A stretch of 64,000 nt of DNA, from positions 1 through 64,000 of the forward strand of contig ONJF01000015.1 of assembly GCA_900318085.1 (NCBI GenBank), given 5' to 3'. Numbering within the stretch: the stretch's first letter is position 1; each line of letters starts with the position of its first letter. Position numbers and translations under genes: made by a program. The notes below the pieces were generated by a model. The model worked only from the letters and a program-made list of their open reading frames with translations, was not told where the DNA came from and did no database searches. This DNA comes from an uncultured Bacteroidales bacterium (GTDB lineage: Bacteria > Bacteroidota > Bacteroidia > Bacteroidales > F082). Positions 1-64,000 of the stretch are shown piece after piece.

Positions 1-128
1 CGCTTTTTCCCTTCATGTCGAATGATATAGGACTTTCCTATCTGTCGTGCTCCATCAAGAATCAGTATCTTTTCAGACCCATTATCAAGATATTCAGCGA
101 TTTCTGTTTGAACTTTTCTTCTTAACAT
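1..128 (-). CDS. ATP-binding protein (AAA/DUF4143 type), N-terminal fragment
   Basis: The reverse strand reads 42 codons from an ATG at 126-128 and runs off the window edge. The peptide contains LDGARQIGKS, a Walker A P-loop of the form GARQIGK(S/T). This is the same signature as the complete ATPase at 3042-4379 (KGARQIGKT), so the two are members of one family. Such proteins have an N-terminal AAA ATPase and a C-terminal DUF4143 domain with a PD-(D/E)XK-like motif; their biological role is poorly known. The ATG is embedded in the last copy of a phased repeat array. The family call rests only on the P-loop and the resemblance to the complete gene. Confidence 0.7.
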   Translation of the reverse strand, partial: MLRRKVQTEIAEYLDNGSEKILILDGARQIGKSYIIRHEGKK

Positions 129-237
129 ACACTTTTCCTATAATTTTTCACCTGCAAAAATACACTTTTCCGTATAAATAGCAACAAAAAAAATACATTT
201 TTCCGAGAAAATTATAGGTCAAAATATACACTTTTCC
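126..237. repeat. Phased array of four 12-bp direct repeats
   Basis: Four copies of ATACACTTTTCC (one has T for C) start at 127, 160, 193 and 226, so the period is exactly 33 bp, about three helical turns. The 21-bp spacers are AT-rich and differ from each other. On the strand of the ATPase gene the unit reads GGAAAAGTGTAT, and the last copy contributes the start codon (GTGTATG). The array also lies just upstream of the divergent sigma-factor gene. It looks like an operator or leader array rather than CRISPR, because the repeats are too short. Confidence 0.85.
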
Positions 238-308
238 GAAGTATGCGGTGTTTTTTCCTAAAAAATGTAAGATTTTGGTTGTTTCCACGATATAATAGCA
301 AACGACCG

Positions 309-806
309 ATGGTAATGACGACCGAAGAGTTCAAACGTGACATCCTGCGACTGCAACCCCGATTGCAGCGGACCGCCGAAAGCATCATCGGCGACCCCGA
401 CAGCGCAGCGGATGCCGTTCAAGAAGCCGTCATCACACTTTGGGAACAACACGCGACGATAAAAAGCCAGGACATGGAAAAGCTCAGCCTGACCATCGTC
501 AAGCGGCGCAGCATCGACTTGCTTAGGAAACAACGACCCACCGTGCCTATCGATACGGAGAGCCTAATGCTTGCCGAGCCACCGCAGGACGATAACGAGG
601 AACGCTACCGACTGGCCAGAAAACTCGTCGAACAACTGCCCCAACGCCAACGCGATACTATTCTGATGAAATATGAGGACGGCCTCAGCGTAGAAGAAAT
701 CGAGAAGGCGACGGGCATGAGTAGCACCCATGTGTATGCAACGCTGTCGCGCGCCTACAAGTCGTTGCGAGAAGCCATAAAACAGCATAAAGATGAGCAA
801 ATGTAA
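309..806 (+). CDS. ECF-type RNA polymerase sigma factor
   Basis: A protein of about 165 residues with the two conserved regions of extracytoplasmic-function sigma-70 factors. Region 2 contains DAVQEAVITLWEQH, the usual acidic, aromatic-rich core-binding and -10 recognition helix. Region 4 follows LPQRQRDTILMKYEDGLS, then a helix-turn-helix (VEEIEKATGMSSTHVYATLS). I place the start at 309 (MVMTTEEF); the longer reading from 243 adds an atypical basic N-terminus and begins just after the repeat array. The next genes encode a single-pass membrane protein and an outer-membrane protein, a typical sigma, anti-sigma and target order. Confidence 0.88.
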   Translation: MVMTTEEFKRDILRLQPRLQRTAESIIGDPDSAADAVQEAVITLWEQHATIKSQDMEKLSLTIVKRRSIDLLRKQRPTVPIDTESLMLAEPPQDDNEERYRLARKLVEQLPQRQRDTILMKYEDGLSVEEIEKATGMSSTHVYATLSRAYKSLREAIKQHKDEQM

Positions 807-823
807 ATTACATAATAGACAAT

Positions 824-892
824 GGACTACGGGACTGCGAGACTACGAAACGGGCAGCCCTCGAAGTCCCGAAGTCCCGAAGTCCCGAAGTC
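824..892. repeat. Low-complexity inverted element built on GAAGTCCC
   Basis: The right half is GAAGTCCC repeated 3.75 times (863-892). The left half (824-852) contains the complementary words GGGACT and GACTACG, so the transcript could fold back. It sits in the gap between the sigma gene and the putative anti-sigma gene. Confidence 0.65.
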
Positions 893-939
893 AAAATAAT
901 GCAGTTAAATTTTGAACACTTTCTTAAAAGGAAACAAGG

Positions 940-1647
940 ATGAATACTGAAAACGAAATGAACGAGGAAGTCCGCCATCTACTCGACAGTCTGGAAGAAC
1001 ACGGGAAGAACGCCCGTCGACAAAAGGAACTTGGCGATCTGATTGACCGTCTTGCCGATGAAGAAAAAACGGTTGCCATGCCGCACAAGCATAGAACACT
1101 CACCCCGATATGGTGGGCCATGGGTGCCGCTGCCGCATGCCTTCTGCTTTGGCTGCTCGTCAAACCGAACGCAAAACAGCAACCTGAGATGGAACAGGAA
1201 ATCCTTGTTGAAACAACGAAAGCCGTTGATTCCGTCAAGACCGAGGTAAACGATGCCGTCTTTGAACAACCTGTTGCAAACGAAACGTTTTTGGCAGAAG
1301 AGACACCCATCGTTCCACAAAACGCCCCGATGAAGAAAGAGAAGTCAAAGACACAAATCATCGAAGAAGTGGTCGAACAGCCCATGCTGGCCGAGGTCAA
1401 GCCGACGGAACCCAAAGACACTACGAATATTGGATCCAACACCATACCCACTACAAACGAAACGCCTTCAGCCGTTCAAAAGCCCCAGCGGAGAGTCATC
1501 CGGAGCCTCAACCTGGTGTGCTACGAATGTCAGAAGGACCCCGAATTCTTCACCAAACCTGTCATGGAAGACAGGACCTTATTCGGTCAGCCGCAAGACC
1601 CGAACATGAAAAACGGATCGCTGGCCTTGGAAATCAAACTCAATTAA
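940..1647 (+). CDS. Putative anti-sigma factor, single-pass membrane protein
   Basis: A 235-residue protein with a charged N-terminal cytoplasmic part of about 60 residues (RHLLDSLEEHGKNARRQKEL), one hydrophobic helix at about 65-82 (WWAMGAAAACLLLWLLV), then a long polar, Pro/Glu/Thr-rich periplasmic region. This is the layout of anti-sigma factors paired with ECF sigma factors in Bacteroidota. It follows the sigma gene and is four bases from the next coding region's reading frame. I see no zinc-binding anti-sigma motif, so the role is inferred from topology and position. Confidence 0.6.
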   Translation: MNTENEMNEEVRHLLDSLEEHGKNARRQKELGDLIDRLADEEKTVAMPHKHRTLTPIWWAMGAAAACLLLWLLVKPNAKQQPEMEQEILVETTKAVDSVKTEVNDAVFEQPVANETFLAEETPIVPQNAPMKKEKSKTQIIEEVVEQPMLAEVKPTEPKDTTNIGSNTIPTTNETPSAVQKPQRRVIRSLNLVCYECQKDPEFFTKPVMEDRTLFGQPQDPNMKNGSLALEIKLN

Positions 1648-1659
1648 AACTTGGAAACC

Positions 1660-2961
1660 ATGAAACGCATCATTTTATCATTAGCCATTCTTTTGGCACA
1701 GATAGGCTTTGCCCAGGAAGAAGTCGCCATCGAGCAAAACATCAACCAACGCATCAACAAGTTGGAAATCAATTCAGGATGGGATGTCCATCTGATTCAC
1801 CATGAGGCCGACAGCGGTTACCGCGTGGCCATCATCACTGAAGATGATTTGGCGGCACGGGCCTACAACGTGCAGCTCTGTAATGTCAAAGACCAAACTT
1901 TGACCATCCTTGAGAACACCCAGCTGCCCCGAGGCACCGTGGTGGAGATTGAAGGCCCCATGACCTTCGGGCAAATCAGCCTTTTGAACAATGCGACGGC
2001 TGAAGCAGATTATGTCGTTGCCTCCGCAGCATCTGTACCGAAGGACTGGACCAACCTTAACCTTTGCATGTATTCAAGTTTTCATGTCCGGCATTATCAC
2101 ATTCCCAACCCAGAAAACTCGCCAGGAATAAAGATTTGGGACCATGCCCAATTGACTATCGATACCATTTCGGGTGAAGGTGACGCTGTGGTGAATGTTT
2201 ATGCAGACGCAAACTTTCAATATGGCTCCAACACCTTGCGAGGTAAAATCACCCTGTATGATTATGAGGCAACCAACAATTATCCTTATTGGCAAAAGGA
2301 AAGAAGAGAAATCAAGACCAAAGAAGTCGATGGCAAGCTGGTCACCACCAATCAGCGAAAGATATGGAGTCAGTCCATTTCTCTTGACGGAGGAATTGGC
2401 ATTCGTAAAGGCGACACCCCGAAAGATCCCAATAGTCCTCTATTGCAGAACAGCACCTTGTCGATAAAACTGGGCATGAGTACCTATTTTAAACTCAGCA
2501 ACCATTGGGGTTTAAGTACAGGAATATTATGGAATCATAATATAAAGACATTGAGTCATCATGTGAAATACGAAGACAACGAATTGGTGGTGATAGATGG
2601 TCAAGGGATTTTCCAACGCAATAGGCTTTTGAACCATTATTTAGGTGTTCCTGTTACCTTAAACTATTACCTTGGAAAACGTCAAACAGAAAGTTTCTCA
2701 TTGGATTTCTATTGCGCCCGACTATTGGGAGAAAGGCTCAGTACGAGTATTGACCCAACACAGTCCACCGGTATAGCATGGACGGGAGAAAGTATCAATA
2801 ACATCTTCAACCCTTGGAAATTGGAAGTGGGTCTCAGTTTCAACACCCAGCATTTGGGCTTCATTCACGGCATCAGGGTCTTCACCAACCTTCTGCCCGA
2901 GTACAAGCCTGGGGTCACGACGGACAAGTTCAGGAGTGTTGGACTAGAGATTAAACTTTAA
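1660..2961 (+). CDS. Secreted outer-membrane protein, DUF2807-like head plus beta-barrel
   Basis: A protein of about 433 residues starting at ATG 1660 (MKRIILSLAILLAQIGFAQ, a clear signal peptide); a TTG nine bases upstream is the only longer start. Residues about 25-200 form repeated beta-strands resembling the DUF2807/GIN putative adhesin head (INSGWDVHLIHHEADSGYRV). The C-terminal half alternates aromatic beta-strands and ends in a charged aliphatic tail (GLEIKL), as in outer-membrane barrels. It is the third gene of the sigma operon and is followed by a terminator, so it may be the target or sensor of that sigma system. The domain calls are by pattern only. Confidence 0.65.
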   Translation: MKRIILSLAILLAQIGFAQEEVAIEQNINQRINKLEINSGWDVHLIHHEADSGYRVAIITEDDLAARAYNVQLCNVKDQTLTILENTQLPRGTVVEIEGPMTFGQISLLNNATAEADYVVASAASVPKDWTNLNLCMYSSFHVRHYHIPNPENSPGIKIWDHAQLTIDTISGEGDAVVNVYADANFQYGSNTLRGKITLYDYEATNNYPYWQKERREIKTKEVDGKLVTTNQRKIWSQSISLDGGIGIRKGDTPKDPNSPLLQNSTLSIKLGMSTYFKLSNHWGLSTGILWNHNIKTLSHHVKYEDNELVVIDGQGIFQRNRLLNHYLGVPVTLNYYLGKRQTESFSLDFYCARLLGERLSTSIDPTQSTGIAWTGESINNIFNPWKLEVGLSFNTQHLGFIHGIRVFTNLLPEYKPGVTTDKFRSVGLEIKL

Positions 2962-2974
2962 TTTACAGCATTAC

Positions 2975-3010
2975 CAAAGCCATCGAAAGCGATTTCGGTG
3001 GCTTTTTTTG
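2975..3010. terminator. Bidirectional intrinsic terminator
   Basis: The stem AAAGCCA with the inner pairing CGAAA/TTTCG closes on TGGCTTT and is followed by a T-run. The complementary A-run on the other side also suits the convergent ATPase gene. Confidence 0.8.
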
Positions 3011-3041
3011 TTTACAATCCAAGAAAGCATCAACTTGTATA

Positions 3042-4379
3042 TCATTTCTCTTTCAGGAATCGCTTCAACAAAAAGGCAAGGAAATAGGGAAATGTGTAAA
3101 AAGACCCGTTCCAGCCGATGTTTTTGTACCCGAATTTGATGCCGTATTTCACCTCGGGATAGGAATCCCATTTGATCAAGTTGTTCAGCGATGCCGTCGC
3201 ACCGTCTTTTGCCTTCACCTCAACGGGAACCAGCGAATCGGCATCTCTGACAAAGAAATCCATCTCAATCGAAGGATTGTCATGCTTATAGAAATACAAT
3301 TGCTCGTACCCCGACTTTCGTAGCATCTCGCCGACCACATTCTCATAGATGGCTCCTTTGTAAGTCCCAAAGTTCTTGTTGACTCGCAGGTCGTCTTGAG
3401 CCTCTTCGTCCAATGAGGCGATAAGCAACCCTATGTCGTGATAATAAATCTTGTAGCAATCGGCTTCATAATTGCCTTTCAAAGGTAGTTCCACATTGTT
3501 TATACAATAGCATACATTAATCACCCCAGCCTCTTTCAGCCAGTCAACAGCACCAATATATTCCCTATTGCGCGCACCTTTGGCAATTTTCGTGATTTGG
3601 TATTTCTTGTTCTCTTTAGCCAGAAAAGTCGGGATGTGGTTATAAACTGCGAGGATTTTCGCTTTATCAGCCCCCTTGGCGTATTTGGTGATGTCCTCTT
3701 CGTAATCCCTAAGCAGTTGCCTCTGAAGTTTCAGTGTTCCTCCAAAATGGCCATTGTCTATGTACATTTTGACCACCTCTGGCATCCCTCCAAGCGTCAT
3801 ATAGTCACGGAAAATACCCATAAAAGTGTCCATTTCGATTTGTGTGAACGGCTTCAGCGAAAGCATTTGCTCATATAGATCTTCAACCTGCTGCTTAGAA
3901 TAGCCTTTAGCCCAAAGAAATTCCTCAAAATCCATTGAAAACATGTCGTAATCTTCCTTGAAGCCCACGGCATTCGATTCGATTTCCTCGTAATAGATAC
4001 CCATCAACGAACCTGAGCAGATCACATCAAAGCGACCATCTTGACAGAACGATTTGAGCGATGTGGCGCAGTTGGGGCACTTTTGAAGCTCATCGAAAAA
4101 CAATAGTGTTTTATTGGGAATGACCTTCCACGATGGTTCAAGGATGGTAATGTTTTTGATGATTTGATCCACTTCATATCCATCATTAAAAATATTGCGG
4201 AATTTTTTCTGCAACACAAAGTTCATCTCCAAAACAGAATCGTAATTCGCGCGTCCGAAAGCCCTAATTGACTCTGTTTTCCCGATTTGTCGGGCTCCTT
4301 TTACAATCAAAGGCTTTCTATTAGGGTTTTGTTTCCATTCGATTAGAAACTTATCTATCTTTCTTTCAAGAAGTTCCAT
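3042..4379 (-). CDS. AAA ATPase with C-terminal DUF4143 nuclease-like domain
   Basis: A 445-residue protein. Residues 22-31 (VKGARQIGKT) form the Walker A loop. LLFFDELQKCP near residue 95 is Walker B, and ICSGSLMG near 120 fits the sensor position. The C-terminal third is DUF4143-like and ends with IEMDFFVRDADSLVPVEVKA, a D...ExK pattern of the PD-(D/E)XK nuclease fold. Members are widespread as accessory genes in Bacteroidota and archaea; their function is not established. The gene is more AT-rich than its neighbours, which suggests transfer. It has its own upstream repeat array and converges on a shared terminator. Confidence 0.85.
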   Translation of the reverse strand: MELLERKIDKFLIEWKQNPNRKPLIVKGARQIGKTESIRAFGRANYDSVLEMNFVLQKKFRNIFNDGYEVDQIIKNITILEPSWKVIPNKTLLFFDELQKCPNCATSLKSFCQDGRFDVICSGSLMGIYYEEIESNAVGFKEDYDMFSMDFEEFLWAKGYSKQQVEDLYEQMLSLKPFTQIEMDTFMGIFRDYMTLGGMPEVVKMYIDNGHFGGTLKLQRQLLRDYEEDITKYAKGADKAKILAVYNHIPTFLAKENKKYQITKIAKGARNREYIGAVDWLKEAGVINVCYCINNVELPLKGNYEADCYKIYYHDIGLLIASLDEEAQDDLRVNKNFGTYKGAIYENVVGEMLRKSGYEQLYFYKHDNPSIEMDFFVRDADSLVPVEVKAKDGATASLNNLIKWDSYPEVKYGIKFGYKNIGWNGSFYTFPYFLAFLLKRFLKEK

Positions 4380-4385
4380 ATCTAT

Positions 4386-4464
4386 AAATCACATTTTCCG
4401 TCGCAAAAATAATCAAAAAATCACATTTTCTGATAAAAAACTGATTAAAAAATCACATTTTTGG
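4386..4464. repeat. Phased array of three direct repeats upstream of the ATPase
   Basis: Copies of TCACATTTTCC, TCACATTTTCT and TCACATTTTTG start at 4389, 4421 and 4453, a period of exactly 32 bp. On the ATPase strand the unit reads GGAAAATGTGATT, related in form to GGAAAAGTGTAT in front of the first ATPase gene. The last copy ends about ten bases before the ATG. The spacers are A/T-rich and not conserved. Confidence 0.85.
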
Positions 4465-4515
4465 TAAATTTTGCTATTCATTTTAAAAAAGGTTCTTTAA
4501 GACAAATCCTTTGTT

Positions 4516-4546
4516 TTTGTAAAATGATACAAAATTTCTATTTTTG
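4516..4546 (+). promoter_or_regulatory. Bacteroidota-type promoter of the GH97 gene
   Basis: TTTG at 4516-4519, a 19-bp spacer and TATTTTTG at 4539-4546 match the Bacteroidota -33/-7 consensus (TTTG, TAnnTTTG). The ATG follows 21 bases later. Confidence 0.8.
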
Positions 4547-4567
4547 CCTGCATAAAACTATACCAAC

Positions 4568-6550
4568 ATGAAAAAACTCCTCCTCTCTACGCTCATTATG
4601 CTTTGCGTGAGCGCCTTTGCCCAAAAGCAATACACTTTGCAATCGCCCGATAAGGACATCACCGTCACCATTGAGGCGGGTGAGCAACTGACTTACGCCG
4701 TCACACATGGCAATACTTGTGTATTGACGCCCTCGCCCATAGGGATGAAACTCACCGATGGCACCACGCTTGGCACAAAACCTGCCGTGAAAAGCGCCAA
4801 AACGCGCTCGGTCAACCAGCTTTTAACCTCACCCCTATACAAAAAAGCCGAAATCCCTGAAGTCTACGAGGAACTGACACTAACCTTCAAAGGCAACTAC
4901 AAAGTTGTCTTCCGCGCCTATGGTGTGGCATACCGTTTTGAGACCGACTTCCGTAAGCCTATCATCATAGAAAACGAGACCGCAGATTTTAACTTTGACA
5001 ATGATTATCAAGGCCTTATCCCGTATGTTTTAAGGCGTGCCGGACAAGAAGGTCCACTCATCAACCAGCAGTTCTACAACTCTTTTGAGAACACCTACTC
5101 CCACATCAACCTCAACCAGATGGACCCCGAAAAGCTCGCCTTCCTGCCTTTGCTGGTCGAACTCAACGACGGCAAGAAAGTCGTCATCACCGAGGCCGAC
5201 TTGGAGGACTTCCCCGGCTTGTATCTGCGTAACGCCAACGGCAAAAACGGACTCTCCGCCGTCCACGCGCCCTATCCCAAGACCCGCGAGCAAGGCGGCC
5301 ACAACAACCTGCAATGGATTGTGAAAGAACGCGAAAACTACATTGCCAAGACCGCTGGCAAACGCGCTTTCCCTTGGCGCATCATCACCATCTCGGAAAA
5401 TGACAAAGAGCTGGCCGACAACGATTTGGTTTATCTCCTGGCCTCACCTAACCGCATTGGCGATGTCTCATGGATCCAGCCCGGAAAGGTGGCTTGGGAC
5501 TGGTGGAACGCCTGGAACATCTATGGCGTCGACTTCCCTGCGGGCATCAACAACGATACCTATAAGTACTACATCGATTTCGCCTCCCAATACGGCATCG
5601 AATATGTTATCCTTGATGAAGGCTGGGCGGTCAACAAGAAGGCCGACCTCTTCCAAGTGGTGCCCGAAATCGACATCAAAGAGCTGGTGGACTATGGCGC
5701 CGAACGCAATGTGGGCATCGTGCTTTGGGTGGGCTATGCCGCCATCGACAAGGACATGGAACATGTCTGCCAACACTATGCCGACATGGGCGTGAAAGGC
5801 TTCAAGGTCGACTTCATGGACGGCGACGACCAGATGATTGTCGACTTCTACTACCGCATGGCCGAGACCGCTGCCCGTTACCATCTCTTCATCGACTTCC
5901 ACGGCGCTTATAAGCCTACAGGCCTCAACCGCACCTACCCCAATGTGCTCAACCATGAGGGCGTGTACGGCCTCGAGCAAGCCAAGTGGGACAACGAGAG
6001 CGACCTCGTCACCAACGAAGTCACCATCCCCTTCATCCGCATGTTGGCTGGTCCGCTCGACTACACCCAAGGCGCGATGAAAAACGCCAACAAGAACAAC
6101 TTCGCCGCCATCTACACCGAGCCGATGAGTCAGGGCACACGCTGCCGCCAGTTGGCTGAATATGTAATCTTTGAGTCGCCATTCAACATGCTTTGCGACA
6201 GCCCGAGCAACTACATGAAGGAAGATGAATGCACCCAGTTCATCGCTTCCGTTCCCACCACTTGGGATGAGACCATGGTGCTCGACGGCAAGGTGGGCGA
6301 ATACCTCGTCATCGCCCGTCGCAAGGACTTCCATTGGTATGTGGGCGCCATCACCAACTGGGAGGAACGCGACATCGAAATTGATCTCGGTGTGCTGCCC
6401 AACTTCGGCGCCAAGTCGGGCCACATCTTCCGCGATGGTCCCAACGCCAACCGCGTGGCCAAAGACTATGTTTCGGAGCAAGCCCAAGTGTGGGGCAACA
6501 AGGTGAAAGTGCATCTCGCCAAGGGCGGCGGTGCCGTGATGGTGTTCTAA
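4568..6550 (+). CDS. Glycoside hydrolase family 97, probably retaining alpha-galactosidase type
   Basis: A 660-residue secreted enzyme with a signal peptide (MKKLLLSTLIMLCVSAFAQ). It has the GH97 layout: N-terminal beta-sandwich (about 25-290), a TIM barrel with VAWDWWNAWNIYG, EYVILDEGW and KGFKVDFMDGDD, and a C-terminal beta domain. Asp415 in KVDFMD occupies the position of the nucleophile of the retaining branch (BtGH97b, as I recall it), with Glu464 and Glu470 in HEGVYGLEQAKW. Inverting SusB-type members use a glutamate at a different site. It releases alpha-linked sugars from oligosaccharides in the periplasm. A consensus promoter precedes it, and a rhamnosidase lies downstream. Confidence 0.9.
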   Translation: MKKLLLSTLIMLCVSAFAQKQYTLQSPDKDITVTIEAGEQLTYAVTHGNTCVLTPSPIGMKLTDGTTLGTKPAVKSAKTRSVNQLLTSPLYKKAEIPEVYEELTLTFKGNYKVVFRAYGVAYRFETDFRKPIIIENETADFNFDNDYQGLIPYVLRRAGQEGPLINQQFYNSFENTYSHINLNQMDPEKLAFLPLLVELNDGKKVVITEADLEDFPGLYLRNANGKNGLSAVHAPYPKTREQGGHNNLQWIVKERENYIAKTAGKRAFPWRIITISENDKELADNDLVYLLASPNRIGDVSWIQPGKVAWDWWNAWNIYGVDFPAGINNDTYKYYIDFASQYGIEYVILDEGWAVNKKADLFQVVPEIDIKELVDYGAERNVGIVLWVGYAAIDKDMEHVCQHYADMGVKGFKVDFMDGDDQMIVDFYYRMAETAARYHLFIDFHGAYKPTGLNRTYPNVLNHEGVYGLEQAKWDNESDLVTNEVTIPFIRMLAGPLDYTQGAMKNANKNNFAAIYTEPMSQGTRCRQLAEYVIFESPFNMLCDSPSNYMKEDECTQFIASVPTTWDETMVLDGKVGEYLVIARRKDFHWYVGAITNWEERDIEIDLGVLPNFGAKSGHIFRDGPNANRVAKDYVSEQAQVWGNKVKVHLAKGGGAVMVF

Positions 6551-6588
6551 TTCGATGATATTGAGAAAACCACCAAAACAATAATACC

Positions 6589-7695
6589 ATGAAAAGACAC
6601 ATCATTCTTGCTCTTATTGCATTGACATTGGTTTCGTGCGGTGGAGCACAACAACAAAACCTGTCAAATGAAAAGTTGATCGACAATTTCGCAGCACTTG
6701 TCGACACACCAGCAACTGAAAACCCAGACGAGAACACTTTTCCCGAACTGGTGTTCGAAGACTTTGACTTCGAAAAAGCAGATGACAACGAATCTGTTGT
6801 CGTCCCACAAGTGCTGCTGAATGCCCAAAAGATGATAATCAATGGGAAGCAAGTAAAGATTACCGATGGAAAGAAAGAAATAACCGCGCAGATAGACCTT
6901 AAAGAAAGCTATGAAGATATTAGTTCTGACGGGGTTTATTCTTGGGTGTTTAATACTAAAGATAACGATGCCCTACCAAAAGTGAACTATATTTCCATCG
7001 AGACCAACTATCCCGTGGAGCACATGGAGCAGATGCAACCCTATATGGGCGCCGAACACGCTCCACTTAAAATTACCGTCGACAACATTGGCAACTACTA
7101 TCCCAAGCGCTTTAACCAATGGAAGGACATTAGACGCAAATTGTTGGCCAATTGTCCTTCCAACGGAGAGTATTACGACAACATGGATTGGGCAAATAGC
7201 GATCAAACCACAGAAGGCTTGGAAGCCTTACGAAGCATTGATGGAGACATCAACCACGACGGCATCGATGATTTGGTCCGATATGGCTCTAAATCTAAAA
7301 CCATCACGGTTTATTGCTTTGACGCAAAAAACAATGTGATATATGAAAAAACTTTCACTGTTCAGAACGAGTATGCAAAGAGTTTTCTTGAGGGTGTTTC
7401 AATCTATGAAGATGGCACAATAGTTATTGAAACCGAGTGGATCAATAATCGCGGCGCTTCTGGCGGTGATGATTACACAGTTCGTTATCAAGATGACGAT
7501 TTGTATCTCATCGGATATGACTGCCAATACGAACCCTATACTATAGAATCGTACAATTTATTGACATACCAAAAGGAAACCGAATCTGGCATCAACGACG
7601 AGGAGAAGAGGAGAACAACATCCACCCTCAAAAAACTTCCTCTCAAAAAACTCTCCGACATCAAAATCGGCCAATATCATTGCGAAGATTACTAA
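6589..7695 (+). CDS. Lipoprotein of unknown function
   Basis: A 368-residue protein with a lipoprotein signal (LIALTLVSCGG; Cys at about 18). The body is acidic and soluble. It includes SIDGDINHDGIDDLVRYG, an FG-GAP/integrin-like calcium-binding segment (D-x-N-x-D-G-x-x-D) near residue 220, followed by beta-strand-rich sequence. It begins 38 bases after the GH97 stop and could be co-transcribed. I recognise no enzyme domain. Confidence 0.75.
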   Translation: MKRHIILALIALTLVSCGGAQQQNLSNEKLIDNFAALVDTPATENPDENTFPELVFEDFDFEKADDNESVVVPQVLLNAQKMIINGKQVKITDGKKEITAQIDLKESYEDISSDGVYSWVFNTKDNDALPKVNYISIETNYPVEHMEQMQPYMGAEHAPLKITVDNIGNYYPKRFNQWKDIRRKLLANCPSNGEYYDNMDWANSDQTTEGLEALRSIDGDINHDGIDDLVRYGSKSKTITVYCFDAKNNVIYEKTFTVQNEYAKSFLEGVSIYEDGTIVIETEWINNRGASGGDDYTVRYQDDDLYLIGYDCQYEPYTIESYNLLTYQKETESGINDEEKRRTTSTLKKLPLKKLSDIKIGQYHCEDY

Positions 7696-7763
7696 AGAAA
7701 AGAATAACAAACAACCATTACAATAACTTACTTATGTCAAACTAATAACGAAAGGAACAAACT

Positions 7764-8312
7764 ATGATTAATCTGATTGGAAAATGGAAAGCTGCAGAGA
7801 TGATTGATTTCAACGCAGAAAAAGGCACTATGGATTGGGCCAAGGTAGAAGACATCCTTGCAAAGGACGATCTCGACAAGGACACACGCTTTATGGCCAA
7901 TATGGTGTATGTGTTCGGCGAAGACGGCACGATTACCATGTTGACTCCCTTGCCTGAAGGTGTCAGCCAAGCCGAAGTGGATGCCGCCGTGAAGGCCGGC
8001 CAACTTGAATTAAGAGACGGCATGATGTTCATGGGAGAACAGCATTGGAAGGTCGAAGATGGCAAGAACATGACCGATACGGGCCTCGAAGGCGAATTGC
8101 TGGGCGAGAAGGTTGGCCCGTGGGAGGAAGTCAAAGAAATCGATGAAAACACCATCCAGATAATGCTTTGTGGATTTCCTGCCCAAACAGGTTCCAGAAA
8201 ATGTCGGAGGAAGGTTTTTCTCCGTAGAAGACTATTATCTAGAACCATCGCGCTATGTTGTCCTACGGGAACGGTTCTCCGACATCCTGTTGAAGCTGTA
8301 TTGTTACTATGA
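7764..8312 (+). CDS. Lipocalin-like protein with aberrant C-terminus
   Basis: The first 133 codons encode a compact, acidic protein (MINLIGKWKAAEMIDF...WEEVKEIDENTIQIM) of the kind seen in small lipocalin-like proteins of Bacteroidales: a LIGKWK start, FGEDGTIT hairpin and QHWKVEDG strand. After codon 134 the sequence becomes Arg/Leu/Cys-rich, a signature of out-of-frame reading, while a different, good-quality frame opens at 8170. The true protein probably ended just past 8165, and a deletion or frameshift has joined it to another gene. I see no signal peptide. Confidence 0.55.
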   Translation: MINLIGKWKAAEMIDFNAEKGTMDWAKVEDILAKDDLDKDTRFMANMVYVFGEDGTITMLTPLPEGVSQAEVDAAVKAGQLELRDGMMFMGEQHWKVEDGKNMTDTGLEGELLGEKVGPWEEVKEIDENTIQIMLCGFPAQTGSRKCRRKVFLRRRLLSRTIALCCPTGTVLRHPVEAVLLL

Positions 8313-8568
8313 TTTGCGTTTGTTCATAGGCGACGACACCGAAGGCCTCGTCAACCCTGACCCAGAGAGACTCGCCGACCTTGTCAAAGGCAATCAGGAT
8401 AATTTATGCATCCTCGTCGGCACATCAGAAGCCCTCATTACTTTAGGACGCGACGACACTTGCATGACCGTTTACGCGCCCGCCGAAGACTTGCTGGAAC
8501 TAATTCGGGCACTTGCGGGGGCAATGCAATTGTTTGTTTGGAAACCAGCCGTTCAATCGGATTTGTAA
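8170..8568 (+). pseudogene. C-terminal fragment of an unidentified soluble protein
   Basis: The frame is +1 relative to the preceding gene and opens with GTG after an in-frame stop at 8161. Its 132 residues look like real protein: amphipathic helices (RYVVLRERFSDILLKLYCYY), a conserved-looking Gly/Asp turn and a hydrophobic C-terminal helix (LLELIRALAGAMQLFVW). A normal N-terminus is absent, so this looks like the back part of a gene whose front was lost. It could still be expressed by coupling to the upstream gene. I recognise no family; an immunity-protein-like fold is only a guess. Confidence 0.45.
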
Positions 8569-8606
8569 TTCAGAACGAACAATAAACATTTGATAAACAA
8601 ATCATC

Positions 8607-11381
8607 ATGAAATATCGACTCCTATTCTTCCTCACACTTGCAGCAACATCCCTATTGCTTTTTGCATGCAATGACAAGCTCAACATCAGCATCACCAACC
8701 CCAATGTGGAGCAACAAGTCCATGAGCAGCCTTTGGCCACGGCGCAGCCGCGCTTCAGCTGGAATTACGGGACCAATCGCCAAAGTGAGGAAGAAAAAAC
8801 CACCACAGAAAGTGAGGTCATGCAACAAAACTACCGCATCATCGTGGCTACCACTGCTGAAAATGCCCAAAAAGGCATCGGTGACCTTTGGGATTCAGGC
8901 GTGATTCCTTCAAGCCAAATGCTCTATATCCCATACGAAGGCGTGGAATTGCAAAGCCGCGACAAAGCCTATTGGAAAGTCATCACGACGGTGATGGCCA
9001 AAGGTGGAAAGAAAGCCAAGCTTGCAAGCGAAGTCAAATCGTTTGAAATCAGTCTGTTGAACCAAGAGGACTGGCAGGCGAAATGGATTGGCCATGAGTT
9101 TGACGACGATGTGCTGGTCGGTAAAACCCGTTTGGCAGCGCGTTATCTTCGCAAGGATTTTGTCCTCAAATACGAGGTCAGCGAGGCGAGGCTCTATGTC
9201 AGCGGCATGGGCGTTTATAGCGCCTACCTCAATGGACGGGAAATCGCGCCCGAGGAACTGCTGAAGCCTACGCTTTCCTGGTACTCCAAGCGCGTGTATT
9301 TCAACACCTATGATGTGACCAAAATGCTCCAGCAAGGCGACAACGCCGTAGGCATCATCCTTGAAGGCGGACGCTATACTTCGCTCCGCTACAACGCCGC
9401 CAACCCCAATTGGGACGGCACAGACCATGTGTTTGGCTTCGGCACGCCACGACTTCTTCTGCAACTCGAAGTGACGTATAAGGATGGCCAAAAGGAGACC
9501 ATCGTCAGCGACGAGACCTGGAAAATCACCAACCGTGGCCCCATCCGCACCGCCAACGAATGGGATGGCGAGACCTACGACGGAAACTTCGACCTTGGCA
9601 ACTGGAACCAAGCCAACTACGATGATTCCGCATGGCATCAAGCCGAACTTGTAGAAGCCCCCGAAGGTCAACTCAGTCCTCAGCCCAATCCCAACATCAC
9701 CGTGATGGAGAAGTTGAAACCGGTCAGTATGTTCCAAAAAGGCGACAAATGGTACCTAGACATGGGCCAAAATATGGTCGGTTTCATCGACATGAAGGCC
9801 CGCGGCCAACAACCCGGCGACATCATCACCCTGCGTTATGCCGAACTACTCACCCCCGACAGCCTTCTCTATACCGCCAACCTCCGCAGTTCCGAAAACA
9901 CCGATCGTTTTATTGTTGACTGTAGAGACGTGGCGCGCCGCGTCTCTACAAACCAACAATCAACAATACACTGGCATCCAATGTTCGTCTACCATGGTTT
10001 CCGCTATGTTGAAATCTCCGGCCTACGTGAGACGCCCAATTTGGACGACTTCGAGGGCTGGGTCATCTACGACGAGATGCCCGTCACGGGCTCGTTCGAG
10101 ACCTCCAATGAAATCATCAACGCAGTGTATCACAATGCCTATTGGGGCATTCGCGGCAACTACCGCTCCATGCCCACCGACTGCCCGCAACGCGATGAAC
10201 GCATGGGCTGGACAGGCGATCGCACTACGGGTAACTACGGCGAGTCGTATATCTTCAATAACCACCAACTCTACGCCAAGTGGCTCACCGATGGCGACGA
10301 CAGCCAACAGGAAAATGGCTCGTTGGCCAATGTCATCCCGCCCTATTGGCGCGGCTATACCGACAACATGACCTGGCCTGGCGCCATGGTCACCGTTACG
10401 GATATGCTCTACACCCGTTTTGGCGATGTGGAGCCCATCCGCCAACACTATGCGGCTTGGAAAAAGTGGATGCTGCACATGAAGAACGACTACATGCGGG
10501 CTGGCCTCATGCCCCGCGACACCTACGGCGACTGGTGCATGCCGCCCGAATCTCTCGAGCTCATCCACTCCAACGACGCGACCCGCATCACCGATGCGAC
10601 GGTCATCTCCACGCCGTTCTACTGCTACCTCTGTGGCAAGATGGCCAAGTTCGCCGAGATTTTAGGTTTCGACGAAGATGTGGCCTTCTTCCAGAAGGAA
10701 ATCACCACTTCCACCATCGCCTTCAACGACAAGTATTTCAACCGCGTGACGGGCGTCTACGCCAACAATACGGTCACGGCAAACATCCTACCATTGTGGT
10801 TTGGAATGGTACCCAAAGGACTGGAAGACAAGGTGATGGAAAGCATTGTAGACAAGACCGAGAACGAATGTGGCGGCCATGTCTCGACGGGCGTGGTCGG
10901 CATCCAGCAGCTGATGCGTTGCCTGACGGAATATGGTCACGGCGACCTTGCGCTAAAGATTGCGTCCAATGACTCCTATCCGAGCTGGGGGTACATGTAT
11001 CGTAACGGTGCTACCACCATTTGGGAACTTTGGAATGGCAATACCGCCGATCCCGCCATGAACTCGGGTAATCATGTGATGCTCCTCGGTGACCTCATCC
11101 TTTGGGAATACGAATACCTCGGCGGCATCCGTGCCTTGGAGCCAGGCTATAGCAAAATCCAACTCAAGCCTTATCCCATTGAGGGACTGGATGTTGTGAA
11201 TTGTGCCTACAACTCTGTTTCAGGTCGCATAGAAAGCAATTGGAAACGCGAAGGCAAACGATTTGAATGGGATTTCACCATCCCTGCCAACACTACAGCA
11301 GAGGTCTGTCTGCCTACGGCAAACGGTTATGAGGTGAAAACCTACGGCAGCGGGAAATACCATCTGTCGTCTGAGTTGTGA
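8607..11381 (+). CDS. Alpha-L-rhamnosidase, GH78
   Basis: A 924-residue lipoprotein or secreted enzyme (TSLLLFACNDK lipobox, Cys about 21). Domain order: Ig-like N-domain (PRFSWNYG), a jelly-roll rhamnosidase domain (SGMGVYSAYLNGREI, WKITNRGPI), the (alpha/alpha)6 catalytic barrel with DCPQRDERMGWTGD near residues 524-538 carrying the acid residues typical of GH78, GATTIWELWNG near 805, and a C-terminal beta-sandwich. It hydrolyses terminal alpha-L-rhamnose from plant or bacterial glycans. Residues about 436-454 (CRDVARRVSTNQQSTIH) come from an inserted palindromic element read in frame, in a loop before the barrel (YHGFRYVEISG). Confidence 0.93.
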   Translation: MKYRLLFFLTLAATSLLLFACNDKLNISITNPNVEQQVHEQPLATAQPRFSWNYGTNRQSEEEKTTTESEVMQQNYRIIVATTAENAQKGIGDLWDSGVIPSSQMLYIPYEGVELQSRDKAYWKVITTVMAKGGKKAKLASEVKSFEISLLNQEDWQAKWIGHEFDDDVLVGKTRLAARYLRKDFVLKYEVSEARLYVSGMGVYSAYLNGREIAPEELLKPTLSWYSKRVYFNTYDVTKMLQQGDNAVGIILEGGRYTSLRYNAANPNWDGTDHVFGFGTPRLLLQLEVTYKDGQKETIVSDETWKITNRGPIRTANEWDGETYDGNFDLGNWNQANYDDSAWHQAELVEAPEGQLSPQPNPNITVMEKLKPVSMFQKGDKWYLDMGQNMVGFIDMKARGQQPGDIITLRYAELLTPDSLLYTANLRSSENTDRFIVDCRDVARRVSTNQQSTIHWHPMFVYHGFRYVEISGLRETPNLDDFEGWVIYDEMPVTGSFETSNEIINAVYHNAYWGIRGNYRSMPTDCPQRDERMGWTGDRTTGNYGESYIFNNHQLYAKWLTDGDDSQQENGSLANVIPPYWRGYTDNMTWPGAMVTVTDMLYTRFGDVEPIRQHYAAWKKWMLHMKNDYMRAGLMPRDTYGDWCMPPESLELIHSNDATRITDATVISTPFYCYLCGKMAKFAEILGFDEDVAFFQKEITTSTIAFNDKYFNRVTGVYANNTVTANILPLWFGMVPKGLEDKVMESIVDKTENECGGHVSTGVVGIQQLMRCLTEYGHGDLALKIASNDSYPSWGYMYRNGATTIWELWNGNTADPAMNSGNHVMLLGDLILWEYEYLGGIRALEPGYSKIQLKPYPIEGLDVVNCAYNSVSGRIESNWKREGKRFEWDFTIPANTTAEVCLPTANGYEVKTYGSGKYHLSSEL
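9912..9967. repeat. Palindromic element inside the GH78 coding region
   Basis: A near-perfect palindrome at 9921-9950 (arms TGTAGAGACG / CGTCTCTACA, core GGCGCGCC) is nested in a second inverted pair, ATTGTTGA (9912-9919) and TCAACAAT (9960-9967). The central 28 bases are identical, in reverse orientation, to the element at 53221-53248. It is translated in frame without stops. Confidence 0.85.
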
Positions 11382-11399
11382 TTAATCAAACTTCATTAG

Positions 11400-11478
11400 C
11401 TTCTTAGCTGTAAGCAATCAGCCATCAGTTTTCAGCTTGGTAGCACCAAGGCTGACTGCTGACGGCTTTTGCTCATTT
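11400..11478. repeat. Low-complexity inverted element after GH78
   Basis: Words such as AGCAATCAGCCATCAG, TTCAGC, GGCTGACTGCTGACGGCT and TTTGCT pair across a short loop (GGTAGCACC). It fills the convergent gap between GH78 and ruvC and could act as a terminator. Confidence 0.55.
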
Positions 11479-11483
11479 ACTTA

Positions 11484-12071
11484 TTATGATTTCTTTATTC
11501 TATCCGGATTCTCGGCGATAAACTGGCTCCAATCGGGGCGACGGTGCGCCTTGGCCTTCTCTGTGGTGTGTTTGGTATAATTCACATCCTTGCCCTTCGA
11601 GATGGAGTGGCACACTGCCGCAGCCACGGCATCAGTGGCATCAAAAAATTGGGGGTCTTCCTCGGTCTTGAGGATGAAATGCACCATCTTGGCCACCTGT
11701 TCCTTCGAAGCATTGCCGTTGCCCGTGATGTTCTGCTTGATGGTCTTCGGCGAATACTCGAAGATAGGGATGTCGCGATAGAGTGCGGCTGCCATGGCCA
11801 CGCCTTGGGCGCGTCCCAGTTTCAGCATCGACTGCACATTCTTCCCAAAGAAAGGTGCTTCGATGGCCAGTTCATCAGGATGGTACTCATCAATGATTTC
11901 CAGCACGCGCTCAAAAATCTTCTTTAGCTTAAGCGCTTGGTTTTCTAGCTTTTTCAAGTTGATAACCCCCATCGTAAGGAGTTCCATCTGCTTACCCTGC
12001 TCGTGGATAACGCCATAGCCCATCACCATCGTGCCAGGGTCGATGCCCAATATGATCTTTTCTGAATCCAT
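11484..12071 (-). CDS. ruvC: Crossover junction endodeoxyribonuclease RuvC
   Basis: A 195-residue protein starting at ATG 12069-12071 (MDSEKIILGIDPGT); the longer open frame upstream adds a non-conserved, low-quality extension. It shows the RNase H-fold metal site: Asp in IDPGT, Glu in LAIEAPFFGKNVQS and the C-terminal pair in DATDAVAAAVCH. As a dimer it cleaves Holliday junctions handed over by RuvAB. It is transcribed away from the AAA ATPase gene across a short AT-rich divergent promoter region (12072-12238). Confidence 0.97.
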   Translation of the reverse strand: MDSEKIILGIDPGTMVMGYGVIHEQGKQMELLTMGVINLKKLENQALKLKKIFERVLEIIDEYHPDELAIEAPFFGKNVQSMLKLGRAQGVAMAAALYRDIPIFEYSPKTIKQNITGNGNASKEQVAKMVHFILKTEEDPQFFDATDAVAAAVCHSISKGKDVNYTKHTTEKAKAHRRPDWSQFIAENPDRIKKS

Positions 12072-12238
12072 ACTCGATTTTTGGCAAAGATAGGTAATTA
12101 ATGGCGAATAGGGCCCAAAGAAAAAACAATTCTCTTTTTTGGCGTTTTTTTTCATTTCAAGGTTGAAAAAACGGTTCAATGCCACTATAGAATAAGGAAT
12201 GCACCAGAACAATATAAAGATTAACAAAACCTACCACC

Positions 12239-13990
12239 ATGAGACGCAGACCTTCATCCGACTTCTTGTATGACGACGACTTCGACGGCGACACCACCCA
12301 GGAAAAAAACACACAAGAGATGCCTCTGAACAAGACGCAACTCAAGTCCATGACCCTCTTGGACAAGTTGGAACACCTTATCGAGTTGACCAAAAGCTGT
12401 GGTCTTGACAACACCTTCTTCAAGAGCCATAAACTCTTGATAGAATCGGTAGCCAACGAATTGGTTATCACCCCTGTACAAACTGTATTATTATGTCCTT
12501 TCATCTCCATGCCAGGAAGAAGTCTTGACGACAGCGACTTGCAGCATTATTTTCAATGCACCAGCATCACCATCATGCGTCATTGGGACGAGCTGACAGG
12601 TTTGCGTCGACGCCGCTACATCCGCAACAGCGGTGGCTTCAACCGAGGCAACATGTGCCTGACGGAGAAGGCCCGCCTCGCCCTCTGCAAAAACCAACCC
12701 TTACCCGTTATCAACATTACTGGTTTGAGTGCTGCTGACTTCATGAGCCATTTTCGCTCATTAGTCGTCGACAACGAAAAAAACCGTGAAATGGACGCCG
12801 AAGAGCTGTTGCAAGAGACCATGGAGCTTATCCGGGCAAACCAGCATCTGGAAATCGCACAAACCATCAACAATCTCCAGGTCGATGACGAAGCCAAGAT
12901 GGTCATCCTCACCTACTGCAAAGCTCTCGTCAAAGACAAGCAGGACGGCATCCCGCTTAACTACTTTGACGACCTCATCGAAGACTATTACGAATTTAAG
13001 GAAGCCATCCTTAACGGCAAGCATCCCTTCATCACGGAGGGTCTGCTGGAACACAGGAAGGTCGATGACTTCTTCTCGCGCGACGTCTTCGCACTCACCG
13101 ACAAAGCACGCAAACTGCTGCTCAAAGAGTACGATGTCCCAAAACGCGAAATAGTAGCCGAAACGCCAAACAGCGATGTCATTCGCAGCAAAGACATCAA
13201 GCCCAAACCTATGTACTACTGCGATGAGGACGAAGGCCAAATCAACACCCTCTTTGGCTTACTCGAAGACAAGAAGCTGACCTCTATCCGCAAGCGTCTA
13301 GAGAAAGCCAACCTGCGCAAGGGATTCAACTGCCTCTTCTATGGTGCCCCAGGCACCGGAAAGACCGAGACTGCCTTACAACTGGCCCGCGCCACAGGTC
13401 GCGACATCATGCAAGTCGACATCTCCTCAATTCGTGACAAGTGGTATGGAGAGACCGAAAAGATAGTCAAAAGCATCTTCGAGAACTACGCGCAACTGGT
13501 GAAACGTTCGCCAAAAATCCCCATCTTGCTCATCAACGAGGCCGACGCCATCCTCTCGGTGCGCACCAGCATCGGCGGCAGCAACCCCAGCATCGACAAG
13601 ACCGAGAACGCCATCCAGAACATCCTGCTGGAGGCTATGGAGAACATCGATGGCATCATGATAGCCACCACCAACTTGACATGCAATCTCGACAGCGCTT
13701 TCGACCGACGCTTTTTATATAAGGTGGAGTTTCACCAGCCTAGCGTTGAGGCAAAGACCCACATCTGGAAGGTTTTCTTACCCGACCTCAACACGGCCGA
13801 TGCCCGCTGGCTGGCACGCTCCTTCGACTTCAGCGGTGGCCAGATTGAGAACATCGCGCGCAAAGTCATGGTCGACCACCTGCTCTTCGGTGACACACCC
13901 GACCTTGCCCGTATCGAGGAGATTTGTATAAAGGAGCAAATCTCGGGACGAACAGGTGGCAATCGCAGGCCGATTGGATTCAACAGTTAG
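12239..13990 (+). CDS. AAA-family ATPase with N-terminal regulatory region
   Basis: A 583-residue cytoplasmic protein. Residues about 1-330 form a helical region, with RRYIRNSGGFNRGNMCLTEKARL resembling a winged helix. The C-terminal AAA module has Walker A YGAPGTGKTE (about 364-373), a modified Walker B ILLINEADAI (Asn in place of the usual Asp, Glu kept), sensor 1 ATTNL and arginine finger FDRRF. NEAD is a known variant in this bacterial and phage group of AAA proteins. The substrate is unknown. It has its own promoter region and is followed by a hairpin. Confidence 0.85.
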   Translation: MRRRPSSDFLYDDDFDGDTTQEKNTQEMPLNKTQLKSMTLLDKLEHLIELTKSCGLDNTFFKSHKLLIESVANELVITPVQTVLLCPFISMPGRSLDDSDLQHYFQCTSITIMRHWDELTGLRRRRYIRNSGGFNRGNMCLTEKARLALCKNQPLPVINITGLSAADFMSHFRSLVVDNEKNREMDAEELLQETMELIRANQHLEIAQTINNLQVDDEAKMVILTYCKALVKDKQDGIPLNYFDDLIEDYYEFKEAILNGKHPFITEGLLEHRKVDDFFSRDVFALTDKARKLLLKEYDVPKREIVAETPNSDVIRSKDIKPKPMYYCDEDEGQINTLFGLLEDKKLTSIRKRLEKANLRKGFNCLFYGAPGTGKTETALQLARATGRDIMQVDISSIRDKWYGETEKIVKSIFENYAQLVKRSPKIPILLINEADAILSVRTSIGGSNPSIDKTENAIQNILLEAMENIDGIMIATTNLTCNLDSAFDRRFLYKVEFHQPSVEAKTHIWKVFLPDLNTADARWLARSFDFSGGQIENIARKVMVDHLLFGDTPDLARIEEICIKEQISGRTGGNRRPIGFNS

Positions 13991-13997
13991 ACTCCCA

Positions 13998-14031
13998 AAG
14001 ACCCATGGCTCCAAAAAAAGTCATGGGTCTT
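13998..14031. terminator. Hairpin after the AAA ATPase gene
   Basis: A perfect 10-bp stem, AAGACCCATG / CATGGGTCTT, with a 14-base A-rich loop begins eight bases after the stop codon. There is no strong T-run, so termination may be factor-assisted. Confidence 0.6.
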
Positions 14032-14039
14032 CCCCATGG

Positions 14040-14334
14040 TAACCGCGATACAAACAAGCATAAAAGGGTTACCAAAACTTTTTTCAACTTTTTTTTGTTT
14101 TGGACTAAGGGTAAAAGCCAAGTTATGTGTTTCGAATAAGGAGCGAGAAAAAATGATAAAAAAACGAAAAGATCTGATAGGATTTTTGACTGTTCTGGCT
14201 CTTTTATAAAGATTATGACTCACAGCATTTGACCTTTTTTACGGCTTCTTTAGGTTTGTGCCCTTTTTTGCCTTGCCTAAAAATGAGATAAACAACTGGT
14301 TAACAATAATATAAACAAAAAAAAACAGTCACCC
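14040..14334. other. AT-rich intergenic stretch without a recognised gene
   Basis: About 295 bases with frequent stops in all frames and long A and T runs. It presumably contains the promoter and leader of the sigma gene at 14335. I see no convincing RNA gene or conserved structure. Confidence 0.5.
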
Positions 14335-14919
14335 ATGGAGAACAACCACATGCTTGTCGAAACCCACATGGACTTGGTCGTCAGAATGGCCAAGCAAATA
14401 ATGAAGAAGAACACCAACTGCGACTGGCTGACGGAGGACGACCTCGTCGGAGCTGGCCACGAGGCCCTTGTTGCCGCAGCCCACACCTATGATGCCTCAC
14501 GTGAGGCGTCGTTTAAGACCTATGCCACGACTTGCATCAGAAATGCCATGTTGGCCGAAATCAGGAATATGTTTCCCGTGAAAGTCAACGAACAACAAAC
14601 CAGAAAATGCCTCGTCAGAAACGACGAGACTGGGGGTGACACCGAGGTCTACGAACTGGCGAAGCTGTTGGAACACTGGGAATGGGAGCAACGCAAACAG
14701 CAGGAAACCGTGGCGGAGGTCCTGGGGCGACTAAAGCCTGACGAACGCTGGCTGATCCGCTGCTACTACGGCTTCGACGGTGATGCCATGACGCTTCAGA
14801 ACATCGCCGACCTGCTGTCGGTCAGCCCCCAAGCCGTCCACAAACGCCTGAAGCGCGTCCATGACAAGCTGCGCAAGCTTGTCATGGACAGCCGTCCTTC
14901 TTACCGTATGTGCGCATAA
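14335..14919 (+). CDS. RNA polymerase sigma-70 family factor
   Basis: A 194-residue protein with a sigma region 2 (HMDLVVRMAKQIMKKN, LVGAGHEALVAAAHTYD, SFKTYATTCIRNAM) closer to the SigB/FliA/RpoD style than to ECF factors. Region 4 is LKPDERWLIRCYYGFDGDAM followed by the helix-turn-helix LQNIADLLSVSPQAVHKRLKRV. The promoter-reading helix is intact. No anti-sigma gene adjoins it. It may control the two repeat-protein genes just downstream, but that is positional inference only. Confidence 0.9.
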   Translation: MENNHMLVETHMDLVVRMAKQIMKKNTNCDWLTEDDLVGAGHEALVAAAHTYDASREASFKTYATTCIRNAMLAEIRNMFPVKVNEQQTRKCLVRNDETGGDTEVYELAKLLEHWEWEQRKQQETVAEVLGRLKPDERWLIRCYYGFDGDAMTLQNIADLLSVSPQAVHKRLKRVHDKLRKLVMDSRPSYRMCA

Positions 14920-14959
14920 GAGACTCCATGACATGTTGATAGCAAATTTTTCACGACCG

Positions 14960-14991
14960 TTTGTTTGGAATGGTTTTTGTTTTTATTTTTG
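14960..14991 (+). promoter_or_regulatory. Bacteroidota-type promoter of the repeat-protein genes
   Basis: TTTG at 14960-14963 and TATTTTTG at 14984-14991 are separated by 20 bases. The ATG at 15023 follows 31 bases later. Confidence 0.7.
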
Positions 14992-15022
14992 CATCGAATA
15001 ATAACACAAAACTGAAAGAAAA

Positions 15023-15436
15023 ATGAAAGCATTACGTATTTTGATCATGGCTATTGCCATCATGATGACTTCGGGCGCAATGGCCCAGACGGTTTACAGC
15101 AGCAGCGGTTCCAACTGTGGTTCCATTAGGTCCGACGGCTCCGTGTACAGCAAAAGCGGTTCCAGCATCGGCAAGATCAACAGCGACGGCACCGTGTATA
15201 ACGGTAGTGGCTCCAAGATCGGCAAGATTGACCGCGATGGCACCTTCTGGAGCAAAAGCGGTTCCAGGATTGGCAAACTCGACAGCGACGGTACTGTGCG
15301 CAACAGTAGTGGCTCCAGCATCGGCAAGGTCGAAAGCGACGGCACGGTGCGCAACGGCTCCGGCTCCAGCATCGGCAGAGTATCAGGCGTCCCTAAAGAA
15401 TGGGCAGCGGCCTATTTCTTCTTTTTCTTCGATTAG
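15023..15436 (+). CDS. Secreted 17-residue-repeat protein, copy 1
   Basis: A 137-residue protein with a signal peptide (MKALRILIMAIAIMMTSGAMAQ). The mature part is six tandem copies of a 17-residue unit of the form SSGSSIGKVESDGTVRN, with Gly and Asp at fixed turn positions, predicting a short beta-solenoid or stacked hairpins. It ends in SGVPKEWAAAYFFFFFD, a hydrophobic aromatic tail. A similar gene follows 34 bases later. The function is unknown; an envelope-associated role fits the signal peptide. I see no T9SS tail. Confidence 0.8.
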   Translation: MKALRILIMAIAIMMTSGAMAQTVYSSSGSNCGSIRSDGSVYSKSGSSIGKINSDGTVYNGSGSKIGKIDRDGTFWSKSGSRIGKLDSDGTVRNSSGSSIGKVESDGTVRNGSGSSIGRVSGVPKEWAAAYFFFFFD

Positions 15437-15470
15437 CCAATGAACGCTCACCTATAAAACAAAAATGATC

Positions 15471-15887
15471 ATGAAAGCATTACGAATTATCATCCTAGCC
15501 ATAGTCACGATGATGGCTTCAGGCGCGATGGCGCAGACCGTCTACAACAGCAGCGGTTCGAGCTGCGGCAAGATTGAGAGCGACGGCACCATCCGCAACA
15601 GCAGTGGCTCCAGCGTCGGTAGGTTCGACAGCGACGGCACCATCCGCAACAGCAGCGGCTCCAGCATCGGAAAGATTGACCGTGACGGCACCTTCCGCAA
15701 CAGCTCTGGTTCCAGCATTGGCAAGCTCGATAGCGACGGCACGGTACGCAACAGCAGCGGCTCCAGCATCGGCAAGGTTGAAAGTGACGGTACGGTGCGC
15801 AACAGTTCCGGTTCCTACTCGGGCAAAGCCCCAGGCATTCCCCGTGAATGGGTAGCCGCCTATTTCTTCTTCTTCCCGTTCTATTAG
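15471..15887 (+). CDS. Secreted 17-residue-repeat protein, copy 2
   Basis: A 138-residue paralogue of the preceding gene with the same signal (MKALRIIILAIVTMMASGAMAQ), which fixes the start at 15471 rather than the ATG six bases upstream. It has six repeats of the SSGSSIGKIDSDGTVRN kind and the same ending, IPREWVAAYFFFFPFY. The nucleotide repeats are nearly uniform (51-bp period), so slippage or gene conversion between copies is likely. The conserved aromatic C-terminus in both copies implies selection on that tail. Function unknown. Confidence 0.8.
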   Translation: MKALRIIILAIVTMMASGAMAQTVYNSSGSSCGKIESDGTIRNSSGSSVGRFDSDGTIRNSSGSSIGKIDRDGTFRNSSGSSIGKLDSDGTVRNSSGSSIGKVESDGTVRNSSGSYSGKAPGIPREWVAAYFFFFPFY

Positions 15888-15906
15888 GATTGGGCAAAAA
15901 ATAGAC

Positions 15907-15941
15907 ACAACGCCTGCCAACAAGTTGTTGACGGGCGTTGT
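15907..15941. promoter_or_regulatory. Hairpin before the antitoxin gene
   Basis: ACAACGCC and GGCGTTGT form the arms, with a further inner CAAC/GTTG pairing. It lies between the repeat-protein stop and the HigA start. It could be the terminator of the former or the palindromic operator of the latter, since HigA proteins commonly bind palindromes at their own promoter. Confidence 0.55.
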
Positions 15942-15943
15942 TT

Positions 15944-16303
15944 ATGAATGAAGAAACTATGATACACGTTGAAGGAATTAAGGATGAAATGATTGCCAAT
16001 AATCTGACTCCTTTCAGATTTATACACCCTGGGGAGATTATCAAAGACGAATTGGAAGACCGTGGCATCTCGCAGCGCGAGTTTGCCCAAAATGTGGGTA
16101 TGTCTTATTCCGTGCTCAACGAACTGCTCAATGCCCATCGCCCTCTTACCACCAACACTGCCTTGCTCTTTGAGGCGGCTCTCGGTCTGCCCGCAGAGTT
16201 GTTGATGCGTATCCAAACCAAATACAATCTTCAGATGGCTCGAAAAGACAAGGATGTCATCCGATGGATGGCGAAGATTCGGAATGCGGCAGCGGTATTC
16301 TAG
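15944..16303 (+). CDS. HigA-type antitoxin (XRE family), no adjacent toxin
   Basis: A 119-residue protein with the HigA signature FIHPGEIIKDELEDRGISQREFAQNVGMS: the HPGE motif leads into an XRE helix-turn-helix, then VLNELLNAHRPLTTNTALLFEAALG. I start it at ATG 15944. HigA neutralises the HigB mRNA interferase and represses the operon. No HigB-like ORF lies within 500 bases on either side, so this is an orphan regulator or the remnant of a toxin-antitoxin module. Confidence 0.85.
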   Translation: MNEETMIHVEGIKDEMIANNLTPFRFIHPGEIIKDELEDRGISQREFAQNVGMSYSVLNELLNAHRPLTTNTALLFEAALGLPAELLMRIQTKYNLQMARKDKDVIRWMAKIRNAAAVF

Positions 16304-16450
16304 TTGTTGTCAAATGGTGAGATTTTTGGCGTAATCTTGGTGTTTTGGTGAGATTATGCCGAGAACGAATTAGATTTTTCTTACTTGGTTTATGTTTTCT
16401 CAACTCTTGTTTTGTTTTTTTATATTTTTGCCATAAAAAAATCAAATCCT

Positions 16451-17485
16451 ATGAAAAAGTTTGTATTCATCTTACTTGTCAGTATTTTCACAATATCTTG
16501 TGCCAAAAATCAGTTGTCGAACGAAGAAAAATATCCTTTTTTAGGAGATTTAATCGAGTCTTATTACCATCGTTATTATGAATATCCAACCTCAACAGAA
16601 GAGTTGCTAAACTATTGTAATGTGTATTTGGAGAGCTGGAATGATTATCCCGAAATAGATAGTATCAAGACAACTTTATATTATCTCCAAAAAGAGAAAA
16701 AAAGAATTCAATGGAAGTTTGTCTATTCTGATCCATGGACTAAAGACAATTATTCCTATCCTTGGGCGGAAAAAGAATTATTGGTATTGGTTAACAAAGA
16801 CACTCTTGTAAGAGAAAAACCCGATCTTATCTTTATGGGAGCTTGCTGGTCTGGCTTAATTGAATACTATATCCAAGACTATTTTAGATTTCCCCCTAAT
16901 TTGGAAGAATTGATCGAGTATTCAGGAACAGAGAAGTTGCTTAATTACGACACGGTTCCTATTTCACAAGATGATGAGTTTTTATGTTCACCCGATTTCC
17001 GAGCTGAAGCCGTTCTATTACGCTTTTTCTTGAAAAACCAAAACGACCTAACATGGCTTTGTGAAGATTCCACATTATTGATTGCTTTGGCAAAAGACAC
17101 AATCTATTATAACCAGATTGATTCATATTCACCATGCCATTGGTATGATGATGTAACTAATCCTAATGAAATATTTTTGTTTTCGCCAAGGTATTATGAT
17201 TTGTCGGGTAGAATATCTTGGAAATCAAGAAATGACGAGTTTGTAGCACGGTTTAGAAAAAGCGTTAGGGATTTAAGACAACATTACCCAACTATTATTG
17301 AAGGAGGTATTAATAATTGGCATTTTTTCCAATACACTCGTGCAAACGGATTGACTCTTTTCTGTAAAGATGATGATATGCAAACCAACACAAATTACTT
17401 TAAAGATTTAGAAACCTGTGTCAAGGAATTTGCCGAAGAAAACGACTTTTCCAAAATCGTATTCGTCGCTCCTTTTCTAAAGTAA
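16451..17485 (+). CDS. AT-rich lipoprotein with internal duplication
   Basis: A 344-residue lipoprotein; the start is set by its signal and lipobox (MKKFVFILLVSIFTISCAK), not by the longer upstream frame. Two segments resemble each other: YPFLGDLIESYYHRYYEYPTSTEELLNY (about 25-55) and LIEYYIQDYFRFPPNLEELIEY (about 135-160). This points to a duplicated domain with a Y-x-x-x-P-x-x-x-E-E-L motif, as in pilin-like or GspG-like helices. Base composition is clearly more A/T-rich than the neighbours, suggesting transfer. The protein family is not recognised. Confidence 0.7.
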   Translation: MKKFVFILLVSIFTISCAKNQLSNEEKYPFLGDLIESYYHRYYEYPTSTEELLNYCNVYLESWNDYPEIDSIKTTLYYLQKEKKRIQWKFVYSDPWTKDNYSYPWAEKELLVLVNKDTLVREKPDLIFMGACWSGLIEYYIQDYFRFPPNLEELIEYSGTEKLLNYDTVPISQDDEFLCSPDFRAEAVLLRFFLKNQNDLTWLCEDSTLLIALAKDTIYYNQIDSYSPCHWYDDVTNPNEIFLFSPRYYDLSGRISWKSRNDEFVARFRKSVRDLRQHYPTIIEGGINNWHFFQYTRANGLTLFCKDDDMQTNTNYFKDLETCVKEFAEENDFSKIVFVAPFLK

Positions 17486-17493
17486 AAATTGCC

Positions 17494-18867
17494 TTACCCA
17501 AACAACTCCGCTCCCAACTCGTAAACCGAAGCCACGGGGATAACCTGAATCTTAAAGCGTTTGGTGTCCAATCCCTTGGCATTATACTTCGAGACAAAGA
17601 TCTTCTCAAAACCTAACTTGTCGGCTTCGGCGATACGGGCTTCGATGCGAGTGACGGCACGGATCTCGCCCGAGAGACCCACCTCTGCAGCAAAGGCATA
17701 ACGTGAAGGGATGGGGATGTCGGCATTCGAGGAAAGCACTGCCGCGATGACCGCCAAGTCAATGGCGGGGTCATCCACATGGAGACCACCTGCGATGTTT
17801 AGGAACACATCTTTCACGGAGAGGCGGAAACCTGCACGCTTTTCCAAGACTGCCAACAACATATTCATCCTGCGGATGTCAAAGCCCGTGGCAGAGCGTT
17901 GTGGCGTGCCGTAGGCCGCGCTGCTCACCAAGGCCTGTGTCTCGATGAGCATGGGGCGTTGGCCTTCCATAGTGGCGGCGATGGCGATGCCACTCACTTC
18001 CTCATCGCGCTGCGATAACAAGATTTCGCTGGGGTTGGTCACCTCGCGGAGCCCAGTGGCATTCATCTCGAAGATGCCCAACTCGGAGGCCGACCCGAAG
18101 CGGTTTTTGATGGTGCGCAGGATGCGGAAACCATAGTGGCGGTCACCTTCAAACTGCAACACCGTGTCAACAATGTGTTCCAGAATCTTCGGTCCAGCGA
18201 TGCTGCCGTCCTTGGTGATGTGGCCAATAAGGAACACCGGCACCTGATAGGCCTTGGCGATCTTGTTCATCTCAGCGGCTGTCTCACGAATCTGCGAGAG
18301 GCTGCCCGCCGTGGCGTCCACATAGGGCGATTCGAGCGTCTGGATGGAGTCGACAATCACAATATCGGGCTGCACATTCTTGAAGTGCTTCAGAATCTCT
18401 TGGGTGTTAGTCTCGGTGAGGATGAGACAGTCGGTGTTGTGGATACCGATGCGCTCGGCCCGCATCTTGATCTGGGTCTGGCTCTCCTCGCCCGAGATAT
18501 AAAGTACCTTTCTTCCTGCGAGTTGCAAGGCTGTCTGCAAGAGCAAAGTCGACTTGCCGATGCCAGGTTCGCCGCCTACGAGGGTCAAGGAGCCGAGCAC
18601 CAAGCCGCCACCGAGCACGCGGTTGAGTTCTTCATAAGGCAATATGATGCGCTGCTCCTTGGCGTTGCCAATCTCATTGATAGGCGTAGGCAGGCCTTTG
18701 TCCATCTCCAATCCGACGCTTTTCTTCACCGATTTGCTGTCTTTTCCCGTGACGACGGTTTCTTCCACGCAGGTGTTCCACGCGCCACAGGCGGGACATT
18801 TTCCAAACCATTTCGGTGACTCGTTGCCGCATTCCTTGCAGAAAAAGGCGGTTTTCTCTTTTGCCAT
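17494..18867 (-). CDS. radA: DNA repair protein RadA
   Basis: A 457-residue protein. It begins at ATG 18865-18867 (MAKEKTAFFCKECG), so the zinc finger CKECGNESPKWFGKCPAC is N-terminal as expected. It then has a RecA-like core with Walker A GGEPGIGKST, Walker B DIVIVDSIQT, the RadA-specific KNRFG motif (TIKNRFGSASELG), and a C-terminal Lon-like domain (LHVDDPAIDLAVIAAVLSS). RadA promotes branch migration in recombinational repair. It is convergent with the lipoprotein gene, with eight bases between stops. Confidence 0.97.
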   Translation of the reverse strand: MAKEKTAFFCKECGNESPKWFGKCPACGAWNTCVEETVVTGKDSKSVKKSVGLEMDKGLPTPINEIGNAKEQRIILPYEELNRVLGGGLVLGSLTLVGGEPGIGKSTLLLQTALQLAGRKVLYISGEESQTQIKMRAERIGIHNTDCLILTETNTQEILKHFKNVQPDIVIVDSIQTLESPYVDATAGSLSQIRETAAEMNKIAKAYQVPVFLIGHITKDGSIAGPKILEHIVDTVLQFEGDRHYGFRILRTIKNRFGSASELGIFEMNATGLREVTNPSEILLSQRDEEVSGIAIAATMEGQRPMLIETQALVSSAAYGTPQRSATGFDIRRMNMLLAVLEKRAGFRLSVKDVFLNIAGGLHVDDPAIDLAVIAAVLSSNADIPIPSRYAFAAEVGLSGEIRAVTRIEARIAEADKLGFEKIFVSKYNAKGLDTKRFKIQVIPVASVYELGAELFG

Positions 18868-18937
18868 AGTGTTTGTCCGTTTATGCCGCAAAAATAAGAA
18901 AAACGCACCGTAAAAGAAAAGAGTTTAAGATTTTTCC

Positions 18938-18945
18938 TATTTTTG
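18938..18945 (+). promoter_or_regulatory. -7 promoter element of the secreted-protein operon
   Basis: TATTTTTG matches the Bacteroidota TAnnTTTG element and lies 38 bases before the ATG at 18984, in the divergent region next to radA. I do not see a clear TTTG at the expected -33 distance. Confidence 0.5.
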
Positions 18946-18983
18946 TCCCAAATTCATAAAAGCAACTTAAATCAAAAGTTTGG

Positions 18984-19709
18984 ATGAAAAGACGTCTACT
19001 CACACTGCTTATGGTCATCTTCACTTTGCCGCTCTTCGCGCAGCAAGGCGATGTGGTGTTGTGTGAGGGCTTCTTCAACCCTTGGCTCGAAGAAGGCTGG
19101 GATGCGAAGGGCGATGACTGGGTGGTGTGGTACATCTCCAACACAACCTATGCGGGATGCAAGCCGCGTGAGATGCAGATGTATCCCGACTTCAACTTTG
19201 AAGGCACCACGCGTTTGGTGACACCCATCGTCGAGTTGGAAAAATACGACTTCATCAACTTCCAGTTCAATCATTGTCTTGAAGCCACACAGGGCGAACT
19301 TGATGTGCGCATCGGCATTGGCATCTCGCCCAACGGCGAGGATTGGGAGAGCATCTGGGAAGACACCGTGACGGGAGCCATTCAGCAAAGCCAATACCTT
19401 CTCACTTTCGACATGGAGGAATGGGGCACCCGCTCGCCACAGTTTTGCCTTTATTTCTCTGGGCATGGCGCCTATGTCACTAGCTGGTTCATCGACAATG
19501 TCATCGTCTACGCTTCGAAGAAAAACAAATACGGCGACATTGAAGACGCCGACGAAGGTGGTTTTGTGGCTTCACGATCCCATATCCTTAACCTGAAAGG
19601 TCCCAATGCGGGCTCCGTCACCAAATTCTCCACCTTGCGTAGGTCGCGCAACCGTTACGCACGCGTAGTCGAAGGACGTCAGAAGAAATGGTGGCAATTC
19701 TGGAAATAA
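18984..19709 (+). CDS. Secreted protein, choice-of-anchor-J/MAM-like
   Basis: A 241-residue protein with a signal peptide (MKRRLLTLLMVIFTLPLFAQ). The mature part reads like the choice-of-anchor J (MAM-like) jelly-roll: an aromatic-rich opening (CEGFFNPWLEEGWDAKGDDW), RLVTPIVELEKYDFINFQFNHC, then SWFIDNVIVYASKK. The C-terminus is basic (RQKKWWQFWK) and lacks a T9SS sorting tail. Three bases separate it from the CotH gene, so the two are co-transcribed and probably work together at the surface. Its start resembles the large protein at 62030. Confidence 0.7.
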   Translation: MKRRLLTLLMVIFTLPLFAQQGDVVLCEGFFNPWLEEGWDAKGDDWVVWYISNTTYAGCKPREMQMYPDFNFEGTTRLVTPIVELEKYDFINFQFNHCLEATQGELDVRIGIGISPNGEDWESIWEDTVTGAIQQSQYLLTFDMEEWGTRSPQFCLYFSGHGAYVTSWFIDNVIVYASKKNKYGDIEDADEGGFVASRSHILNLKGPNAGSVTKFSTLRRSRNRYARVVEGRQKKWWQFWK

Positions 19710-19712
19710 CCT

Positions 19713-21746
19713 ATGAAACTAAAAAAAACGACATCGGTCCTGTTGCTATTGCTTATGACCTTCACCGTCATGGCGCAGACCTTCACAGATAGCAACCTGC
19801 CCATCGTGGTCATCGAGATTGACGGAGGCATCAACATCCCTGACGAGCCTAAAGTGCCGGGTACGATGAAAATCATTTGGCATCAAGACGGCTCGCGTAA
19901 CTATATGAGCGACATCGACAACCCAGAGTTGCTCAACTACGACGGTCGCATTGGCATCGAACGACGCGGCAGCTCGTCGCAGACCATGTTCAACAAAAAG
20001 CCATACGCCCTCGAAACACGCGAAGACAATGACATTACCAACCGCAATGTCAGTATTTTAGGAATGCCAGCCGAAAACGACTGGGTGCTCAACTCATTGG
20101 CTTACGACCAGACGGGAATGCGCGATGTGTTGGCCTACGAACTCTCGAACCGTCTCGGACAATACGCCTCACGAAGCGTGTATTGCGAGGTGGTCATCAA
20201 CGGCGACTACAAGGGGTTGTATGCTTTCATGGAGAAGATCAAGCCAGACAAGAACCGTGTCAACATCGAGGAGATGGACCCAACCTGCAACAACTATCCT
20301 GAAGTGACCGGCGGCTACATCACCAAGGCCGACAAGACCACCGGCGGTGACCCTGTGGCCTGGACGATGCCGAGTTATGGCGGCTGGTGGGGTAACTATG
20401 TCGACTTCATCCATCACTATCCCAAGCCCGCCGACATCACTGATGCACAAAACAACTACATCCACGGCGTGTTTACCGACCTCGCCTCGGTGGCCAACCA
20501 ACATCAAACTTCCATTGCATCGGGCATCCCTTCCGTCATTGACATCCCTTCTTTTGTCGATTTCATGATGATTGCGGAATACACCTCCAATGTGGATGTC
20601 TATGGACTCAGCACCTTTTTCCATAAAGACAGACTCGGCAAACTGCGAGCTGGGCCAGTATGGGACTATAACCTCGCCTTCGGCTACGATGCCTTCGGCA
20701 ACCGCAGCCGTTACGATGTGTGGCAATTTAGCAACGAAGATAATAATGGTCCGAAGTTTTGGAAAGACTTATTTGACACGGACCTCTTCCGATGCTATAT
20801 GGCCAAGCGCTGGTTTGAGCTCACCGAACCTGGACAACCCTTGAACTATGACTTCGTCTGTAACCGCATCGACGAAATCGATGCGGTGATTGCCGAGGGC
20901 ATCGCTCGCGACAACCAACGCTGGCACCAAATGCAACAGCACGATCAATATGTTAATGACATGAAGACATGGCTGCAGCAACGCATTAACTGGCTGAACC
21001 AACACATTGGCACCTACGAGGGCTGCGCCGATGTCGACCTGCCGCCTTTGGTCATCTCCAAGATCCACTATCATCCTATGGATTGGTGGGGTATCGACGG
21101 CGACAAATTCGAGTTCATAGAGATCACCAACAACGGCGATGAGGAAGTGGACTTGACGGGCATATATTTTCGCGAGTTGGGCATTACCTATCGATTTCCA
21201 AAAAGAACTCATATCGAAGGTCGCCAAGCCATCGTGCTTTGCTCCGACTCGTTGATGTTCACAGAATATTACAACACCACGCCTTTTGGACAATACACGC
21301 GCAAACTCTCCAACAAGTCGGAGAACCTCGTGTTGGCTGACGCTTGGGGCAATGTCATCGACCAGGTGCATTACTCCGACAGCCTACCCTGGCCTATGGA
21401 AGCCGACGGCAACGGTCCTTATCTCGAACTCAAAGACCTCGATTCCGACAACAGTTTGCCCGAAAACTGGACTACTGGCGATGACTTGACGAAGGTTGAC
21501 CAATTCTTTGAAAACTCAAGTATTGCCATTTATCCCAATCCTACTTCAGGTAAGATGCATATTACCTTATCGGAAAATGCATCCCATTGCCAAATTCTAG
21601 ACTTGATGGGAAATGTGTTACAGGAAACTGCGCCTTCAGACTCCATTTTTGACTTGGATATAAATGGATATCCTTCGGGGATGTATTTGGTGAAGATACA
21701 ATTCGCTGATGGAAGGATGGTTTTCAGGAAGGTGGTCAAGCAATAA
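19713..21746 (+). CDS. CotH-family protein with lamin-tail domain and T9SS tail
   Basis: A 677-residue secreted protein with a signal peptide (about 1-22). Residues about 50-400 are a CotH kinase-like domain, with IGIERRGSSSQTMFNKKPYALE, YKGLYAFMEKIKPDKNRV and LRAGPVWDYNLAFG matching the usual ATP- and metal-site segments. About 445-560 is a lamin-tail-like domain (FEFIEITNNGDEEVDLTGIYF). About 600-677 is a type A T9SS sorting tail (IYPNPTSGKMHITL...YPSGMYLVKI...KVVKQ). CotH proteins phosphorylate secreted or spore-coat proteins in some bacteria; the substrate here is unknown. Confidence 0.88.
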   Translation: MKLKKTTSVLLLLLMTFTVMAQTFTDSNLPIVVIEIDGGINIPDEPKVPGTMKIIWHQDGSRNYMSDIDNPELLNYDGRIGIERRGSSSQTMFNKKPYALETREDNDITNRNVSILGMPAENDWVLNSLAYDQTGMRDVLAYELSNRLGQYASRSVYCEVVINGDYKGLYAFMEKIKPDKNRVNIEEMDPTCNNYPEVTGGYITKADKTTGGDPVAWTMPSYGGWWGNYVDFIHHYPKPADITDAQNNYIHGVFTDLASVANQHQTSIASGIPSVIDIPSFVDFMMIAEYTSNVDVYGLSTFFHKDRLGKLRAGPVWDYNLAFGYDAFGNRSRYDVWQFSNEDNNGPKFWKDLFDTDLFRCYMAKRWFELTEPGQPLNYDFVCNRIDEIDAVIAEGIARDNQRWHQMQQHDQYVNDMKTWLQQRINWLNQHIGTYEGCADVDLPPLVISKIHYHPMDWWGIDGDKFEFIEITNNGDEEVDLTGIYFRELGITYRFPKRTHIEGRQAIVLCSDSLMFTEYYNTTPFGQYTRKLSNKSENLVLADAWGNVIDQVHYSDSLPWPMEADGNGPYLELKDLDSDNSLPENWTTGDDLTKVDQFFENSSIAIYPNPTSGKMHITLSENASHCQILDLMGNVLQETAPSDSIFDLDINGYPSGMYLVKIQFADGRMVFRKVVKQ

Positions 21747-21749
21747 AAA

Positions 21750-23528
21750 TCAAAGATCCTCTGCAAACTTAATGTCTTTCACATTAAGCTGGAGGTTGGT
21801 TTTGCCTTGCCAAGTGTTGTATTCCAAATGATAGCAGATGCTGAAAGGTTCGCCCGCGTGGATGCGCTCGAAGAGGTCGCCCTTTTGGAATGCAATTCCC
21901 GAGAACGGTGCCACGCCTTGCTCGGCATCACCTATTTGAGATACGGTAAGCTTCAAGTGACGATGGCCGCCCACGGGGCGTGAGCCACCAGCGTCAACAA
22001 CATTGTCGGTCCAAAACACGGGAGCCATATTGCCTGGTCCGAAAGGTGCAAACTGGTTGAGGATGCGCATAAACTTGGCCGTGATGTTGCGGAAATCAAT
22101 CTTCAGGTCGACTTCAAGCTCAGGCACAAAGTCCTCGGCGACAAGGTGTTCGGCCACATAAGCCTCGAAACGGCGGCGGAACTCTGGCAGATTCTCCGGC
22201 TTCATGGACAGGCCAGCCGCATATTTATGGCCGCCGAAATGCTCAAGCAGGTCGGAGCAATTGTCGATGGCATCGTAGATATCAAAATTTTTGATCGAGC
22301 GTGCCGAGCCAGTGATGAGGCCATTGGCGCGGGTCAGGACAATGGTGGGACGATAGTAGAAGTCGGTAAGGCGCGAGGCCACGATGCCAATGACGCCACG
22401 GTGCCATTTTGCGTTATACACCACGGTGCTCTTGGCGTCACGCAGTTCCTGGTCGTCTTCTATCATGCCACGAGCCTCGTCGGTGATGCGGTTGTCGAAC
22501 TCGCGTCGTTCATCGTTGAGGTCGTTGATGGAGGCGGCCAGTTTCTCGGCATGGTCCTTCTTGTCAGCGATGAGCAGGCGCACCGAGTCGGAGGCTTTAG
22601 CGATGCGGCCGGCGGCATTGATGCGTGGTCCGATGAGGAACACCAAATCGCTGATGGTCAACTCCCTGGTCAACACATTCTCTTCATCTTCCACCTGGTC
22701 TTCGTCACGGCGGTAGATATTGGCATGTTGAAGAATGGCCTCGATGCCTGGACGCGGTTTCTTGTTCAGCTGCTTCAGGCCGAAATGGGCCAACACACGA
22801 TTTTCGCCAGTGATGGGAACGATGTCGGCAGCGATGCTCACGGCCAGGAGGTCGATCAAATCATAGACCTGTTCGATGGTACCCAAGCCTCGCATCGAGA
22901 GCGCAGTCACCAACTTGAAGCCCACACCACATCCCGAGAGCTCGTCGTAGGGATAGTGGCAGTCGGGACGCTTGGCGTCGAGCACGGCCACCGCGTTGGG
23001 AATGACATCGCCCGGACGGTGGTGGTCACAGATGATGAAGTCGACGCCACGCTCGTTGGCATAATCAATGCGTTCGTTGGCCTTGATGCCGCAGTCGAGG
23101 GCGATGACCAGCTTAAAGCCATTATCGGCCGCATAGTCGATGCCCTTGAAGGAGATACCATAGCCTTCTTCATAGCGGTCAGGGATATAAAACTCGATCT
23201 TTTTCTTCTTGAAAAAGGGCTTCAGGTAGGTGTAGACCACAGCAACGGCCGTGGTGCCGTCTACATCGTAGTCGCCATAGACCAAAAGCTTCTCACCGTT
23301 GTTGATGGCTTGCAGCACGCGGTCGACGGCCTTGTCCATGTCGGTCATCAGGAAAGGGTCGTGCAGTTGCGAGAGCGACGGGCGGAAGAAAGTCTTGGCT
23401 TCCTCGTAATTGGTAATTCCACGTTGGACAAGCAAAGTGGCAAGGTTCTCGTCAATACCGAGCACCTTGACAATCTCGTCAACTTGTTGTTTGTCAACAG
23501 GTTGGTGTAATATCCACTTTGTTTCCAT
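21750..23528 (-). CDS. recJ: Single-stranded-DNA-specific exonuclease RecJ
   Basis: A 592-residue protein of usual length. The DHH phosphoesterase core is clear: GDYDVDGTTAVAVVYTYL (motif I), DCGIKANERIDYA (motif II), FIICDHHRPGD (DHH motif III), and GRINAAGRI-type INAAGRIAKASDSV. The DHHA1 domain shows the VVYNAKWHRGVIGIVASRL and GGHKYAAGLS motifs, followed by an OB fold. It degrades single-stranded DNA 5' to 3' in recombination and mismatch repair. It converges on the CotH gene with three bases between stops. Confidence 0.96.
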   Translation of the reverse strand: METKWILHQPVDKQQVDEIVKVLGIDENLATLLVQRGITNYEEAKTFFRPSLSQLHDPFLMTDMDKAVDRVLQAINNGEKLLVYGDYDVDGTTAVAVVYTYLKPFFKKKKIEFYIPDRYEEGYGISFKGIDYAADNGFKLVIALDCGIKANERIDYANERGVDFIICDHHRPGDVIPNAVAVLDAKRPDCHYPYDELSGCGVGFKLVTALSMRGLGTIEQVYDLIDLLAVSIAADIVPITGENRVLAHFGLKQLNKKPRPGIEAILQHANIYRRDEDQVEDEENVLTRELTISDLVFLIGPRINAAGRIAKASDSVRLLIADKKDHAEKLAASINDLNDERREFDNRITDEARGMIEDDQELRDAKSTVVYNAKWHRGVIGIVASRLTDFYYRPTIVLTRANGLITGSARSIKNFDIYDAIDNCSDLLEHFGGHKYAAGLSMKPENLPEFRRRFEAYVAEHLVAEDFVPELEVDLKIDFRNITAKFMRILNQFAPFGPGNMAPVFWTDNVVDAGGSRPVGGHRHLKLTVSQIGDAEQGVAPFSGIAFQKGDLFERIHAGEPFSICYHLEYNTWQGKTNLQLNVKDIKFAEDL

Positions 23529-23712
23529 CCGCGTAGTTTTGAATCGGTAAAAATAAAAAGAAAAATCATATCTGCCGAAAGTTTTTGCAGTTTATAATCA
23601 TATTTTCTTTTATCGTGTTCATTCTCAAACAATTATTTTTACATTTTTTCTATGATTCTACATAAGGGTTTTTGTTTCAAAATTGTTGAAATCTTTGTTC
23701 AAAAAAAATGCT

Positions 23713-23742
23713 TTTGACCCTTGCGCGGTGTGCATATTTTTG
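23713..23742 (+). promoter_or_regulatory. Promoter of purH
   Basis: TTTG at 23713-23716, an 18-bp spacer and TATTTTTG at 23735-23742 match the Bacteroidota consensus. The rest of the 252-bp divergent gap between recJ and purH (23529-23780) is AT-rich, and I see no gene in it. Confidence 0.7.
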
Positions 23743-23780
23743 GTAATCTTGCAGTTTAAAATCACCTAAACTTTCTACCC

Positions 23781-25266
23781 TTGAAAAAGATTAAAACTGC
23801 TTTAATATCAGTATTTTATAAAACGGGCATCGACACCATCGTACTCCACGGGAGGCACGTACGATTTTATCAAGCCTCTTGACCCTTCGGTGAAGACCGT
23901 CGAGTCGCTCACGGGCTATCCGTCCATCTTGGGCGGACGCGTGAAGACCCTCCATCCCAAAGTGTTTGGCGGCATCCTGGGTCGCACCCAGCTGGAGTCG
24001 GACCAAAAGGAGATGCAGGAGTATGACATCCCGCCCTTCGACCTCGTCATCGTCGACCTCTATCCCTTTGAGGAGACGGTAGCCAAGACCGAAGACGCCT
24101 CTGCCATCATTGAGAAGATCGACATCGGTGGCATCTCGCTCATCCGCGCTGGTGCCAAGAATTTCAACGATGTGCTGATTGTGCCCTCACAGAAATACTA
24201 TGAAGAACTCATCCAGCTGCTCAAAGACCAGCAGGGTGAGACCTCCCTCGACGACCGCCGTCGTTTTGCCGCCTACGCCTTTGGCGTGAGCTCGCACTAC
24301 GACAGTGCCATCATGAACTGGTTCGTGAAAGACGACGACAACAAGCCTCTGCGCATTACCGAAGAGGAAGGCACCACGCTTCGCTATGGCGAAAACCCGC
24401 ACCAGAAAGGCACCTTCTATGGCGACTTGGATGCCATGTTCGAGAAACTGCACGGCAAGGAGTTGTCGTACAACAACTTGCTCGACCTCGACGCAGGCCT
24501 CAACCTCATCCGTGAGTTCGACGAACCTACCTTCGCTATCCTCAAGCACAACAACCCCTGTGGCATCGCCTGTCGTAAGACCGTGAAAGAAGCTTATCTT
24601 GCCGCTTTGGCTGGCGATCCCGTGTCGGCCTTCGGCGGCGTGTTGGTGTGCAACCGCCCCATCGATATGGCTGCCGCTGAAGAGATCAACAAACTCTTCA
24701 TCGAAGTCATCGTGGCTCCCAAGTATGAAGACGGCGTGCTCGACCTGCTCTTCTCCAAGAAGAACCGCGTCGTGTTGCGCCTGAAAGCCGACCAATACAG
24801 GCCACAAACCGTGAAAACCGCCCTGAACGGCTACCTTGTGCAGGACCGCGACCTCCACACAGAGACCGCTGACGATTTCAAGGTCATCACCACCAAGGCA
24901 CCTACAGCCGACGAGGTGGAAGACATGATTTTCGCCAACAAGATCGTAAAGCACAGCCGTTCAAACGCCATCGTCCTCGCCAAAGGCAAGCAACTCTATG
25001 CCTCGGGCATCGGGCAGACCTCGCGCGTCGACGCCTTGCGCCAAGCCATCGAGAAGGCCCGTTCGTTCGACTTCGACCTCAAAGGTGCCGTCTTGGCTTC
25101 CGATGCCTTCTTCCCCTTCAAGGACTGCGTTGAGCTGGCCCACGAAGCGGGCATCACTGCTATCGTACAGCCCGGCGGCTCGGTGCGCGACCAAGAATCC
25201 ATCGACTGCTGCAACGAAAACGGCATCGGCATGGTGTTTACCGGATTTAGACATTTTAGACATTAA
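23781..25266 (+). pseudogene. purH: purH (AICAR transformylase/IMP cyclohydrolase) with a frame-breaking deletion near the N-terminus
   Basis: From TTG 23781 the frame reads KKIKTALISVFYKTGIDTIV, a normal PurH start. It then passes directly into STGGTYDFIKPL in another frame, and the remainder (23890-25266, 458 codons) is intact. Compared with E. coli PurH, about 11 residues between the opening strand and STGGT are missing. A deletion near 32 bp fits both the missing residues and the frame change. The rest carries the family landmarks YPSILGGRVKTLHPKVFGGILG, RYGENPHQ, KHNNPCG and AFGGV. PurH does the last two steps of IMP synthesis. The break could be real, or an assembly error in an otherwise essential gene. 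Confidence 0.85.
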
Positions 25267-25275
25267 CGAATGATG

Positions 25276-25350
25276 GTACAGACGTAGCGCGCTACGTCTC
25301 TACAACGGAACAATTAACTGACAACTGAACAACTGACAATTAACAACTGA
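25276..25350. repeat. Palindrome plus CAACTGACAATTAA words between purH and mreB
   Basis: 25276-25303 is an inverted repeat (arms GTACAGACGTAGC / GCTACGTCTCTAC), a member of the same TAGAGACG family as 9921 and 53221. It is followed by low-complexity words AACTGACAATTAAC repeated to about 25350, just before mreB. Confidence 0.75.
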
Positions 25351-25355
25351 AGATT

Positions 25356-26378
25356 ATGGGAGTATTTTCGTTTCTCAACAAAGAAATCGCCATTGACCTC
25401 GGTACGGCCAACACGATTATCATATACAACGACAAGGTAGTCGTCGACGAGCCCTCCATTGTGGCCATGCAACGCGACTCAAAGAAAATCATCGCCGTCG
25501 GTAAGCGTGCCATGATGATGCACGGCAAGACGCACGAAAACATCAAGACCATCCGCCCGCTGCGCGACGGCGTCATCGCCGACTTCCAAGCTGCCGAATA
25601 CATGATGCGCGAGATGATCAAGATGATCAATTTCAAGAACACCCTGTTCCCACCCAGCCTGAAGATGGTCATCTGCATCCCTTCGGGCATCACCGAGGTG
25701 GAAGAGCGTGCCGTGAAGGACTCAGCCGAGCAAGCCGGTGCCAAGGAGGTGCGTCTGATCCATGAGCCTATGGCTGCCGCCATCGGTATCGGCATCGACG
25801 TGCTGGAGCCTACAGGCAATATGATTATTGACATCGGAGGTGGTACTTCCGAGATCGCCGTCATCGCTTTGGGCGGTATCGTCAACAACAAGTCAATCCG
25901 CATCGCTGGCGACGACTTCACTGCCGACATCGAGGAATACATGCGCAAGCAACACAACATCATCGTGGGCGAGCGCACGGCAGAGCGCATCAAGATTGAG
26001 GTAGGCTCGGCCATTACACAATTGGACAATCCGCCTGATGACTATGCCGTGCAAGGCCGCGACATGCTGACTGGTATCCCGAAGGAGATCCGCGTCAACT
26101 ACGCCGAGATCGCCCACTGTCTCGACAAAAGCATCATGAAGATTGAGACCGCCGTGCTCAACGCCCTGGAGCAGACTCCGCCCGAGCTGTCGGCAGACAT
26201 CTACCGCACGGGTATCTACCTCACCGGTGGTGGCGCTTTGCTGCGTGGCCTCGACAAGCGTCTCAACGCCAAGACCAAGCTGCCCATCCACGTGGCCGAA
26301 GACCCGTTGCGCGCCGTAGCCCGTGGCACTGGCATCGCCCTGAAGAACTTCGACCGCTTTACATTCCTAATCAAATAA
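25356..26378 (+). CDS. mreB: Rod-shape determining protein MreB
   Basis: A 340-residue actin homologue of usual length. Its nucleotide-binding motifs are IAIDLGTANTIIYND-type phosphate 1 (AIDLGTANTIIIYNDK), NMIIDIGGGTSEIAVI (phosphate 2) and IYLTGGGALLRGLDKRL (adenosine). MreB filaments position the cell-wall elongation machinery. It heads an mreBCD operon. Its TAA stop is part of the inverted element that follows. Confidence 0.98.
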   Translation: MGVFSFLNKEIAIDLGTANTIIIYNDKVVVDEPSIVAMQRDSKKIIAVGKRAMMMHGKTHENIKTIRPLRDGVIADFQAAEYMMREMIKMINFKNTLFPPSLKMVICIPSGITEVEERAVKDSAEQAGAKEVRLIHEPMAAAIGIGIDVLEPTGNMIIDIGGGTSEIAVIALGGIVNNKSIRIAGDDFTADIEEYMRKQHNIIVGERTAERIKIEVGSAITQLDNPPDDYAVQGRDMLTGIPKEIRVNYAEIAHCLDKSIMKIETAVLNALEQTPPELSADIYRTGIYLTGGGALLRGLDKRLNAKTKLPIHVAEDPLRAVARGTGIALKNFDRFTFLIK

Positions 26379-26468
26379 TGCTGAATTATGAATGCGGAAT
26401 GAGGAATGTCGTAATGTAACTACAAGTTTCTCCTCATTCTGCATTCAACATTCTGCATTCAGCATTAA
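26378..26468. repeat. TGAATGC-type inverted element, mreB-mreC junction
   Basis: The left arm is made of TGCTGAAT, ATGAATGC and GAATGAGGAATG words, and the right arm of the complement (CATTCTGCATTCAAC, CATTCAGCATT). The loop is about 30 bases. The element starts at the last base of the mreB stop codon. The same family occurs at 39896, 45464 and 50813. Confidence 0.85.
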
Positions 26469-26475
26469 AACAACC

Positions 26476-27291
26476 ATGTACAACCTGCGGCGTTTTATTC
26501 TCAAGCATCACGTCATCATCTTGTTCATCCTGCTCGAGGTGATCTCTATCCTATTGCTTGCCCGAAGCCAGAACTTCCACCGCAACTGGATGGTGAACAC
26601 CACCAACGACGCCGTGGGGAAAATCTACGAATGGGGCAGCGAGGTGGGCAACTATTTCCGCTTGAATTCAGCCAACAAAGAGCTGGCGGAAGAGAACGCC
26701 ATGCTCCGCAAGCAGCTCTCTGTTATCTATGACACCACCACGTGCACCTATGACATCAGCAACGGCGACACGCTATATGAATACATCCCTGCACAGGTCG
26801 TCAACAACAGCACCAACCAAGCCAACAACTACATCATTATAAATAAAGGTAAGTTGGATGGCATCAGGCGCGACATGAGCGTCATCTCGACTGACGGTAT
26901 TGTGGGCGTGGTAACCGACGTGAGCCGACATTACGCCTCCGTCATGAGCCTGCTTCACAGCAAGTCGGTGGTCGGCGTACGCATCAAGGAAAGCCAAGAA
27001 CTGGCCAGCCTGAAATGGGAGACGAACAATTACCGTTACGGAATGGTGGAAGACATCCCGACCCATATCGTCTTGCAGCCAGGCGACACCATTTTGACTA
27101 GCTCACATTCCCACATCTTCCCCGAAGACCTCTTGGTAGGCACTATCGAAGAGTTCTACCCCACCGCCGTCGACGCCTTGAACAAGGCCAAGATTCGCTA
27201 TGCCACAGACTTCGCCACTTTGCGGCATGTATATGTAATCAACGATTTGCACAAACCCGAGCTCGATTCGCTTAAAGCCAGACTACAATGA
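26476..27291 (+). CDS. mreC: Rod-shape determining protein MreC
   Basis: 271 residues from ATG 26476 (MYNLRRFILKHHVIILFILL); the longer frame upstream is only the translated repeat element. One N-terminal membrane helix (about 11-28), a coiled coil (about 55-80, NKELAEENAMLRKQL) and the periplasmic beta-domain pair (YIIINKGKLDGIRRDMSVIS, GIVGVVTDVSRHYASVMSLL) follow. MreC links MreB to the periplasmic wall synthases. Its TGA stop overlaps the mreD start by four bases. Confidence 0.96.
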   Translation: MYNLRRFILKHHVIILFILLEVISILLLARSQNFHRNWMVNTTNDAVGKIYEWGSEVGNYFRLNSANKELAEENAMLRKQLSVIYDTTTCTYDISNGDTLYEYIPAQVVNNSTNQANNYIIINKGKLDGIRRDMSVISTDGIVGVVTDVSRHYASVMSLLHSKSVVGVRIKESQELASLKWETNNYRYGMVEDIPTHIVLQPGDTILTSSHSHIFPEDLLVGTIEEFYPTAVDALNKAKIRYATDFATLRHVYVINDLHKPELDSLKARLQ

Positions 27292-27803
27292 ACAAAACCG
27301 TATTACAAATCATCCGTTTCGTTGTTCTCGTGCTCTTTCAAGTGCTCGTCATCAACCACATCCGCCTAGGCGGTTATGTCCACCCCTATATCTACCTGAC
27401 TTTTATTCTTTTGTTGCCCTTCAGCATGCCCAAATGGCAACTTTTAGTGTTGGGATTTGTGCTGGGCTTGACCGTAGACCTATTTACGGGCACGCCTGGT
27501 CTTCACGCTGGAGCCACCACGCTGATGGCCTTCAGTCGGCCCAGCATCATCAAACTCGTCTCGGGCAGCCTGAAGTTCGACAACATCCAAGAACCCAACC
27601 TCGGACAACTGGATGGCATGTGGTTCTTGCGCTATGTGTTCTGCTTGGTATTCATCCACCATTTCGCGCTGTTTTTCCTTGAGTCGTTCAGCTTCCGTCT
27701 CATCGGCCAAGTGCTTTTGCGCATCTTGCTCAGCGTGCCCGTGTCCATCTTCCTTATCATGATGATTCTTTACATTTTCAAGAGAGAAAGAAAAAGGGAA
27801 TAA
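27288..27803 (+). CDS. mreD: Rod-shape determining protein MreD
   Basis: A 171-residue integral membrane protein with about five hydrophobic segments (ILLPFSMPKWQLLVLGFVLG and VFCLVFIHHFALFFLESFSF among them), the length and pattern of MreD. It overlaps mreC by four bases, indicating translational coupling. The usual next genes for PBP2 and RodA are absent; an unrelated lipoprotein gene begins 24 bases downstream. Confidence 0.92.
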   Translation: MNKTVLQIIRFVVLVLFQVLVINHIRLGGYVHPYIYLTFILLLPFSMPKWQLLVLGFVLGLTVDLFTGTPGLHAGATTLMAFSRPSIIKLVSGSLKFDNIQEPNLGQLDGMWFLRYVFCLVFIHHFALFFLESFSFRLIGQVLLRILLSVPVSIFLIMMILYIFKRERKRE

Positions 27804-27826
27804 TCTTAATAAATATCTGATTTATA

Positions 27827-28915
27827 ATGAGAAAATTTGTATTCTTCATGTTTGCATTGGCACTCTGCCTGAGCGCATGCAACGAAAAAACACAAGGCTT
27901 CAAGGTCAATGTGAGTCTAGCCAACGGCAACGAGAAAACCGTTTACCTGCAAAAGTTTGTCGATGATATGCCTGTTGTCATCGACTCGGCCGTCATCAAG
28001 AACGACCTGGCTACAATGACCGCTCCTTCCGACAACCCTCAAATCCTTTATGCGCTGAAAGTCAAAGGAATGAGAGGTTCTATGCCTTTCTTTGCCGACA
28101 ATAAGGATGTGACCATTGTGGGTGACATGTACAACCCTGAAGCCGTTACCATTATGGCTTCGGAAACCCAAGCCGAACTGGATGCCTACAACGAACAGTT
28201 GAAAACTTTCGACGTGCAAATCCGCGACCTCTACGCCGTTATGCAGCAAGCCTTCTCCGACAACGACTCCATCAAGATGGACTCGCTCAACAAGGTAGGA
28301 ACTGCGCTGATGGAACAACAAGACAGCTTCCGCGACGACTATATCAAGGCTCATCCCAATAGCTTCGTCACGCATTACATCCTCGATGGCGTGAAGCAAG
28401 ACTATCCTATCGACCAACTTAAAGAATTGATGGCTAATTTCACCACCGAATCCATCTATCGCGACCGCCTCAACAACTATGTTGCCAAACAGGAACGCCT
28501 TAAAGAAGGTCAGCCTTTCATTGACTTCACGCTGAAAACCAACAACGACACTGAAGTGGTCCTGTCTGAAATCATCGCCCAAAACAAACTCACTTTGGTC
28601 GACTTCTGGGCCTCGTGGTGTGGCCCCTGCCGTCACGAAAACCCGGTTGTAAAAGCTGCCTACGAGCAATTCCACGAACTCGGTTTTGACGTCATCGGCG
28701 TCAGCGTCGACCAAGACGAAGCCGCTTGGCGGCAAGCCGTCGAGGAAGACCAACTCCCATGGACGCAGGTGCGCGACAGCGAAAACAAAGTCAGCGAAGA
28801 CTATATGATCTACTATATCCCGTCCAACTTCCTCTATGACCAAAACGGCACGATGGTGGCCAAAGGTCTGCGCGGCGAGGATTTGGCGGCTAAATTGAAC
28901 GAATTGTTGAAATAA
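27827..28915 (+). CDS. TlpA/DUF4369 thioredoxin-like lipoprotein, CGPC type
   Basis: A 362-residue lipoprotein (LALCLSACNEK lipobox). Residues about 24-120 are a DUF4369-like beta-domain (NVSLANGNEKTVYLQKF), followed by a helical linker. A C-terminal thioredoxin fold (about 230-362) has the redox motif DFWASWCGPCRHENP. Such proteins are periplasmic thiol-disulfide oxidoreductases of Bacteroidota, tied to envelope redox homeostasis. It follows mreD closely and may be read through from it. Confidence 0.9.
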   Translation: MRKFVFFMFALALCLSACNEKTQGFKVNVSLANGNEKTVYLQKFVDDMPVVIDSAVIKNDLATMTAPSDNPQILYALKVKGMRGSMPFFADNKDVTIVGDMYNPEAVTIMASETQAELDAYNEQLKTFDVQIRDLYAVMQQAFSDNDSIKMDSLNKVGTALMEQQDSFRDDYIKAHPNSFVTHYILDGVKQDYPIDQLKELMANFTTESIYRDRLNNYVAKQERLKEGQPFIDFTLKTNNDTEVVLSEIIAQNKLTLVDFWASWCGPCRHENPVVKAAYEQFHELGFDVIGVSVDQDEAAWRQAVEEDQLPWTQVRDSENKVSEDYMIYYIPSNFLYDQNGTMVAKGLRGEDLAAKLNELLK

Positions 28916-28942
28916 AAAGGGGACAAAAGACCTTCAGCCTTA

Positions 28943-29053
28943 GTCGTCATAGCGGGCTTGACCCGCTATCTCCTGAAGAAAAGGGTTTCCATCCTTTTTC
29001 AGGAGATGGCGTTCCGCTTGCGCGGAATGACAGTTCCTCCGCCATGACGACTA
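28943..29053. repeat. Double palindrome, GTCATnGCGG family
   Basis: Two stem-loops (ATAGCGGG..CCCGCTAT and ATTCCGC..GCGGAAT) are joined by CTCCTGAA and TTCAGGAG, which pair with each other. The whole is flanked by GTCGTCAT and ATGACGAC, so it can fold into one large cruciform. It fills the gap between the two thioredoxin-like genes. A close relative lies at 43777-43850 and half an element at 36080-36110. Confidence 0.8.
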
Positions 29054-29098
29054 AAGAAAAGGTCATAGTACCGCACAATATCGATTAACATCACACTT

Positions 29099-30199
29099 AT
29101 GAAAATAAAGTATTCTCTTTTAGGCTTGGTTTGTGTTGGGCTTTTCGCCTGCACCTCAACCCCAAAGACAGCGACATTCAAGGTCAACGTGAACCTTGCC
29201 AATGCCGATGGGCAAATGGTATATCTGCAAAAAGACGGTCAAGTCATCGACTCGGCCACCATCACCAACTGGGAAGCTGCATTCGACACACCTGTAGGCG
29301 ACGGCACCGAGACCTATGGCCTTATGCTGAAAAACTGGCGGAGGGCTTTCCCCTTCTTTACCAACAACAACGATGTGACCCTTGAAGGCGATGCGCAAAA
29401 CCCCAATTCCATCTTGGTGAAAGGTTCGGAAACACATGACCGCCTTATCGCCTTCACAGAGGGTTTCGATGAATATGACCTCCAAATGGACTCGCTCGGC
29501 CAGCTGCTTCAAGAAGCCAAGACTGCCGAAAACCAAAAAGAGGTCGCACGACTCCAACATGAACTTGACGACATGTCGGAACTGCAGAAGATGTACTGCT
29601 TTGACTATGTCTGGGAGAACCCGGCCGACCCCGTCGCGCATTATGTGCTTTATCGCTATAAATGGGCCTTCAGTCCTTGTGAGATGCGCACGATGATTGA
29701 CAACATACGAAATGCCGACAGTGCATCTGAAACCTATAACTTGACCATGGCCGAGGAATACGTGGAGAAGCAAGAGCGTGTACAAGCGGGACAGCCCATC
29801 ATCGACTTCACCCAAAACGACCCCGACGGCAATCCTATAACCCTATCTGAAATCGCCCAAGGCAAACTCTTGCTCGTCGACTTTTGGGCCTCGTGGTGTC
29901 CCGATTGCCGCAAGGAGAACCCCAATGTGGTGGCTGCCTATCAGAAATATCACGAACAAGGCTTCGATGTGCTTGGCGTGTCGTTCGACACCAACAAGGA
30001 AGCCTGGCTCGCCGCCATCGAAAAAGACGGCCTCACATGGCCCCAAGTCTCTGACCTGCAAGGCTGGAACAACGCTGCTGGTGCCTTGTATGCCATCTCT
30101 TTCATCCCGCAAAATGCCCTCATCAAGGACGGCAAGATCGTCGCCCGCAACCTAGAAGGCGCGGAGTTGATGGAGGAAGTTGAACGGCAGTTGAAGTAA
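29099..30199 (+). CDS. TlpA/DUF4369 thioredoxin-like lipoprotein, CPDC type
   Basis: A 366-residue paralogue of the previous gene: lipobox VGLFACTST, DUF4369-like domain (NVNLANADGQMVYLQKDG), helical linker, and thioredoxin fold with DFWASWCPDCRKENP. The active-site dipeptide is Pro-Asp instead of Gly-Pro, which normally shifts redox potential and partner choice. The tandem pair probably arose by duplication and then diverged. The two genes are separated by a large palindromic element. Confidence 0.88.
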   Translation: MKIKYSLLGLVCVGLFACTSTPKTATFKVNVNLANADGQMVYLQKDGQVIDSATITNWEAAFDTPVGDGTETYGLMLKNWRRAFPFFTNNNDVTLEGDAQNPNSILVKGSETHDRLIAFTEGFDEYDLQMDSLGQLLQEAKTAENQKEVARLQHELDDMSELQKMYCFDYVWENPADPVAHYVLYRYKWAFSPCEMRTMIDNIRNADSASETYNLTMAEEYVEKQERVQAGQPIIDFTQNDPDGNPITLSEIAQGKLLLVDFWASWCPDCRKENPNVVAAYQKYHEQGFDVLGVSFDTNKEAWLAAIEKDGLTWPQVSDLQGWNNAAGALYAISFIPQNALIKDGKIVARNLEGAELMEEVERQLK

Positions 30200-30201
30200 G
30201 A

Positions 30202-30339
30202 GATTCCCCTTCGCTTCGCTCGAGGAATGGAATAACGGTTATTATATCAAACGGCGGCAGGAACAACTACCCAATCAGTAGTGTCTCTTGCCGCCGTTAT
30301 TATAAATATGGGATAAACTCCATTCCCCGAAGGGGAATC
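30202..30339. repeat. Nested palindrome filling a convergent gap
   Basis: The outer arms GATTCCCCTTCG (30202-30213) and CGAAGGGGAATC (30328-30339) enclose ATAACGG/CCGTTAT and the inner arms CGGCGGCA (30252-30259) and TGCCGCCG (30289-30296). The element occupies almost all of the 141 bases between two convergent stops, so it is likely to be used as a two-way terminator. Confidence 0.8.
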
Positions 30340-30340
30340 C

Positions 30341-31738
30341 CTATTCCTTTACGATTCTCTCCAAAAAAGTATTACCTTCCTTGTCGGCAATGCGCAGCAG
30401 GTACACACCTTCGGGCAGACCTTCTACGCTGATCCTGTTGGTATTGGTAAAAGACTTAACCTTTACGCCGAGAACATTGTAAACCTGGATTTCGGCGACA
30501 TCCCTTCCTTCGATGTTCACCATGTCTTTGACGGGATTGGGGAAGACCGCCAGTTGTTGCCCTCCATTGTCATTGACGGAGAGGTCGGTTTTGACCAAAA
30601 TCGGAAATCCGTCGTTGATGTTGTTCACGTCAAATCCCCAAACAGCATTGCCTTGGTTGAGCGTATCCACAAAGGCCTCCTCGCTCATTTCTTCAGCGCT
30701 TTTCGGGAAGCCATTCTCGTCGCCAGAACAAATGTTGAGGTAGTAACAATTCTCGATAGTCGTGTTCTCAGGTCGAATAGTGACTCCAAGCAAACATCCA
30801 ACATGATGGTTCCCTGTGATTTCTCCAACACTATAACTGTTCTTGGCCTCGCCACGAGTATGAACAATGCCCAACAAACCGCCAGCAGCCGGGTAATAGG
30901 TTGATGTGTCGCCAATTGCGGACACATTGCCTGTGTTGTAACAATTGTTTATCATCGCCTGATAAGACCAAGAAAGAATGCCGCCACCAAACCTGCTTGC
31001 CTCAATATCGCCTTCGTTGAAACACTCGGAGATTTCTGTCGCCGACATCGTACTGGCGATTCCACCCACATCAGAACCTTTCAGACGGCCAATATTAGAG
31101 CAATTACTGACCACTTTAGCGCCTATCCCCACAATTCCACCAACTCTATTGCCTTCAATATCAGCACCATTTCTACAACGAGAAATAATGACTAATCCGC
31201 CATGGCCGACGATTCCACCACTTTCATTTCCGTTGACATATCCGTTGGTGACATAAACATTCTCAATTACTGCAGTGTCTCCCTCAACCCAAGAGTCGGC
31301 ATATCCAAACAAACCTGCATAACTGCCTTCTTTTCCAACATAAATATTGGAAATACTATGGTCACCACCGTCAAAATGACCCCTGAACATTGAGCGAGGA
31401 GCAAAGCCCGTACTATTCAGATTTCCTCTATCGCAACCATCCTCATCAAATCCTCGATCACACAAACCAATGGGTATCCATGGCTGGTCTTCACTGCCAT
31501 TTAGGTCAATATCGGTGGTAAGACGAAAATACAGGCCTTGCGTATCGAAATCCTTATTGACCATGTAGGACAGGAACGCCAGTTGCGCTGCTGTCTCAAT
31601 CAGATAGGGGTCGCCTTCCGTTCCGCTTCCTCTTGTCCACAATTTTCTGCTGCCGTCCCAAACGCTGGTTTGAGCCTCGACCACGATGCCCGCCAAAAGA
31701 AGCATCATTATGATATAGAATCTTTTCATCTTATTCAT
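30341..31738 (-). CDS. Secreted GLUG-repeat protein with T9SS tail
   Basis: A 465-residue protein (start taken at ATG 31736-31738; MKRFYIIMMLLLAGIVVEAQ is the signal peptide). The N-terminal part (SGTEGDPYLIETAAQLAFLS) and repeated GG(I/L)xG segments (NGNESGGIVGHGGLV, GNRVGGIVGIGAKV, SDVGGIASTM) are typical of GLUG-type beta-helix adhesins. The last 75 residues are a T9SS type A sorting tail (AVFPNPVKDMVNIEG...LPEGVYLLRIADKEG...RIVKE). It is the second gene of a two-gene operon behind 31761-33305 and is presumably a surface adhesin. Confidence 0.85.
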   Translation of the reverse strand: MNKMKRFYIIMMLLLAGIVVEAQTSVWDGSRKLWTRGSGTEGDPYLIETAAQLAFLSYMVNKDFDTQGLYFRLTTDIDLNGSEDQPWIPIGLCDRGFDEDGCDRGNLNSTGFAPRSMFRGHFDGGDHSISNIYVGKEGSYAGLFGYADSWVEGDTAVIENVYVTNGYVNGNESGGIVGHGGLVIISRCRNGADIEGNRVGGIVGIGAKVVSNCSNIGRLKGSDVGGIASTMSATEISECFNEGDIEASRFGGGILSWSYQAMINNCYNTGNVSAIGDTSTYYPAAGGLLGIVHTRGEAKNSYSVGEITGNHHVGCLLGVTIRPENTTIENCYYLNICSGDENGFPKSAEEMSEEAFVDTLNQGNAVWGFDVNNINDGFPILVKTDLSVNDNGGQQLAVFPNPVKDMVNIEGRDVAEIQVYNVLGVKVKSFTNTNRISVEGLPEGVYLLRIADKEGNTFLERIVKE

Positions 31739-31760
31739 TGTTAAATAGTTAGACATTCTA

Positions 31761-33305
31761 TTATTTTCCAAAGTTGTTGTTGAACAAGTCCCTGATATGG
31801 TCGATGATGGCGCCTTTGCGCTCCATTGCTGACTGGCTGTCGTTTTTCCATACGGTAATCATCGCACAATCCAATTCATGCATACTCCCACTGGCGAAAT
31901 TGAAGGGTCCTATCGTAGCAAGACCTCTTCTGTCGGAGGGTTGGTTTTCGTTTTGCTCTTCGGTCCAATATTTATCTCCCGTGTTAAAACCATCGTTGGG
32001 AGCGATGCCGTTGGTGCCGAAGTTGCAAGGGTCGCTGTCGCCAGGATAGGCAAAATTGCACTCGGGACCCACCATCTGCGCTCCACCGAAGCCGTTGCCG
32101 CCATACTGCATGTGGTTGCCGTTTTTCCAGATGCAACGCAAATAATTGTAACAATCTGGAGGATAATCAGGTATTCCAGTAGCATTAAAGTTGTTTTTAT
32201 AAATGAACCCGCATAGACCCAACCGCTCGTCATCGACAATACCATTGCCGAAATTGAACCCGTTGTAGGCGTATTTGTTCAAAGGATATGTTTCGTCAAA
32301 CAGGGCTTCGCAATCACCTTCGAAAGCGGGATTGTCGCGCCCATCCGCCTCCATATAAGGACCCGCCAACACCGCGCAGACCTGAACGGGCGGGTTGTCG
32401 CCGTAGGCCCACGGTTGCCCTTGGCCATCGACAGGCGTACCATTGTACCCAAAACACGAACCACGCTGTACGTCACAACCGACATAGTCGTCCCAACCGT
32501 AACCGATGTCCCAGTCATTCCAAATCCCAAGATACACTTCATGATAATCCGAAGAAGAACGGTTGTAGATTTTGTAATTGAAAAAAACCGTGTTGTTGAC
32601 AGCCTCGTCATCAGGCGCATCAAAGGCATAGACCATGGTTTGGACTTCGAGGCCAAATGGCGTGCCACCAGATTCGGTGTGCCTGGCATAGTTGTCATTG
32701 AAGATGAAAAACAAGCATTGGTCGCCTTTGATATCGGGATAGTCGCCGTCGGCAGGGTTGTACCGTCCATCACCGTTGACGTCGACAAATGGCGCCAAGT
32801 TCTCGGCATAGCCTTCCACGCCATGCGCCGGCCAGGTTAGGATGTCTTCGAGGATGACATAATTGCTGTTGTCATGATTGGCGATGAATTGATCTATTTC
32901 AGCGCGAGCGAGGTTCCAAACTCGATGAAACTTCAAGGAGGTCATCAAATCCGTCGTGCCCTCTATCGGTTTAAGCGGTCCCGACCAATAATCCATTCCA
33001 ACCTGGCCGTATTGGAAAGCGGCAACATGAAGGCTGTCGTCCGTATCCAAGCCTCCAAACCACAACGCCAGTTGAAAAACCGTTTCTTTGCCACTGCCTT
33101 GTGGCACTTCCCAAGTAGGACAATCGCCATGACTTTCTTGCCATTCCTCGTAATAGGTGCCTTGTTGAGGAACGAAACACGTACCATTCCCAAGGATGGT
33201 GGCCCTCACATTATTGGTCTCGATATGCGAGATGGGAGGATATTGTGCCAAAGAGGCCAGATAGGTCGCGCACAATACAAATAACAGAAGCATTTTCTTT
33301 TTCAT
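31761..33305 (-). CDS. Secreted protein with calcium-loop segment
   Basis: A 514-residue protein with a signal peptide (MKKKMLLLFVLCATYLASLAQ). The mature part is rich in Tyr, Trp, Asp and Gly and contains VDVNGDGRYNPADGDYPDI, a dockerin or thrombospondin-type-3-like Ca2+ loop (D-x-N-x-D-G-x-x-x-x-x-D). About 14 cysteines suggest disulfides. There is no T9SS tail, but the next gene, 22 bases downstream, has one. Similar proteins in Bacteroidales are long T9SS cargo. No enzymatic signature is visible. Its promoter region carries one copy of the 37-bp shared motif. Confidence 0.7.
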   Translation of the reverse strand: MKKKMLLLFVLCATYLASLAQYPPISHIETNNVRATILGNGTCFVPQQGTYYEEWQESHGDCPTWEVPQGSGKETVFQLALWFGGLDTDDSLHVAAFQYGQVGMDYWSGPLKPIEGTTDLMTSLKFHRVWNLARAEIDQFIANHDNSNYVILEDILTWPAHGVEGYAENLAPFVDVNGDGRYNPADGDYPDIKGDQCLFFIFNDNYARHTESGGTPFGLEVQTMVYAFDAPDDEAVNNTVFFNYKIYNRSSSDYHEVYLGIWNDWDIGYGWDDYVGCDVQRGSCFGYNGTPVDGQGQPWAYGDNPPVQVCAVLAGPYMEADGRDNPAFEGDCEALFDETYPLNKYAYNGFNFGNGIVDDERLGLCGFIYKNNFNATGIPDYPPDCYNYLRCIWKNGNHMQYGGNGFGGAQMVGPECNFAYPGDSDPCNFGTNGIAPNDGFNTGDKYWTEEQNENQPSDRRGLATIGPFNFASGSMHELDCAMITVWKNDSQSAMERKGAIIDHIRDLFNNNFGK

Positions 33306-33373
33306 AGCAGTAGCGTTTAATTGAATACTGTTTGTCGTTTTTCATGGGCAAAACTACAAACAGAGCCTACCGC

Positions 33374-33410
33374 TGTCAAGAAAATGATGGTGCGGATGGG
33401 TGCGGATTTT
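33374..33410 (-). promoter_or_regulatory. 37-bp shared promoter motif, copy B (secreted-protein operon)
   Basis: This copy matches the one at 35208-35244 at 35 of 37 bases. On the coding strand it contains the tandem word ATCCGCACC, one base, ATCCGCACC, then ends with TTGACA. It lies 69 bases before the ATG of the secreted-protein operon, and a TAGTTTTG -7-like element follows 17 bases after it. Confidence 0.8.
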
Positions 33411-33426
33411 GATATTGAAATGAAAA

Positions 33427-35166
33427 TCAGTTCTTTGTGTCCGATTTTGCAAAGTCACGCAGTGTGTTCGGCAGTGGTTCGTCGCTACCAAAAATGCCTT
33501 TCAACTTGCGGCTGCGCTCGCAAACGGTGTTGAAGGCGCGCTGCATCAGGGCGGCCATATCGGCCTCCTCCACGCCCAAGAGATAGAGACAGCAATAGTC
33601 GATGTCGCCTTTGGTGAGCGAAGGGAAGTCTTGTTTGAGGCGCGTGGTGAACAGCCCAAAGTGGACATCGGCAGCCTCGCGCAAGGCCAGCAACTGTTCC
33701 TTATTGAGGGCATAGTCCTTATAGACCCTATAGTCCATCTTCGACTTGAACTGTCCCTCGTTCACCCGCTCCATGATCAGGCGACAGATGGGCTCCTCGG
33801 CAAACGAGGCGGCTTCCACCCGTTTCTTCATCGCCGAGAGGGCCTCGCCCTGCTCCTGCAACTGCCCCGAAAGGACTTGCTTCTCGGCCTCGGTGCGCTG
33901 GTGTCGCCTCCGATAAAGCAGCAGCCATATCGCGAGCACCGCAAGTAAGACCAACAGCGGCAAAATGATTCTCATTACCCGCCCTTGGGTTTGCCTCGCC
34001 TCCTGCAGTCGGGTGTTTTCCTGCTTCTGCTGCAGATATTCTTGAAACAGACTCGTGAAACGCCACTCGTCGGCCTTGGTGCCAAACTCGGGTGGCGTGT
34101 TTTGGGTCACAAAACGGGCATACTCGCCAGCCTTGTCCGACTCGCCACGGTCCTCGTAGATCTCGCGCAGATAGTCGGCACTCTGCGTTTGGAGAAAGAG
34201 GCTCGGCGCCTCATTGAAGACCCTATTCAGATAGACAATAGATGAATCGAACTGATTGTCAAGTTTATAGACATAACCGATACCCAAAAAGCGGTCGTAC
34301 ATCTCAAACTCATTGCCTGCCCAGGCGATACGCTTGAGCGCATCAACGGAAGCCTGTCCGTCGTGCGCCACATGATAGGACGACAATGCTTTGCGGTTGA
34401 TGACATTCCTGTAAAGCACCCCAGTGGTGTCGTTCATGCAGGCCAGTGACTGGTCGTAATAATACAAAGCGCTGTCGAACTGCTCCGACTTCTCGTATTC
34501 GTAGCCCAAGAAAAAGAGGGTGTTGGCCAAACTCGACGGTGGATTAAAGGCTTTACGCTTGTAATTCAGCACGTTCTTGTAGAAATAAATGGTCGGCTCG
34601 ATGAGGAACTTGTCGGAATAGACGTTGGCCAAGCGGGCAAAAATCAAAGCCGTAAAACTGGCCTTGTGTCCCACCAACTGCTCTTCGTTGAATTGCTGTT
34701 CCATGATTCCCAAGGCCTTATAGTATTCTTGGCACGCCATCATGGTGAGCGAATCATCGGTAAAGATGATGCCATCGTTGAGACAGATGGCATTCATGTA
34801 ATGGGAGCGGGCGGAAAGGAAAGCCATATCCTTGTCGTTGGGATAAACGGAGGATACGCTGTCGAAATAAGTCAAAGCCTTCTCTACCTCATCGCAATAG
34901 GCCACCTCGCGACGCACCTTGAAGCAAGCCTCCGAAAGCATCAAACCCGAGTATTCAGCACTGGGCGACCAAGTGGGATTGATTTTTTCATAAAACCATT
35001 CAAGATACCGCAAGGCACTATCTGGATCGTGCTGCAAAAGAGTGTCAACTGCTACCACACGGGGAGCGCTGTTCTCCTGCCAACTGATTTCCGACTCCAG
35101 GGTTCTCGAACACGAGGCTCCAAGAACTATCAACAACAAGCCGACTAAAATGCACGTCATTTTCAT
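33427..35166 (-). CDS. TPR lipoprotein/membrane regulator with C-terminal HTH-like domain
   Basis: A 579-residue protein. It has a lipobox-type signal (LIVLGASCSR), then a tetratricopeptide region from about 45 to 360 (ANTLFFLGYEYEKSEQFDSALYYYDQSL is one repeat). A membrane helix at about 397-415 (IILPLLVLLAVLAIWLLLY) is followed by a cytoplasmic coiled coil and a C-terminal domain with LTKGDIDYCCLYLLGVEEADMAALM..ERSRKLK, the pattern of a LuxR/sigma-4-like helix-turn-helix. Such TPR-TM-HTH proteins are one-component membrane regulators in Bacteroidota. Its promoter and that of the next operon share a 37-bp motif, so both are candidate targets. Confidence 0.82.
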   Translation of the reverse strand: MKMTCILVGLLLIVLGASCSRTLESEISWQENSAPRVVAVDTLLQHDPDSALRYLEWFYEKINPTWSPSAEYSGLMLSEACFKVRREVAYCDEVEKALTYFDSVSSVYPNDKDMAFLSARSHYMNAICLNDGIIFTDDSLTMMACQEYYKALGIMEQQFNEEQLVGHKASFTALIFARLANVYSDKFLIEPTIYFYKNVLNYKRKAFNPPSSLANTLFFLGYEYEKSEQFDSALYYYDQSLACMNDTTGVLYRNVINRKALSSYHVAHDGQASVDALKRIAWAGNEFEMYDRFLGIGYVYKLDNQFDSSIVYLNRVFNEAPSLFLQTQSADYLREIYEDRGESDKAGEYARFVTQNTPPEFGTKADEWRFTSLFQEYLQQKQENTRLQEARQTQGRVMRIILPLLVLLAVLAIWLLLYRRRHQRTEAEKQVLSGQLQEQGEALSAMKKRVEAASFAEEPICRLIMERVNEGQFKSKMDYRVYKDYALNKEQLLALREAADVHFGLFTTRLKQDFPSLTKGDIDYCCLYLLGVEEADMAALMQRAFNTVCERSRKLKGIFGSDEPLPNTLRDFAKSDTKN

Positions 35167-35207
35167 AGGAACAAAAGTAAGAAATTATTCCCCACAATGG
35201 CAACACT

Positions 35208-35244
35208 TGTCAAGAAAACGATGGTGCGGATTGGTGCGGATTTT
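35208..35244 (-). promoter_or_regulatory. 37-bp shared promoter motif, copy A (regulator gene)
   Basis: It is located 42 bases upstream of the regulator start. Same structure as copy B: tandem ATCCGCACC words followed by TTGACA on the coding strand. A TACTTTTG -7-like element follows 28 bases later, about ten bases before the ATG. The pair suggests autoregulation. Confidence 0.8.
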
Positions 35245-35269
35245 TTATGTATAATTAGAAATCAACAGG

Positions 35270-36019
35270 TTACAATGTGTTTCGATGGGCTGCCCAAGCC
35301 ACAAAAGGTGGATTTGGATAGTCCTTTTTGCTATATTCCAAAGGCTGACCGTCGCTGATGCGGAGCACCTTGCCTCCTGCAGCGCGCAGGATGGCATCGG
35401 CGGCTGCGGTGTCCCATTCCTTGGTCTTGCTGTAGCAGACATAGACGTCGGCGCTGCCTTCGGCCAAACGGGCGAACTTCAGGCTGCTGCCCTGCGTGTC
35501 GATGACGAGGTCGGGATGAGCAGGACGCAATACCTTATTAATATATGCGTCCACCTCGGGCGTGCGGTGCGAACGACTAACCAAAACCGTGTAGGGACGC
35601 ATCGCGTGCGTCCGCTGGGTTACAGGCGGACACACGCGGTGTGTCCCTACGGCATACCATAATTGATTGGTCACAGGGGCATAGATCACGCCCAGAACGG
35701 GTTGTTTGTCGTCAATCAATGCGATGTTGACCGTGAATTCGCCGTTGCGGTTCACAAATTCAACCGTGCCATCCAATGGGTCGACGAGCCAATACCGTTT
35801 GTACTGTGAACGGTCGGGGGGCAGGTCCTCTTCACTTACAAAAGGAATACCTGTCGGCTTCAATATTTCTTTGATGATATTACTGGCGCGGAGGTCGGCC
35901 TGGGTGACGGGCGAGTCATCATCCTTGGTGTAAACCTCGAAAGGTTGGGCATACACTTCCATGATGGCCTTTCCGGCTTCGAGGGCTGCGTGTTGGGCTA
36001 ATTCTAGTAGTTGTTCCAT
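35270..36019 (-). CDS. cysQ: 3'(2'),5'-bisphosphate nucleotidase CysQ
   Basis: About 249 residues from ATG 36017-36019 (MEQLLELAQHAALEAGKAI). Inositol-monophosphatase-fold motifs are present: DDSPVTQADLRASNII, FVSEEDLP, and WLVDPLDGTVEFVNRNGEF with the metal ligands, then WDTAAADAILRAAGGKV. It removes the 3' phosphate from PAP made in sulfate activation. Residues about 124-143 (GTHRVCPPVTQRTHAMRPYT) are encoded by an inserted palindrome, replacing the usual short hairpin after LWYA. Both metal-binding motifs are intact, so it is probably active. Confidence 0.93.
   Translation of the reverse strand: MEQLLELAQHAALEAGKAIMEVYAQPFEVYTKDDDSPVTQADLRASNIIKEILKPTGIPFVSEEDLPPDRSQYKRYWLVDPLDGTVEFVNRNGEFTVNIALIDDKQPVLGVIYAPVTNQLWYAVGTHRVCPPVTQRTHAMRPYTVLVSRSHRTPEVDAYINKVLRPAHPDLVIDTQGSSLKFARLAEGSADVYVCYSKTKEWDTAAADAILRAAGGKVLRISDGQPLEYSKKDYPNPPFVAWAAHRNTL
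35591..35650. repeat. 60-bp palindromic element inside cysQ
   Basis: The 25-base arms (beginning GTAGGGACGCATCGCG and ending CACGCGGTGTGTCCCTAC) differ at three positions and close on a ten-base loop. The length is a multiple of three and the reading frame is maintained. The ends (GTAGGGAC/GTCCCTAC) relate it to the TAGAGACG family. Confidence 0.85.
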
Positions 36020-36040
36020 AGTGCAAAGATAGTATTTTTT

Positions 36041-36150
36041 GCTTCTGGCCACTGGCTACTGGCAGAATTCCCCTGGCTTTAGGAGATTGCGGATCGAGTC
36101 CGCAATGACGCTTTGGGAAAGGGACTGCCAGAAGCCAGAGGCTAAAAACC
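36041..36150. repeat. Composite element between cysQ and topA
   Basis: The outer words CTTCTGGCCACTGGC, ACTGGCAG and CTGCCAGAAGCCAGAGGC are complementary. Inside lies a half GTCATnGCGG element (AGGAGATTGCGG...CCGCAATGACG, 36080-36110). The rest of the 278-bp divergent gap is AT-rich and includes a TAATTTTG -7-like element at 36239-36246 for topA. Confidence 0.7.
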
Positions 36151-36297
36151 AAAAGTCAAAAGCATATTTATAATACTGAAAACCAATGATATAATAAAAA
36201 ACTTTCAAAAAAATTAGCATTGTCACCTTTTATTCCACTAATTTTGCACGCGGAAATTGGGGGTTGAAACCTCCTCCAAAATGGAATAATTGAGACT

Positions 36298-38619
36298 ATG
36301 GCAAAGAATTTAGTTATCGTGGAGTCACCGGCCAAGGCCAAGACCATTGAAGGTTTTTTAGGCAAAGAATACACGGTGAAGTCGAGTTATGGACATGTTC
36401 GCGACTTAAACAAAAACACCTTGAGTGTCAATATCGAGAAAGATTTTGAACCCGAATATGAGATCTCGGACGACAAGAGGACTTTGGTGGCAGAGCTGAA
36501 AAAACTCTCGAAAGCCGCTGATACCGTTTGGTTGGCATCCGATGAGGACCGCGAGGGAGAATCCATCTCGTGGCATCTCTATGAGGCCCTCGACCTGAAG
36601 AAGAAAGACACCAAGCGTATCGTCTTCCACGAAATTACCAAGACCGCCATCCTCAATGCCATCGAGAATCCGCGCGATATCGACATGGGTCTCGTGGCCG
36701 CCCAGCAGGCCCGACGCGTTCTCGACCGTCTGGTGGGTTACGAGCTCTCTCCCCTGTTATGGAAGAAGGTGAAGCCCTCGCTGTCGGCAGGCCGCGTGCA
36801 GTCGGTGGCCGTGCGCCTCATCGTCGAACGCGAGGAAGAGATCAAGAACTTTGTTCAAACGAGCGCCTACCGCATCACAGCCCAATTTACCTTTGAGAAA
36901 GAGGAACAAGAATACAATCTCCTTGCTGAATTGCCGCATCGTTTTGACACCGAAGAGGAAACACGAAAGTTCATCGAATCGTGCATCAACGCTGCATATA
37001 AGGTGGAAAGCATCGAGAAAAAGCCCGCCACAAGACAACCTGCACCGCCTTTCACCACATCGACCCTGCAACAGGAAGCCGCAAGAAAATTGGGATTCTC
37101 GGTGGCCAACACGATGCGCGTCGCCCAACAGCTTTACGAATCAGGTAAAATCACCTATATGCGTACCGACTCCGTCAACCTCAGCAGTCTCGCCCTCGGC
37201 ATGGCCAAGAAGGAGATTGCCGCTAACTACGGAGCAGAATATGTGAAGACACGCCAGTACCACACCAAGACCAAGGGCGCACAAGAGGCACACGAAGCCA
37301 TCCGCCCGACCTACTTGGACCAACATACCATCAAAGGCACGGCCGACGAGCGCAAGCTCTATGAGCTCATCTGGAAGCGCACCATCGCCTCGCAAATGGC
37401 TGATGCCCAGATGGAACGCACCAATGTGAACATCGGCATCTCAACCAACGACAAGCAGTTTGTGGCCACGGGTGAGGTCATCCTCTTCGACGGTTTCCTG
37501 AAGGTCTATATGGAAAGTTATGATGACGACCGCGCCGAAGACACCTCCGCTATCCTGCCACCCATCGAGAAAGGCACCATGCTCGACATGGAGAAGATGG
37601 AAGCCCAGCAGCGTTACACCCGTCATCCGCTGCGCTATACCGAGGCCAGCCTCGTGAAAAAGATGGAAGAACTCGGCATCGGACGTCCTTCCACCTATGC
37701 GCCGACCATCTCCACCATCCAAAAGCGCGAGTATGTCACCAAGGGCGATGTGAAAGGTGAACCCCAGTCATTCAAGATCATCACTTTGAAAAACGGCAAG
37801 ATCACCGAAAAGATGGGCAAAGAAAACTACGGCGCCGAAAAGGGCAAGCTGCTGCCTACCGACATCGGTGTCTTGGTCAACAAGTTCCTGACCCAGTATT
37901 TTGAAAGCATCATCGACTACAACTTCACCGCCAATGTAGAGAAAGAATTCGACAAGATTGCCGAAGGCAAACGCAAGTGGAATGCCATGATCAAGGATTT
38001 TTACAAAGGCTTCCACAAGCAAATCGTCTCCACCACCGAGACCTCTGGCAAATTCAGTGGCGAGAAGATGCTCGGCATCGACCCCGCCTCGGGCAAGAAG
38101 GTGTATGTGAAAGTGGGACGCTTTGGTCCGGTGGCCCAGATTGGTGACACCGAATCGGAAGAGAAACCTCGTTTTGCTGGCTTAAAGAAAGACATGAGCA
38201 TCGAGAGCGTGACCTTGGAAGAGGTGCTCAAGCTCTTCGACTTCCCGCGCATCCTTGGTGAATACGAAGGCAAGGAAATCACGGTGGCTGTGGGACGTTT
38301 CGGCCCATATGTGAAACATGACAATAAGTTCTACAGCCTCGCCAAGACCGATGACCCTGCCATGGTGGACTGTGACCGTGCCATTGAAATCATCAACGAG
38401 AAACGCCAGAAGGACCTGGACAACATCATCCTCACCTTCGACCAAGACCCTGACTTGCGCGTGTTGAACGGCCGCTTCGGTCCTTACATCTCCTACAAGA
38501 AAGGCAACTACAAGATCCCAAAAGGCACCGAACCCTCCACCCTGACCTACGAGCAATGTATGGCCATCGTAGAAGACCCGAAGAACGCACCGAAGAAGAA
38601 AACAGTGAAGAAGAAATAA
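36298..38619 (+). CDS. topA: DNA topoisomerase I
   Basis: A 773-residue type IA topoisomerase. The Toprim domain opens with LVIVESPAKAKTIEGFLG and has WLASDEDREGESISWHL with the acidic metal triad. The active-site Tyr lies in ITYMRTDS (about residue 285). The GRPSTYAPTISTIQKREYV helix is conserved. The C-terminus has two topo-C repeats (VGRFGPVAQIGD, VGRFGPYVKHDNKFYSL, NGRFGPYISYKKGNY) and a Lys-rich end rather than zinc ribbons, usual for Bacteroidota. It relaxes negative supercoils. A strong terminator follows. Confidence 0.98.
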   Translation: MAKNLVIVESPAKAKTIEGFLGKEYTVKSSYGHVRDLNKNTLSVNIEKDFEPEYEISDDKRTLVAELKKLSKAADTVWLASDEDREGESISWHLYEALDLKKKDTKRIVFHEITKTAILNAIENPRDIDMGLVAAQQARRVLDRLVGYELSPLLWKKVKPSLSAGRVQSVAVRLIVEREEEIKNFVQTSAYRITAQFTFEKEEQEYNLLAELPHRFDTEEETRKFIESCINAAYKVESIEKKPATRQPAPPFTTSTLQQEAARKLGFSVANTMRVAQQLYESGKITYMRTDSVNLSSLALGMAKKEIAANYGAEYVKTRQYHTKTKGAQEAHEAIRPTYLDQHTIKGTADERKLYELIWKRTIASQMADAQMERTNVNIGISTNDKQFVATGEVILFDGFLKVYMESYDDDRAEDTSAILPPIEKGTMLDMEKMEAQQRYTRHPLRYTEASLVKKMEELGIGRPSTYAPTISTIQKREYVTKGDVKGEPQSFKIITLKNGKITEKMGKENYGAEKGKLLPTDIGVLVNKFLTQYFESIIDYNFTANVEKEFDKIAEGKRKWNAMIKDFYKGFHKQIVSTTETSGKFSGEKMLGIDPASGKKVYVKVGRFGPVAQIGDTESEEKPRFAGLKKDMSIESVTLEEVLKLFDFPRILGEYEGKEITVAVGRFGPYVKHDNKFYSLAKTDDPAMVDCDRAIEIINEKRQKDLDNIILTFDQDPDLRVLNGRFGPYISYKKGNYKIPKGTEPSTLTYEQCMAIVEDPKNAPKKKTVKKK

Positions 38620-38629
38620 ATAAACAAAC

Positions 38630-38662
38630 AAGAGCGGCGGAGTCAATTCTGCCGCTTTTTTA
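38630..38662 (+). terminator. Intrinsic terminator of topA
   Basis: AGCGGC and GCCGCT form a stem around a 12-base loop, followed by a run of six T. Confidence 0.85.
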
Positions 38663-38693
38663 TTGAAATCAAGCCGCAAACCGAATAAATTCT

Positions 38694-38701
38694 TATTTTT
38701 G
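38694..38701 (+). promoter_or_regulatory. -7 element of the deoxyhypusine-synthase-like gene
   Basis: TATTTTTG matches TAnnTTTG, but it lies 160 bases before the ATG. A transcript from here would carry the following palindrome in its leader. Confidence 0.5.
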
Positions 38702-38724
38702 CATTCTTAATCAGACGCGGTTAG

Positions 38725-38803
38725 CGTCACTGCGAGGTACGAAGCAGTCTAGACATGAAATTTATACCCTAGATTGCTTCGTCGTTCCTCCTCGCAATGA
38801 CGC
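38725..38803. repeat. Palindromic element, CATTGCGAGG family
   Basis: The arms (GCGTCACTGCGAGG, ACGAAGCA, TCTAG) and their complements (CTAGATTGCTTCGT, CCTCGCAATGACGC) form a long imperfect stem around an AT-rich loop. The CATTGCGAGGA/GCAATCT words are shared by palindromic repeats found in many bacteria. Confidence 0.8.
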
Positions 38804-38861
38804 AAAGCGACAACAAGTATAAAACTGTTTTTTGAATTTTAAATCTTAAATCTGAAATACA

Positions 38862-39896
38862 ATGGAGAAAAAAGACTTACTGAAAGACGTTGTCGAACAT
38901 ATCGACATTAAGAAGTACGACTCAACCGAACTCATCAACGCAATGCGCAAGATGTCGTTCACCTCGCGTGACACCGCCCGCGCCGCCGACATCCTTTGCC
39001 AGATGATCGCGGAGAAGGACTGCACCAACATCCTCACCATCGCCGGTTCCACTTCGGCCGCCGGCTGCATGCAGGTGTATGTGGAGATGGTTCGCAACAA
39101 GATGGTTGACGCCGTGGTCAGCACGGGTGCCAGCATCATCGACATGGACCTCTTCGAAGCCCTCGGCTACAAGCACTACATCGGCACGAAGGAGAACGTC
39201 ATCCCCGACACCAAGCTGCGTGAACTCTACATCGACCGTATTTACGATACCTTCATCGACGAGGAAGAACTGCAGGCCTGCGACCAAGCCACCTGCGACG
39301 TGGCTGACACCCTGGAGTGCCGTCCCTACAGCAGCCGCGAGTTCCTCTATGAGGTCGGCAAATGGCTGGCCAACGGTCACGGCGTGAAGAAAGAGAGCCT
39401 CATCCAGACCTGCTACGAGTGCGGCGTGCCGATCTTCTGCCCCGCCTTCAGCGACAGCTCGGCTGGCTTCGGCATCGGCAAGCACCAGTGGCTCCGCAAG
39501 AAAGCCGGCAAGCCTTACGTGAGCATCGACTCGGTGGCCGACTTCCTCGAACTCACCGAAATCAAGATGAACAGCCCTCAATCGGGCCTCTTTATGGTCG
39601 GTGGTGGCACACCCAAGAACTTCGCACAGGACACCGTCGTCTGCGCCGAGATCCTGGGTCACGAAGTGCCCATGCACAAATATGCCATCCAAATCACCGT
39701 GGCCGACGTGCGCGACGGCGCCTGCTCGTCCAGCACGCTGCTCGAGGCTGGCTCGTGGGGCAAGGTGAGCGAAGAGCTCCAACAGATGGTCTATGCCGAA
39801 GGCACCACCGTCATCCCCGCCATCGTCAGCTACGCCTACCACAATGCACCATGGCGCGAGCGCGAGTATAAGAACTGGCAGAAACTTTATAAATAA
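38862..39896 (+). CDS. Deoxyhypusine-synthase-like NAD-dependent enzyme
   Basis: A 344-residue protein of the DHS/homospermidine-synthase family. SGLFMVGGGTPKNF (NAD-binding), VVSTGASIIDMD and AGSWGKVSE are recognisable; Lys301 in SWGK aligns with the enzyme-intermediate lysine (Lys329) of human DHS. Bacteria lack eIF5A hypusine, so bacterial members probably transfer the aminobutyl group of spermidine or agmatine to another amine, giving homospermidine or a related polyamine. An arginase-fold gene and an arginine-deiminase-fold gene follow, consistent with arginine/polyamine metabolism. Confidence 0.88.
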   Translation: MEKKDLLKDVVEHIDIKKYDSTELINAMRKMSFTSRDTARAADILCQMIAEKDCTNILTIAGSTSAAGCMQVYVEMVRNKMVDAVVSTGASIIDMDLFEALGYKHYIGTKENVIPDTKLRELYIDRIYDTFIDEEELQACDQATCDVADTLECRPYSSREFLYEVGKWLANGHGVKKESLIQTCYECGVPIFCPAFSDSSAGFGIGKHQWLRKKAGKPYVSIDSVADFLELTEIKMNSPQSGLFMVGGGTPKNFAQDTVVCAEILGHEVPMHKYAIQITVADVRDGACSSSTLLEAGSWGKVSEELQQMVYAEGTTVIPAIVSYAYHNAPWREREYKNWQKLYK

Positions 39897-40061
39897 TGCT
39901 GAATTAGGAATTATGAATGCTGAATGGGAGCAAAGCCCAAAGTGCATTGCACCATTCAGCATTCTTCATTCAGCATTCCACATTCAGCATTCCACATTCA
40001 GCATTCCACATTCAGCATTCCACATTCAGCATTCTTCATTCAGCATTCCACATTCAGCATT
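39896..40061. repeat. TGAATGC-type inverted element with 14-bp tandem repeats
   Basis: It begins at the last base of the upstream TAA stop with TGCTGAAT, ATGAATGC and TGAATGG words. The right arm (39953-40061) is 7.8 tandem copies of CATTCAGCATTCCA or the CTT variant. It ends five bases before the next ATG, so it may separate or couple the two genes. Confidence 0.9.
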
Positions 40062-40066
40062 AACAA

Positions 40067-41242
40067 ATGGACATCAGCATCTTCCTTGAACCCGTTTCGG
40101 AAAAGTGTTTCAGCAAGAGCCATCGTCCAGGCAAGAAGACCTTGGGCGAAACTATCCTCATCTACCGCAATGAGGATGAATTCCCCGACCTTGAAGGCGT
40201 GGATTTAGCCATTATTGGGGTCAAGGAAGAGCGTGGTGCTGTCGACAACAAAGGCTGTGCCGACGGCATTGACCACATCCGCAAAGCCCTTTACCCCCTC
40301 TTTGACCATTGGTCGCAACTCCACATCGTCGACTTGGGCGATGTGAAGATCGGAAAAGAGATTTCGGATACATATTTTGCCTTTAATCAAGTTCTTACAG
40401 AACTGATGAAAAACAAAATCGTACCCATCGTCATCGGTGCGGGACAAGACCTCACCTATACGATGTATCAGGTGTACGAGCCCACAGGTAAGCTCATCAA
40501 CATCGCTGCCGTCGACCCCATGTTCGATATCGGCAACGACAAGGAAGCGCTCAACTCGCATTCCTATTTAAGCCATATCATCCTACATCAGCCCAACTTC
40601 CTGTTCAACTTCACCAACATTGGCTACCAGTCGTATTATGTTGACACAGAGAATATCGAACTGATGAAACAGCTGCTCTTCGACGCTTATCGTTTGGGCA
40701 GCATCAAGCAAAACATCGAACTGACCGAACCGCTCATCCGCAACGCCAACCTCTTGAGTTTCGATATCGCAGCCATCCGTGCCGCCGACGCTCCAGGCGT
40801 GAAGAATGCCTCGCCCAACGGTTTCAACGGAGAAGAGGCCTGCCGCATGACGCGCTATGCAGGGTTGAGCTACAAACTGTCTTCCATCGGCTTCTTCGAA
40901 TACAACCCCCACTACGACATCAACGCGCGTACGGCCAACCTCATCGCCGAGATGATTTGGTACTTCATCGAAGGATTCTCCAGCCGTCAAGATGACATCC
41001 CCACCATGGACAGTACCGATTTCCGTCGCTACAATGTACAAATCGGTGAAGGACAGAATGATGTGGTCTTCCTCTGCCACAAGATCACGGGCAAGTGGTG
41101 GATGGACATGTCGTTCCTGCAAAACGACGACCAGCGTTACGAAAGGCATCATTTCATCCCCTGCTCGAAGGAAGACTACGACCAAGCCATGCGCAATGAG
41201 CTGCCCGACAAATGGTGGCAATTCTATCAAAAGTTGATGTGA
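40067..41242 (+). CDS. Ureohydrolase (arginase/formimidoylglutamase) fold protein with altered metal site
   Basis: A 391-residue protein of the arginase superfamily by overall pattern: DLAIIGVKEERG, VPIVIGAGQDLTY, INIAAVDPMFDIG and LLSFDIAAIRAADAPG occupy the four metal-binding motifs. The usual GGxHS/T, DAHxD and SFDxD ligands are only partly kept: Gln127 replaces the first His, Pro151-Met152 interrupts the DAHxD motif, and Asp233 is kept. Similar divergent members in Bacteroidota are annotated as formimidoylglutamase-like. Catalysis of arginine or agmatine hydrolysis is therefore doubtful. It lies between polyamine- and arginine-related genes. Confidence 0.75.
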   Translation: MDISIFLEPVSEKCFSKSHRPGKKTLGETILIYRNEDEFPDLEGVDLAIIGVKEERGAVDNKGCADGIDHIRKALYPLFDHWSQLHIVDLGDVKIGKEISDTYFAFNQVLTELMKNKIVPIVIGAGQDLTYTMYQVYEPTGKLINIAAVDPMFDIGNDKEALNSHSYLSHIILHQPNFLFNFTNIGYQSYYVDTENIELMKQLLFDAYRLGSIKQNIELTEPLIRNANLLSFDIAAIRAADAPGVKNASPNGFNGEEACRMTRYAGLSYKLSSIGFFEYNPHYDINARTANLIAEMIWYFIEGFSSRQDDIPTMDSTDFRRYNVQIGEGQNDVVFLCHKITGKWWMDMSFLQNDDQRYERHHFIPCSKEDYDQAMRNELPDKWWQFYQKLM

Positions 41243-41332
41243 TTTTTTTGGGATTCGCTTCGCAAAGAAATACGCAGTAAGATTGTGGTTTGATTTTTGA
41301 AAGATTTCTTGCCATAGGCAATATCAAATTAG

Positions 41333-41340
41333 TATCTTTG
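41333..41340 (+). promoter_or_regulatory. -7 element of the deiminase gene
   Basis: TATCTTTG (TAnnTTTG) lies 17 bases before ATG 41358, with a weak CTTG at 41308-41311, 21 bases upstream. Confidence 0.6.
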
Positions 41341-41357
41341 CCGCAAATTTTCTAACA

Positions 41358-43646
41358 ATGAAAAAAGCATTATCTATCTTCACTTTATTACTCCTGATGG
41401 CCGCTACGATGCAGGCCCAGGAGAAGAAACCCGATTGGATGAGATGGCACTATCTCTCCGAAGCAGAGATGTACGACACCTCGCGTGGCATGAACTTCGT
41501 CGAGACCGACCCGCCGACGGGCGAGCCGCGTTTCGTGGCAGAGTTTGAACCCATGCAGGGCGTGATGATCCGTTATCCCTTGGGCATCCCGACGAGCCTT
41601 GTGGCACAGCTGTCGAACAACTGCATGGTGTATTGCATTGTCAGCACCTCGCAGCAGAACCAAGCCCAGAACAGTTTCCAAAGCGCAGGTGTCAACATGA
41701 GCAATGTGACCTTCGTCAACGCTCCGACCGACTCCTATTGGGTGCGTGACTACGGTCCGTGGTATATCTTTGAGGACCGCGAACCTGCCATCGTCGACAA
41801 CATCTACAACCGCCCGCGCCCCAACGACGACAACATCTCGGGTGTGTTCGCCAACTTCTGGCAGATCCCCATGTACGGCATGAACCTCCAGCACACTGGC
41901 GGCAACATGATGGAAGACGGTCGCGGCCACGGCGTGAGCGATGACCTCGTGCTGAATGAAAACAACCACAATGAAACTAATGTCCGCAACAAGATGCGCG
42001 ACTACCTCGGCATCGACCCGTATCATATCACCATCGACCCGCAAGGCGACTACATCGCCCACGTGGACTGCTGGGGCAAGTACCTCGCTCCCGACAAGAT
42101 ATTGATTGCGCAACTGCCGCAAAGCAACCCCCGCTACCAGTATTATGAACAGGTGGCCGAATATTTCGAGACCACCAACTGCTGCTGGGGCTATCCTTAC
42201 CATGTGTATCGCGTGCAGGAACCCGGTGGCTACACACTCGCTCCTTATACCAACAGCCTCATCCTCAACAAGACCGTGTATGTGCCTATGGGTAGCAACA
42301 GTACCTACAACAACGATGCCATCGCTGTTTATCAAGAGGCTATGCCTGGCTACACCATTGTTGGCGTGAATGGCGGCTCTGCCGGTTGGGAAAACACCGA
42401 TGCCCTGCATTGCCGCACCCGTGGCGTAATGGACTTCCACATGCTCTTTGTGGACCATCGTAATGTGCTTCACGGAGAGCAAGAATGGCAAGACTCTATC
42501 CCCGTAGTCTCCAAGTTCATCGCATACAGCGGTGCGAACCTGAAGCAAGACTCACTCCTTGTGTATTATAGCATCGATGGCGGTGCCTACCAAACAGCCC
42601 ACATGACCGCAACGGGCAATCCTGACGAGTATGTCGGCTACATCAAAGGCTATCAAGGCGAATCGGAGATTGATTACTATGTGTTTGGTGCCGACGAATC
42701 GGGACACCGCTACACGCAGCCCGTCTTCGCCGACCTCGACCCGCACCATTTCACTATGGCGGCACATGAACCTCCTACCCCACAGGGCGAATTGGTGATT
42801 ACACCGGACACGCTGTGGTTTACCCAAATGGGACAGGAAAGACAATTTAATATCATCAACGAAACAAACGAAGCTGTCACTATCATCGATGTGGTGCCCG
42901 AAGCACCTAGTTTCAATCTTTGGGACAACACTTTCCCGTACACCTTGCAACCTGGGGAAACGCTTACGGTTACCATAAATTTCCAATCCGCTCCTGGTAA
43001 AGACACCTACATCCCATACGAGATTTTGGTTCGGACCACATTGGGCGACAGAATTGTGATGGGCATGGTGCTGAACACCTCACTTGACAGTGGTTTTGTG
43101 ATTGTGGGTGCGCCCGTTTTGGAATTCAACGACCCAGGCGACAGTCCCCAACAAGCGTGCATGCAAAATCGTTTCTTTGGTAGCCAAATTCCCGTCAAAG
43201 TGCTGTCTGTTACCGAAAACGGCACGGACTATTTGAGCTTTGAGCCTCATGGTACCTTGCCTTACACTGTGGAACCAGCAGATTATTTCTACCTTGACGT
43301 GTATGTCAATGCCATGGTAAAAGGCTATGAAGTCACCACCTTTACGGTTCAGACCGATCAAAATGACTGCACTTATAGTGTCGCTATCAACGAAGACCTT
43401 TTGAGCGTCACCGAACTCTCCGCCGAAGCCAAACTCTACCCCAACCCGACTACGGGCCAATTCACCGTGGAAGGCGCAAATGTGTCCAAGGTGGAAGTGT
43501 ATAACCTCGTTGGACAAAAGGTCTGCGAACAGCAAGGCAGCAAGACCGTCAACATCGACGCTGCCAATTGGCACAAGGGCATCTATCTCGTCAACATCAT
43601 TGAACAGAATGGTGCTGTGGTGACCAAGAAATTGGTGGTGAGATAA
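41358..43646 (+). CDS. Secreted peptidylarginine deiminase, PPAD type, with T9SS tail
   Basis: A 762-residue protein with a signal peptide (MKKALSIFTLLLLMAATMQA). The catalytic domain is agmatine-deiminase-like and carries the full guanidino-modifying set: Asp131 (VRDYGPW), His235 and Asp237 (AHVDCWGK), Asn299 (YTNS) and Cys352 (LHCRTRG). Arg152 and Arg154 (NRPRP) match the residues that hold the substrate C-terminal carboxylate in Porphyromonas gingivalis PPAD, with almost identical numbering. Ig-like domains follow (about 380-690), then a T9SS tail (YPNPTTGQFTVEG). It is longer than PPAD (556). The likely reaction is conversion of C-terminal peptidyl-arginine to citrulline plus ammonia outside the cell. 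Confidence 0.85.
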   Translation: MKKALSIFTLLLLMAATMQAQEKKPDWMRWHYLSEAEMYDTSRGMNFVETDPPTGEPRFVAEFEPMQGVMIRYPLGIPTSLVAQLSNNCMVYCIVSTSQQNQAQNSFQSAGVNMSNVTFVNAPTDSYWVRDYGPWYIFEDREPAIVDNIYNRPRPNDDNISGVFANFWQIPMYGMNLQHTGGNMMEDGRGHGVSDDLVLNENNHNETNVRNKMRDYLGIDPYHITIDPQGDYIAHVDCWGKYLAPDKILIAQLPQSNPRYQYYEQVAEYFETTNCCWGYPYHVYRVQEPGGYTLAPYTNSLILNKTVYVPMGSNSTYNNDAIAVYQEAMPGYTIVGVNGGSAGWENTDALHCRTRGVMDFHMLFVDHRNVLHGEQEWQDSIPVVSKFIAYSGANLKQDSLLVYYSIDGGAYQTAHMTATGNPDEYVGYIKGYQGESEIDYYVFGADESGHRYTQPVFADLDPHHFTMAAHEPPTPQGELVITPDTLWFTQMGQERQFNIINETNEAVTIIDVVPEAPSFNLWDNTFPYTLQPGETLTVTINFQSAPGKDTYIPYEILVRTTLGDRIVMGMVLNTSLDSGFVIVGAPVLEFNDPGDSPQQACMQNRFFGSQIPVKVLSVTENGTDYLSFEPHGTLPYTVEPADYFYLDVYVNAMVKGYEVTTFTVQTDQNDCTYSVAINEDLLSVTELSAEAKLYPNPTTGQFTVEGANVSKVEVYNLVGQKVCEQQGSKTVNIDAANWHKGIYLVNIIEQNGAVVTKKLVVR

Positions 43647-43652
43647 ACCTTG

Positions 43653-43672
43653 TAGGGACACGATTAATCGCG
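43653..43672. repeat. Partial TAGGGACA palindrome after the deiminase gene
   Basis: GTAGGGACACGATTAATCG resembles the left half of the palindromic family; the right end is degenerate (CGCGTCTTA). Confidence 0.55.
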
Positions 43673-43688
43673 TCTTATTGAAAAACCA

Positions 43689-43728
43689 AAGAATCCCTGA
43701 ATCCGTTTCGGGGATTCTTATTATTTTT
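43689..43728 (+). terminator. Terminator after the deiminase gene
   Basis: AAGAATCCC and GGGATTCTT pair around a loop, followed by T-rich sequence. The T-rich end also contains TATTTTTG at 43722-43729, a possible -7 element for the downstream genes. Confidence 0.8.
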
Positions 43729-43776
43729 GCAGGGACGAGACAATAGACCGGGAAAGACAATCCTAAAGCCTTTACC

Positions 43777-43850
43777 GTCATGGCGGAGAAGCATCCGCCA
43801 TCTCCAGAAAGACAGGAATCCCTGCGTTCAGGAGATTGCGGATCAAGTCC
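43777..43850. repeat. Double palindrome, GTCATnGCGG family
   Basis: GTCATGGCGGA..TCCGCCATCTCC is followed by GGAGATTGCGGA..TCCGCAATGAC: two stem-loops whose inner ends (CTCC, GGAG) also pair. Same architecture as 28943-29053. The surrounding 43647-43925 gap holds no gene. Confidence 0.8.
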
Positions 43851-43925
43851 GCAATGACGGCTGGGGGTAGGAGACGTCTTCTATGGTCTCATGTCGAATA
43901 ATACGATAACCAACACTTCAATATA

Positions 43926-44429
43926 ATGAAAAGGATCATTCCCATACTTTTCTGCGCCCTATTGGTGGCCTTGGCTTCCTGCCAAAAGAAAAACGCCCCG
44001 CTGTTTCGCGGCGACTACAGCTTCAAGACCTCGGGCAGCGTCACCTTGGAAGAGATAAATCCCGAAGACGAACCAGCCTCCTTTACCGTCAGCCTGCCCA
44101 ACGAAATCGGACAGTTGGAAATCAGCGCGTTGGACAACGGCAAGGATAGCGTGCTCGTGGTGATGAACACTATGGGAGGCGAGGTTGTGGTCACCCATGC
44201 CTTCTGCAAGGACAACGAAATCTTCCTCCGCGATTTCAAGAAAAACACGCTGCTCTTCACCGGCGACTCGCTCACTTTGAAAAACGACCTGCGCGTCAAG
44301 GCCTCGGGACAGATGTACGAGGACAACACGCTCATCCTCAACATGGTTTACGAAGGTGAAGCCGAGACTAATGACCGCAGTTTCAAAATTTATGGCGATG
44401 ACATCCGCATGGCGGCGATAAGGAACTAA
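43926..44429 (+). CDS. Small lipoprotein ahead of an RND efflux operon
   Basis: A 167-residue lipoprotein (LLVALASCQKK lipobox). The body is a likely beta-sandwich (YSFKTSGSVTLEEI, LTLKNDLRVKASGQMY, DNTLILNMVYEGEA), resembling small Bacteroidota lipoproteins of unknown function. It ends four bases before the adaptor gene, so it is almost surely in one operon with the efflux system. No family recognised. Confidence 0.72.
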   Translation: MKRIIPILFCALLVALASCQKKNAPLFRGDYSFKTSGSVTLEEINPEDEPASFTVSLPNEIGQLEISALDNGKDSVLVVMNTMGGEVVVTHAFCKDNEIFLRDFKKNTLLFTGDSLTLKNDLRVKASGQMYEDNTLILNMVYEGEAETNDRSFKIYGDDIRMAAIRN

Positions 44430-44433
44430 TGCT

Positions 44434-45489
44434 ATGAAAACGAAACATATCCTTTGGCTCCTTCCCCTCTTGTTGGTGGGCTGCGGCGAAACCGACCCGA
44501 GCCAACTCAAGGAGAAGCTCATTGGCGGTCCCGTCGAGGAGCGCGTCATCACCGTGGGTGTGCAACACATCGACACAGTGGGCGGCTTGGTGCGCAACAG
44601 CTACCCTGGCTACCTTGAAGAAGGCAACACGGTCGACATCAGCTTCAAATATGGCGGTACTTTGCAGACGCTCAACGTGAAAGAAGGCAGCTCAGTGCGC
44701 AAAGGACAAGTGCTGGCGCGTGTGTCCTCGCCGCAGATGGAGAGCACACAACGCTCGGCACAAGCCACCCTTGAACAGGCCCAAGATGCCTACGACCGCC
44801 TGAAAAAGGTACACGACAACGGCAGCCTCCCCGAAATCAAATGGCGCGAGATGGTGGCCAATCTTGAGAAAGCCCAGGCGGCCCTCGACTTGGCCAACGC
44901 CATGCTCGCCGACAACACCGTCACGGCACCTTTTGACGGCACCGTCACCAACCTGAACGCCGTGAAAGGCGAGAGCATCACCCCGTTGAAACCCATCATG
45001 AGGGTCATCAGCACCGAAGGCTTGGTGGTGAAAATCAGCGTGCCGGAGAACGAAATTGCCAAGGTGCAAATCGGCGATGAAGCACAAATCCTCATCCCCG
45101 CTCTTGACAACCGCCGCTGCAAAGGCCATATCCTCGAAAAGAACATGACTTCATCGTTGCTCACGCATAGCTACCCTGTGAAAGTGCTCATTGATGAGAG
45201 AGACGAGGCTTTCACGCCTGGTATGATTGCCAAAGTGGTGTTGAGTGCGGATGTCGACAATGGCATCGTCGTTCCCGCCAATGCGGTCCTGATTAACAAC
45301 GACGGCAAGTTCGTGTGGGTAGCGAAAGACGGTCGCGCAACGCGACAAAACATCACCATCTCGGGCTATTCGGGCACGGGTGTGGTGGTGAGCGAAGGAC
45401 TGCATAGTGGCGACATCGTCATCGTGGAGGGATATCAGAAGGTTAGTGAAGGGATGAAAGTGGAATGCGGAATGATGAATGTGGAATGA
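44434..45489 (+). CDS. RND efflux periplasmic adaptor (membrane fusion protein)
   Basis: A 351-residue lipoprotein (LLLVGCGET lipobox). The barrel-sandwich hybrid (KEGSSVRKGQVLARVSSPQ and TVTAPFDGTVTNLNAVKGESI) surrounds a coiled-coil hairpin (about 105-150), followed by beta-barrel and membrane-proximal domains (GNVVPANAVLI-like GIVVPANAVLINNDGKFVW). It bridges the inner-membrane pump and the TolC-like channel. The final residues (ECGMMNVE) and the TGA stop are supplied by an intergenic repeat element that has intruded into the 3' end. Confidence 0.93.
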   Translation: MKTKHILWLLPLLLVGCGETDPSQLKEKLIGGPVEERVITVGVQHIDTVGGLVRNSYPGYLEEGNTVDISFKYGGTLQTLNVKEGSSVRKGQVLARVSSPQMESTQRSAQATLEQAQDAYDRLKKVHDNGSLPEIKWREMVANLEKAQAALDLANAMLADNTVTAPFDGTVTNLNAVKGESITPLKPIMRVISTEGLVVKISVPENEIAKVQIGDEAQILIPALDNRRCKGHILEKNMTSSLLTHSYPVKVLIDERDEAFTPGMIAKVVLSADVDNGIVVPANAVLINNDGKFVWVAKDGRATRQNITISGYSGTGVVVSEGLHSGDIVIVEGYQKVSEGMKVECGMMNVE

Positions 45490-45568
45490 TGAATGATTTT
45501 GGGCTTCGCCCTTCATTGACTGCGTCGAATCTTCGATTTCAGCATTCAGCATTCATAATTCAGCATTA
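45464..45568. repeat. TGAATGC-type inverted element at the adaptor gene's 3' end
   Basis: GGAATGCGGAATGATGAATG words form the left side and CAGCATTCAGCATTCATAATTCAGCATT words the right, around a loop containing a small GGGCTTCGCCC hairpin. Here the element supplies the last codons and the stop of the adaptor gene. Confidence 0.85.
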
Positions 45569-45581
45569 AAAGAAAAACTTA

Positions 45582-48500
45582 ATGAATAAGTTAAAACGAA
45601 ATACGGGTATCATCAGCGGCAGCATACGGCGGCAGAAGATTGTCTGGGCCGTAGTGGCGGTCATTGTGGCCTTTGGTATCTATGCCCTCGTCGACATGAA
45701 GAAGGATGAGTTTCCGGCCTATACCATCCGCTTGGGCATCGTGGCGGGCGTGTATCCAGGCGCCAACTCCGAGGAAGTAGAAGCACAACTCACCAAGCCC
45801 TTGGAACAGCTGCTGTTTGAAATGCCCGAGGTGGACCGCAAGAACACCTATTCCGTCACCAAAGAGGGTATGTGCTATATCTACACCAGCCTCGACGAGT
45901 CGGTGAAAGACAAGGATATTGCGTGGTCGAAGATTCGGCATAAAATCAATGAATCCAAGGCTTTGAGCTTTCCTGCGGGTGTGTTGGCCATCGCTGTCAT
46001 CGACGACTTCGGCAACACCTCTTCGCTGCTCATCGCCATGGAGTCGGCCGACAAGACCTACCGCGAGATGCACGACTACACCGACGACCTCACCCACCGC
46101 CTGCGCGCCATCCCCGAGATGGGCAACGTGCGCGTGATGGGCGAGCAAAACGAGGAGATTGCCGTCATCATCGATAAGGAAAAGCTCTCATTCTACGGCA
46201 TCAGTCCCAACACGCTAATGCTGCAATACGCCTCACAAGGTCTGCTGACCACCACGGGCACCATGCAAGGTGACGATTTCGACCAACCACTGCACATCGA
46301 GAATCCCATGGTCAGCGAGCAGGAACTTGAAGAGCAGATCATCTATTCCGACGCGGCGGGCAACACTATCCGCCTGCGTGATGTGGCCACCGTCGAACGC
46401 CGTATGGCCGAGTCGTCCAAAGTGGTCAACTTCAACGGCAACGACGCCTTGATCATCAGCGTGGAGATGCGCAAGGGCTACAACATCGTGGCCTTTGGAC
46501 GAGAAGTGGAGAAGGTGCTTTCCGAGTTTAAGGCCACCCTGCCCGACAGCGTGAAGCTTTACCGCATCACCGACCAACCCAAAGTGGTGCAGAAGTCGGT
46601 GAGTTCGTTCCTACGCGACCTGCTCATCTCCATGATTGTCGTCATCGTGGTCATGCTGCTGCTGTTCCCCTTCCGCACGGCCCTCATCGCCAGTTCGGGA
46701 CTGCCCATCTGTACGGCATTCAGCATTGGGATGATGTATCTCTTTGGCATCGAATTGAATACCGTTACTTTGGCAGCACTCATCGTCGTGCTCGGTATGA
46801 TTGTGGATGACTCCATCATCAACATCGACGGCTACATCGACAAGTTGAGCCAAGGCTACAAGCCCTTTGATGCCGCCGTGAGCAGTGCAAAGGAACTCTT
46901 CATGCCCATGTTCATCGCTACGGCCGCCATCGCCTGCATGTTCTTCCCGATGACGCGTATCATCACGGGGCCTTTGGGCGAGTTTGTGCAGCTCTTCCCT
47001 TGGACCGTGGCCTTCTCGCTGATGGCATCTTTGGCCTACGCCATGCTCGTCATCCCTGGATTGGAGATCATGTTCATCAAGCCGGAAGACAAGCCGCGGA
47101 ACAATGGCTTCGTGAGGGCACAGATGCGGTTTTTTGGTTTCCTGCAACGCATCTACGACAAGATGCAGAGCCACTGCTTCAAGCACCCGTTGTTTACCAT
47201 CGGCATGGGTATCGGCTCTATCGTCCTAGGCGTGCTGATGTTTTTGGCCTTGCACGTGCAGATGATGCCTATGGCCGAGCGCGACTGCTTCGCTGTTGAG
47301 ATCCGTCTGCCCGAAGGCAGCAGCCTCGAAGCCACAACAAAGGTCAGCGACTCATTACAACACTTGATGCTGGCCGACAAGCGCGTCACCTCCGTGACAG
47401 CCTTCATCGGCGAGAGTGCACCGCGTTTCCATGTGACCTACTCGCCGAGCATACCTGCGTCCAACCTCTCGCAGCTGGTCGTCAACACCACCTCGAAACA
47501 GACTACCGAAGCCTTGCTGAAAGAATGGGACGACAAGTATTCCTACTACTTCCCTGAGGCCTACGTGCGTTTCCGCCAACTTGACTATCAAGCTGTTTCA
47601 ACGCCTGTGGAGGTTTATGTTTATGGCGATGACTATAGCAAGACCGCTCCTGTGGCGCAGCAAATCAAGGACTATATGCTCACCCTTGATAAGGAATTGC
47701 GCTGGGTGCACACCGATTACGACGAGCAGTTATCATCGGTGAAAGTGACCATGAAACCCGAGGAGTGTGCCCGCTTGGGACTCACTAAAGGCTTCCTCTC
47801 CTTGGATTTGGCCAGCAGCCTCAACGGCCAGCCCTTGACCACCGTATGGGAAGGCAGCCGAGGCATCCCCGTGCGGTTGTATTCCCAGCAAAACTACGAC
47901 CCCAACAACTACGAGTCCGTCCAAAACCAACTGATTCCGACTATGGTGCCTGGTACCAATGTGCCGCTCCGTCAGGTGGCCGACATCAGTCCCGAGTGGC
48001 ATCCTGCACAGTTGGTGCACCGCAACGGCAAGAACGCCATCACCGTGGCTGCCGACATGAAATTCTGGAAGCCGCAGACGGTGAGCATGAAGAAGATACA
48101 GCAGTACATCAATACGGAAATCACGCCCAACCTGCCCGAAGGCGTGAGCATCGAATATGGTGGTCTTTCATCGCTCAACACCAGCGTCATCCCACAACTG
48201 CTGAAGAGCCTGATTGCTGCCATTTTAGTGCTTTTGGTGTTCCTTGTGGCCTACTTCAAGAAATTGAATCTGGCCATTCTCACCTTGGGCTCCAGTGCCT
48301 TGTGTATGTTCGGCGCTTTCTTTGGCGAGTGGCTCTTTGGCCTCGACTTTGGTATGACCTCCTTGTTGGGTATCGTCAGCTTGATTGGCATCATCATGAG
48401 GAATGGTATTGTCATGTATGAATATGCCGAGACGCTCCGCACCGAGGAGGGCTTGCCCACCAAGGAAGCCGCCATGAAAGCCGGTAGCCGCCGCATGAGG

Positions 48501-48680
48501 CCCATCTTCCTCACCTCGGCCACCACTGCCTTGGGTGTGTTGCCGATGATCATCTCCCGCAACCCGCTTTGGATGCCCATGGGCGTGGTCATTTGTTTCG
48601 GCGTGGTGCTTTCGATGGTCATCATTCTGGCCGTGATGCCGGTGATGTATTGGCAAATTTTTAGAAAGAGCAAGTCATGA
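45582..48680 (+). CDS. RND-family efflux permease
   Basis: A 1032-residue pump of AcrB/HAE1 type. It has the classical 12 membrane segments in two halves with two large periplasmic loops. Family signatures include GVYPGANSEEVEAQLTKPLE near the N-terminus and AALIVVLGMIVDDSIINID in TM4, where the proton-relay region shows VDDS instead of the double Asp of AcrB. GIIMRNGIVMYEYAE, RMRPIFLTSATTALGVLPM and TM12 follow. It exports substrates from membrane and periplasm using the proton gradient. It overlaps the channel gene by four bases. Confidence 0.95.
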   Translation: MNKLKRNTGIISGSIRRQKIVWAVVAVIVAFGIYALVDMKKDEFPAYTIRLGIVAGVYPGANSEEVEAQLTKPLEQLLFEMPEVDRKNTYSVTKEGMCYIYTSLDESVKDKDIAWSKIRHKINESKALSFPAGVLAIAVIDDFGNTSSLLIAMESADKTYREMHDYTDDLTHRLRAIPEMGNVRVMGEQNEEIAVIIDKEKLSFYGISPNTLMLQYASQGLLTTTGTMQGDDFDQPLHIENPMVSEQELEEQIIYSDAAGNTIRLRDVATVERRMAESSKVVNFNGNDALIISVEMRKGYNIVAFGREVEKVLSEFKATLPDSVKLYRITDQPKVVQKSVSSFLRDLLISMIVVIVVMLLLFPFRTALIASSGLPICTAFSIGMMYLFGIELNTVTLAALIVVLGMIVDDSIINIDGYIDKLSQGYKPFDAAVSSAKELFMPMFIATAAIACMFFPMTRIITGPLGEFVQLFPWTVAFSLMASLAYAMLVIPGLEIMFIKPEDKPRNNGFVRAQMRFFGFLQRIYDKMQSHCFKHPLFTIGMGIGSIVLGVLMFLALHVQMMPMAERDCFAVEIRLPEGSSLEATTKVSDSLQHLMLADKRVTSVTAFIGESAPRFHVTYSPSIPASNLSQLVVNTTSKQTTEALLKEWDDKYSYYFPEAYVRFRQLDYQAVSTPVEVYVYGDDYSKTAPVAQQIKDYMLTLDKELRWVHTDYDEQLSSVKVTMKPEECARLGLTKGFLSLDLASSLNGQPLTTVWEGSRGIPVRLYSQQNYDPNNYESVQNQLIPTMVPGTNVPLRQVADISPEWHPAQLVHRNGKNAITVAADMKFWKPQTVSMKKIQQYINTEITPNLPEGVSIEYGGLSSLNTSVIPQLLKSLIAAILVLLVFLVAYFKKLNLAILTLGSSALCMFGAFFGEWLFGLDFGMTSLLGIVSLIGIIMRNGIVMYEYAETLRTEEGLPTKEAAMKAGSRRMRPIFLTSATTALGVLPMIISRNPLWMPMGVVICFGVVLSMVIILAVMPVMYWQIFRKSKS

Positions 48681-50014
48681 AGAAGTGTATCATCATATTG
48701 AGTCTTTTGTTGACTATATCAGCCTTTGCCCAGGAACCGCATCGCCTCTCCGTTCAGGACTGTATAGAGATGGCCTTGGAGAACAACATCGAACTGAAAA
48801 ACAGCCAGTTGGAAATCGACAAGGCGAGGGCAACAAAAAACGAAGCCCGTGCCGAATACTTTCCTACCGTGTCAGCACAAGCCGTGGCTTTCGATGCCTT
48901 GAACCCGATGCTCACCTTCGGCATTGAGGACATTGACAATGCACAGTTGAGGCAGCTTCTTTATACGCTCTATGCCGAATACGGTGCCAATATGGGTCTT
49001 GACAAAGAGTATTCCTTCGTACAGAACGGCGTGATGCTCAATGCGATGGCGACAGAACCCATTTATGCGGGAGGCCGCATTCGCAACGGCAATAAACTCG
49101 CCAAATTGGGCATTGAGGCCGTTGAGACCCAGGCGAAAGTGAAGGAAGACGAAGTGTGCCTGCAAACCGAGACGCTCTATTGGCAAATTGTGGCTTTGCA
49201 AGAGAAACTGGCCACCTTGGACCAACTCGACCGACTTTTGGACACCTTGGACAAAGACCTGTCGGGTGCCATCGAAGCGGGCTTAGCCATGCCTACCGAC
49301 CAATTCAAGCTGAAGGTGAAGCAAAACGAGAGCCAACTCAACCGCAAGAAAGTCACTGATGGCATCACCCTGCTCAAGATGGCCTTGGCGCAAACCATCG
49401 GTGCTGACTGGCAGACGATGGTGCTCGCCGACACCTTGGGCTTGGAAACCGAGCCAACGGTGTACTACAAGCAGCCTAATGAAGCAGTGTCGTTGCGCAA
49501 CGAAAGCCATCTCCTCGACCTCTCGTTGCAAGCCGAAAAACTGAAGAAGAAAATGACCCTCGGCGAAGCATTGCCTTCGCTATTGGTGGGCGGCAGCACC
49601 AGCTATCACACTATTTTTGAAAACAGCAAACCCAATGCGATGGTCTTTGCCGTGCTTCAAGTGCCTATCACCGATTGGCACAAGACCTCTTACAAGCTGA
49701 AAAAGCACGACCTCGACGCCGAGATGGCCGAAAACACCCGCCGCGACCTCACCGAGAAGATGGAGATGCAGACCAACCAAGCCTGGTTCAACCTCGAACA
49801 AAGCTGGCTGCGCATCACCATGGCGCAAACCGCTCTCAACGACGCCGAGGCCAACCTGAAAGTCACGCAGGATTATTACGAGGCTGGACTGGTGGCTTTG
49901 TCGGATGTGCTTGAAGCCCAGACCATGCTCAAAAAAAGCCGCGACGAGCTCACCGACAGCCGTGTGGAGTATAGGATTAATCTGGTGACCTACAGGCAAC
50001 TGACAAAGGATTAA
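48677..50014 (+). CDS. TolC-family outer-membrane efflux channel
   Basis: A 445-residue protein with a signal peptide (MKKCIIILSLLLTISAFAQ). It has two repeats of the TolC fold: LSVQDCIEMALENNIELKNSQLEIDKARA opens repeat one, and LKVTQDYYEAGLVALSDVLEAQTML ends repeat two with the conserved G-x-x-x-x-x-D-x-L-x-A pattern. Long alternating helices predict the coiled-coil tunnel. It completes the tripartite pump with the two upstream genes. Confidence 0.95.
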   Translation: MKKCIIILSLLLTISAFAQEPHRLSVQDCIEMALENNIELKNSQLEIDKARATKNEARAEYFPTVSAQAVAFDALNPMLTFGIEDIDNAQLRQLLYTLYAEYGANMGLDKEYSFVQNGVMLNAMATEPIYAGGRIRNGNKLAKLGIEAVETQAKVKEDEVCLQTETLYWQIVALQEKLATLDQLDRLLDTLDKDLSGAIEAGLAMPTDQFKLKVKQNESQLNRKKVTDGITLLKMALAQTIGADWQTMVLADTLGLETEPTVYYKQPNEAVSLRNESHLLDLSLQAEKLKKKMTLGEALPSLLVGGSTSYHTIFENSKPNAMVFAVLQVPITDWHKTSYKLKKHDLDAEMAENTRRDLTEKMEMQTNQAWFNLEQSWLRITMAQTALNDAEANLKVTQDYYEAGLVALSDVLEAQTMLKKSRDELTDSRVEYRINLVTYRQLTKD

Positions 50015-50024
50015 AGCCCATATC

Positions 50025-50054
50025 TTTGAGTTTTGCACGATTTTTGTATTTTTG
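50025..50054 (+). promoter_or_regulatory. Promoter of the DUF2147 gene
   Basis: TTTG at 50025-50028, an 18-bp spacer and TATTTTTG at 50047-50054 fit the Bacteroidota consensus. The leader before the ATG at 50079 is about 25 bases. Confidence 0.6.
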
Positions 50055-50516
50055 CCCCTTGATTCAAAACTCAATCCAATGAAGAAACTCCTTTTTTTAG
50101 TCCTTTTCGTGGCCACGGCCATGCTCGGACAGGCCCAAGTCAGCAAGATGATTGGCCAATGGAACACTTACGACGACAATACGGGCGACCTGCGCTCCAC
50201 CGTTAAAATCTATGAAGAAAACGGCACATATGAAGCCGTGATTACCACCCTTTACGAAAAAGATGCCAACGGTAAATTCCAAGTGATGAAGGCCCCTTAC
50301 GCCAAAGAATACGAAGGCGTGGTCGGCACTCACCTCTTCAAGGAGATGAAGGCTGACGGCGACCAACTGAGAGGTAAGATCTACGACCCTGAAAGCACCA
50401 AGACATACAATGCCAAGGTGACATACAAAGAGAAGACCGACGAACTCAATGTGCGCGGCTCTTTGGACAGGGCCGGACTGCTGGGCCGTTCGCAAGTGTG
50501 GAAACGCAAGAAATAG
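50052..50516 (+). CDS. DUF2147-family secreted protein
   Basis: A 154-residue open frame; the probable start is the ATG at 50079 (MKKLLFLVLFVATAMLGQAQ), which gives 145 residues and a clean signal peptide. The mature sequence (IGQWNTYDDNTGDLRSTVKI..GKIYDPESTKTYNAKVTYK..DELNVRGSLDRAGLLGRSQVWKR) matches the DUF2147 pattern: a W-x-T-x-D opening, a GxIYDP strand and a GRSQxW ending, a lipocalin-like beta-barrel. Function unknown. Confidence 0.88.
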   Translation: MPLDSKLNPMKKLLFLVLFVATAMLGQAQVSKMIGQWNTYDDNTGDLRSTVKIYEENGTYEAVITTLYEKDANGKFQVMKAPYAKEYEGVVGTHLFKEMKADGDQLRGKIYDPESTKTYNAKVTYKEKTDELNVRGSLDRAGLLGRSQVWKRKK

Positions 50517-50523
50517 AATTTTC

Positions 50524-50603
50524 TCACGCAGAATTCGCAGAACCTACCGGACGTAAACTTGTGGTCGCTTCGCGATTCATATAATTCTGCGGATTCTGCG
50601 TGA
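50524..50603. repeat. Inverted repeat with 19-bp arms
   Basis: TCACGCAGAATTCGCAGAA (50524-50542) and TTCTGCGGATTCTGCGTGA (50585-50603) are complementary except at one position. The loop is 42 bases. It separates the DUF2147 gene from a convergent small ORF and may act as a terminator. Confidence 0.8.
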
Positions 50604-50608
50604 TATCT

Positions 50609-50770
50609 TTATACATCAAATTTGAATTCGGCATCAAACCAGCCAGTATCTTCCTTTAAAAGGTCATATTCTTCGCCCGTGAGGTGGTCAACCACGTGCA
50701 CGGTGCCTTTGATGTCGTCGTAGGTGAAGGTAAACTGTGAGTTTACGTCGTCGGCTTTAGGTACGTCCAT
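50609..50770 (-). CDS. Small conserved-looking protein, 53 residues
   Basis: The reverse frame ATG 50768-50770 to TAA 50609-50611 encodes MDVPKADDVNSQFTFTYDDI followed by a compact acidic tail rich in aromatic residues and ending in EFKFDV. Codon use and residue mix look like real protein: alternating strands, no low-complexity bias. It lies downstream of pgi on the same strand, with a TGAATGC element between them. Family not recognised. Confidence 0.55.
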   Translation of the reverse strand: MDVPKADDVNSQFTFTYDDIKGTVHVVDHLTGEEYDLLKEDTGWFDAEFKFDV

Positions 50771-50812
50771 TTTAGGTGTTATCTATGTTTTGCGGCTGCA
50801 AAAATACTAATT

Positions 50813-50905
50813 AATTATGAATTATGAATGCTGAATGCTGAATGACGCGAAGCGACGCTGATCGCATTCCACATTCCGCATTCCACATTCCGCATTCAGC
50901 ATTTA
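50813..50905. repeat. TGAATGC-type inverted element downstream of pgi
   Basis: ATGAATGCTGAATGCTGAATG words on the left and CATTCCACATTCCG, CATTCAGCATT words on the right flank a GCGAAGCGACGC loop. Read on the pgi strand, the element begins with the pgi stop codon (TTTAAATGCTGAATG). Confidence 0.85.
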
Positions 50906-52234
50906 AAGATTCAGCCGTTTATTCAGCGCAGCCGTCTGCTCCTCAAACCCTTTCTTGCCCAACAGCGCGAACATGTTTTTCTTGTAAGCTTCAACGCCGG
51001 GTTGGTCGAAGGGGTTCACATCGAGCATGTAGCCACTGACGGCGCAGGCCATCTCGAAGAAATAAATCAGCTCGCCGAGCACCTTCTCCGACACCTCGGG
51101 GATGACGATGCGCATGTTCGGCACGCCGCCGTCCTCATGGGCCAAAACAGTGCCCAGTTCAGCCTTGTGGTTCACCTCGCTGATGCGCTTGCCGGCGATG
51201 TAGTTGAGTTGGTCGAGGTCTTCGTTCTCCATCGGGATGCGGAGCTCGTGGTTCGAGTTCTCGACCGAGATCACCGTCTCGAAGAGGTTGCGGAGACCGT
51301 CTTGGATGTACTGACCCATGGAGTGGAGGTCGGTGCTGAAGGTGACCGAAGCGGGGAAGATGCCCTTGTGCTGCTTGCCGTGGCTCTCACCGTAGAGTTG
51401 TTTCCACCATTCGCTGAAATACACCAGACGCGGCTCATAGTTGACCATGATCTCGTTGGTCAGGCCTTGGGCGTAGAGCGCTTGGCGCACCACGGCATAT
51501 TGCGTGATGGGGTTCTCGAGGGTCGGGTTGGCTTTGCATTGTTGCTCCATCTCGACGGCACCCTTCACCAGTGCGCGGATGTCGATGCCTGCCATGGCGA
51601 TGGGCAGCAGACCCACGGGGGTGAGCACCGAGAAGCGGCCGCCCACATCATCGGGTACGATATAGGTCTTGTAGCCCTTCACATTGGCCAGCTGCTTGAG
51701 GGCGCCACGGGCCTTGTCGGTGATGGCGATGATGCGCGAGGCGGCTTCCTGCTCGCCGTATTTGTTGATGATGTGTTGCTTAAGGATACGGAAGGCGATG
51801 GCGGGTTCCGTCGTCGTACCCGACTTGGAGATGACGGCCAGCGAATAGTCCTTCTTGTCAAGGATGGCCATGAGGTCGTGGAGGTAGTCCTCACTCATGT
51901 TATGGCCAGCGTAGATGATGAGCGGCTTCTCGCCGGTGAGCGGTGCAAAGTGGTTCTGCAAGGCCTCGATGACGGCACGGGCGCCGAGATAGGAGCCGCC
52001 GATGCCGATGACGACGAAGATGTCCGACTTCTTGCGCAGGTCGGCAGCGGTCTTCTCGATATCGGCCAGCAGGCTCTCGTCGATTTCCGAAGGGAGGTTC
52101 ACCCAGCCGAGGAAGTCGTTGCCTGCGCCAGTTTTATTGAAGATGGTTTCGTAAACTTCTGAAACTCTTGATTCTAAATTGCTTTTTTGTTTTTCGTCCA
52201 AAAAAGACTGGACATGGGAGAGGTCGATTTTCAT
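50903..52234 (-). CDS. pgi: Glucose-6-phosphate isomerase
   Basis: A 443-residue protein of the short bacterial PGI type. The SIS-fold signatures are FVVIGIGGSYLGARAVIEAL, SLAVISKSGTTTEPAIAFRIL, DDVGGRFSVLTPVGLLPIAMAG and the C-terminal NPFDQPGVEAYKKNMFALLG. The catalytic Glu (ELRIPMENEDLDQLN region) and His (SHGKQHKGIFPA) are recognisable. It interconverts glucose- and fructose-6-phosphate. It is divergent from the response-regulator gene across 147 bases. Confidence 0.97.
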   Translation of the reverse strand: MKIDLSHVQSFLDEKQKSNLESRVSEVYETIFNKTGAGNDFLGWVNLPSEIDESLLADIEKTAADLRKKSDIFVVIGIGGSYLGARAVIEALQNHFAPLTGEKPLIIYAGHNMSEDYLHDLMAILDKKDYSLAVISKSGTTTEPAIAFRILKQHIINKYGEQEAASRIIAITDKARGALKQLANVKGYKTYIVPDDVGGRFSVLTPVGLLPIAMAGIDIRALVKGAVEMEQQCKANPTLENPITQYAVVRQALYAQGLTNEIMVNYEPRLVYFSEWWKQLYGESHGKQHKGIFPASVTFSTDLHSMGQYIQDGLRNLFETVISVENSNHELRIPMENEDLDQLNYIAGKRISEVNHKAELGTVLAHEDGGVPNMRIVIPEVSEKVLGELIYFFEMACAVSGYMLDVNPFDQPGVEAYKKNMFALLGKKGFEEQTAALNKRLNL

Positions 52235-52309
52235 ATTGATAGGATTTTAAGATGCTGCGAAAATAAGGTTTTTTTTGCAACTTTTTTAATACAATTAAGG
52301 TGTTTTTCT

Positions 52310-52317
52310 TAACTTTG
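52310..52317 (+). promoter_or_regulatory. -7 promoter element of the response-regulator gene
   Basis: TAACTTTG (TAnnTTTG) lies 64 bases before ATG 52382 in the divergent region. No strong TTTG is visible at -33. Confidence 0.5.
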
Positions 52318-52381
52318 CACTTTATTTTAAACTAAACGAGCAATTTTTCCGTTATTTAAGAAGAAATCTACTGTTTACATT

Positions 52382-53071
52382 ATGACACAATTTAGAATTT
52401 TATTGGCCGAAGACGACAGGAATTTGGGCATGATTCTCAAGGCTTTTCTCGACTCAAAAGGCTATTTAACCGCCCTTTGCATGAATGGCGAAGAGGCATG
52501 GAACCAATTTCTAGCCAACGATTTTGACCTTTGTATCACCGACATCATGATGCCCGTCATGGACGGCCTCACCCTTGCCAAGAGAATCAAGGAAACGAAT
52601 CCCATGTTGCCTGTGCTTTTCCTCACCGCAAAGAAAGAGCAGGACGACATTTTGGAAGGTTTCGGCGTAGGCGCAGAGGACTATATCACCAAACCTTTCA
52701 GCATGGACGAGCTCCTGGCGCGCGTCAAGGTGTGGCAGCGTTGGAGCTCCTATGTGCAGGTGCAGTCGCAGCCTTCGGTGTTTCACCTGGGCGGGTTCAC
52801 CTTCGATGCTCCGCGCCATCTCCTCGCCAAGGACAACGACCAGCACAAGCTGACCTCGAAAGAGTCGGACCTGTTGCTGCTCTTGTGCGAGAACATGGGC
52901 AACACTTTGGAACGCTCCAAGGCCCTGCAACAGATCTGGGGCGAGGAGTCGTACCTCAACGCCCGTTCGATGGATGTCTACATCACCAAGCTGCGCAAGT
53001 ACTTCAAGGACGACCCCGAGGTCGACATCCAGAATGTGCATGGCGTGGGATTCAAGCTGGTGGTGAGGTAA
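52382..53071 (+). CDS. rprY: OmpR-family response regulator, RprY-like
   Basis: A 229-residue protein. The receiver domain has the acidic pocket EDD (residues 9-11), phosphorylation site Asp54 (DLCITDIMMPVMDGL), Thr (LFLTAKKE) and Lys (YITKPFSMDELLARV). A winged-helix DNA-binding domain follows (LTSKESDLLLLLCENMGN, NARSMDVYITKLRKYFKDDP). Sequence and length match Bacteroides RprY. Its usual partner kinase RprX is not adjacent, so the kinase must be elsewhere. Confidence 0.9.
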   Translation: MTQFRILLAEDDRNLGMILKAFLDSKGYLTALCMNGEEAWNQFLANDFDLCITDIMMPVMDGLTLAKRIKETNPMLPVLFLTAKKEQDDILEGFGVGAEDYITKPFSMDELLARVKVWQRWSSYVQVQSQPSVFHLGGFTFDAPRHLLAKDNDQHKLTSKESDLLLLLCENMGNTLERSKALQQIWGEESYLNARSMDVYITKLRKYFKDDPEVDIQNVHGVGFKLVVR

Positions 53072-53098
53072 AACTATAGGCAACATCGCTATAAAGAC

Positions 53099-53139
53099 AG
53101 ACGCGAAACATCTCGAAAGGGATTTTTGCGTCTTTTTTT
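53099..53139 (+). terminator. Terminator of rprY
   Basis: AGACGC..AAA and TTT..GCGTCT form an imperfect stem followed by seven T. TATCTTTG at 53142-53149 just after it is a -7 element for the next small ORF. Confidence 0.75.
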
Positions 53140-53154
53140 CTTATCTTTGCAGAC

Positions 53155-53367
53155 ATGAAACGGTGGTTTTACATAGTGTTTCTTGTTGGGATGGTGGCGT
53201 TTTCGGCCTGCAACCGCCTTGTAGAGACGCGGCGCGCCACGTCTCTACCAACCGACGTGTCGCCCGAATTGTCCGCCATCGACAGCTCGCTCCCCACCGG
53301 CACCTACACGCTCCGCGTCGCCATGGAGGACGGACAGGTGTTTTCGGATAAGGTGGTGAAGGAGTAA
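53155..53367 (+). CDS. Chimeric 70-residue ORF: lipoprotein signal, translated palindrome, T9SS tail
   Basis: Residues 1-20 are a lipoprotein signal (MKRWFYIVFLVGMVAFSAC). Residues 23-31 (VETRRATSL) are encoded by the palindromic element at 53221-53248. The remainder (SSLPTGTYTLRVAMEDGQ..) is the end of a T9SS sorting tail, almost identical to the tail of the next gene (GPLPAGTYTLRVTMDDGQ..KVVKE). A promoter-like TATCTTTG precedes it. It is either a decayed T9SS cargo gene with its middle deleted, or a small expressed surface lipopeptide. Confidence 0.6.
   Translation: MKRWFYIVFLVGMVAFSACNRLVETRRATSLPTDVSPELSAIDSSLPTGTYTLRVAMEDGQVFSDKVVKE
53221..53248. repeat. TAGAGACG palindrome inside the chimeric ORF
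   Basis: The arms GTAGAGACG and CGTCTCTAC surround GGCGCGCC. The 28 bases equal the reverse complement of 9922-9949 exactly. Confidence 0.9.
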
Positions 53368-53480
53368 GATTCAAAAATAAAACGGAAATAATTTGTTTGA
53401 AACAAGTATTTTTCGTATTATTGCAGCGTAAACAAACTGAATGATACGCATTGAATATTTAATCAATAAAACAAATTACC

Positions 53481-55022
53481 ATGAAAACAAAGAGATTATT
53501 ATTCTCCGTCATTGCCATGGCTTTGGTGTCATTTGTCGCTCGAGCCCAGGAGTCCAACCTACAGGCGATACCTATCAAATATGTGAATTATGACATCTGT
53601 GACATCTATGGAATGATGCAGCAACGGAATGGCGACATCATCACGGACTTGCGACTGGCCCAGATCGATGGTAGCAGCGTCATTCCTTTGGGACACCTTC
53701 TGTATAAACTTTCCCCAGCCACCCTTCAATTCACAGACTCTTTGCTATTGGCCGACACCGACGACCCTATCTATTTCTTTGCGAAGGATCCTCAAGGAGA
53801 GGGAAACATTAGAACTAACATAGAACCCGACGGTGACGGCAACACACTCCTCCGCATCTCGCACTTCTCCGATGACGGCCTCAATGTCATCGAAGAAGAC
53901 GACGTGGTGGTGCCACTCTGCGAGGGCGAGGCATTCGAATACCTATTTAGCGACATGATTGACTGTCAAGGAAACCTGATCTTGAAATACTACAAGGAAA
54001 CTTATCCCGACATATACGAAGGACATATCGCTCGCTATGCGCTTGACGGGACGCTGCTTTATGAAAACACGATTCCAGAAAGCCAGAACTTCATCAACAC
54101 GATGGAAGTGTTCAAGGAGTCGCCCCTGGAATACTGCCAATGGAAGAAAAGCGACAATGGATTCCTGAACTTTTATGTGCTTGACTCCACCTTTCAGACG
54201 AAAAACACTTACATTGTCAACAAAATGCTATATGAGGACACTCCCAACGACATACAAGAATACTTTGAATTCGCCTCTTCCTATTCCACTTTCGTGATTC
54301 CCGATGGAGAAGATGTGCTGGTGGCGGCGAGATATGTAAGACAGGACCACGGCAATTTGGAGGATTTTGGCATCGCAGCGGCGCGTTACGAACTGCGCAC
54401 CATGCAACGCAAGGCCTTGGTGCAGTTCAACGATTATCTCGGGATGAATGCCGACGCAGACTGTTTCGGCTTCAAAAAGATGCAGGATGGCACGGTGTAT
54501 CTCCTTTACAGGGAGGTCGGCATGCCTGTCAAGTATTGGATGACCGTGGTCAAGATGGATGGCGACCTCAATGTGATATGGAAGCGCTATTGCGAGACAC
54601 CGGAGGGAATGACGACTATCTGTCCCTACAGCACCGATGCTACCATTATGCTTGATGACGGCGAAGGTGTCGAAACTGGCTTTGTGATAGCGGGCGGTAG
54701 CTTTGACGAGGTGACATACGATGGAGGCGTGTTTTACGGTATCCTTACCCACGACGGCGTCACTGCAGTTGCCGAAGGTGGCATAGAGATTCGCCCCTAC
54801 ATGTTCTACCCCAACCCCACCCAAGACCAACTCCACCTGCAGTACTCGCCCGATGTGCAGCCCAAGCAAATCGAGCTCTACGACCTGCAAGGCCGTCTCG
54901 TGCGCTCGCAAGGCAACACCTTCGAGACCTTCGACCTCGGCCCTCTGCCTGCTGGCACCTACACGCTCCGCGTCACTATGGACGACGGGCAGGTGTTCTC
55001 GGATAAGGTGGTGAAGGAATGA
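53481..55022 (+). CDS. Secreted T9SS cargo protein
   Basis: A 513-residue protein with a signal peptide (MKTKRLLFSVIAMALVSFVARA). The body (about 25-430) consists of recurring beta-rich segments (LAQIDGSSVIPLGHLLYKLS, GHIARYALDGTLLYENTI, VVKMDGDLNVIWKRYCET) and reads like a propeller made of short strands. The last 75 residues form a T9SS tail (FYPNPTQDQLHLQYS..LYDLQGRLV..LPAGTYTLRV..KVVKE). It is probably surface-exposed or secreted; no enzyme motif is recognised. Its tail is the likely donor of the tail in the preceding short ORF. Confidence 0.8.
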   Translation: MKTKRLLFSVIAMALVSFVARAQESNLQAIPIKYVNYDICDIYGMMQQRNGDIITDLRLAQIDGSSVIPLGHLLYKLSPATLQFTDSLLLADTDDPIYFFAKDPQGEGNIRTNIEPDGDGNTLLRISHFSDDGLNVIEEDDVVVPLCEGEAFEYLFSDMIDCQGNLILKYYKETYPDIYEGHIARYALDGTLLYENTIPESQNFINTMEVFKESPLEYCQWKKSDNGFLNFYVLDSTFQTKNTYIVNKMLYEDTPNDIQEYFEFASSYSTFVIPDGEDVLVAARYVRQDHGNLEDFGIAAARYELRTMQRKALVQFNDYLGMNADADCFGFKKMQDGTVYLLYREVGMPVKYWMTVVKMDGDLNVIWKRYCETPEGMTTICPYSTDATIMLDDGEGVETGFVIAGGSFDEVTYDGGVFYGILTHDGVTAVAEGGIEIRPYMFYPNPTQDQLHLQYSPDVQPKQIELYDLQGRLVRSQGNTFETFDLGPLPAGTYTLRVTMDDGQVFSDKVVKE

Positions 55023-55196
55023 AGACGGGGGATTGCAAATCCCCAAGTTCTGGATTGCTCCAAATGATGCGGTCCCTTTCTTTTTAGGCAAAAAATTTGT
55101 TTTGGACAACAAAATATTTGTATTTTCGCAATCGATAACAAAAACAAAACAGATATCATGCCGCTAATGTGACATGGCTAATACACCCTCATCACA

Positions 55197-56843
55197 ATGA
55201 TTAAGCACTTGTTAAACAGAAACAAAGGATTGTTCCTGCTTGGAGCCTTGGCCTTGTTTTTCGGGGCCAAGGCTTCGGCACAGGAATGGACCTATACATC
55301 AGATTATATTTTCAATGGCGAAACGGTAACCTATTATAGAGATGTTTGGCAAAAGCAGGACGGTGGGGTTATTGCTGCTGGGAGGGAGCACACCGTCAAC
55401 CATGACTATTGGCCCTTATTGACGCACCTTTCGCCAAACGGAACCGAATTGGAAAAAAGGATATTTGATAGACCCGCATTCACTGGACTGTGCCCTCATG
55501 TCTTCTTCGACAAAGAAGGCAACACCTTCGCGCTCATGTCATACCATCCTGACTACGACGATTCCACCCCCAATTTCTTCCTCAACTTCGACAATCCGCC
55601 CGACTACGCCACCCTCAACCTTTACAAACTCGACGACGAACTCAACATCCTTGAAAGCCACGAGCACAGGTTCCAAGTTGACACGGCCGTTTGTCCTCAC
55701 CAAAGCTGTACTCCAAACGGGTTTAGCGGGAGACTGACCATCCTCACCGCCGAATCGGACGGGAACGACATCGTTGGCCTCTATGTCAAATCGCCCACTT
55801 TTGACGTTCACAACCCAAGAGGACACGACTCACTCTTCTTCTTCAGGATGGACTTCGACGGGAACTTCATCGACAGGGTTGGCTACGAAATGGAAAGCAC
55901 AGGCGGGGGCATGGATACGAATTGGCTTTATTATCAATTATGCCGAGTCGACAACGGGTTTGTCTTTTACTACAACGACGCGCCGGATATTTACTATACC
56001 ACACCCGACGGCAAGGATAGGGTTGGGACGCCCGGCACCGCCTTTTTTATCGACAAAGACTTCCAAATCCTGGATGTGAAGGCTTTTCGCCAACAAGCCG
56101 ACATAAACCCAATTATTGGCGACATGTTCCAACAGATGTCGGTAGTGCGCAGCCCGCACAACTCGGCCTATGTCACTTCCTTATACTGCAAGCCGCAAGG
56201 ATCAGGACAACAAGGCATCGCTCTCTACGAATTTGGCGATCCTGAAAGAGCAGGCACGCTGCCCATGATACGATATACGGAAAGGTCGTCAGGGCGACAG
56301 ACCTGGGACAAGGTCGCCTTGCTGAAAGGTGTCGACATCGCCCAAGACAACACCATCTTTTTAGGATACGTCCTGCATCCGGATTACTATATACTATGCA
56401 TAGACAGGCTGACCCCCGATTTCGACACCATAAGGACCTGGAGATTGGGCGAAGAGGAAGAGTACGCAATAACGCTCTATACCATTAAATCGACAGAAGA
56501 CAATGGAATACTTGTGGTCTACACATACAACTTGTATGGCCAAAACTTTTACCATAACACCATTGCAAAAATCTCAGCCGAGGATTTTATGGCAGTTAAA
56601 GAGGACGAAACAACTCCTCTTTTCACCCTCCTTCCCAACCCCACCACGGGCCTCATCAACATCACGGGCAAGGATTTGAAACAAGCCGAAATACTCAACA
56701 CCCTCGGGCAGCGCGTGGCCAACGCCACGGGCGAGGGCGAGACACTGCAAATCGACCTCTCCGAATTGCCCACTGGCGTCTACTTCGTCAACATCACTGA
56801 CAAGGAAGGGCGCAAGTGCGTGCGGAAGGTGGTGAAGGAATAA
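55197..56843 (+). CDS. Secreted T9SS cargo protein, paralogue
   Basis: A 548-residue protein with an N-terminal signal (GLFLLGALALFFGAKASAQ). The body has the same style as the preceding cargo protein (AGREHTVNHDYWPLLTHLSP, SLFFFRMDFDGNFIDRVGYE, ILCIDRLTPDFDTIRTWRLG), suggesting a common beta-propeller fold. The C-terminal T9SS tail is LLPNPTTGLINITG..ILNTLGQRV..LPTGVYFVNITDKEG..KVVKE. The start at 55197 lacks a strong upstream motif but is the only one that keeps the signal peptide. Function unknown. Confidence 0.8.
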   Translation: MIKHLLNRNKGLFLLGALALFFGAKASAQEWTYTSDYIFNGETVTYYRDVWQKQDGGVIAAGREHTVNHDYWPLLTHLSPNGTELEKRIFDRPAFTGLCPHVFFDKEGNTFALMSYHPDYDDSTPNFFLNFDNPPDYATLNLYKLDDELNILESHEHRFQVDTAVCPHQSCTPNGFSGRLTILTAESDGNDIVGLYVKSPTFDVHNPRGHDSLFFFRMDFDGNFIDRVGYEMESTGGGMDTNWLYYQLCRVDNGFVFYYNDAPDIYYTTPDGKDRVGTPGTAFFIDKDFQILDVKAFRQQADINPIIGDMFQQMSVVRSPHNSAYVTSLYCKPQGSGQQGIALYEFGDPERAGTLPMIRYTERSSGRQTWDKVALLKGVDIAQDNTIFLGYVLHPDYYILCIDRLTPDFDTIRTWRLGEEEEYAITLYTIKSTEDNGILVVYTYNLYGQNFYHNTIAKISAEDFMAVKEDETTPLFTLLPNPTTGLINITGKDLKQAEILNTLGQRVANATGEGETLQIDLSELPTGVYFVNITDKEGRKCVRKVVKE

Positions 56844-56907
56844 AGACAGGGGGCGCCAATGCACCGAAACTTGCAAAACAGGGAAACTCAAAAGGGTTTC
56901 CCTATTT

Positions 56908-58095
56908 TTATGGTTTCAGCGGCTCTGCCTCGGGCAACTGCACCGAAGTGTCGACCATAAAGCCGAAAGTCACATCGATGGGGATAATCCAAGTGGTGTT
57001 GCATAAAATGACTAGAAAACGATGGCGGCGCTCGTCACGGATGATGGCGCTGCGATAGCCTTTCCACCAACCGAAATGGAAATAGATGTCAGGATATTCC
57101 TGGCTCAAACGCCAGCCGAAGCCATAGTTCTCACCGTTCTTCCAGTCGGGCGAGCCCGGCACGAAAGCCTCGGCCTGCAGGCTGTCGGGCAGCAACAGGT
57201 GTGCGTCCAAGGCTTGGTTGTATCTCCAAATGTCCTCCACCGTCGAATACATGATCTTGTCGCCCATCACACCGTTGAGGTAATCGTTTTGCGTCTTCAC
57301 CGGACCACTGCGATACATGTCATGACCTTGCACTTCGGTAGGCACATACATCGAGACCTCATTATCATTGCGCATGGAATAGATATAGGAACTGTTCATG
57401 CCTACGGGCTCGAAGATACGCTCGCGCATGAAGTCCTCAAAATGCTGTTGGCTCACCCGCTCCACCACCGTGGCCAACAGGGCATAGTTGATGTTGTTGT
57501 AGAAATAGACCGCATCGGGGGCACCATAGACTTCCGGCTTCTTGTCGATGAGCATCTTGATCAACGCCTCGTTGGAGAAGGGTTTCTTGCGGTCGGGCCA
57601 GAACTCGTCGGCCATCGAGTCGTAGCGCGGCAAGCCCGAGCGGTGGGTGAGCAGCATCCTGACCGTCACCCCCTCATAGGGAAACTCGGGGATGTACTTC
57701 TTGATGTCCGTATCGTAGTCGAGTTTCCCGTCGGCCTTCAAGAGCATAATGGCTTCGGCGGTGAACATCTTCGAGTCGGACGAGAGCTGGAAGGCGTCTT
57801 CGATGCGCAACGAGTCCTTTTGGCGCTTGGTCAGGTCGCGCCATCCAAAGGCTTTTTCATAAACAATCTCCCCCTGCTCGGCATAGAGCACCACGCCATT
57901 AAGACCGTTGCGCGACAAGTCGGTAAAGACCTTGTCGGCCTGCTTGGCGCGTTTGGCCACTATGGCCTTGTTCATGTCGAAAAACAGGCTGTCGACATTC
58001 AGGACGGGCACCTCGTGGCCACAGCGACGACTACAAAGGACGACCGATCCGGTAACAAGCAGAAGAAGTACTATGAGAAAGGTTTTTCGCTTCAT
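56908..58095 (-). CDS. Serine beta-lactamase-like hydrolase
   Basis: About 395 residues from ATG 58093-58095 (MKRKTFLIVLLLLVTGSVVLC). The penicillin-binding-protein/class C beta-lactamase fold is marked by the nucleophile motif SDSK (FQLSSDSKMFTAEAIML), the Tyr motif YNN (VYFYNNINYALLATVVERV) and the C-terminal HFGW segment replacing KTG (YFHFGWWKGYRSAI). The N-terminus suggests a lipoprotein or membrane anchor. Such proteins act as esterases, D-peptidases or have unknown substrates; beta-lactam resistance should not be assumed. Confidence 0.88.
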   Translation of the reverse strand: MKRKTFLIVLLLLVTGSVVLCSRRCGHEVPVLNVDSLFFDMNKAIVAKRAKQADKVFTDLSRNGLNGVVLYAEQGEIVYEKAFGWRDLTKRQKDSLRIEDAFQLSSDSKMFTAEAIMLLKADGKLDYDTDIKKYIPEFPYEGVTVRMLLTHRSGLPRYDSMADEFWPDRKKPFSNEALIKMLIDKKPEVYGAPDAVYFYNNINYALLATVVERVSQQHFEDFMRERIFEPVGMNSSYIYSMRNDNEVSMYVPTEVQGHDMYRSGPVKTQNDYLNGVMGDKIMYSTVEDIWRYNQALDAHLLLPDSLQAEAFVPGSPDWKNGENYGFGWRLSQEYPDIYFHFGWWKGYRSAIIRDERRHRFLVILCNTTWIIPIDVTFGFMVDTSVQLPEAEPLKP

Positions 58096-58185
58096 TTTCG
58101 AGGCAAAAGTAAGCAAAAGAGGCTTTCGTTTTGCCTATTTTGGGCCAAAATGAAGAATTCTACCGTGTAATTCGCTAATAATTAC

Positions 58186-58193
58186 TACTTTTG
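58186..58193 (+). promoter_or_regulatory. -7 element of the DEAD-box helicase gene
   Basis: TACTTTTG (TAnnTTTG) lies 36 bases before ATG 58230, in the divergent gap shared with the serine hydrolase gene. Confidence 0.55.
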
Positions 58194-58229
58194 CAGCCCG
58201 AAACACAACCTAATACATTTCATTATTTC

Positions 58230-60359
58230 ATGTCACAATTTACCGATTTTGGATTGAATCCCGCTCTGTTGAGGGCTATTAAGGAGCTGGGGTTCGAGAA
58301 TCCTATGCCGATCCAGGAACAAACGATTCCTGTGCTCCTTGAGCAAGATGTTGATTTTGTTGGTCTTGCACAGACGGGAACGGGTAAGACGGCTGCCTTT
58401 GGCTTGCCGTTGTTGAACAAGATTGACGCCGAGCAGCGTTGCATTCAGGCGTTGATCCTCTGTCCGACGCGCGAGCTCTGCATGCAGATTACCCGTGACT
58501 TGCGCAACTACGCACGTTACATTCCAGAAATCCTGATTGTGCCCGTCTATGGCGGTGCCAGCATCGAACTACAGTTCAAGGACCTAGCCAAGAAACCGCA
58601 GATTATCGTGGCCACGCCCGGCCGTCTGCGCGATATGATCCGCCGCAACCGCGTCGACTTCACCAATGTGAAGACCATGATCCTCGACGAGGCCGACGAG
58701 ATGCTGAACATGGGTTTCCAAGAGGAGGTCGACGACATCCTCGAGTACATGCCCAAGGAAGGTCGCCACACCATGCTCTTCTCGGCCACCATGCCGAAAG
58801 AGGTGGAGGCCATCCTCAACAAGTACATGACCGACCCCGTGAAGGTGGCCGTGGGCGAACGCAATAGCGGCACCGCCAACGTCGACCACATCTACTACAT
58901 GATGGCCGCCAAAGACCGTTATTCGGTGCTGAAGCGCATCATCGACTACACGCCGTCCATCTATGGCATCATCTTCTGCCGTACCAAGCTGGAGACGCAA
59001 GAGATTGCCGACAACCTCATCCAAGATGGCTACAATGCCGCCGCCTTGCATGGCGACCTCTCGCAAGGCATGCGCGACAATGTGATGGACCACTTCCGCA
59101 AGCGCAGCCTGCAGCTGCTGGTGGCTACTGACGTGGCCGCCCGTGGCATCGATGTGAAGGAACTGACGCATATCATCAACTACAACCTGCCTGACGACAT
59201 TGAGACCTATGTACACCGCAGCGGCCGTACGGGTCGTGCAGACAAACGCGGTATCTGCTTGAGCCTCATCAATTTGCGTGAGAAGAGCAAGATCAAGAAG
59301 ATTGAGAAGATCGTGGGTCGTCCCTTCGAGAAAGCCATGATCCCGACGGGCAAGGAAGTATGCGAGAAGCAACTCTTCAACCACATCGACCGCATCGAGC
59401 ATGTCGACATCAACCGCGAGGAGATCGACGACTACCTGCCTGTGGTCTTCCGCAAGCTCGATTGGATGAGCCGCGAGGAACTCATCACCCGTATGGTGGC
59501 ACTCAACTTCAACCGTTTCCTGGATTACTATAAGGACGCTGTCGACCTTAATGTCACTGAACGCGAGGAGAAGAAAGACCGTAAGGAGCGCCAGATAGAG
59601 CGTGAGCATCGCGACGAGACCATGAAACGCCTCTACTTCGGCATGGGCAAGAACGACCATATCCTGCCGCAGAAGATCATCGGCAAAATCAACGATGTCA
59701 CCCGCTCGAAGAACATCCCGATCGGTCGCATCGACCTCTATCCCGACTTCTCGTATGTCGACGTGGAAGAGAGCTTCGTCCCGCTGATTCTCGAATGCTT
59801 CGCCGACCCGCACAGCAACCCGCGCGGCATCGTGGTGGAGGTCGCCAAGGAACAGCCTGAACGCAAGAAGGCCAGCGGTGGTGAGAAGAAAGGCTCTGGC
59901 GAACGCAAAGAACGCAAGGAGCGTCGCGAACGCGACGAGTTCCGCGAAAAGCGCGAACGCCGCGACGATAACTTCGCCGAGAAGAAATCGAAGAAGAAAA
60001 AGAAGGAGCGTGATGACGACCGTCCCTACTACAAGTCGGAGCGTTCGCGCGACGGTCACGAATGGCTCGAGCCCGATTGGAAAGAGCATCTTGACGACAT
60101 CGAGGTCTTCATCGACGATGACGACCGTCCGAGCCGCAAGCAGCGCAACGCCGAACGCGGCTTCGGTGCCAAGAAAGGCAGCGGAAGCGCGTCATCGAGA
60201 GGCGGCAACTCAAGAGGTGGCTCGTCGAGAGGTGGTGGTTCTAGAGGCAGTTCAAGAGGCTCTTCTTCGAGAGAGTCGGGGCGTGGCCGCCGTGGCGCCA
60301 GCCGCTATGAGGACGACTTCTATGCACCGCGCCGCCGTGGTGGAGGTAGAAGGAGATGA
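58230..60359 (+). CDS. DEAD-box RNA helicase with RG-rich tail
   Basis: 709 residues from ATG 58230 (MSQFTDFGLNPALLRAIKEL, the Q-motif region); the longer frame upstream is not conserved. The motifs are AQTGTGKTAAFGLPLL (I), PTRELCMQI (Ia), DEADEM (II), SATMP (III), RGIDVKELTHIINYNLP (V) and YVHRSGRTGRADKRG (VI). A DbpA-like RNA-binding domain (about 480-570) precedes a highly charged Arg/Lys/Glu linker and a Gly-Ser-Arg tail (SRGGNSRGGSSRGG). It remodels rRNA or mRNA, typically for ribosome assembly and cold adaptation. Confidence 0.95.
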   Translation: MSQFTDFGLNPALLRAIKELGFENPMPIQEQTIPVLLEQDVDFVGLAQTGTGKTAAFGLPLLNKIDAEQRCIQALILCPTRELCMQITRDLRNYARYIPEILIVPVYGGASIELQFKDLAKKPQIIVATPGRLRDMIRRNRVDFTNVKTMILDEADEMLNMGFQEEVDDILEYMPKEGRHTMLFSATMPKEVEAILNKYMTDPVKVAVGERNSGTANVDHIYYMMAAKDRYSVLKRIIDYTPSIYGIIFCRTKLETQEIADNLIQDGYNAAALHGDLSQGMRDNVMDHFRKRSLQLLVATDVAARGIDVKELTHIINYNLPDDIETYVHRSGRTGRADKRGICLSLINLREKSKIKKIEKIVGRPFEKAMIPTGKEVCEKQLFNHIDRIEHVDINREEIDDYLPVVFRKLDWMSREELITRMVALNFNRFLDYYKDAVDLNVTEREEKKDRKERQIEREHRDETMKRLYFGMGKNDHILPQKIIGKINDVTRSKNIPIGRIDLYPDFSYVDVEESFVPLILECFADPHSNPRGIVVEVAKEQPERKKASGGEKKGSGERKERKERRERDEFREKRERRDDNFAEKKSKKKKKERDDDRPYYKSERSRDGHEWLEPDWKEHLDDIEVFIDDDDRPSRKQRNAERGFGAKKGSGSASSRGGNSRGGSSRGGGSRGSSRGSSSRESGRGRRGASRYEDDFYAPRRRGGGRRR

Positions 60360-60411
60360 TTTTTTCGTCACAAAACTGACAAAACCTTCAAAACAATAGT
60401 TGTGGGAAGAA

Positions 60412-60461
60412 GCAACGGCACCCAACCGGGATGCCGTTGCCACACCCGACTAAAGTCGGGT
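60412..60461. repeat. Two hairpins before the GxxExxY gene
   Basis: GCAACGGCA/TGCCGTTGC (60412-60440) and CCCGAC/GTCGGG (60445-60460) form adjacent stem-loops between the helicase stop and the next ATG at 60479. Confidence 0.8.
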
Positions 60462-60478
60462 ATTAAAACTCAATTGAT

Positions 60479-60913
60479 ATGATTGATGTTGAGGCTTTAA
60501 AAGCTTATGCTTACGATACAATAGGTGCAATTCATGAAGTCCATAAGGAATTAGGGCCTGGACTGAATGAAAAAGTCTATCAAGAAGGACTTCAACTGGA
60601 GTTGTCGGAAAGAAACATCCCTTTTCAGAAAGAGTTGACGTTTCATCCCTTGTATCACGGCAAGGAAATGGAATCTACGTATCGGTTGGATTTCTTGGTA
60701 AACGATGACATTATTGTTGAGTTGAAGTCTGTTGAAAGTTTAAGCAATGAACATAAAGCCCAACTATTCAACTATATGAGACTAATGAAAGCTTCTGTAG
60801 GTATTTTGGTGAACTTCTATCCGAGGTTTGCTGAAATCGAACGTTATTTCTTTGATTCAGAAAGCAATGAAGTATACGCCTCCGATGGCTTTCCTATCAG
60901 AAAATACAGTTAA
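60479..60913 (+). CDS. GxxExxY protein, PD-(D/E)XK nuclease-like
   Basis: A 144-residue protein (ATG at 60479). The family signature ELGPGLNEKVYQEGL is clear near residues 27-41 (G-x-x-E-x-x-Y), followed by YRLDFLVNDDIIVELKSVE: the D...ExK core of PD-(D/E)XK nucleases. The gene is more AT-rich than its neighbours and is bounded on both sides by stem-loop elements, suggesting acquisition as a unit. Members are common in Bacteroidota; a nuclease role in DNA or mobile-element processing is likely, but the substrate is unknown. Confidence 0.9.
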   Translation: MIDVEALKAYAYDTIGAIHEVHKELGPGLNEKVYQEGLQLELSERNIPFQKELTFHPLYHGKEMESTYRLDFLVNDDIIVELKSVESLSNEHKAQLFNYMRLMKASVGILVNFYPRFAEIERYFFDSESNEVYASDGFPIRKYS

Positions 60914-60922
60914 AACCCAAGA

Positions 60923-60970
60923 GGCATCCGTAAGGATGCGTAGGAAAGCATGCCGGTTGGCTGCTTTCCT
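60923..60970. repeat. Two hairpins after the GxxExxY gene
   Basis: GCATCC/GGATGC (60923-60938) and AGGAAAGCA/TGCTTTCCT (60941-60970) form stem-loops ten bases after the stop codon and before menA. Confidence 0.8.
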
Positions 60971-61023
60971 TGTCTAATAAAAGCGGTTTTGTGAGTTTTG
61001 TAGGTTTTGTGAAATAAATAACT

Positions 61024-61932
61024 ATGGCAAAGTTTAAAACATGGATCAAAGCAGCCCGTCCGAGGACGGTGCTGCTCTCTTTTTCGGGGGTGCTGCTTGG
61101 AGGTTTTTTAGCTTATAAAACCGGCCCTTCGACAGGCTCAGGGACCTGGCTTTGTATCCTTTTCGCTGCTATCACAGCCGTGTTGCTTCAAATTCTCTCC
61201 AACCTCGCCAACGACTACGGCGACTTCAAGAAAGGCACCGACAACATGAAGCGTGTCGGACCACAGCGCGAGATGCAGAGTGGTGCCATTACCGAACAAG
61301 AGATGAAACGAGGCTTGGCTTTTACGGCTATGTTATGCCTGATTTCAGGCGCTCTGCTGATTTTCGTTTTCTCGGGTTTGACGTGGCAAGAATTAGCGGT
61401 TTTTGCCGTTTTGGGGTTAGGGGCGGTGTTGGCAGCATTATTGTATACCTTGGGCAAACGGCCATACGGCTATCGTGGACTAGGCGACCTGTTCTGTTTC
61501 CTATTCTTCGGTTGGGCGGCCGTGGCAGGTACCTATTATTTGTCCGCTCCTTGGTTCGATTTCAGCGTCTTGCTTCCAGCAACGGCCATGGGCTTTCTCT
61601 CCAATGCCGTGCTCAACATCAACAACATGCGCGACTATGAGAACGACAAGGCCTCGGGCAAGAACAGCCTCGTGGTGAAATTGGGGTTGAAAAATGCATT
61701 CATTTACCATTGCCTGCTCATCGGTGGTGCTTTTGTCTGCCTCACGGTTTATCTCGTCTTGCACCAAGCCGCATGGTATTCCTACCTGTTTGTAGTGCTT
61801 TCTATCCTATTCATCAAAGACTTAATTGCCATCAAGAAGACAAAACCCGAGCTACTTGACCCGTTTTTGGGCCGACAGGTGAAGCATAGTTTCTTGCTTG
61901 TGGTAGTTTTTGGAGTTTTGCTGTTAGTTTGA
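61024..61932 (+). CDS. menA: 1,4-dihydroxy-2-naphthoate polyprenyltransferase MenA
   Basis: A 302-residue integral membrane protein of the UbiA/MenA family. The Asp-rich prenyl-diphosphate motif is NLANDYGDFKKGTDN, and the second is NMRDYENDKASGKNSLVVKLG. About nine hydrophobic segments follow the usual pattern. It attaches the polyprenyl side chain to DHNA in menaquinone synthesis. An insertion-derived segment (GPSTGSGTW, residues 34-42) follows the first membrane helix; it is encoded by a known type of palindromic repeat and is probably tolerated in a loop. Confidence 0.95.
   Translation: MAKFKTWIKAARPRTVLLSFSGVLLGGFLAYKTGPSTGSGTWLCILFAAITAVLLQILSNLANDYGDFKKGTDNMKRVGPQREMQSGAITEQEMKRGLAFTAMLCLISGALLIFVFSGLTWQELAVFAVLGLGAVLAALLYTLGKRPYGYRGLGDLFCFLFFGWAAVAGTYYLSAPWFDFSVLLPATAMGFLSNAVLNINNMRDYENDKASGKNSLVVKLGLKNAFIYHCLLIGGAFVCLTVYLVLHQAAWYSYLFVVLSILFIKDLIAIKKTKPELLDPFLGRQVKHSFLLVVVFGVLLLV
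61124..61146. repeat. CCCTTCGACAGGCTCAGGG repeat inside menA
   Basis: The 19-base word CCCTTCGACAGGCTCAGGG is imperfectly palindromic (CCCT..AGGG) and is a familiar dispersed repeat in many bacterial genomes, often giving the peptide PSTGSG. Here it is translated in frame. Confidence 0.85.
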
Positions 61933-61979
61933 TAGATTTTTTTCACCTAATTATTAAGGCTATTATTTGAATTTGTTTT

Positions 61980-61987
61980 TATTTTTG
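61980..61987 (+). promoter_or_regulatory. -7 promoter element of the large secreted protein
   Basis: TATTTTTG (TAnnTTTG) lies 42 bases before ATG 62030. TTTG at 61966-61969 is nearby but closer than the usual spacing. Confidence 0.6.
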
Positions 61988-62029
61988 CAACGAAAAATCT
62001 AATCAACACAACATTAAAATCTTATCCCT

Positions 62030-64000
62030 ATGAAGAAAACCTTACTATTCGTATTCGCCTTGCTGTTTGCAACGGCGACGATGGCACAAAACCGCGCGGT
62101 TTTGCTGCAGGAATCTTTTGATGGTTCTACCATGCCTGCTGGATGGTCCATCGCAGGCCTTGGCCAAAACAACTGGAACATTTCGGCCACCAACAATGCT
62201 GGCGGCGAACCCAACGAAATGTGGCTGTATTACGGTCCACAATTCAATGGCATTTCACGCCTTGTTTCTCCTGTTGTTGACTTGACAGGTCTCAACAGCG
62301 TTATCATTTCTTTCAAGCATTGCCTCGACAACTACAATGGCTCACACACTTTAGGTATTGCCACCACCACTGACGGCGGCACCACTTGGAATACAGGATG
62401 GAGCCAAACTTACTCACAGGATGGCGCTTATTTGGTAACGAGCGAAATCTCCACCCCAGACGTGGGAAGTGCCAACTTCCAGTTCTGCGTCTATTACAGC
62501 GGCAATTCCTACAACATCGACAACTGGTTCTTCGACGACATCGTGGTGTTTACCCTCGAAAACCTCGATCTTGCCATTGCTGGTTCTTCACTTCCCGGCA
62601 TTATGCCTGCGGGTGACCTTACCGTCAGCATGGGTGTCATGAACTATGGCACCACAGAGGTCACTTCCGTCGAGGCCTCGTATGAAGTTTCGGGCATGGA
62701 ACCTGTCAATCAAACCTTTAACGTGAATATTGCATCCTTGGCTACGCAAACTTTGACTTTCGATGTTCCTGCCTCTTTGAACATCCCCGGAGCTTACGAA
62801 GTGACCATGAACATCGTTAAGGTCAATGGTCAAGACGATGATGTGAGCGACAACAACACTTTGGTGAAGACCGTCTCCGTCCCGATCAACAGTGTTCAAA
62901 GAATACCCATGATTGAGCATTTCTCCTCATCCACCTGCGGACCTTGCGTGAGCGTGAACAACCAAATGAACACGTTCTGCAACAACAACGCCGGACGCTT
63001 CACCTACACCAAATACCAGATGAACTGGCCTGGCACTGGTGACCCCTACTACACCCAAGAAGGTGGCGTGCGCCGCACCTATTACGGCGTCAGCGGTGTT
63101 CCGGACATTTATCTTGACGGCGTGGGCACCAACAACGCGGCTGTCAACCAAAACACTTTCAACCAGCACGCTGAAGAGCCTGGCTACTTCGATGTCAGAG
63201 GTTCGTTCACCGTGGATGGCAACAACATCCATATTTTCGCCGATGTGATGCCGTATGTTGATATTGAGGCCCGTGTGTATGTCTCCATCAATGAGAAAGT
63301 GACTCACGGCAACGTGGGTAGCAATGGTGAGACTGAATTCCACCACGTCTTCATGAAGATGATGCCCGACGGCGAAGGTTCAACGCTTGCTTTCACTTCT
63401 GGCGAGATGCAACATTTGGAGTTCACCCAAGACATGTCGGGAACGCATGTCGAGGAAATGAGCGACCTTGAAGTGTCCATCTGGGTGCAGAATTACGGCT
63501 CGAAGTATGTGTACAACAGCCACTTCGCTTACGAATACACCGAAGAGCATCCTTATCCTGTAGAGAATCTGACTTTGACTGAAGTTGCTGGTCCGAGAGG
63601 TTTGTATACCGCTTCTTGGGATGCTCCTGCACAAGGCAATCCTTTCGGCTACAATGTGTATGTCAACGACGAACTGGTTGCCGAAGGCATCACCGAAACC
63701 GAGTACTCGTTTGAAGGTGATCCCGATGTGTTCAACGTAGTCGGCGTGGTTGCTTTGTATCCCGAAGAAAAATCTTCTGTCAAAGTCGTGGCCGCAGCGG
63801 CAGAAAACTTGCAAGACCTGGGATTGTATATTCCTGGCTCACCTTATGTCGATTTGACCGTCAACGAACCTGAAGCCGATGTCTATGTAAGCAACGGCAA
63901 TTTCGCCTCACATGCGCCTATTGAGATTACAGCCATTACGGAAACCAATCCCGAAGGCGAAACCTATCTGATTATTGAACCTTCCGCTGCACTGCCCTAT
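62030..64000 (+). CDS. Large secreted protein, choice-of-anchor-J plus thioredoxin-like domain, incomplete
   Basis: The frame is open from ATG 62030 to the window end (657 codons seen). Signal peptide MKKTLLFVFALLFATATMAQ. Domain order: choice-of-anchor J/MAM-like (QESFDGSTMPAGWSIAG to NWFFDDIVVF, about 25-170), a CARDB-like Ig domain (about 175-285), then an Omp28-like thioredoxin fold starting with EHFSSSTCGPCVSVNNQ (Cys303, Cys306), then a fibronectin-like domain (LTLTEVAGPRGLYTASWDAP). The C-terminus lies outside, so a T9SS tail cannot be seen but is expected. Probably surface-exposed; function unknown. Confidence 0.85.
   Translation, partial: MKKTLLFVFALLFATATMAQNRAVLLQESFDGSTMPAGWSIAGLGQNNWNISATNNAGGEPNEMWLYYGPQFNGISRLVSPVVDLTGLNSVIISFKHCLDNYNGSHTLGIATTTDGGTTWNTGWSQTYSQDGAYLVTSEISTPDVGSANFQFCVYYSGNSYNIDNWFFDDIVVFTLENLDLAIAGSSLPGIMPAGDLTVSMGVMNYGTTEVTSVEASYEVSGMEPVNQTFNVNIASLATQTLTFDVPASLNIPGAYEVTMNIVKVNGQDDDVSDNNTLVKTVSVPINSVQRIPMIEHFSSSTCGPCVSVNNQMNTFCNNNAGRFTYTKYQMNWPGTGDPYYTQEGGVRRTYYGVSGVPDIYLDGVGTNNAAVNQNTFNQHAEEPGYFDVRGSFTVDGNNIHIFADVMPYVDIEARVYVSINEKVTHGNVGSNGETEFHHVFMKMMPDGEGSTLAFTSGEMQHLEFTQDMSGTHVEEMSDLEVSIWVQNYGSKYVYNSHFAYEYTEEHPYPVENLTLTEVAGPRGLYTASWDAPAQGNPFGYNVYVNDELVAEGITETEYSFEGDPDVFNVVGVVALYPEEKSSVKVVAAAAENLQDLGLYIPGSPYVDLTVNEPEADVYVSNGNFASHAPIEITAITETNPEGETYLIIEPSAALPY

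Follow-up and report, generated by a model that had tools for sequence, protein, structure and literature searches.

The window, by which we mean the whole analysed stretch of 64,000 nucleotides from an uncultured Bacteroidales bacterium, carries on its forward strand a deiminase gene that is preceded by two genes on the same strand. The features of this locus are the following:

38862..39896, + strand: 1,9-bis(guanidino)-5-aza-nonane synthase (deoxyhypusine synthase-like), upstream of the deiminase (NF002699, 551.6 bits, cut-off 500)
40067..41242, + strand: arginase/formimidoylglutamase family protein, upstream of the deiminase (PF00491, 77.2 bits, cut-off 22)
41358..43646, + strand: PPAD-type secreted deiminase gene, ORF of 762 aa (Pfam, TIGR and PDB profile matches)
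41358..41417, + strand: probable signal peptide, residues 1-20 (inspection of the sequence)
41496..42422, + strand: catalytic deiminase domain, residues 47-355, with W128, D131, R152, R154, Y232, H235, D237, C238, N299 and C352 (alignments)
42423..42758, + strand: first Ig-like domain, residues 356-467, counterpart of the PPAD IgSF domain (the PPAD alignment extends to residue 467)
42816..43412, + strand: putatively exchanged cassette X, residues ~487-685, probably two Ig-like domains; edges +/- ~10 codons
43434..43643, + strand: T9SS C-terminal sorting domain, residues 693-762 (PF18962 and TIGR04183 above cut-off)

The two upstream genes adjoin each other (38862-41242) and form a pair of the agmatine/polyamine type. 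An arginase-family neighbour was detected in only six of 16 own-genus loci (L010-L013, L016 and L018 among L010-L025, all with flanks of about 1.5 kb), and for this reason an operon role for it was set aside. When the neighbours of 80 named loci were clustered, the 25 clusters shared most widely (at least three loci each) contained a gene of the tested window region only in the case of the PAD cluster itself. A tandem second PAD gene is located downstream in L205, L208, L210, L211 and L020. In the first four of these loci the second copy is devoid of X and shares 65-69% identity with the window deiminase in the catalytic domain, but 85-92% in the Ig domain and 83-95% in the tail (one cut short), a pattern that looks like gene conversion.

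The initial annotation had described the gene product as a PPAD-type peptidylarginine deiminase with a T9SS tail, and both statements were borne out. When compared by HMMER with PDB chains, the window deiminase matched Porphyromonas gingivalis PPAD (4yt9) with 360 bits (E 2.1e-106), and residues 47-467 aligned with chain residues 2-419, spanning the catalytic domain and the Ig-like domain present directly behind it. The best non-PPAD chain was 1xkn (45 bits), titled putative peptidyl-arginine deiminase, which we take to be AguA-like; the best chain titled agmatine deiminase, 2ewo, reached 17.8 bits. The Pfam model PAD_porph scored 94.1 bits (cut-off 25). Since the match to the solved PPAD is strong, a five-bladed propeller fold is likely. 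The N-terminus, MKKALSIFTLLLLMAATMQAQE, resembles a signal peptide by inspection, and at the other end of the protein Por_Secre_tail (PF18962) and the T9SS tail model TIGR04183 gave 54.5 bits (cut-off 27) and 49.9 bits (cut-off 23), respectively. PPAD itself has a T9SS tail, as stated in a passage of PMC11285876, and its Ig-like fold is assigned to aa 361-461 in the relevant section of PMC4893104.

With 762 aa, the window deiminase is 206 residues longer than the PPADs of P. gulae and P. loveana (556 aa), so the earlier estimate of about 200 additional residues was correct; the extra Ig-like domains invoked to account for them are plausible but tentative, as the additional part gives only matches to ASH/HYDIN below threshold. 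Relatives with both ends intact (no contig or locus edge) range from 531 to 1240 aa, many of them near 660-690; therefore the long form of the window deiminase is not odd, and it is the Porphyromonas form that belongs among the short ones. Long PAD paralogues (L067, L068 and L190, in frames of 1016-1244 aa) were observed in three own-genus genomes and are 54-61% identical to the window deiminase. In the window genome (3.24 Mb, 93 contigs), 81 places match the window deiminase, mostly via its tail, and no second match to the deiminase part was found at E <= 0.001. The Pfam model finds one further PF04371-family gene there (L246, 590-1282 and 1212-2297, contig C65); it is split over two reading frames, being either broken or affected by a sequencing error.

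Regarding the active site, D131, H235, D237, N299 and C352 of the window deiminase correspond to D130, H236, D238, N297 and C351 of PPAD, both by HMMER and when 161 distinct sequences were aligned with MAFFT, L054_2 and four rows shorter than 250 aa having been left out. The residues proposed to hold the substrate carboxylate are equally in place: R152, R154 and Y232 align with PPAD R152, R154 and Y233, while the gatekeeper C239 and W127 of PPAD have equivalents in C238 and W128. Thus all seven residues named by the initial annotation (Asp131, Arg152, Arg154, His235, Asp237, Asn299 and Cys352) lie at the positions it gave and align with PPAD. We assigned the 161 rows to groups by search score: 141 PPAD-clade sequences from outside Porphyromonas (window included), four from Porphyromonas, seven of a second clade, three of a third clade (L194 doubtful) and six AguA. 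The catalytic D/H/D/N/C set was kept in 141/141 of the non-Porphyromonas PPAD-clade sequences, R152 in 140/141 (Leu in L107), R154 in 140/141 (Phe in L190), Y233 in 125/141 and C239 in 140/141. In addition, the catalytic domain is under purifying selection, with dN/dS of 0.01-0.14 over 13 pairs with the window deiminase. Published structures and mutants tie R152, R154 and Y233 to the C-terminal arginine according to PMC4487231 and PMC4893104, the latter agreeing on R152 and, less, on R154. Because the window deiminase has R152, R154 and Tyr232, specificity for C-terminal arginine is the best prediction for this enzyme.

The resemblance to the known PPADs (4yt9 and 5ak7 of P. gingivalis, together with those of P. 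gulae and P. loveana) comprises the catalytic five, the clamp R152/R154/Y233, the Cys239 and Trp127 equivalents, the Ig-like domain after the catalytic one and the T9SS tail. The differences are an identity of 43%, the greater length, which is due to the apparently exchangeable cassette before the tail, and the lineage of the host. A second PAD_porph clade of the order (L056-L059 and L061-L063, 29-36% identical to the window deiminase) shares the catalytic five and both arginines in 7/7 distinct rows, but in all seven has Gly for Tyr233 and Met for Cys239, and forms a separate clade (93/96, four rows in the careful tree described below). In a third clade, L060 and L064 present the catalytic five and are without both carboxylate arginines. 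P. gulae DSM 15663 also has a second PPAD-like open frame (L071, 5860-7551); it retains the catalytic five and R152, carries Pro in place of R154 and Ser in place of Y233, and may therefore have another specificity.

A rival to consider is an exported deiminase of agmatine or free arginine with no more than a resemblance to PPAD, given that the guanidino-modifying core (D, H, D, N, C) is common to AguA, that a weak match to the AguA model exists and that polyamine-type genes lie just upstream. That match, however, amounts to 45.7 of the 381.8 bits of the TIGR03380 equivalog cut-off, and to 43 of 483 bits for NF010070. Both carboxylate arginines, present in the window deiminase, are absent in 6/6 AguA rows, whose open frames measure 342-369 aa in five cases and 512 in one; the T9SS tail also speaks against this alternative. 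The phylogeny was addressed by a quick maximum-likelihood tree of 73 rows, including the very long row L194, and by a careful tree of 43 rows in which L194 was left out; both recover the same main groups. In the careful tree, a branch with 100/100 support separates the six AguA rows from the remaining 37, and the window deiminase falls within a PPAD clade of 31 rows (98/98), in which its own family forms a group of seven rows (98/97) and Porphyromonas one of four (100/100). Grouping with the agmatine deiminases, which the initial annotation had named as the outcome that would contradict it, was therefore not recovered. An AU test with the window family and AguA on one side of a branch was marginally rejected (p-AU 0.047); this test is close to a choice of the attachment point of the AguA branch, and its marginal result limits the conclusion and counts among the points in favour of an agmatine deiminase. 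On the basis of the sub-cut-off scores, the clamp arginines and the tree, membership in AguA was ruled out, and we consider the agmatine or free-arginine enzyme a very improbable reading compared with a deiminase of the PPAD family.

The initial annotation suggested a host outside Porphyromonas, and the topA identities lead to the same conclusion: topA of the window genome is 57% identical to those of P. gulae and P. loveana, 62-66% to those of five other genomes behind named loci, 63-72% to those of other genera of its family and, where own-genus rows are full-length, 71-94% (in the own-genus search, G008 was without a match and G049 gave a distant match only). Across the family, identity to the window in topA rises with identity in PAD (Spearman 0.83 for 41 of 43 genomes, a few of which rest on partial matches; G508 and G518 were excluded because their topA match was fragmentary or absent), which is what vertical descent would produce. 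PPAD has been described mainly from Porphyromonas, which could suggest that the gene was recently acquired from that genus. Nevertheless, a clade made of the window family and Porphyromonas alone was rejected (p-AU 0.0035), the topA and PAD divergences agree, and 93/99 own-genus genomes are carriers at E <= 0.001 (45/46 of the good ones). A recent transfer from Porphyromonas was thus ruled out, its probability being practically negligible next to that of vertical inheritance.

The rarity outside Porphyromonas that the initial annotation implied did not hold, as the gene is near-universal in the genus and common in the order. In other genera of the family, 46/59 genomes and 13/14 genera match at E <= 0.001, and 43 genomes exceed 300 bits (hand count). 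Across the order, 255/392 sampled genomes match at E <= 0.001, a figure that includes AguA-type and second-clade genes, and 107/392, with 40 family labels, reach E <= 1e-80 (hand count). For the phylum the figure is 239/392 genomes at E <= 0.001, mostly weak among the matches listed; outside the order but within the phylum, the matches above 300 bits come from four genomes of a single genus. Among named genomes, at least 562 of 586 stretches encode a relative. By hand count, the best 80 named loci comprise three Porphyromonas, 12 Cloacimonadota/Cloacimonetes, three Neomarinimicrobiota/Marinimicrobia, one Delongbacteria, one Chlorobiota, one Alphaproteobacteria and 59 Bacteroidota-type labels; relatives occur in records labelled Lentimicrobium. 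In a viral collection, four stretches matched a pattern and none encoded a relative. It should be noted that single MAG labels can be wrong: the careful tree groups the row labelled 'Alphaproteobacteria' with Draconibacterium, and L093, labelled 'Cloacimonadota', with a row labelled 'Neomarinimicrobiota'. Rows L118, L123 and L148, from Cloacimonadota, form a clade of their own at 100/100 in the same tree, which argues that these labels are real. The Porphyromonas PPADs are one twig of the PPAD clade and, since relatives are common in the same order, the enzyme does not look like the speciality of a gum germ.

These results can be compared with previous descriptions. P. gingivalis is presented as the sole prokaryote able to citrullinate proteins in a statement of PMC4487231, and as the sole known human-associated prokaryote with the enzyme in one of PMC6367333. 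Within Porphyromonas, PMC10394638 assigns a PAD lineage to P. gingivalis, P. gulae and P. loveana; a 2021 paper calls pPAD 'more widespread than previously thought', and centipede PADs are placed inside a large tree of bacterial PADs in the corresponding part of PMC7864903. We noticed no literature on the detailed distribution, on gingipain partners outside Porphyromonas or on cassette exchange, in a search of partly accessible sources whose scope excluded most subscription journals and in which gingipain homologues and cassettes were not queried by name; this is no proof of novelty. Peptidyl-citrulline is also made by the vertebrate-type PAD1-4. These enzymes are genetically unrelated to PPAD, according to a passage of PMC4487231.

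Another aspect to mention is the presence of possible partner peptidases. The window genome has 17 places with Peptidase_C25 above cut-off. Two of them are PorU-like genes, with 138 and 158 bits to 6za2. L154 and L156 score higher against Kgp (424 and 390 bits) than against Rgp (109 and 117) and are Kgp-like; L155 and L157 show the reverse (270 and 261 bits for Rgp, 81 and 82 for Kgp) and are Rgp-like. In alignments, L155 and L157 keep the equivalents of Asp163, His211 and Cys244; Asp163 is the S1 anchor in the account given in part of PMC9559808. By local comparison, the other 11 places include two Rgp-like (L235 and L236), one Kgp-like, five weak and three without a hit, and the Asp163 motif was found by pattern in L236 and not in L235. 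Lys-gingipain-like (L154, L156) and Arg-gingipain-like (L155, L157) peptidases thus exist outside Porphyromonas. Because RgpB-like, Kgp-like and PorU-like C25 peptidases are encoded, C-terminal arginines could be made locally. Judged from these matches, the window genome has the pair that in P. gingivalis makes a C-terminal arginine and then citrullinates it, and the Rgp-like peptidases may cooperate with the window deiminase.

The region between the first Ig-like domain and the tail, X, behaves differently from the rest of the protein. We aligned 60 own-genus proteins (window included; PAD score of at least 650 bits) and dropped seven (three duplicate copies and four tandem paralogues without X), which left 53, four of them with a short region instead of X. 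In these 53 genes, X is present as 24 versions at 70% identity; 16 genes, counting the window, share the version of the window, and eight share a second one:

Second X version: L012, L014, L017, L018, L195, L196, L200 and L216

Over 1378 pairs, the rank correlation with catalytic identity is 0.50 for the first Ig domain, 0.40 for the tail and 0.14 for X. When catalytic identity is at least 85% (826 pairs), X is below 50% identical in 640 pairs, at least 80% in 142 and between these values (50-80%) in 44. The first Ig domain is at least 60% identical in 827/827 close pairs; the tail is at least 70% identical in 569/827 and below 50% in 217/827, so that some lineages differ in the tail too. As examples, L200 and L205 have catalytic domains that are 100% identical (rounded), X 34% and tail 94%, and the window and L206 share 88% in the catalytic domain and 98% in X. 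The pattern, in which X is nearly uncorrelated with catalytic identity, is that of a cassette that would be exchanged between species of the genus.

It could be argued that X varies by fast selection at a single locus instead of by exchange, a process compatible with the 44 intermediate pairs and with the variability of the tail. Against it, DNA identity has sharp edges in the three different-version pairs shown, falling near codons 485-500 and recovering near 675-690, and near-identical catalytic domains with X only 34-36% identical do occur. Furthermore, X has a lower dS than the catalytic domain in 15/15 same-version genes compared with the window (0.11-0.49 vs 0.28-0.95) and, within the window's version, in 119/120 pairs, which are non-independent. 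Fast selection is hardly probable in view of these data, and exchange of the cassette is the reading we retain. Many of the assemblies are probably MAGs, and MAG chimeras could explain single cassettes but hardly 24 versions with shared edges. The search for silent copies of the second version elsewhere in the genus showed that matches of at least 84% are confined to nine frames (763-828 aa) adjacent to PAD matches; one 33-residue piece at 82% was located at a contig end, and the next matches (51-56%) were in four other frames of 756-1154 aa.

As regards its nature, X probably consists of two beta-sandwich (Ig-like) domains. The region has a conserved pattern, and identification by Pfam and PDB profiles gave sub-threshold or weak hits only, with DUF1573 and others below threshold in some relatives. 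X-like segments are present in other T9SS-tailed proteins of the window genome. A stalk, an adhesin, target selection and antigenic variety are candidates for its role.

Taken together, we consider it very likely that the gene encodes a PPAD-family peptidylarginine exodeiminase that is secreted and anchored at the cell surface and has been inherited vertically in a non-Porphyromonas lineage of the Bacteroidales type. Its identity of less than half to PPAD, the marginal AU result and the adjacent arginase-family and DHS-like genes, which could hint at an arginine/polyamine setting, were counted against this explanation. In the proposed mechanism, the Sec signal peptide would lead the protein to the periplasm and the T9SS tail to the cell surface, where Arg-gingipain-like peptidases of the same cell would cleave extracellular proteins behind arginine residues. 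R152, R154 and Y232 would then hold the C-terminal arginine thus exposed, and the catalytic five would hydrolyse its guanidinium to citrulline and ammonia, while cassette X, downstream, may act as a non-catalytic stalk or binding module exchanged by species. Compatible with this explanation is an active deiminase that would act on surface proteins of its own cell or on peptides from the environment (for nutrition or biofilm) and not on host proteins, a possibility that we regard as evenly balanced. It is favoured by the near-core condition of the gene in the genus and by carriers with the names LacPavin, fen_979, SulCav and BS750m, which seem to point to lakes, fen, cave and deep water (the habitats being deduced from the names) and suggest that a vertebrate host may not be needed. 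The study of P. gingivalis strain 381, in the part of PMC6367333 that deals with it, can be cited in support as well.

On a broader level, PPAD-type exodeimination coupled with Arg-gingipain-like proteolysis might be an old surface trait, older than host disease and widespread in Bacteroidales and related phyla. In the own genus, recombination between species would exchange the outer part of the enzyme as a cassette, and a single conserved catalytic head would thereby be displayed on many different surface modules; we give this proposal, taken as a whole, the same chance of being right as of being wrong. The cassette exchange would supply a series of natural proteins that differ in their outer domains and have nearly identical catalytic heads. 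If the members from uncultured Bacteroidales are active, there would be many more possible sources of bacterial citrullination, the physiological role of PPAD could be investigated in lineages free of periodontal disease, and the link with arthritis would need re-examination for other anaerobes.
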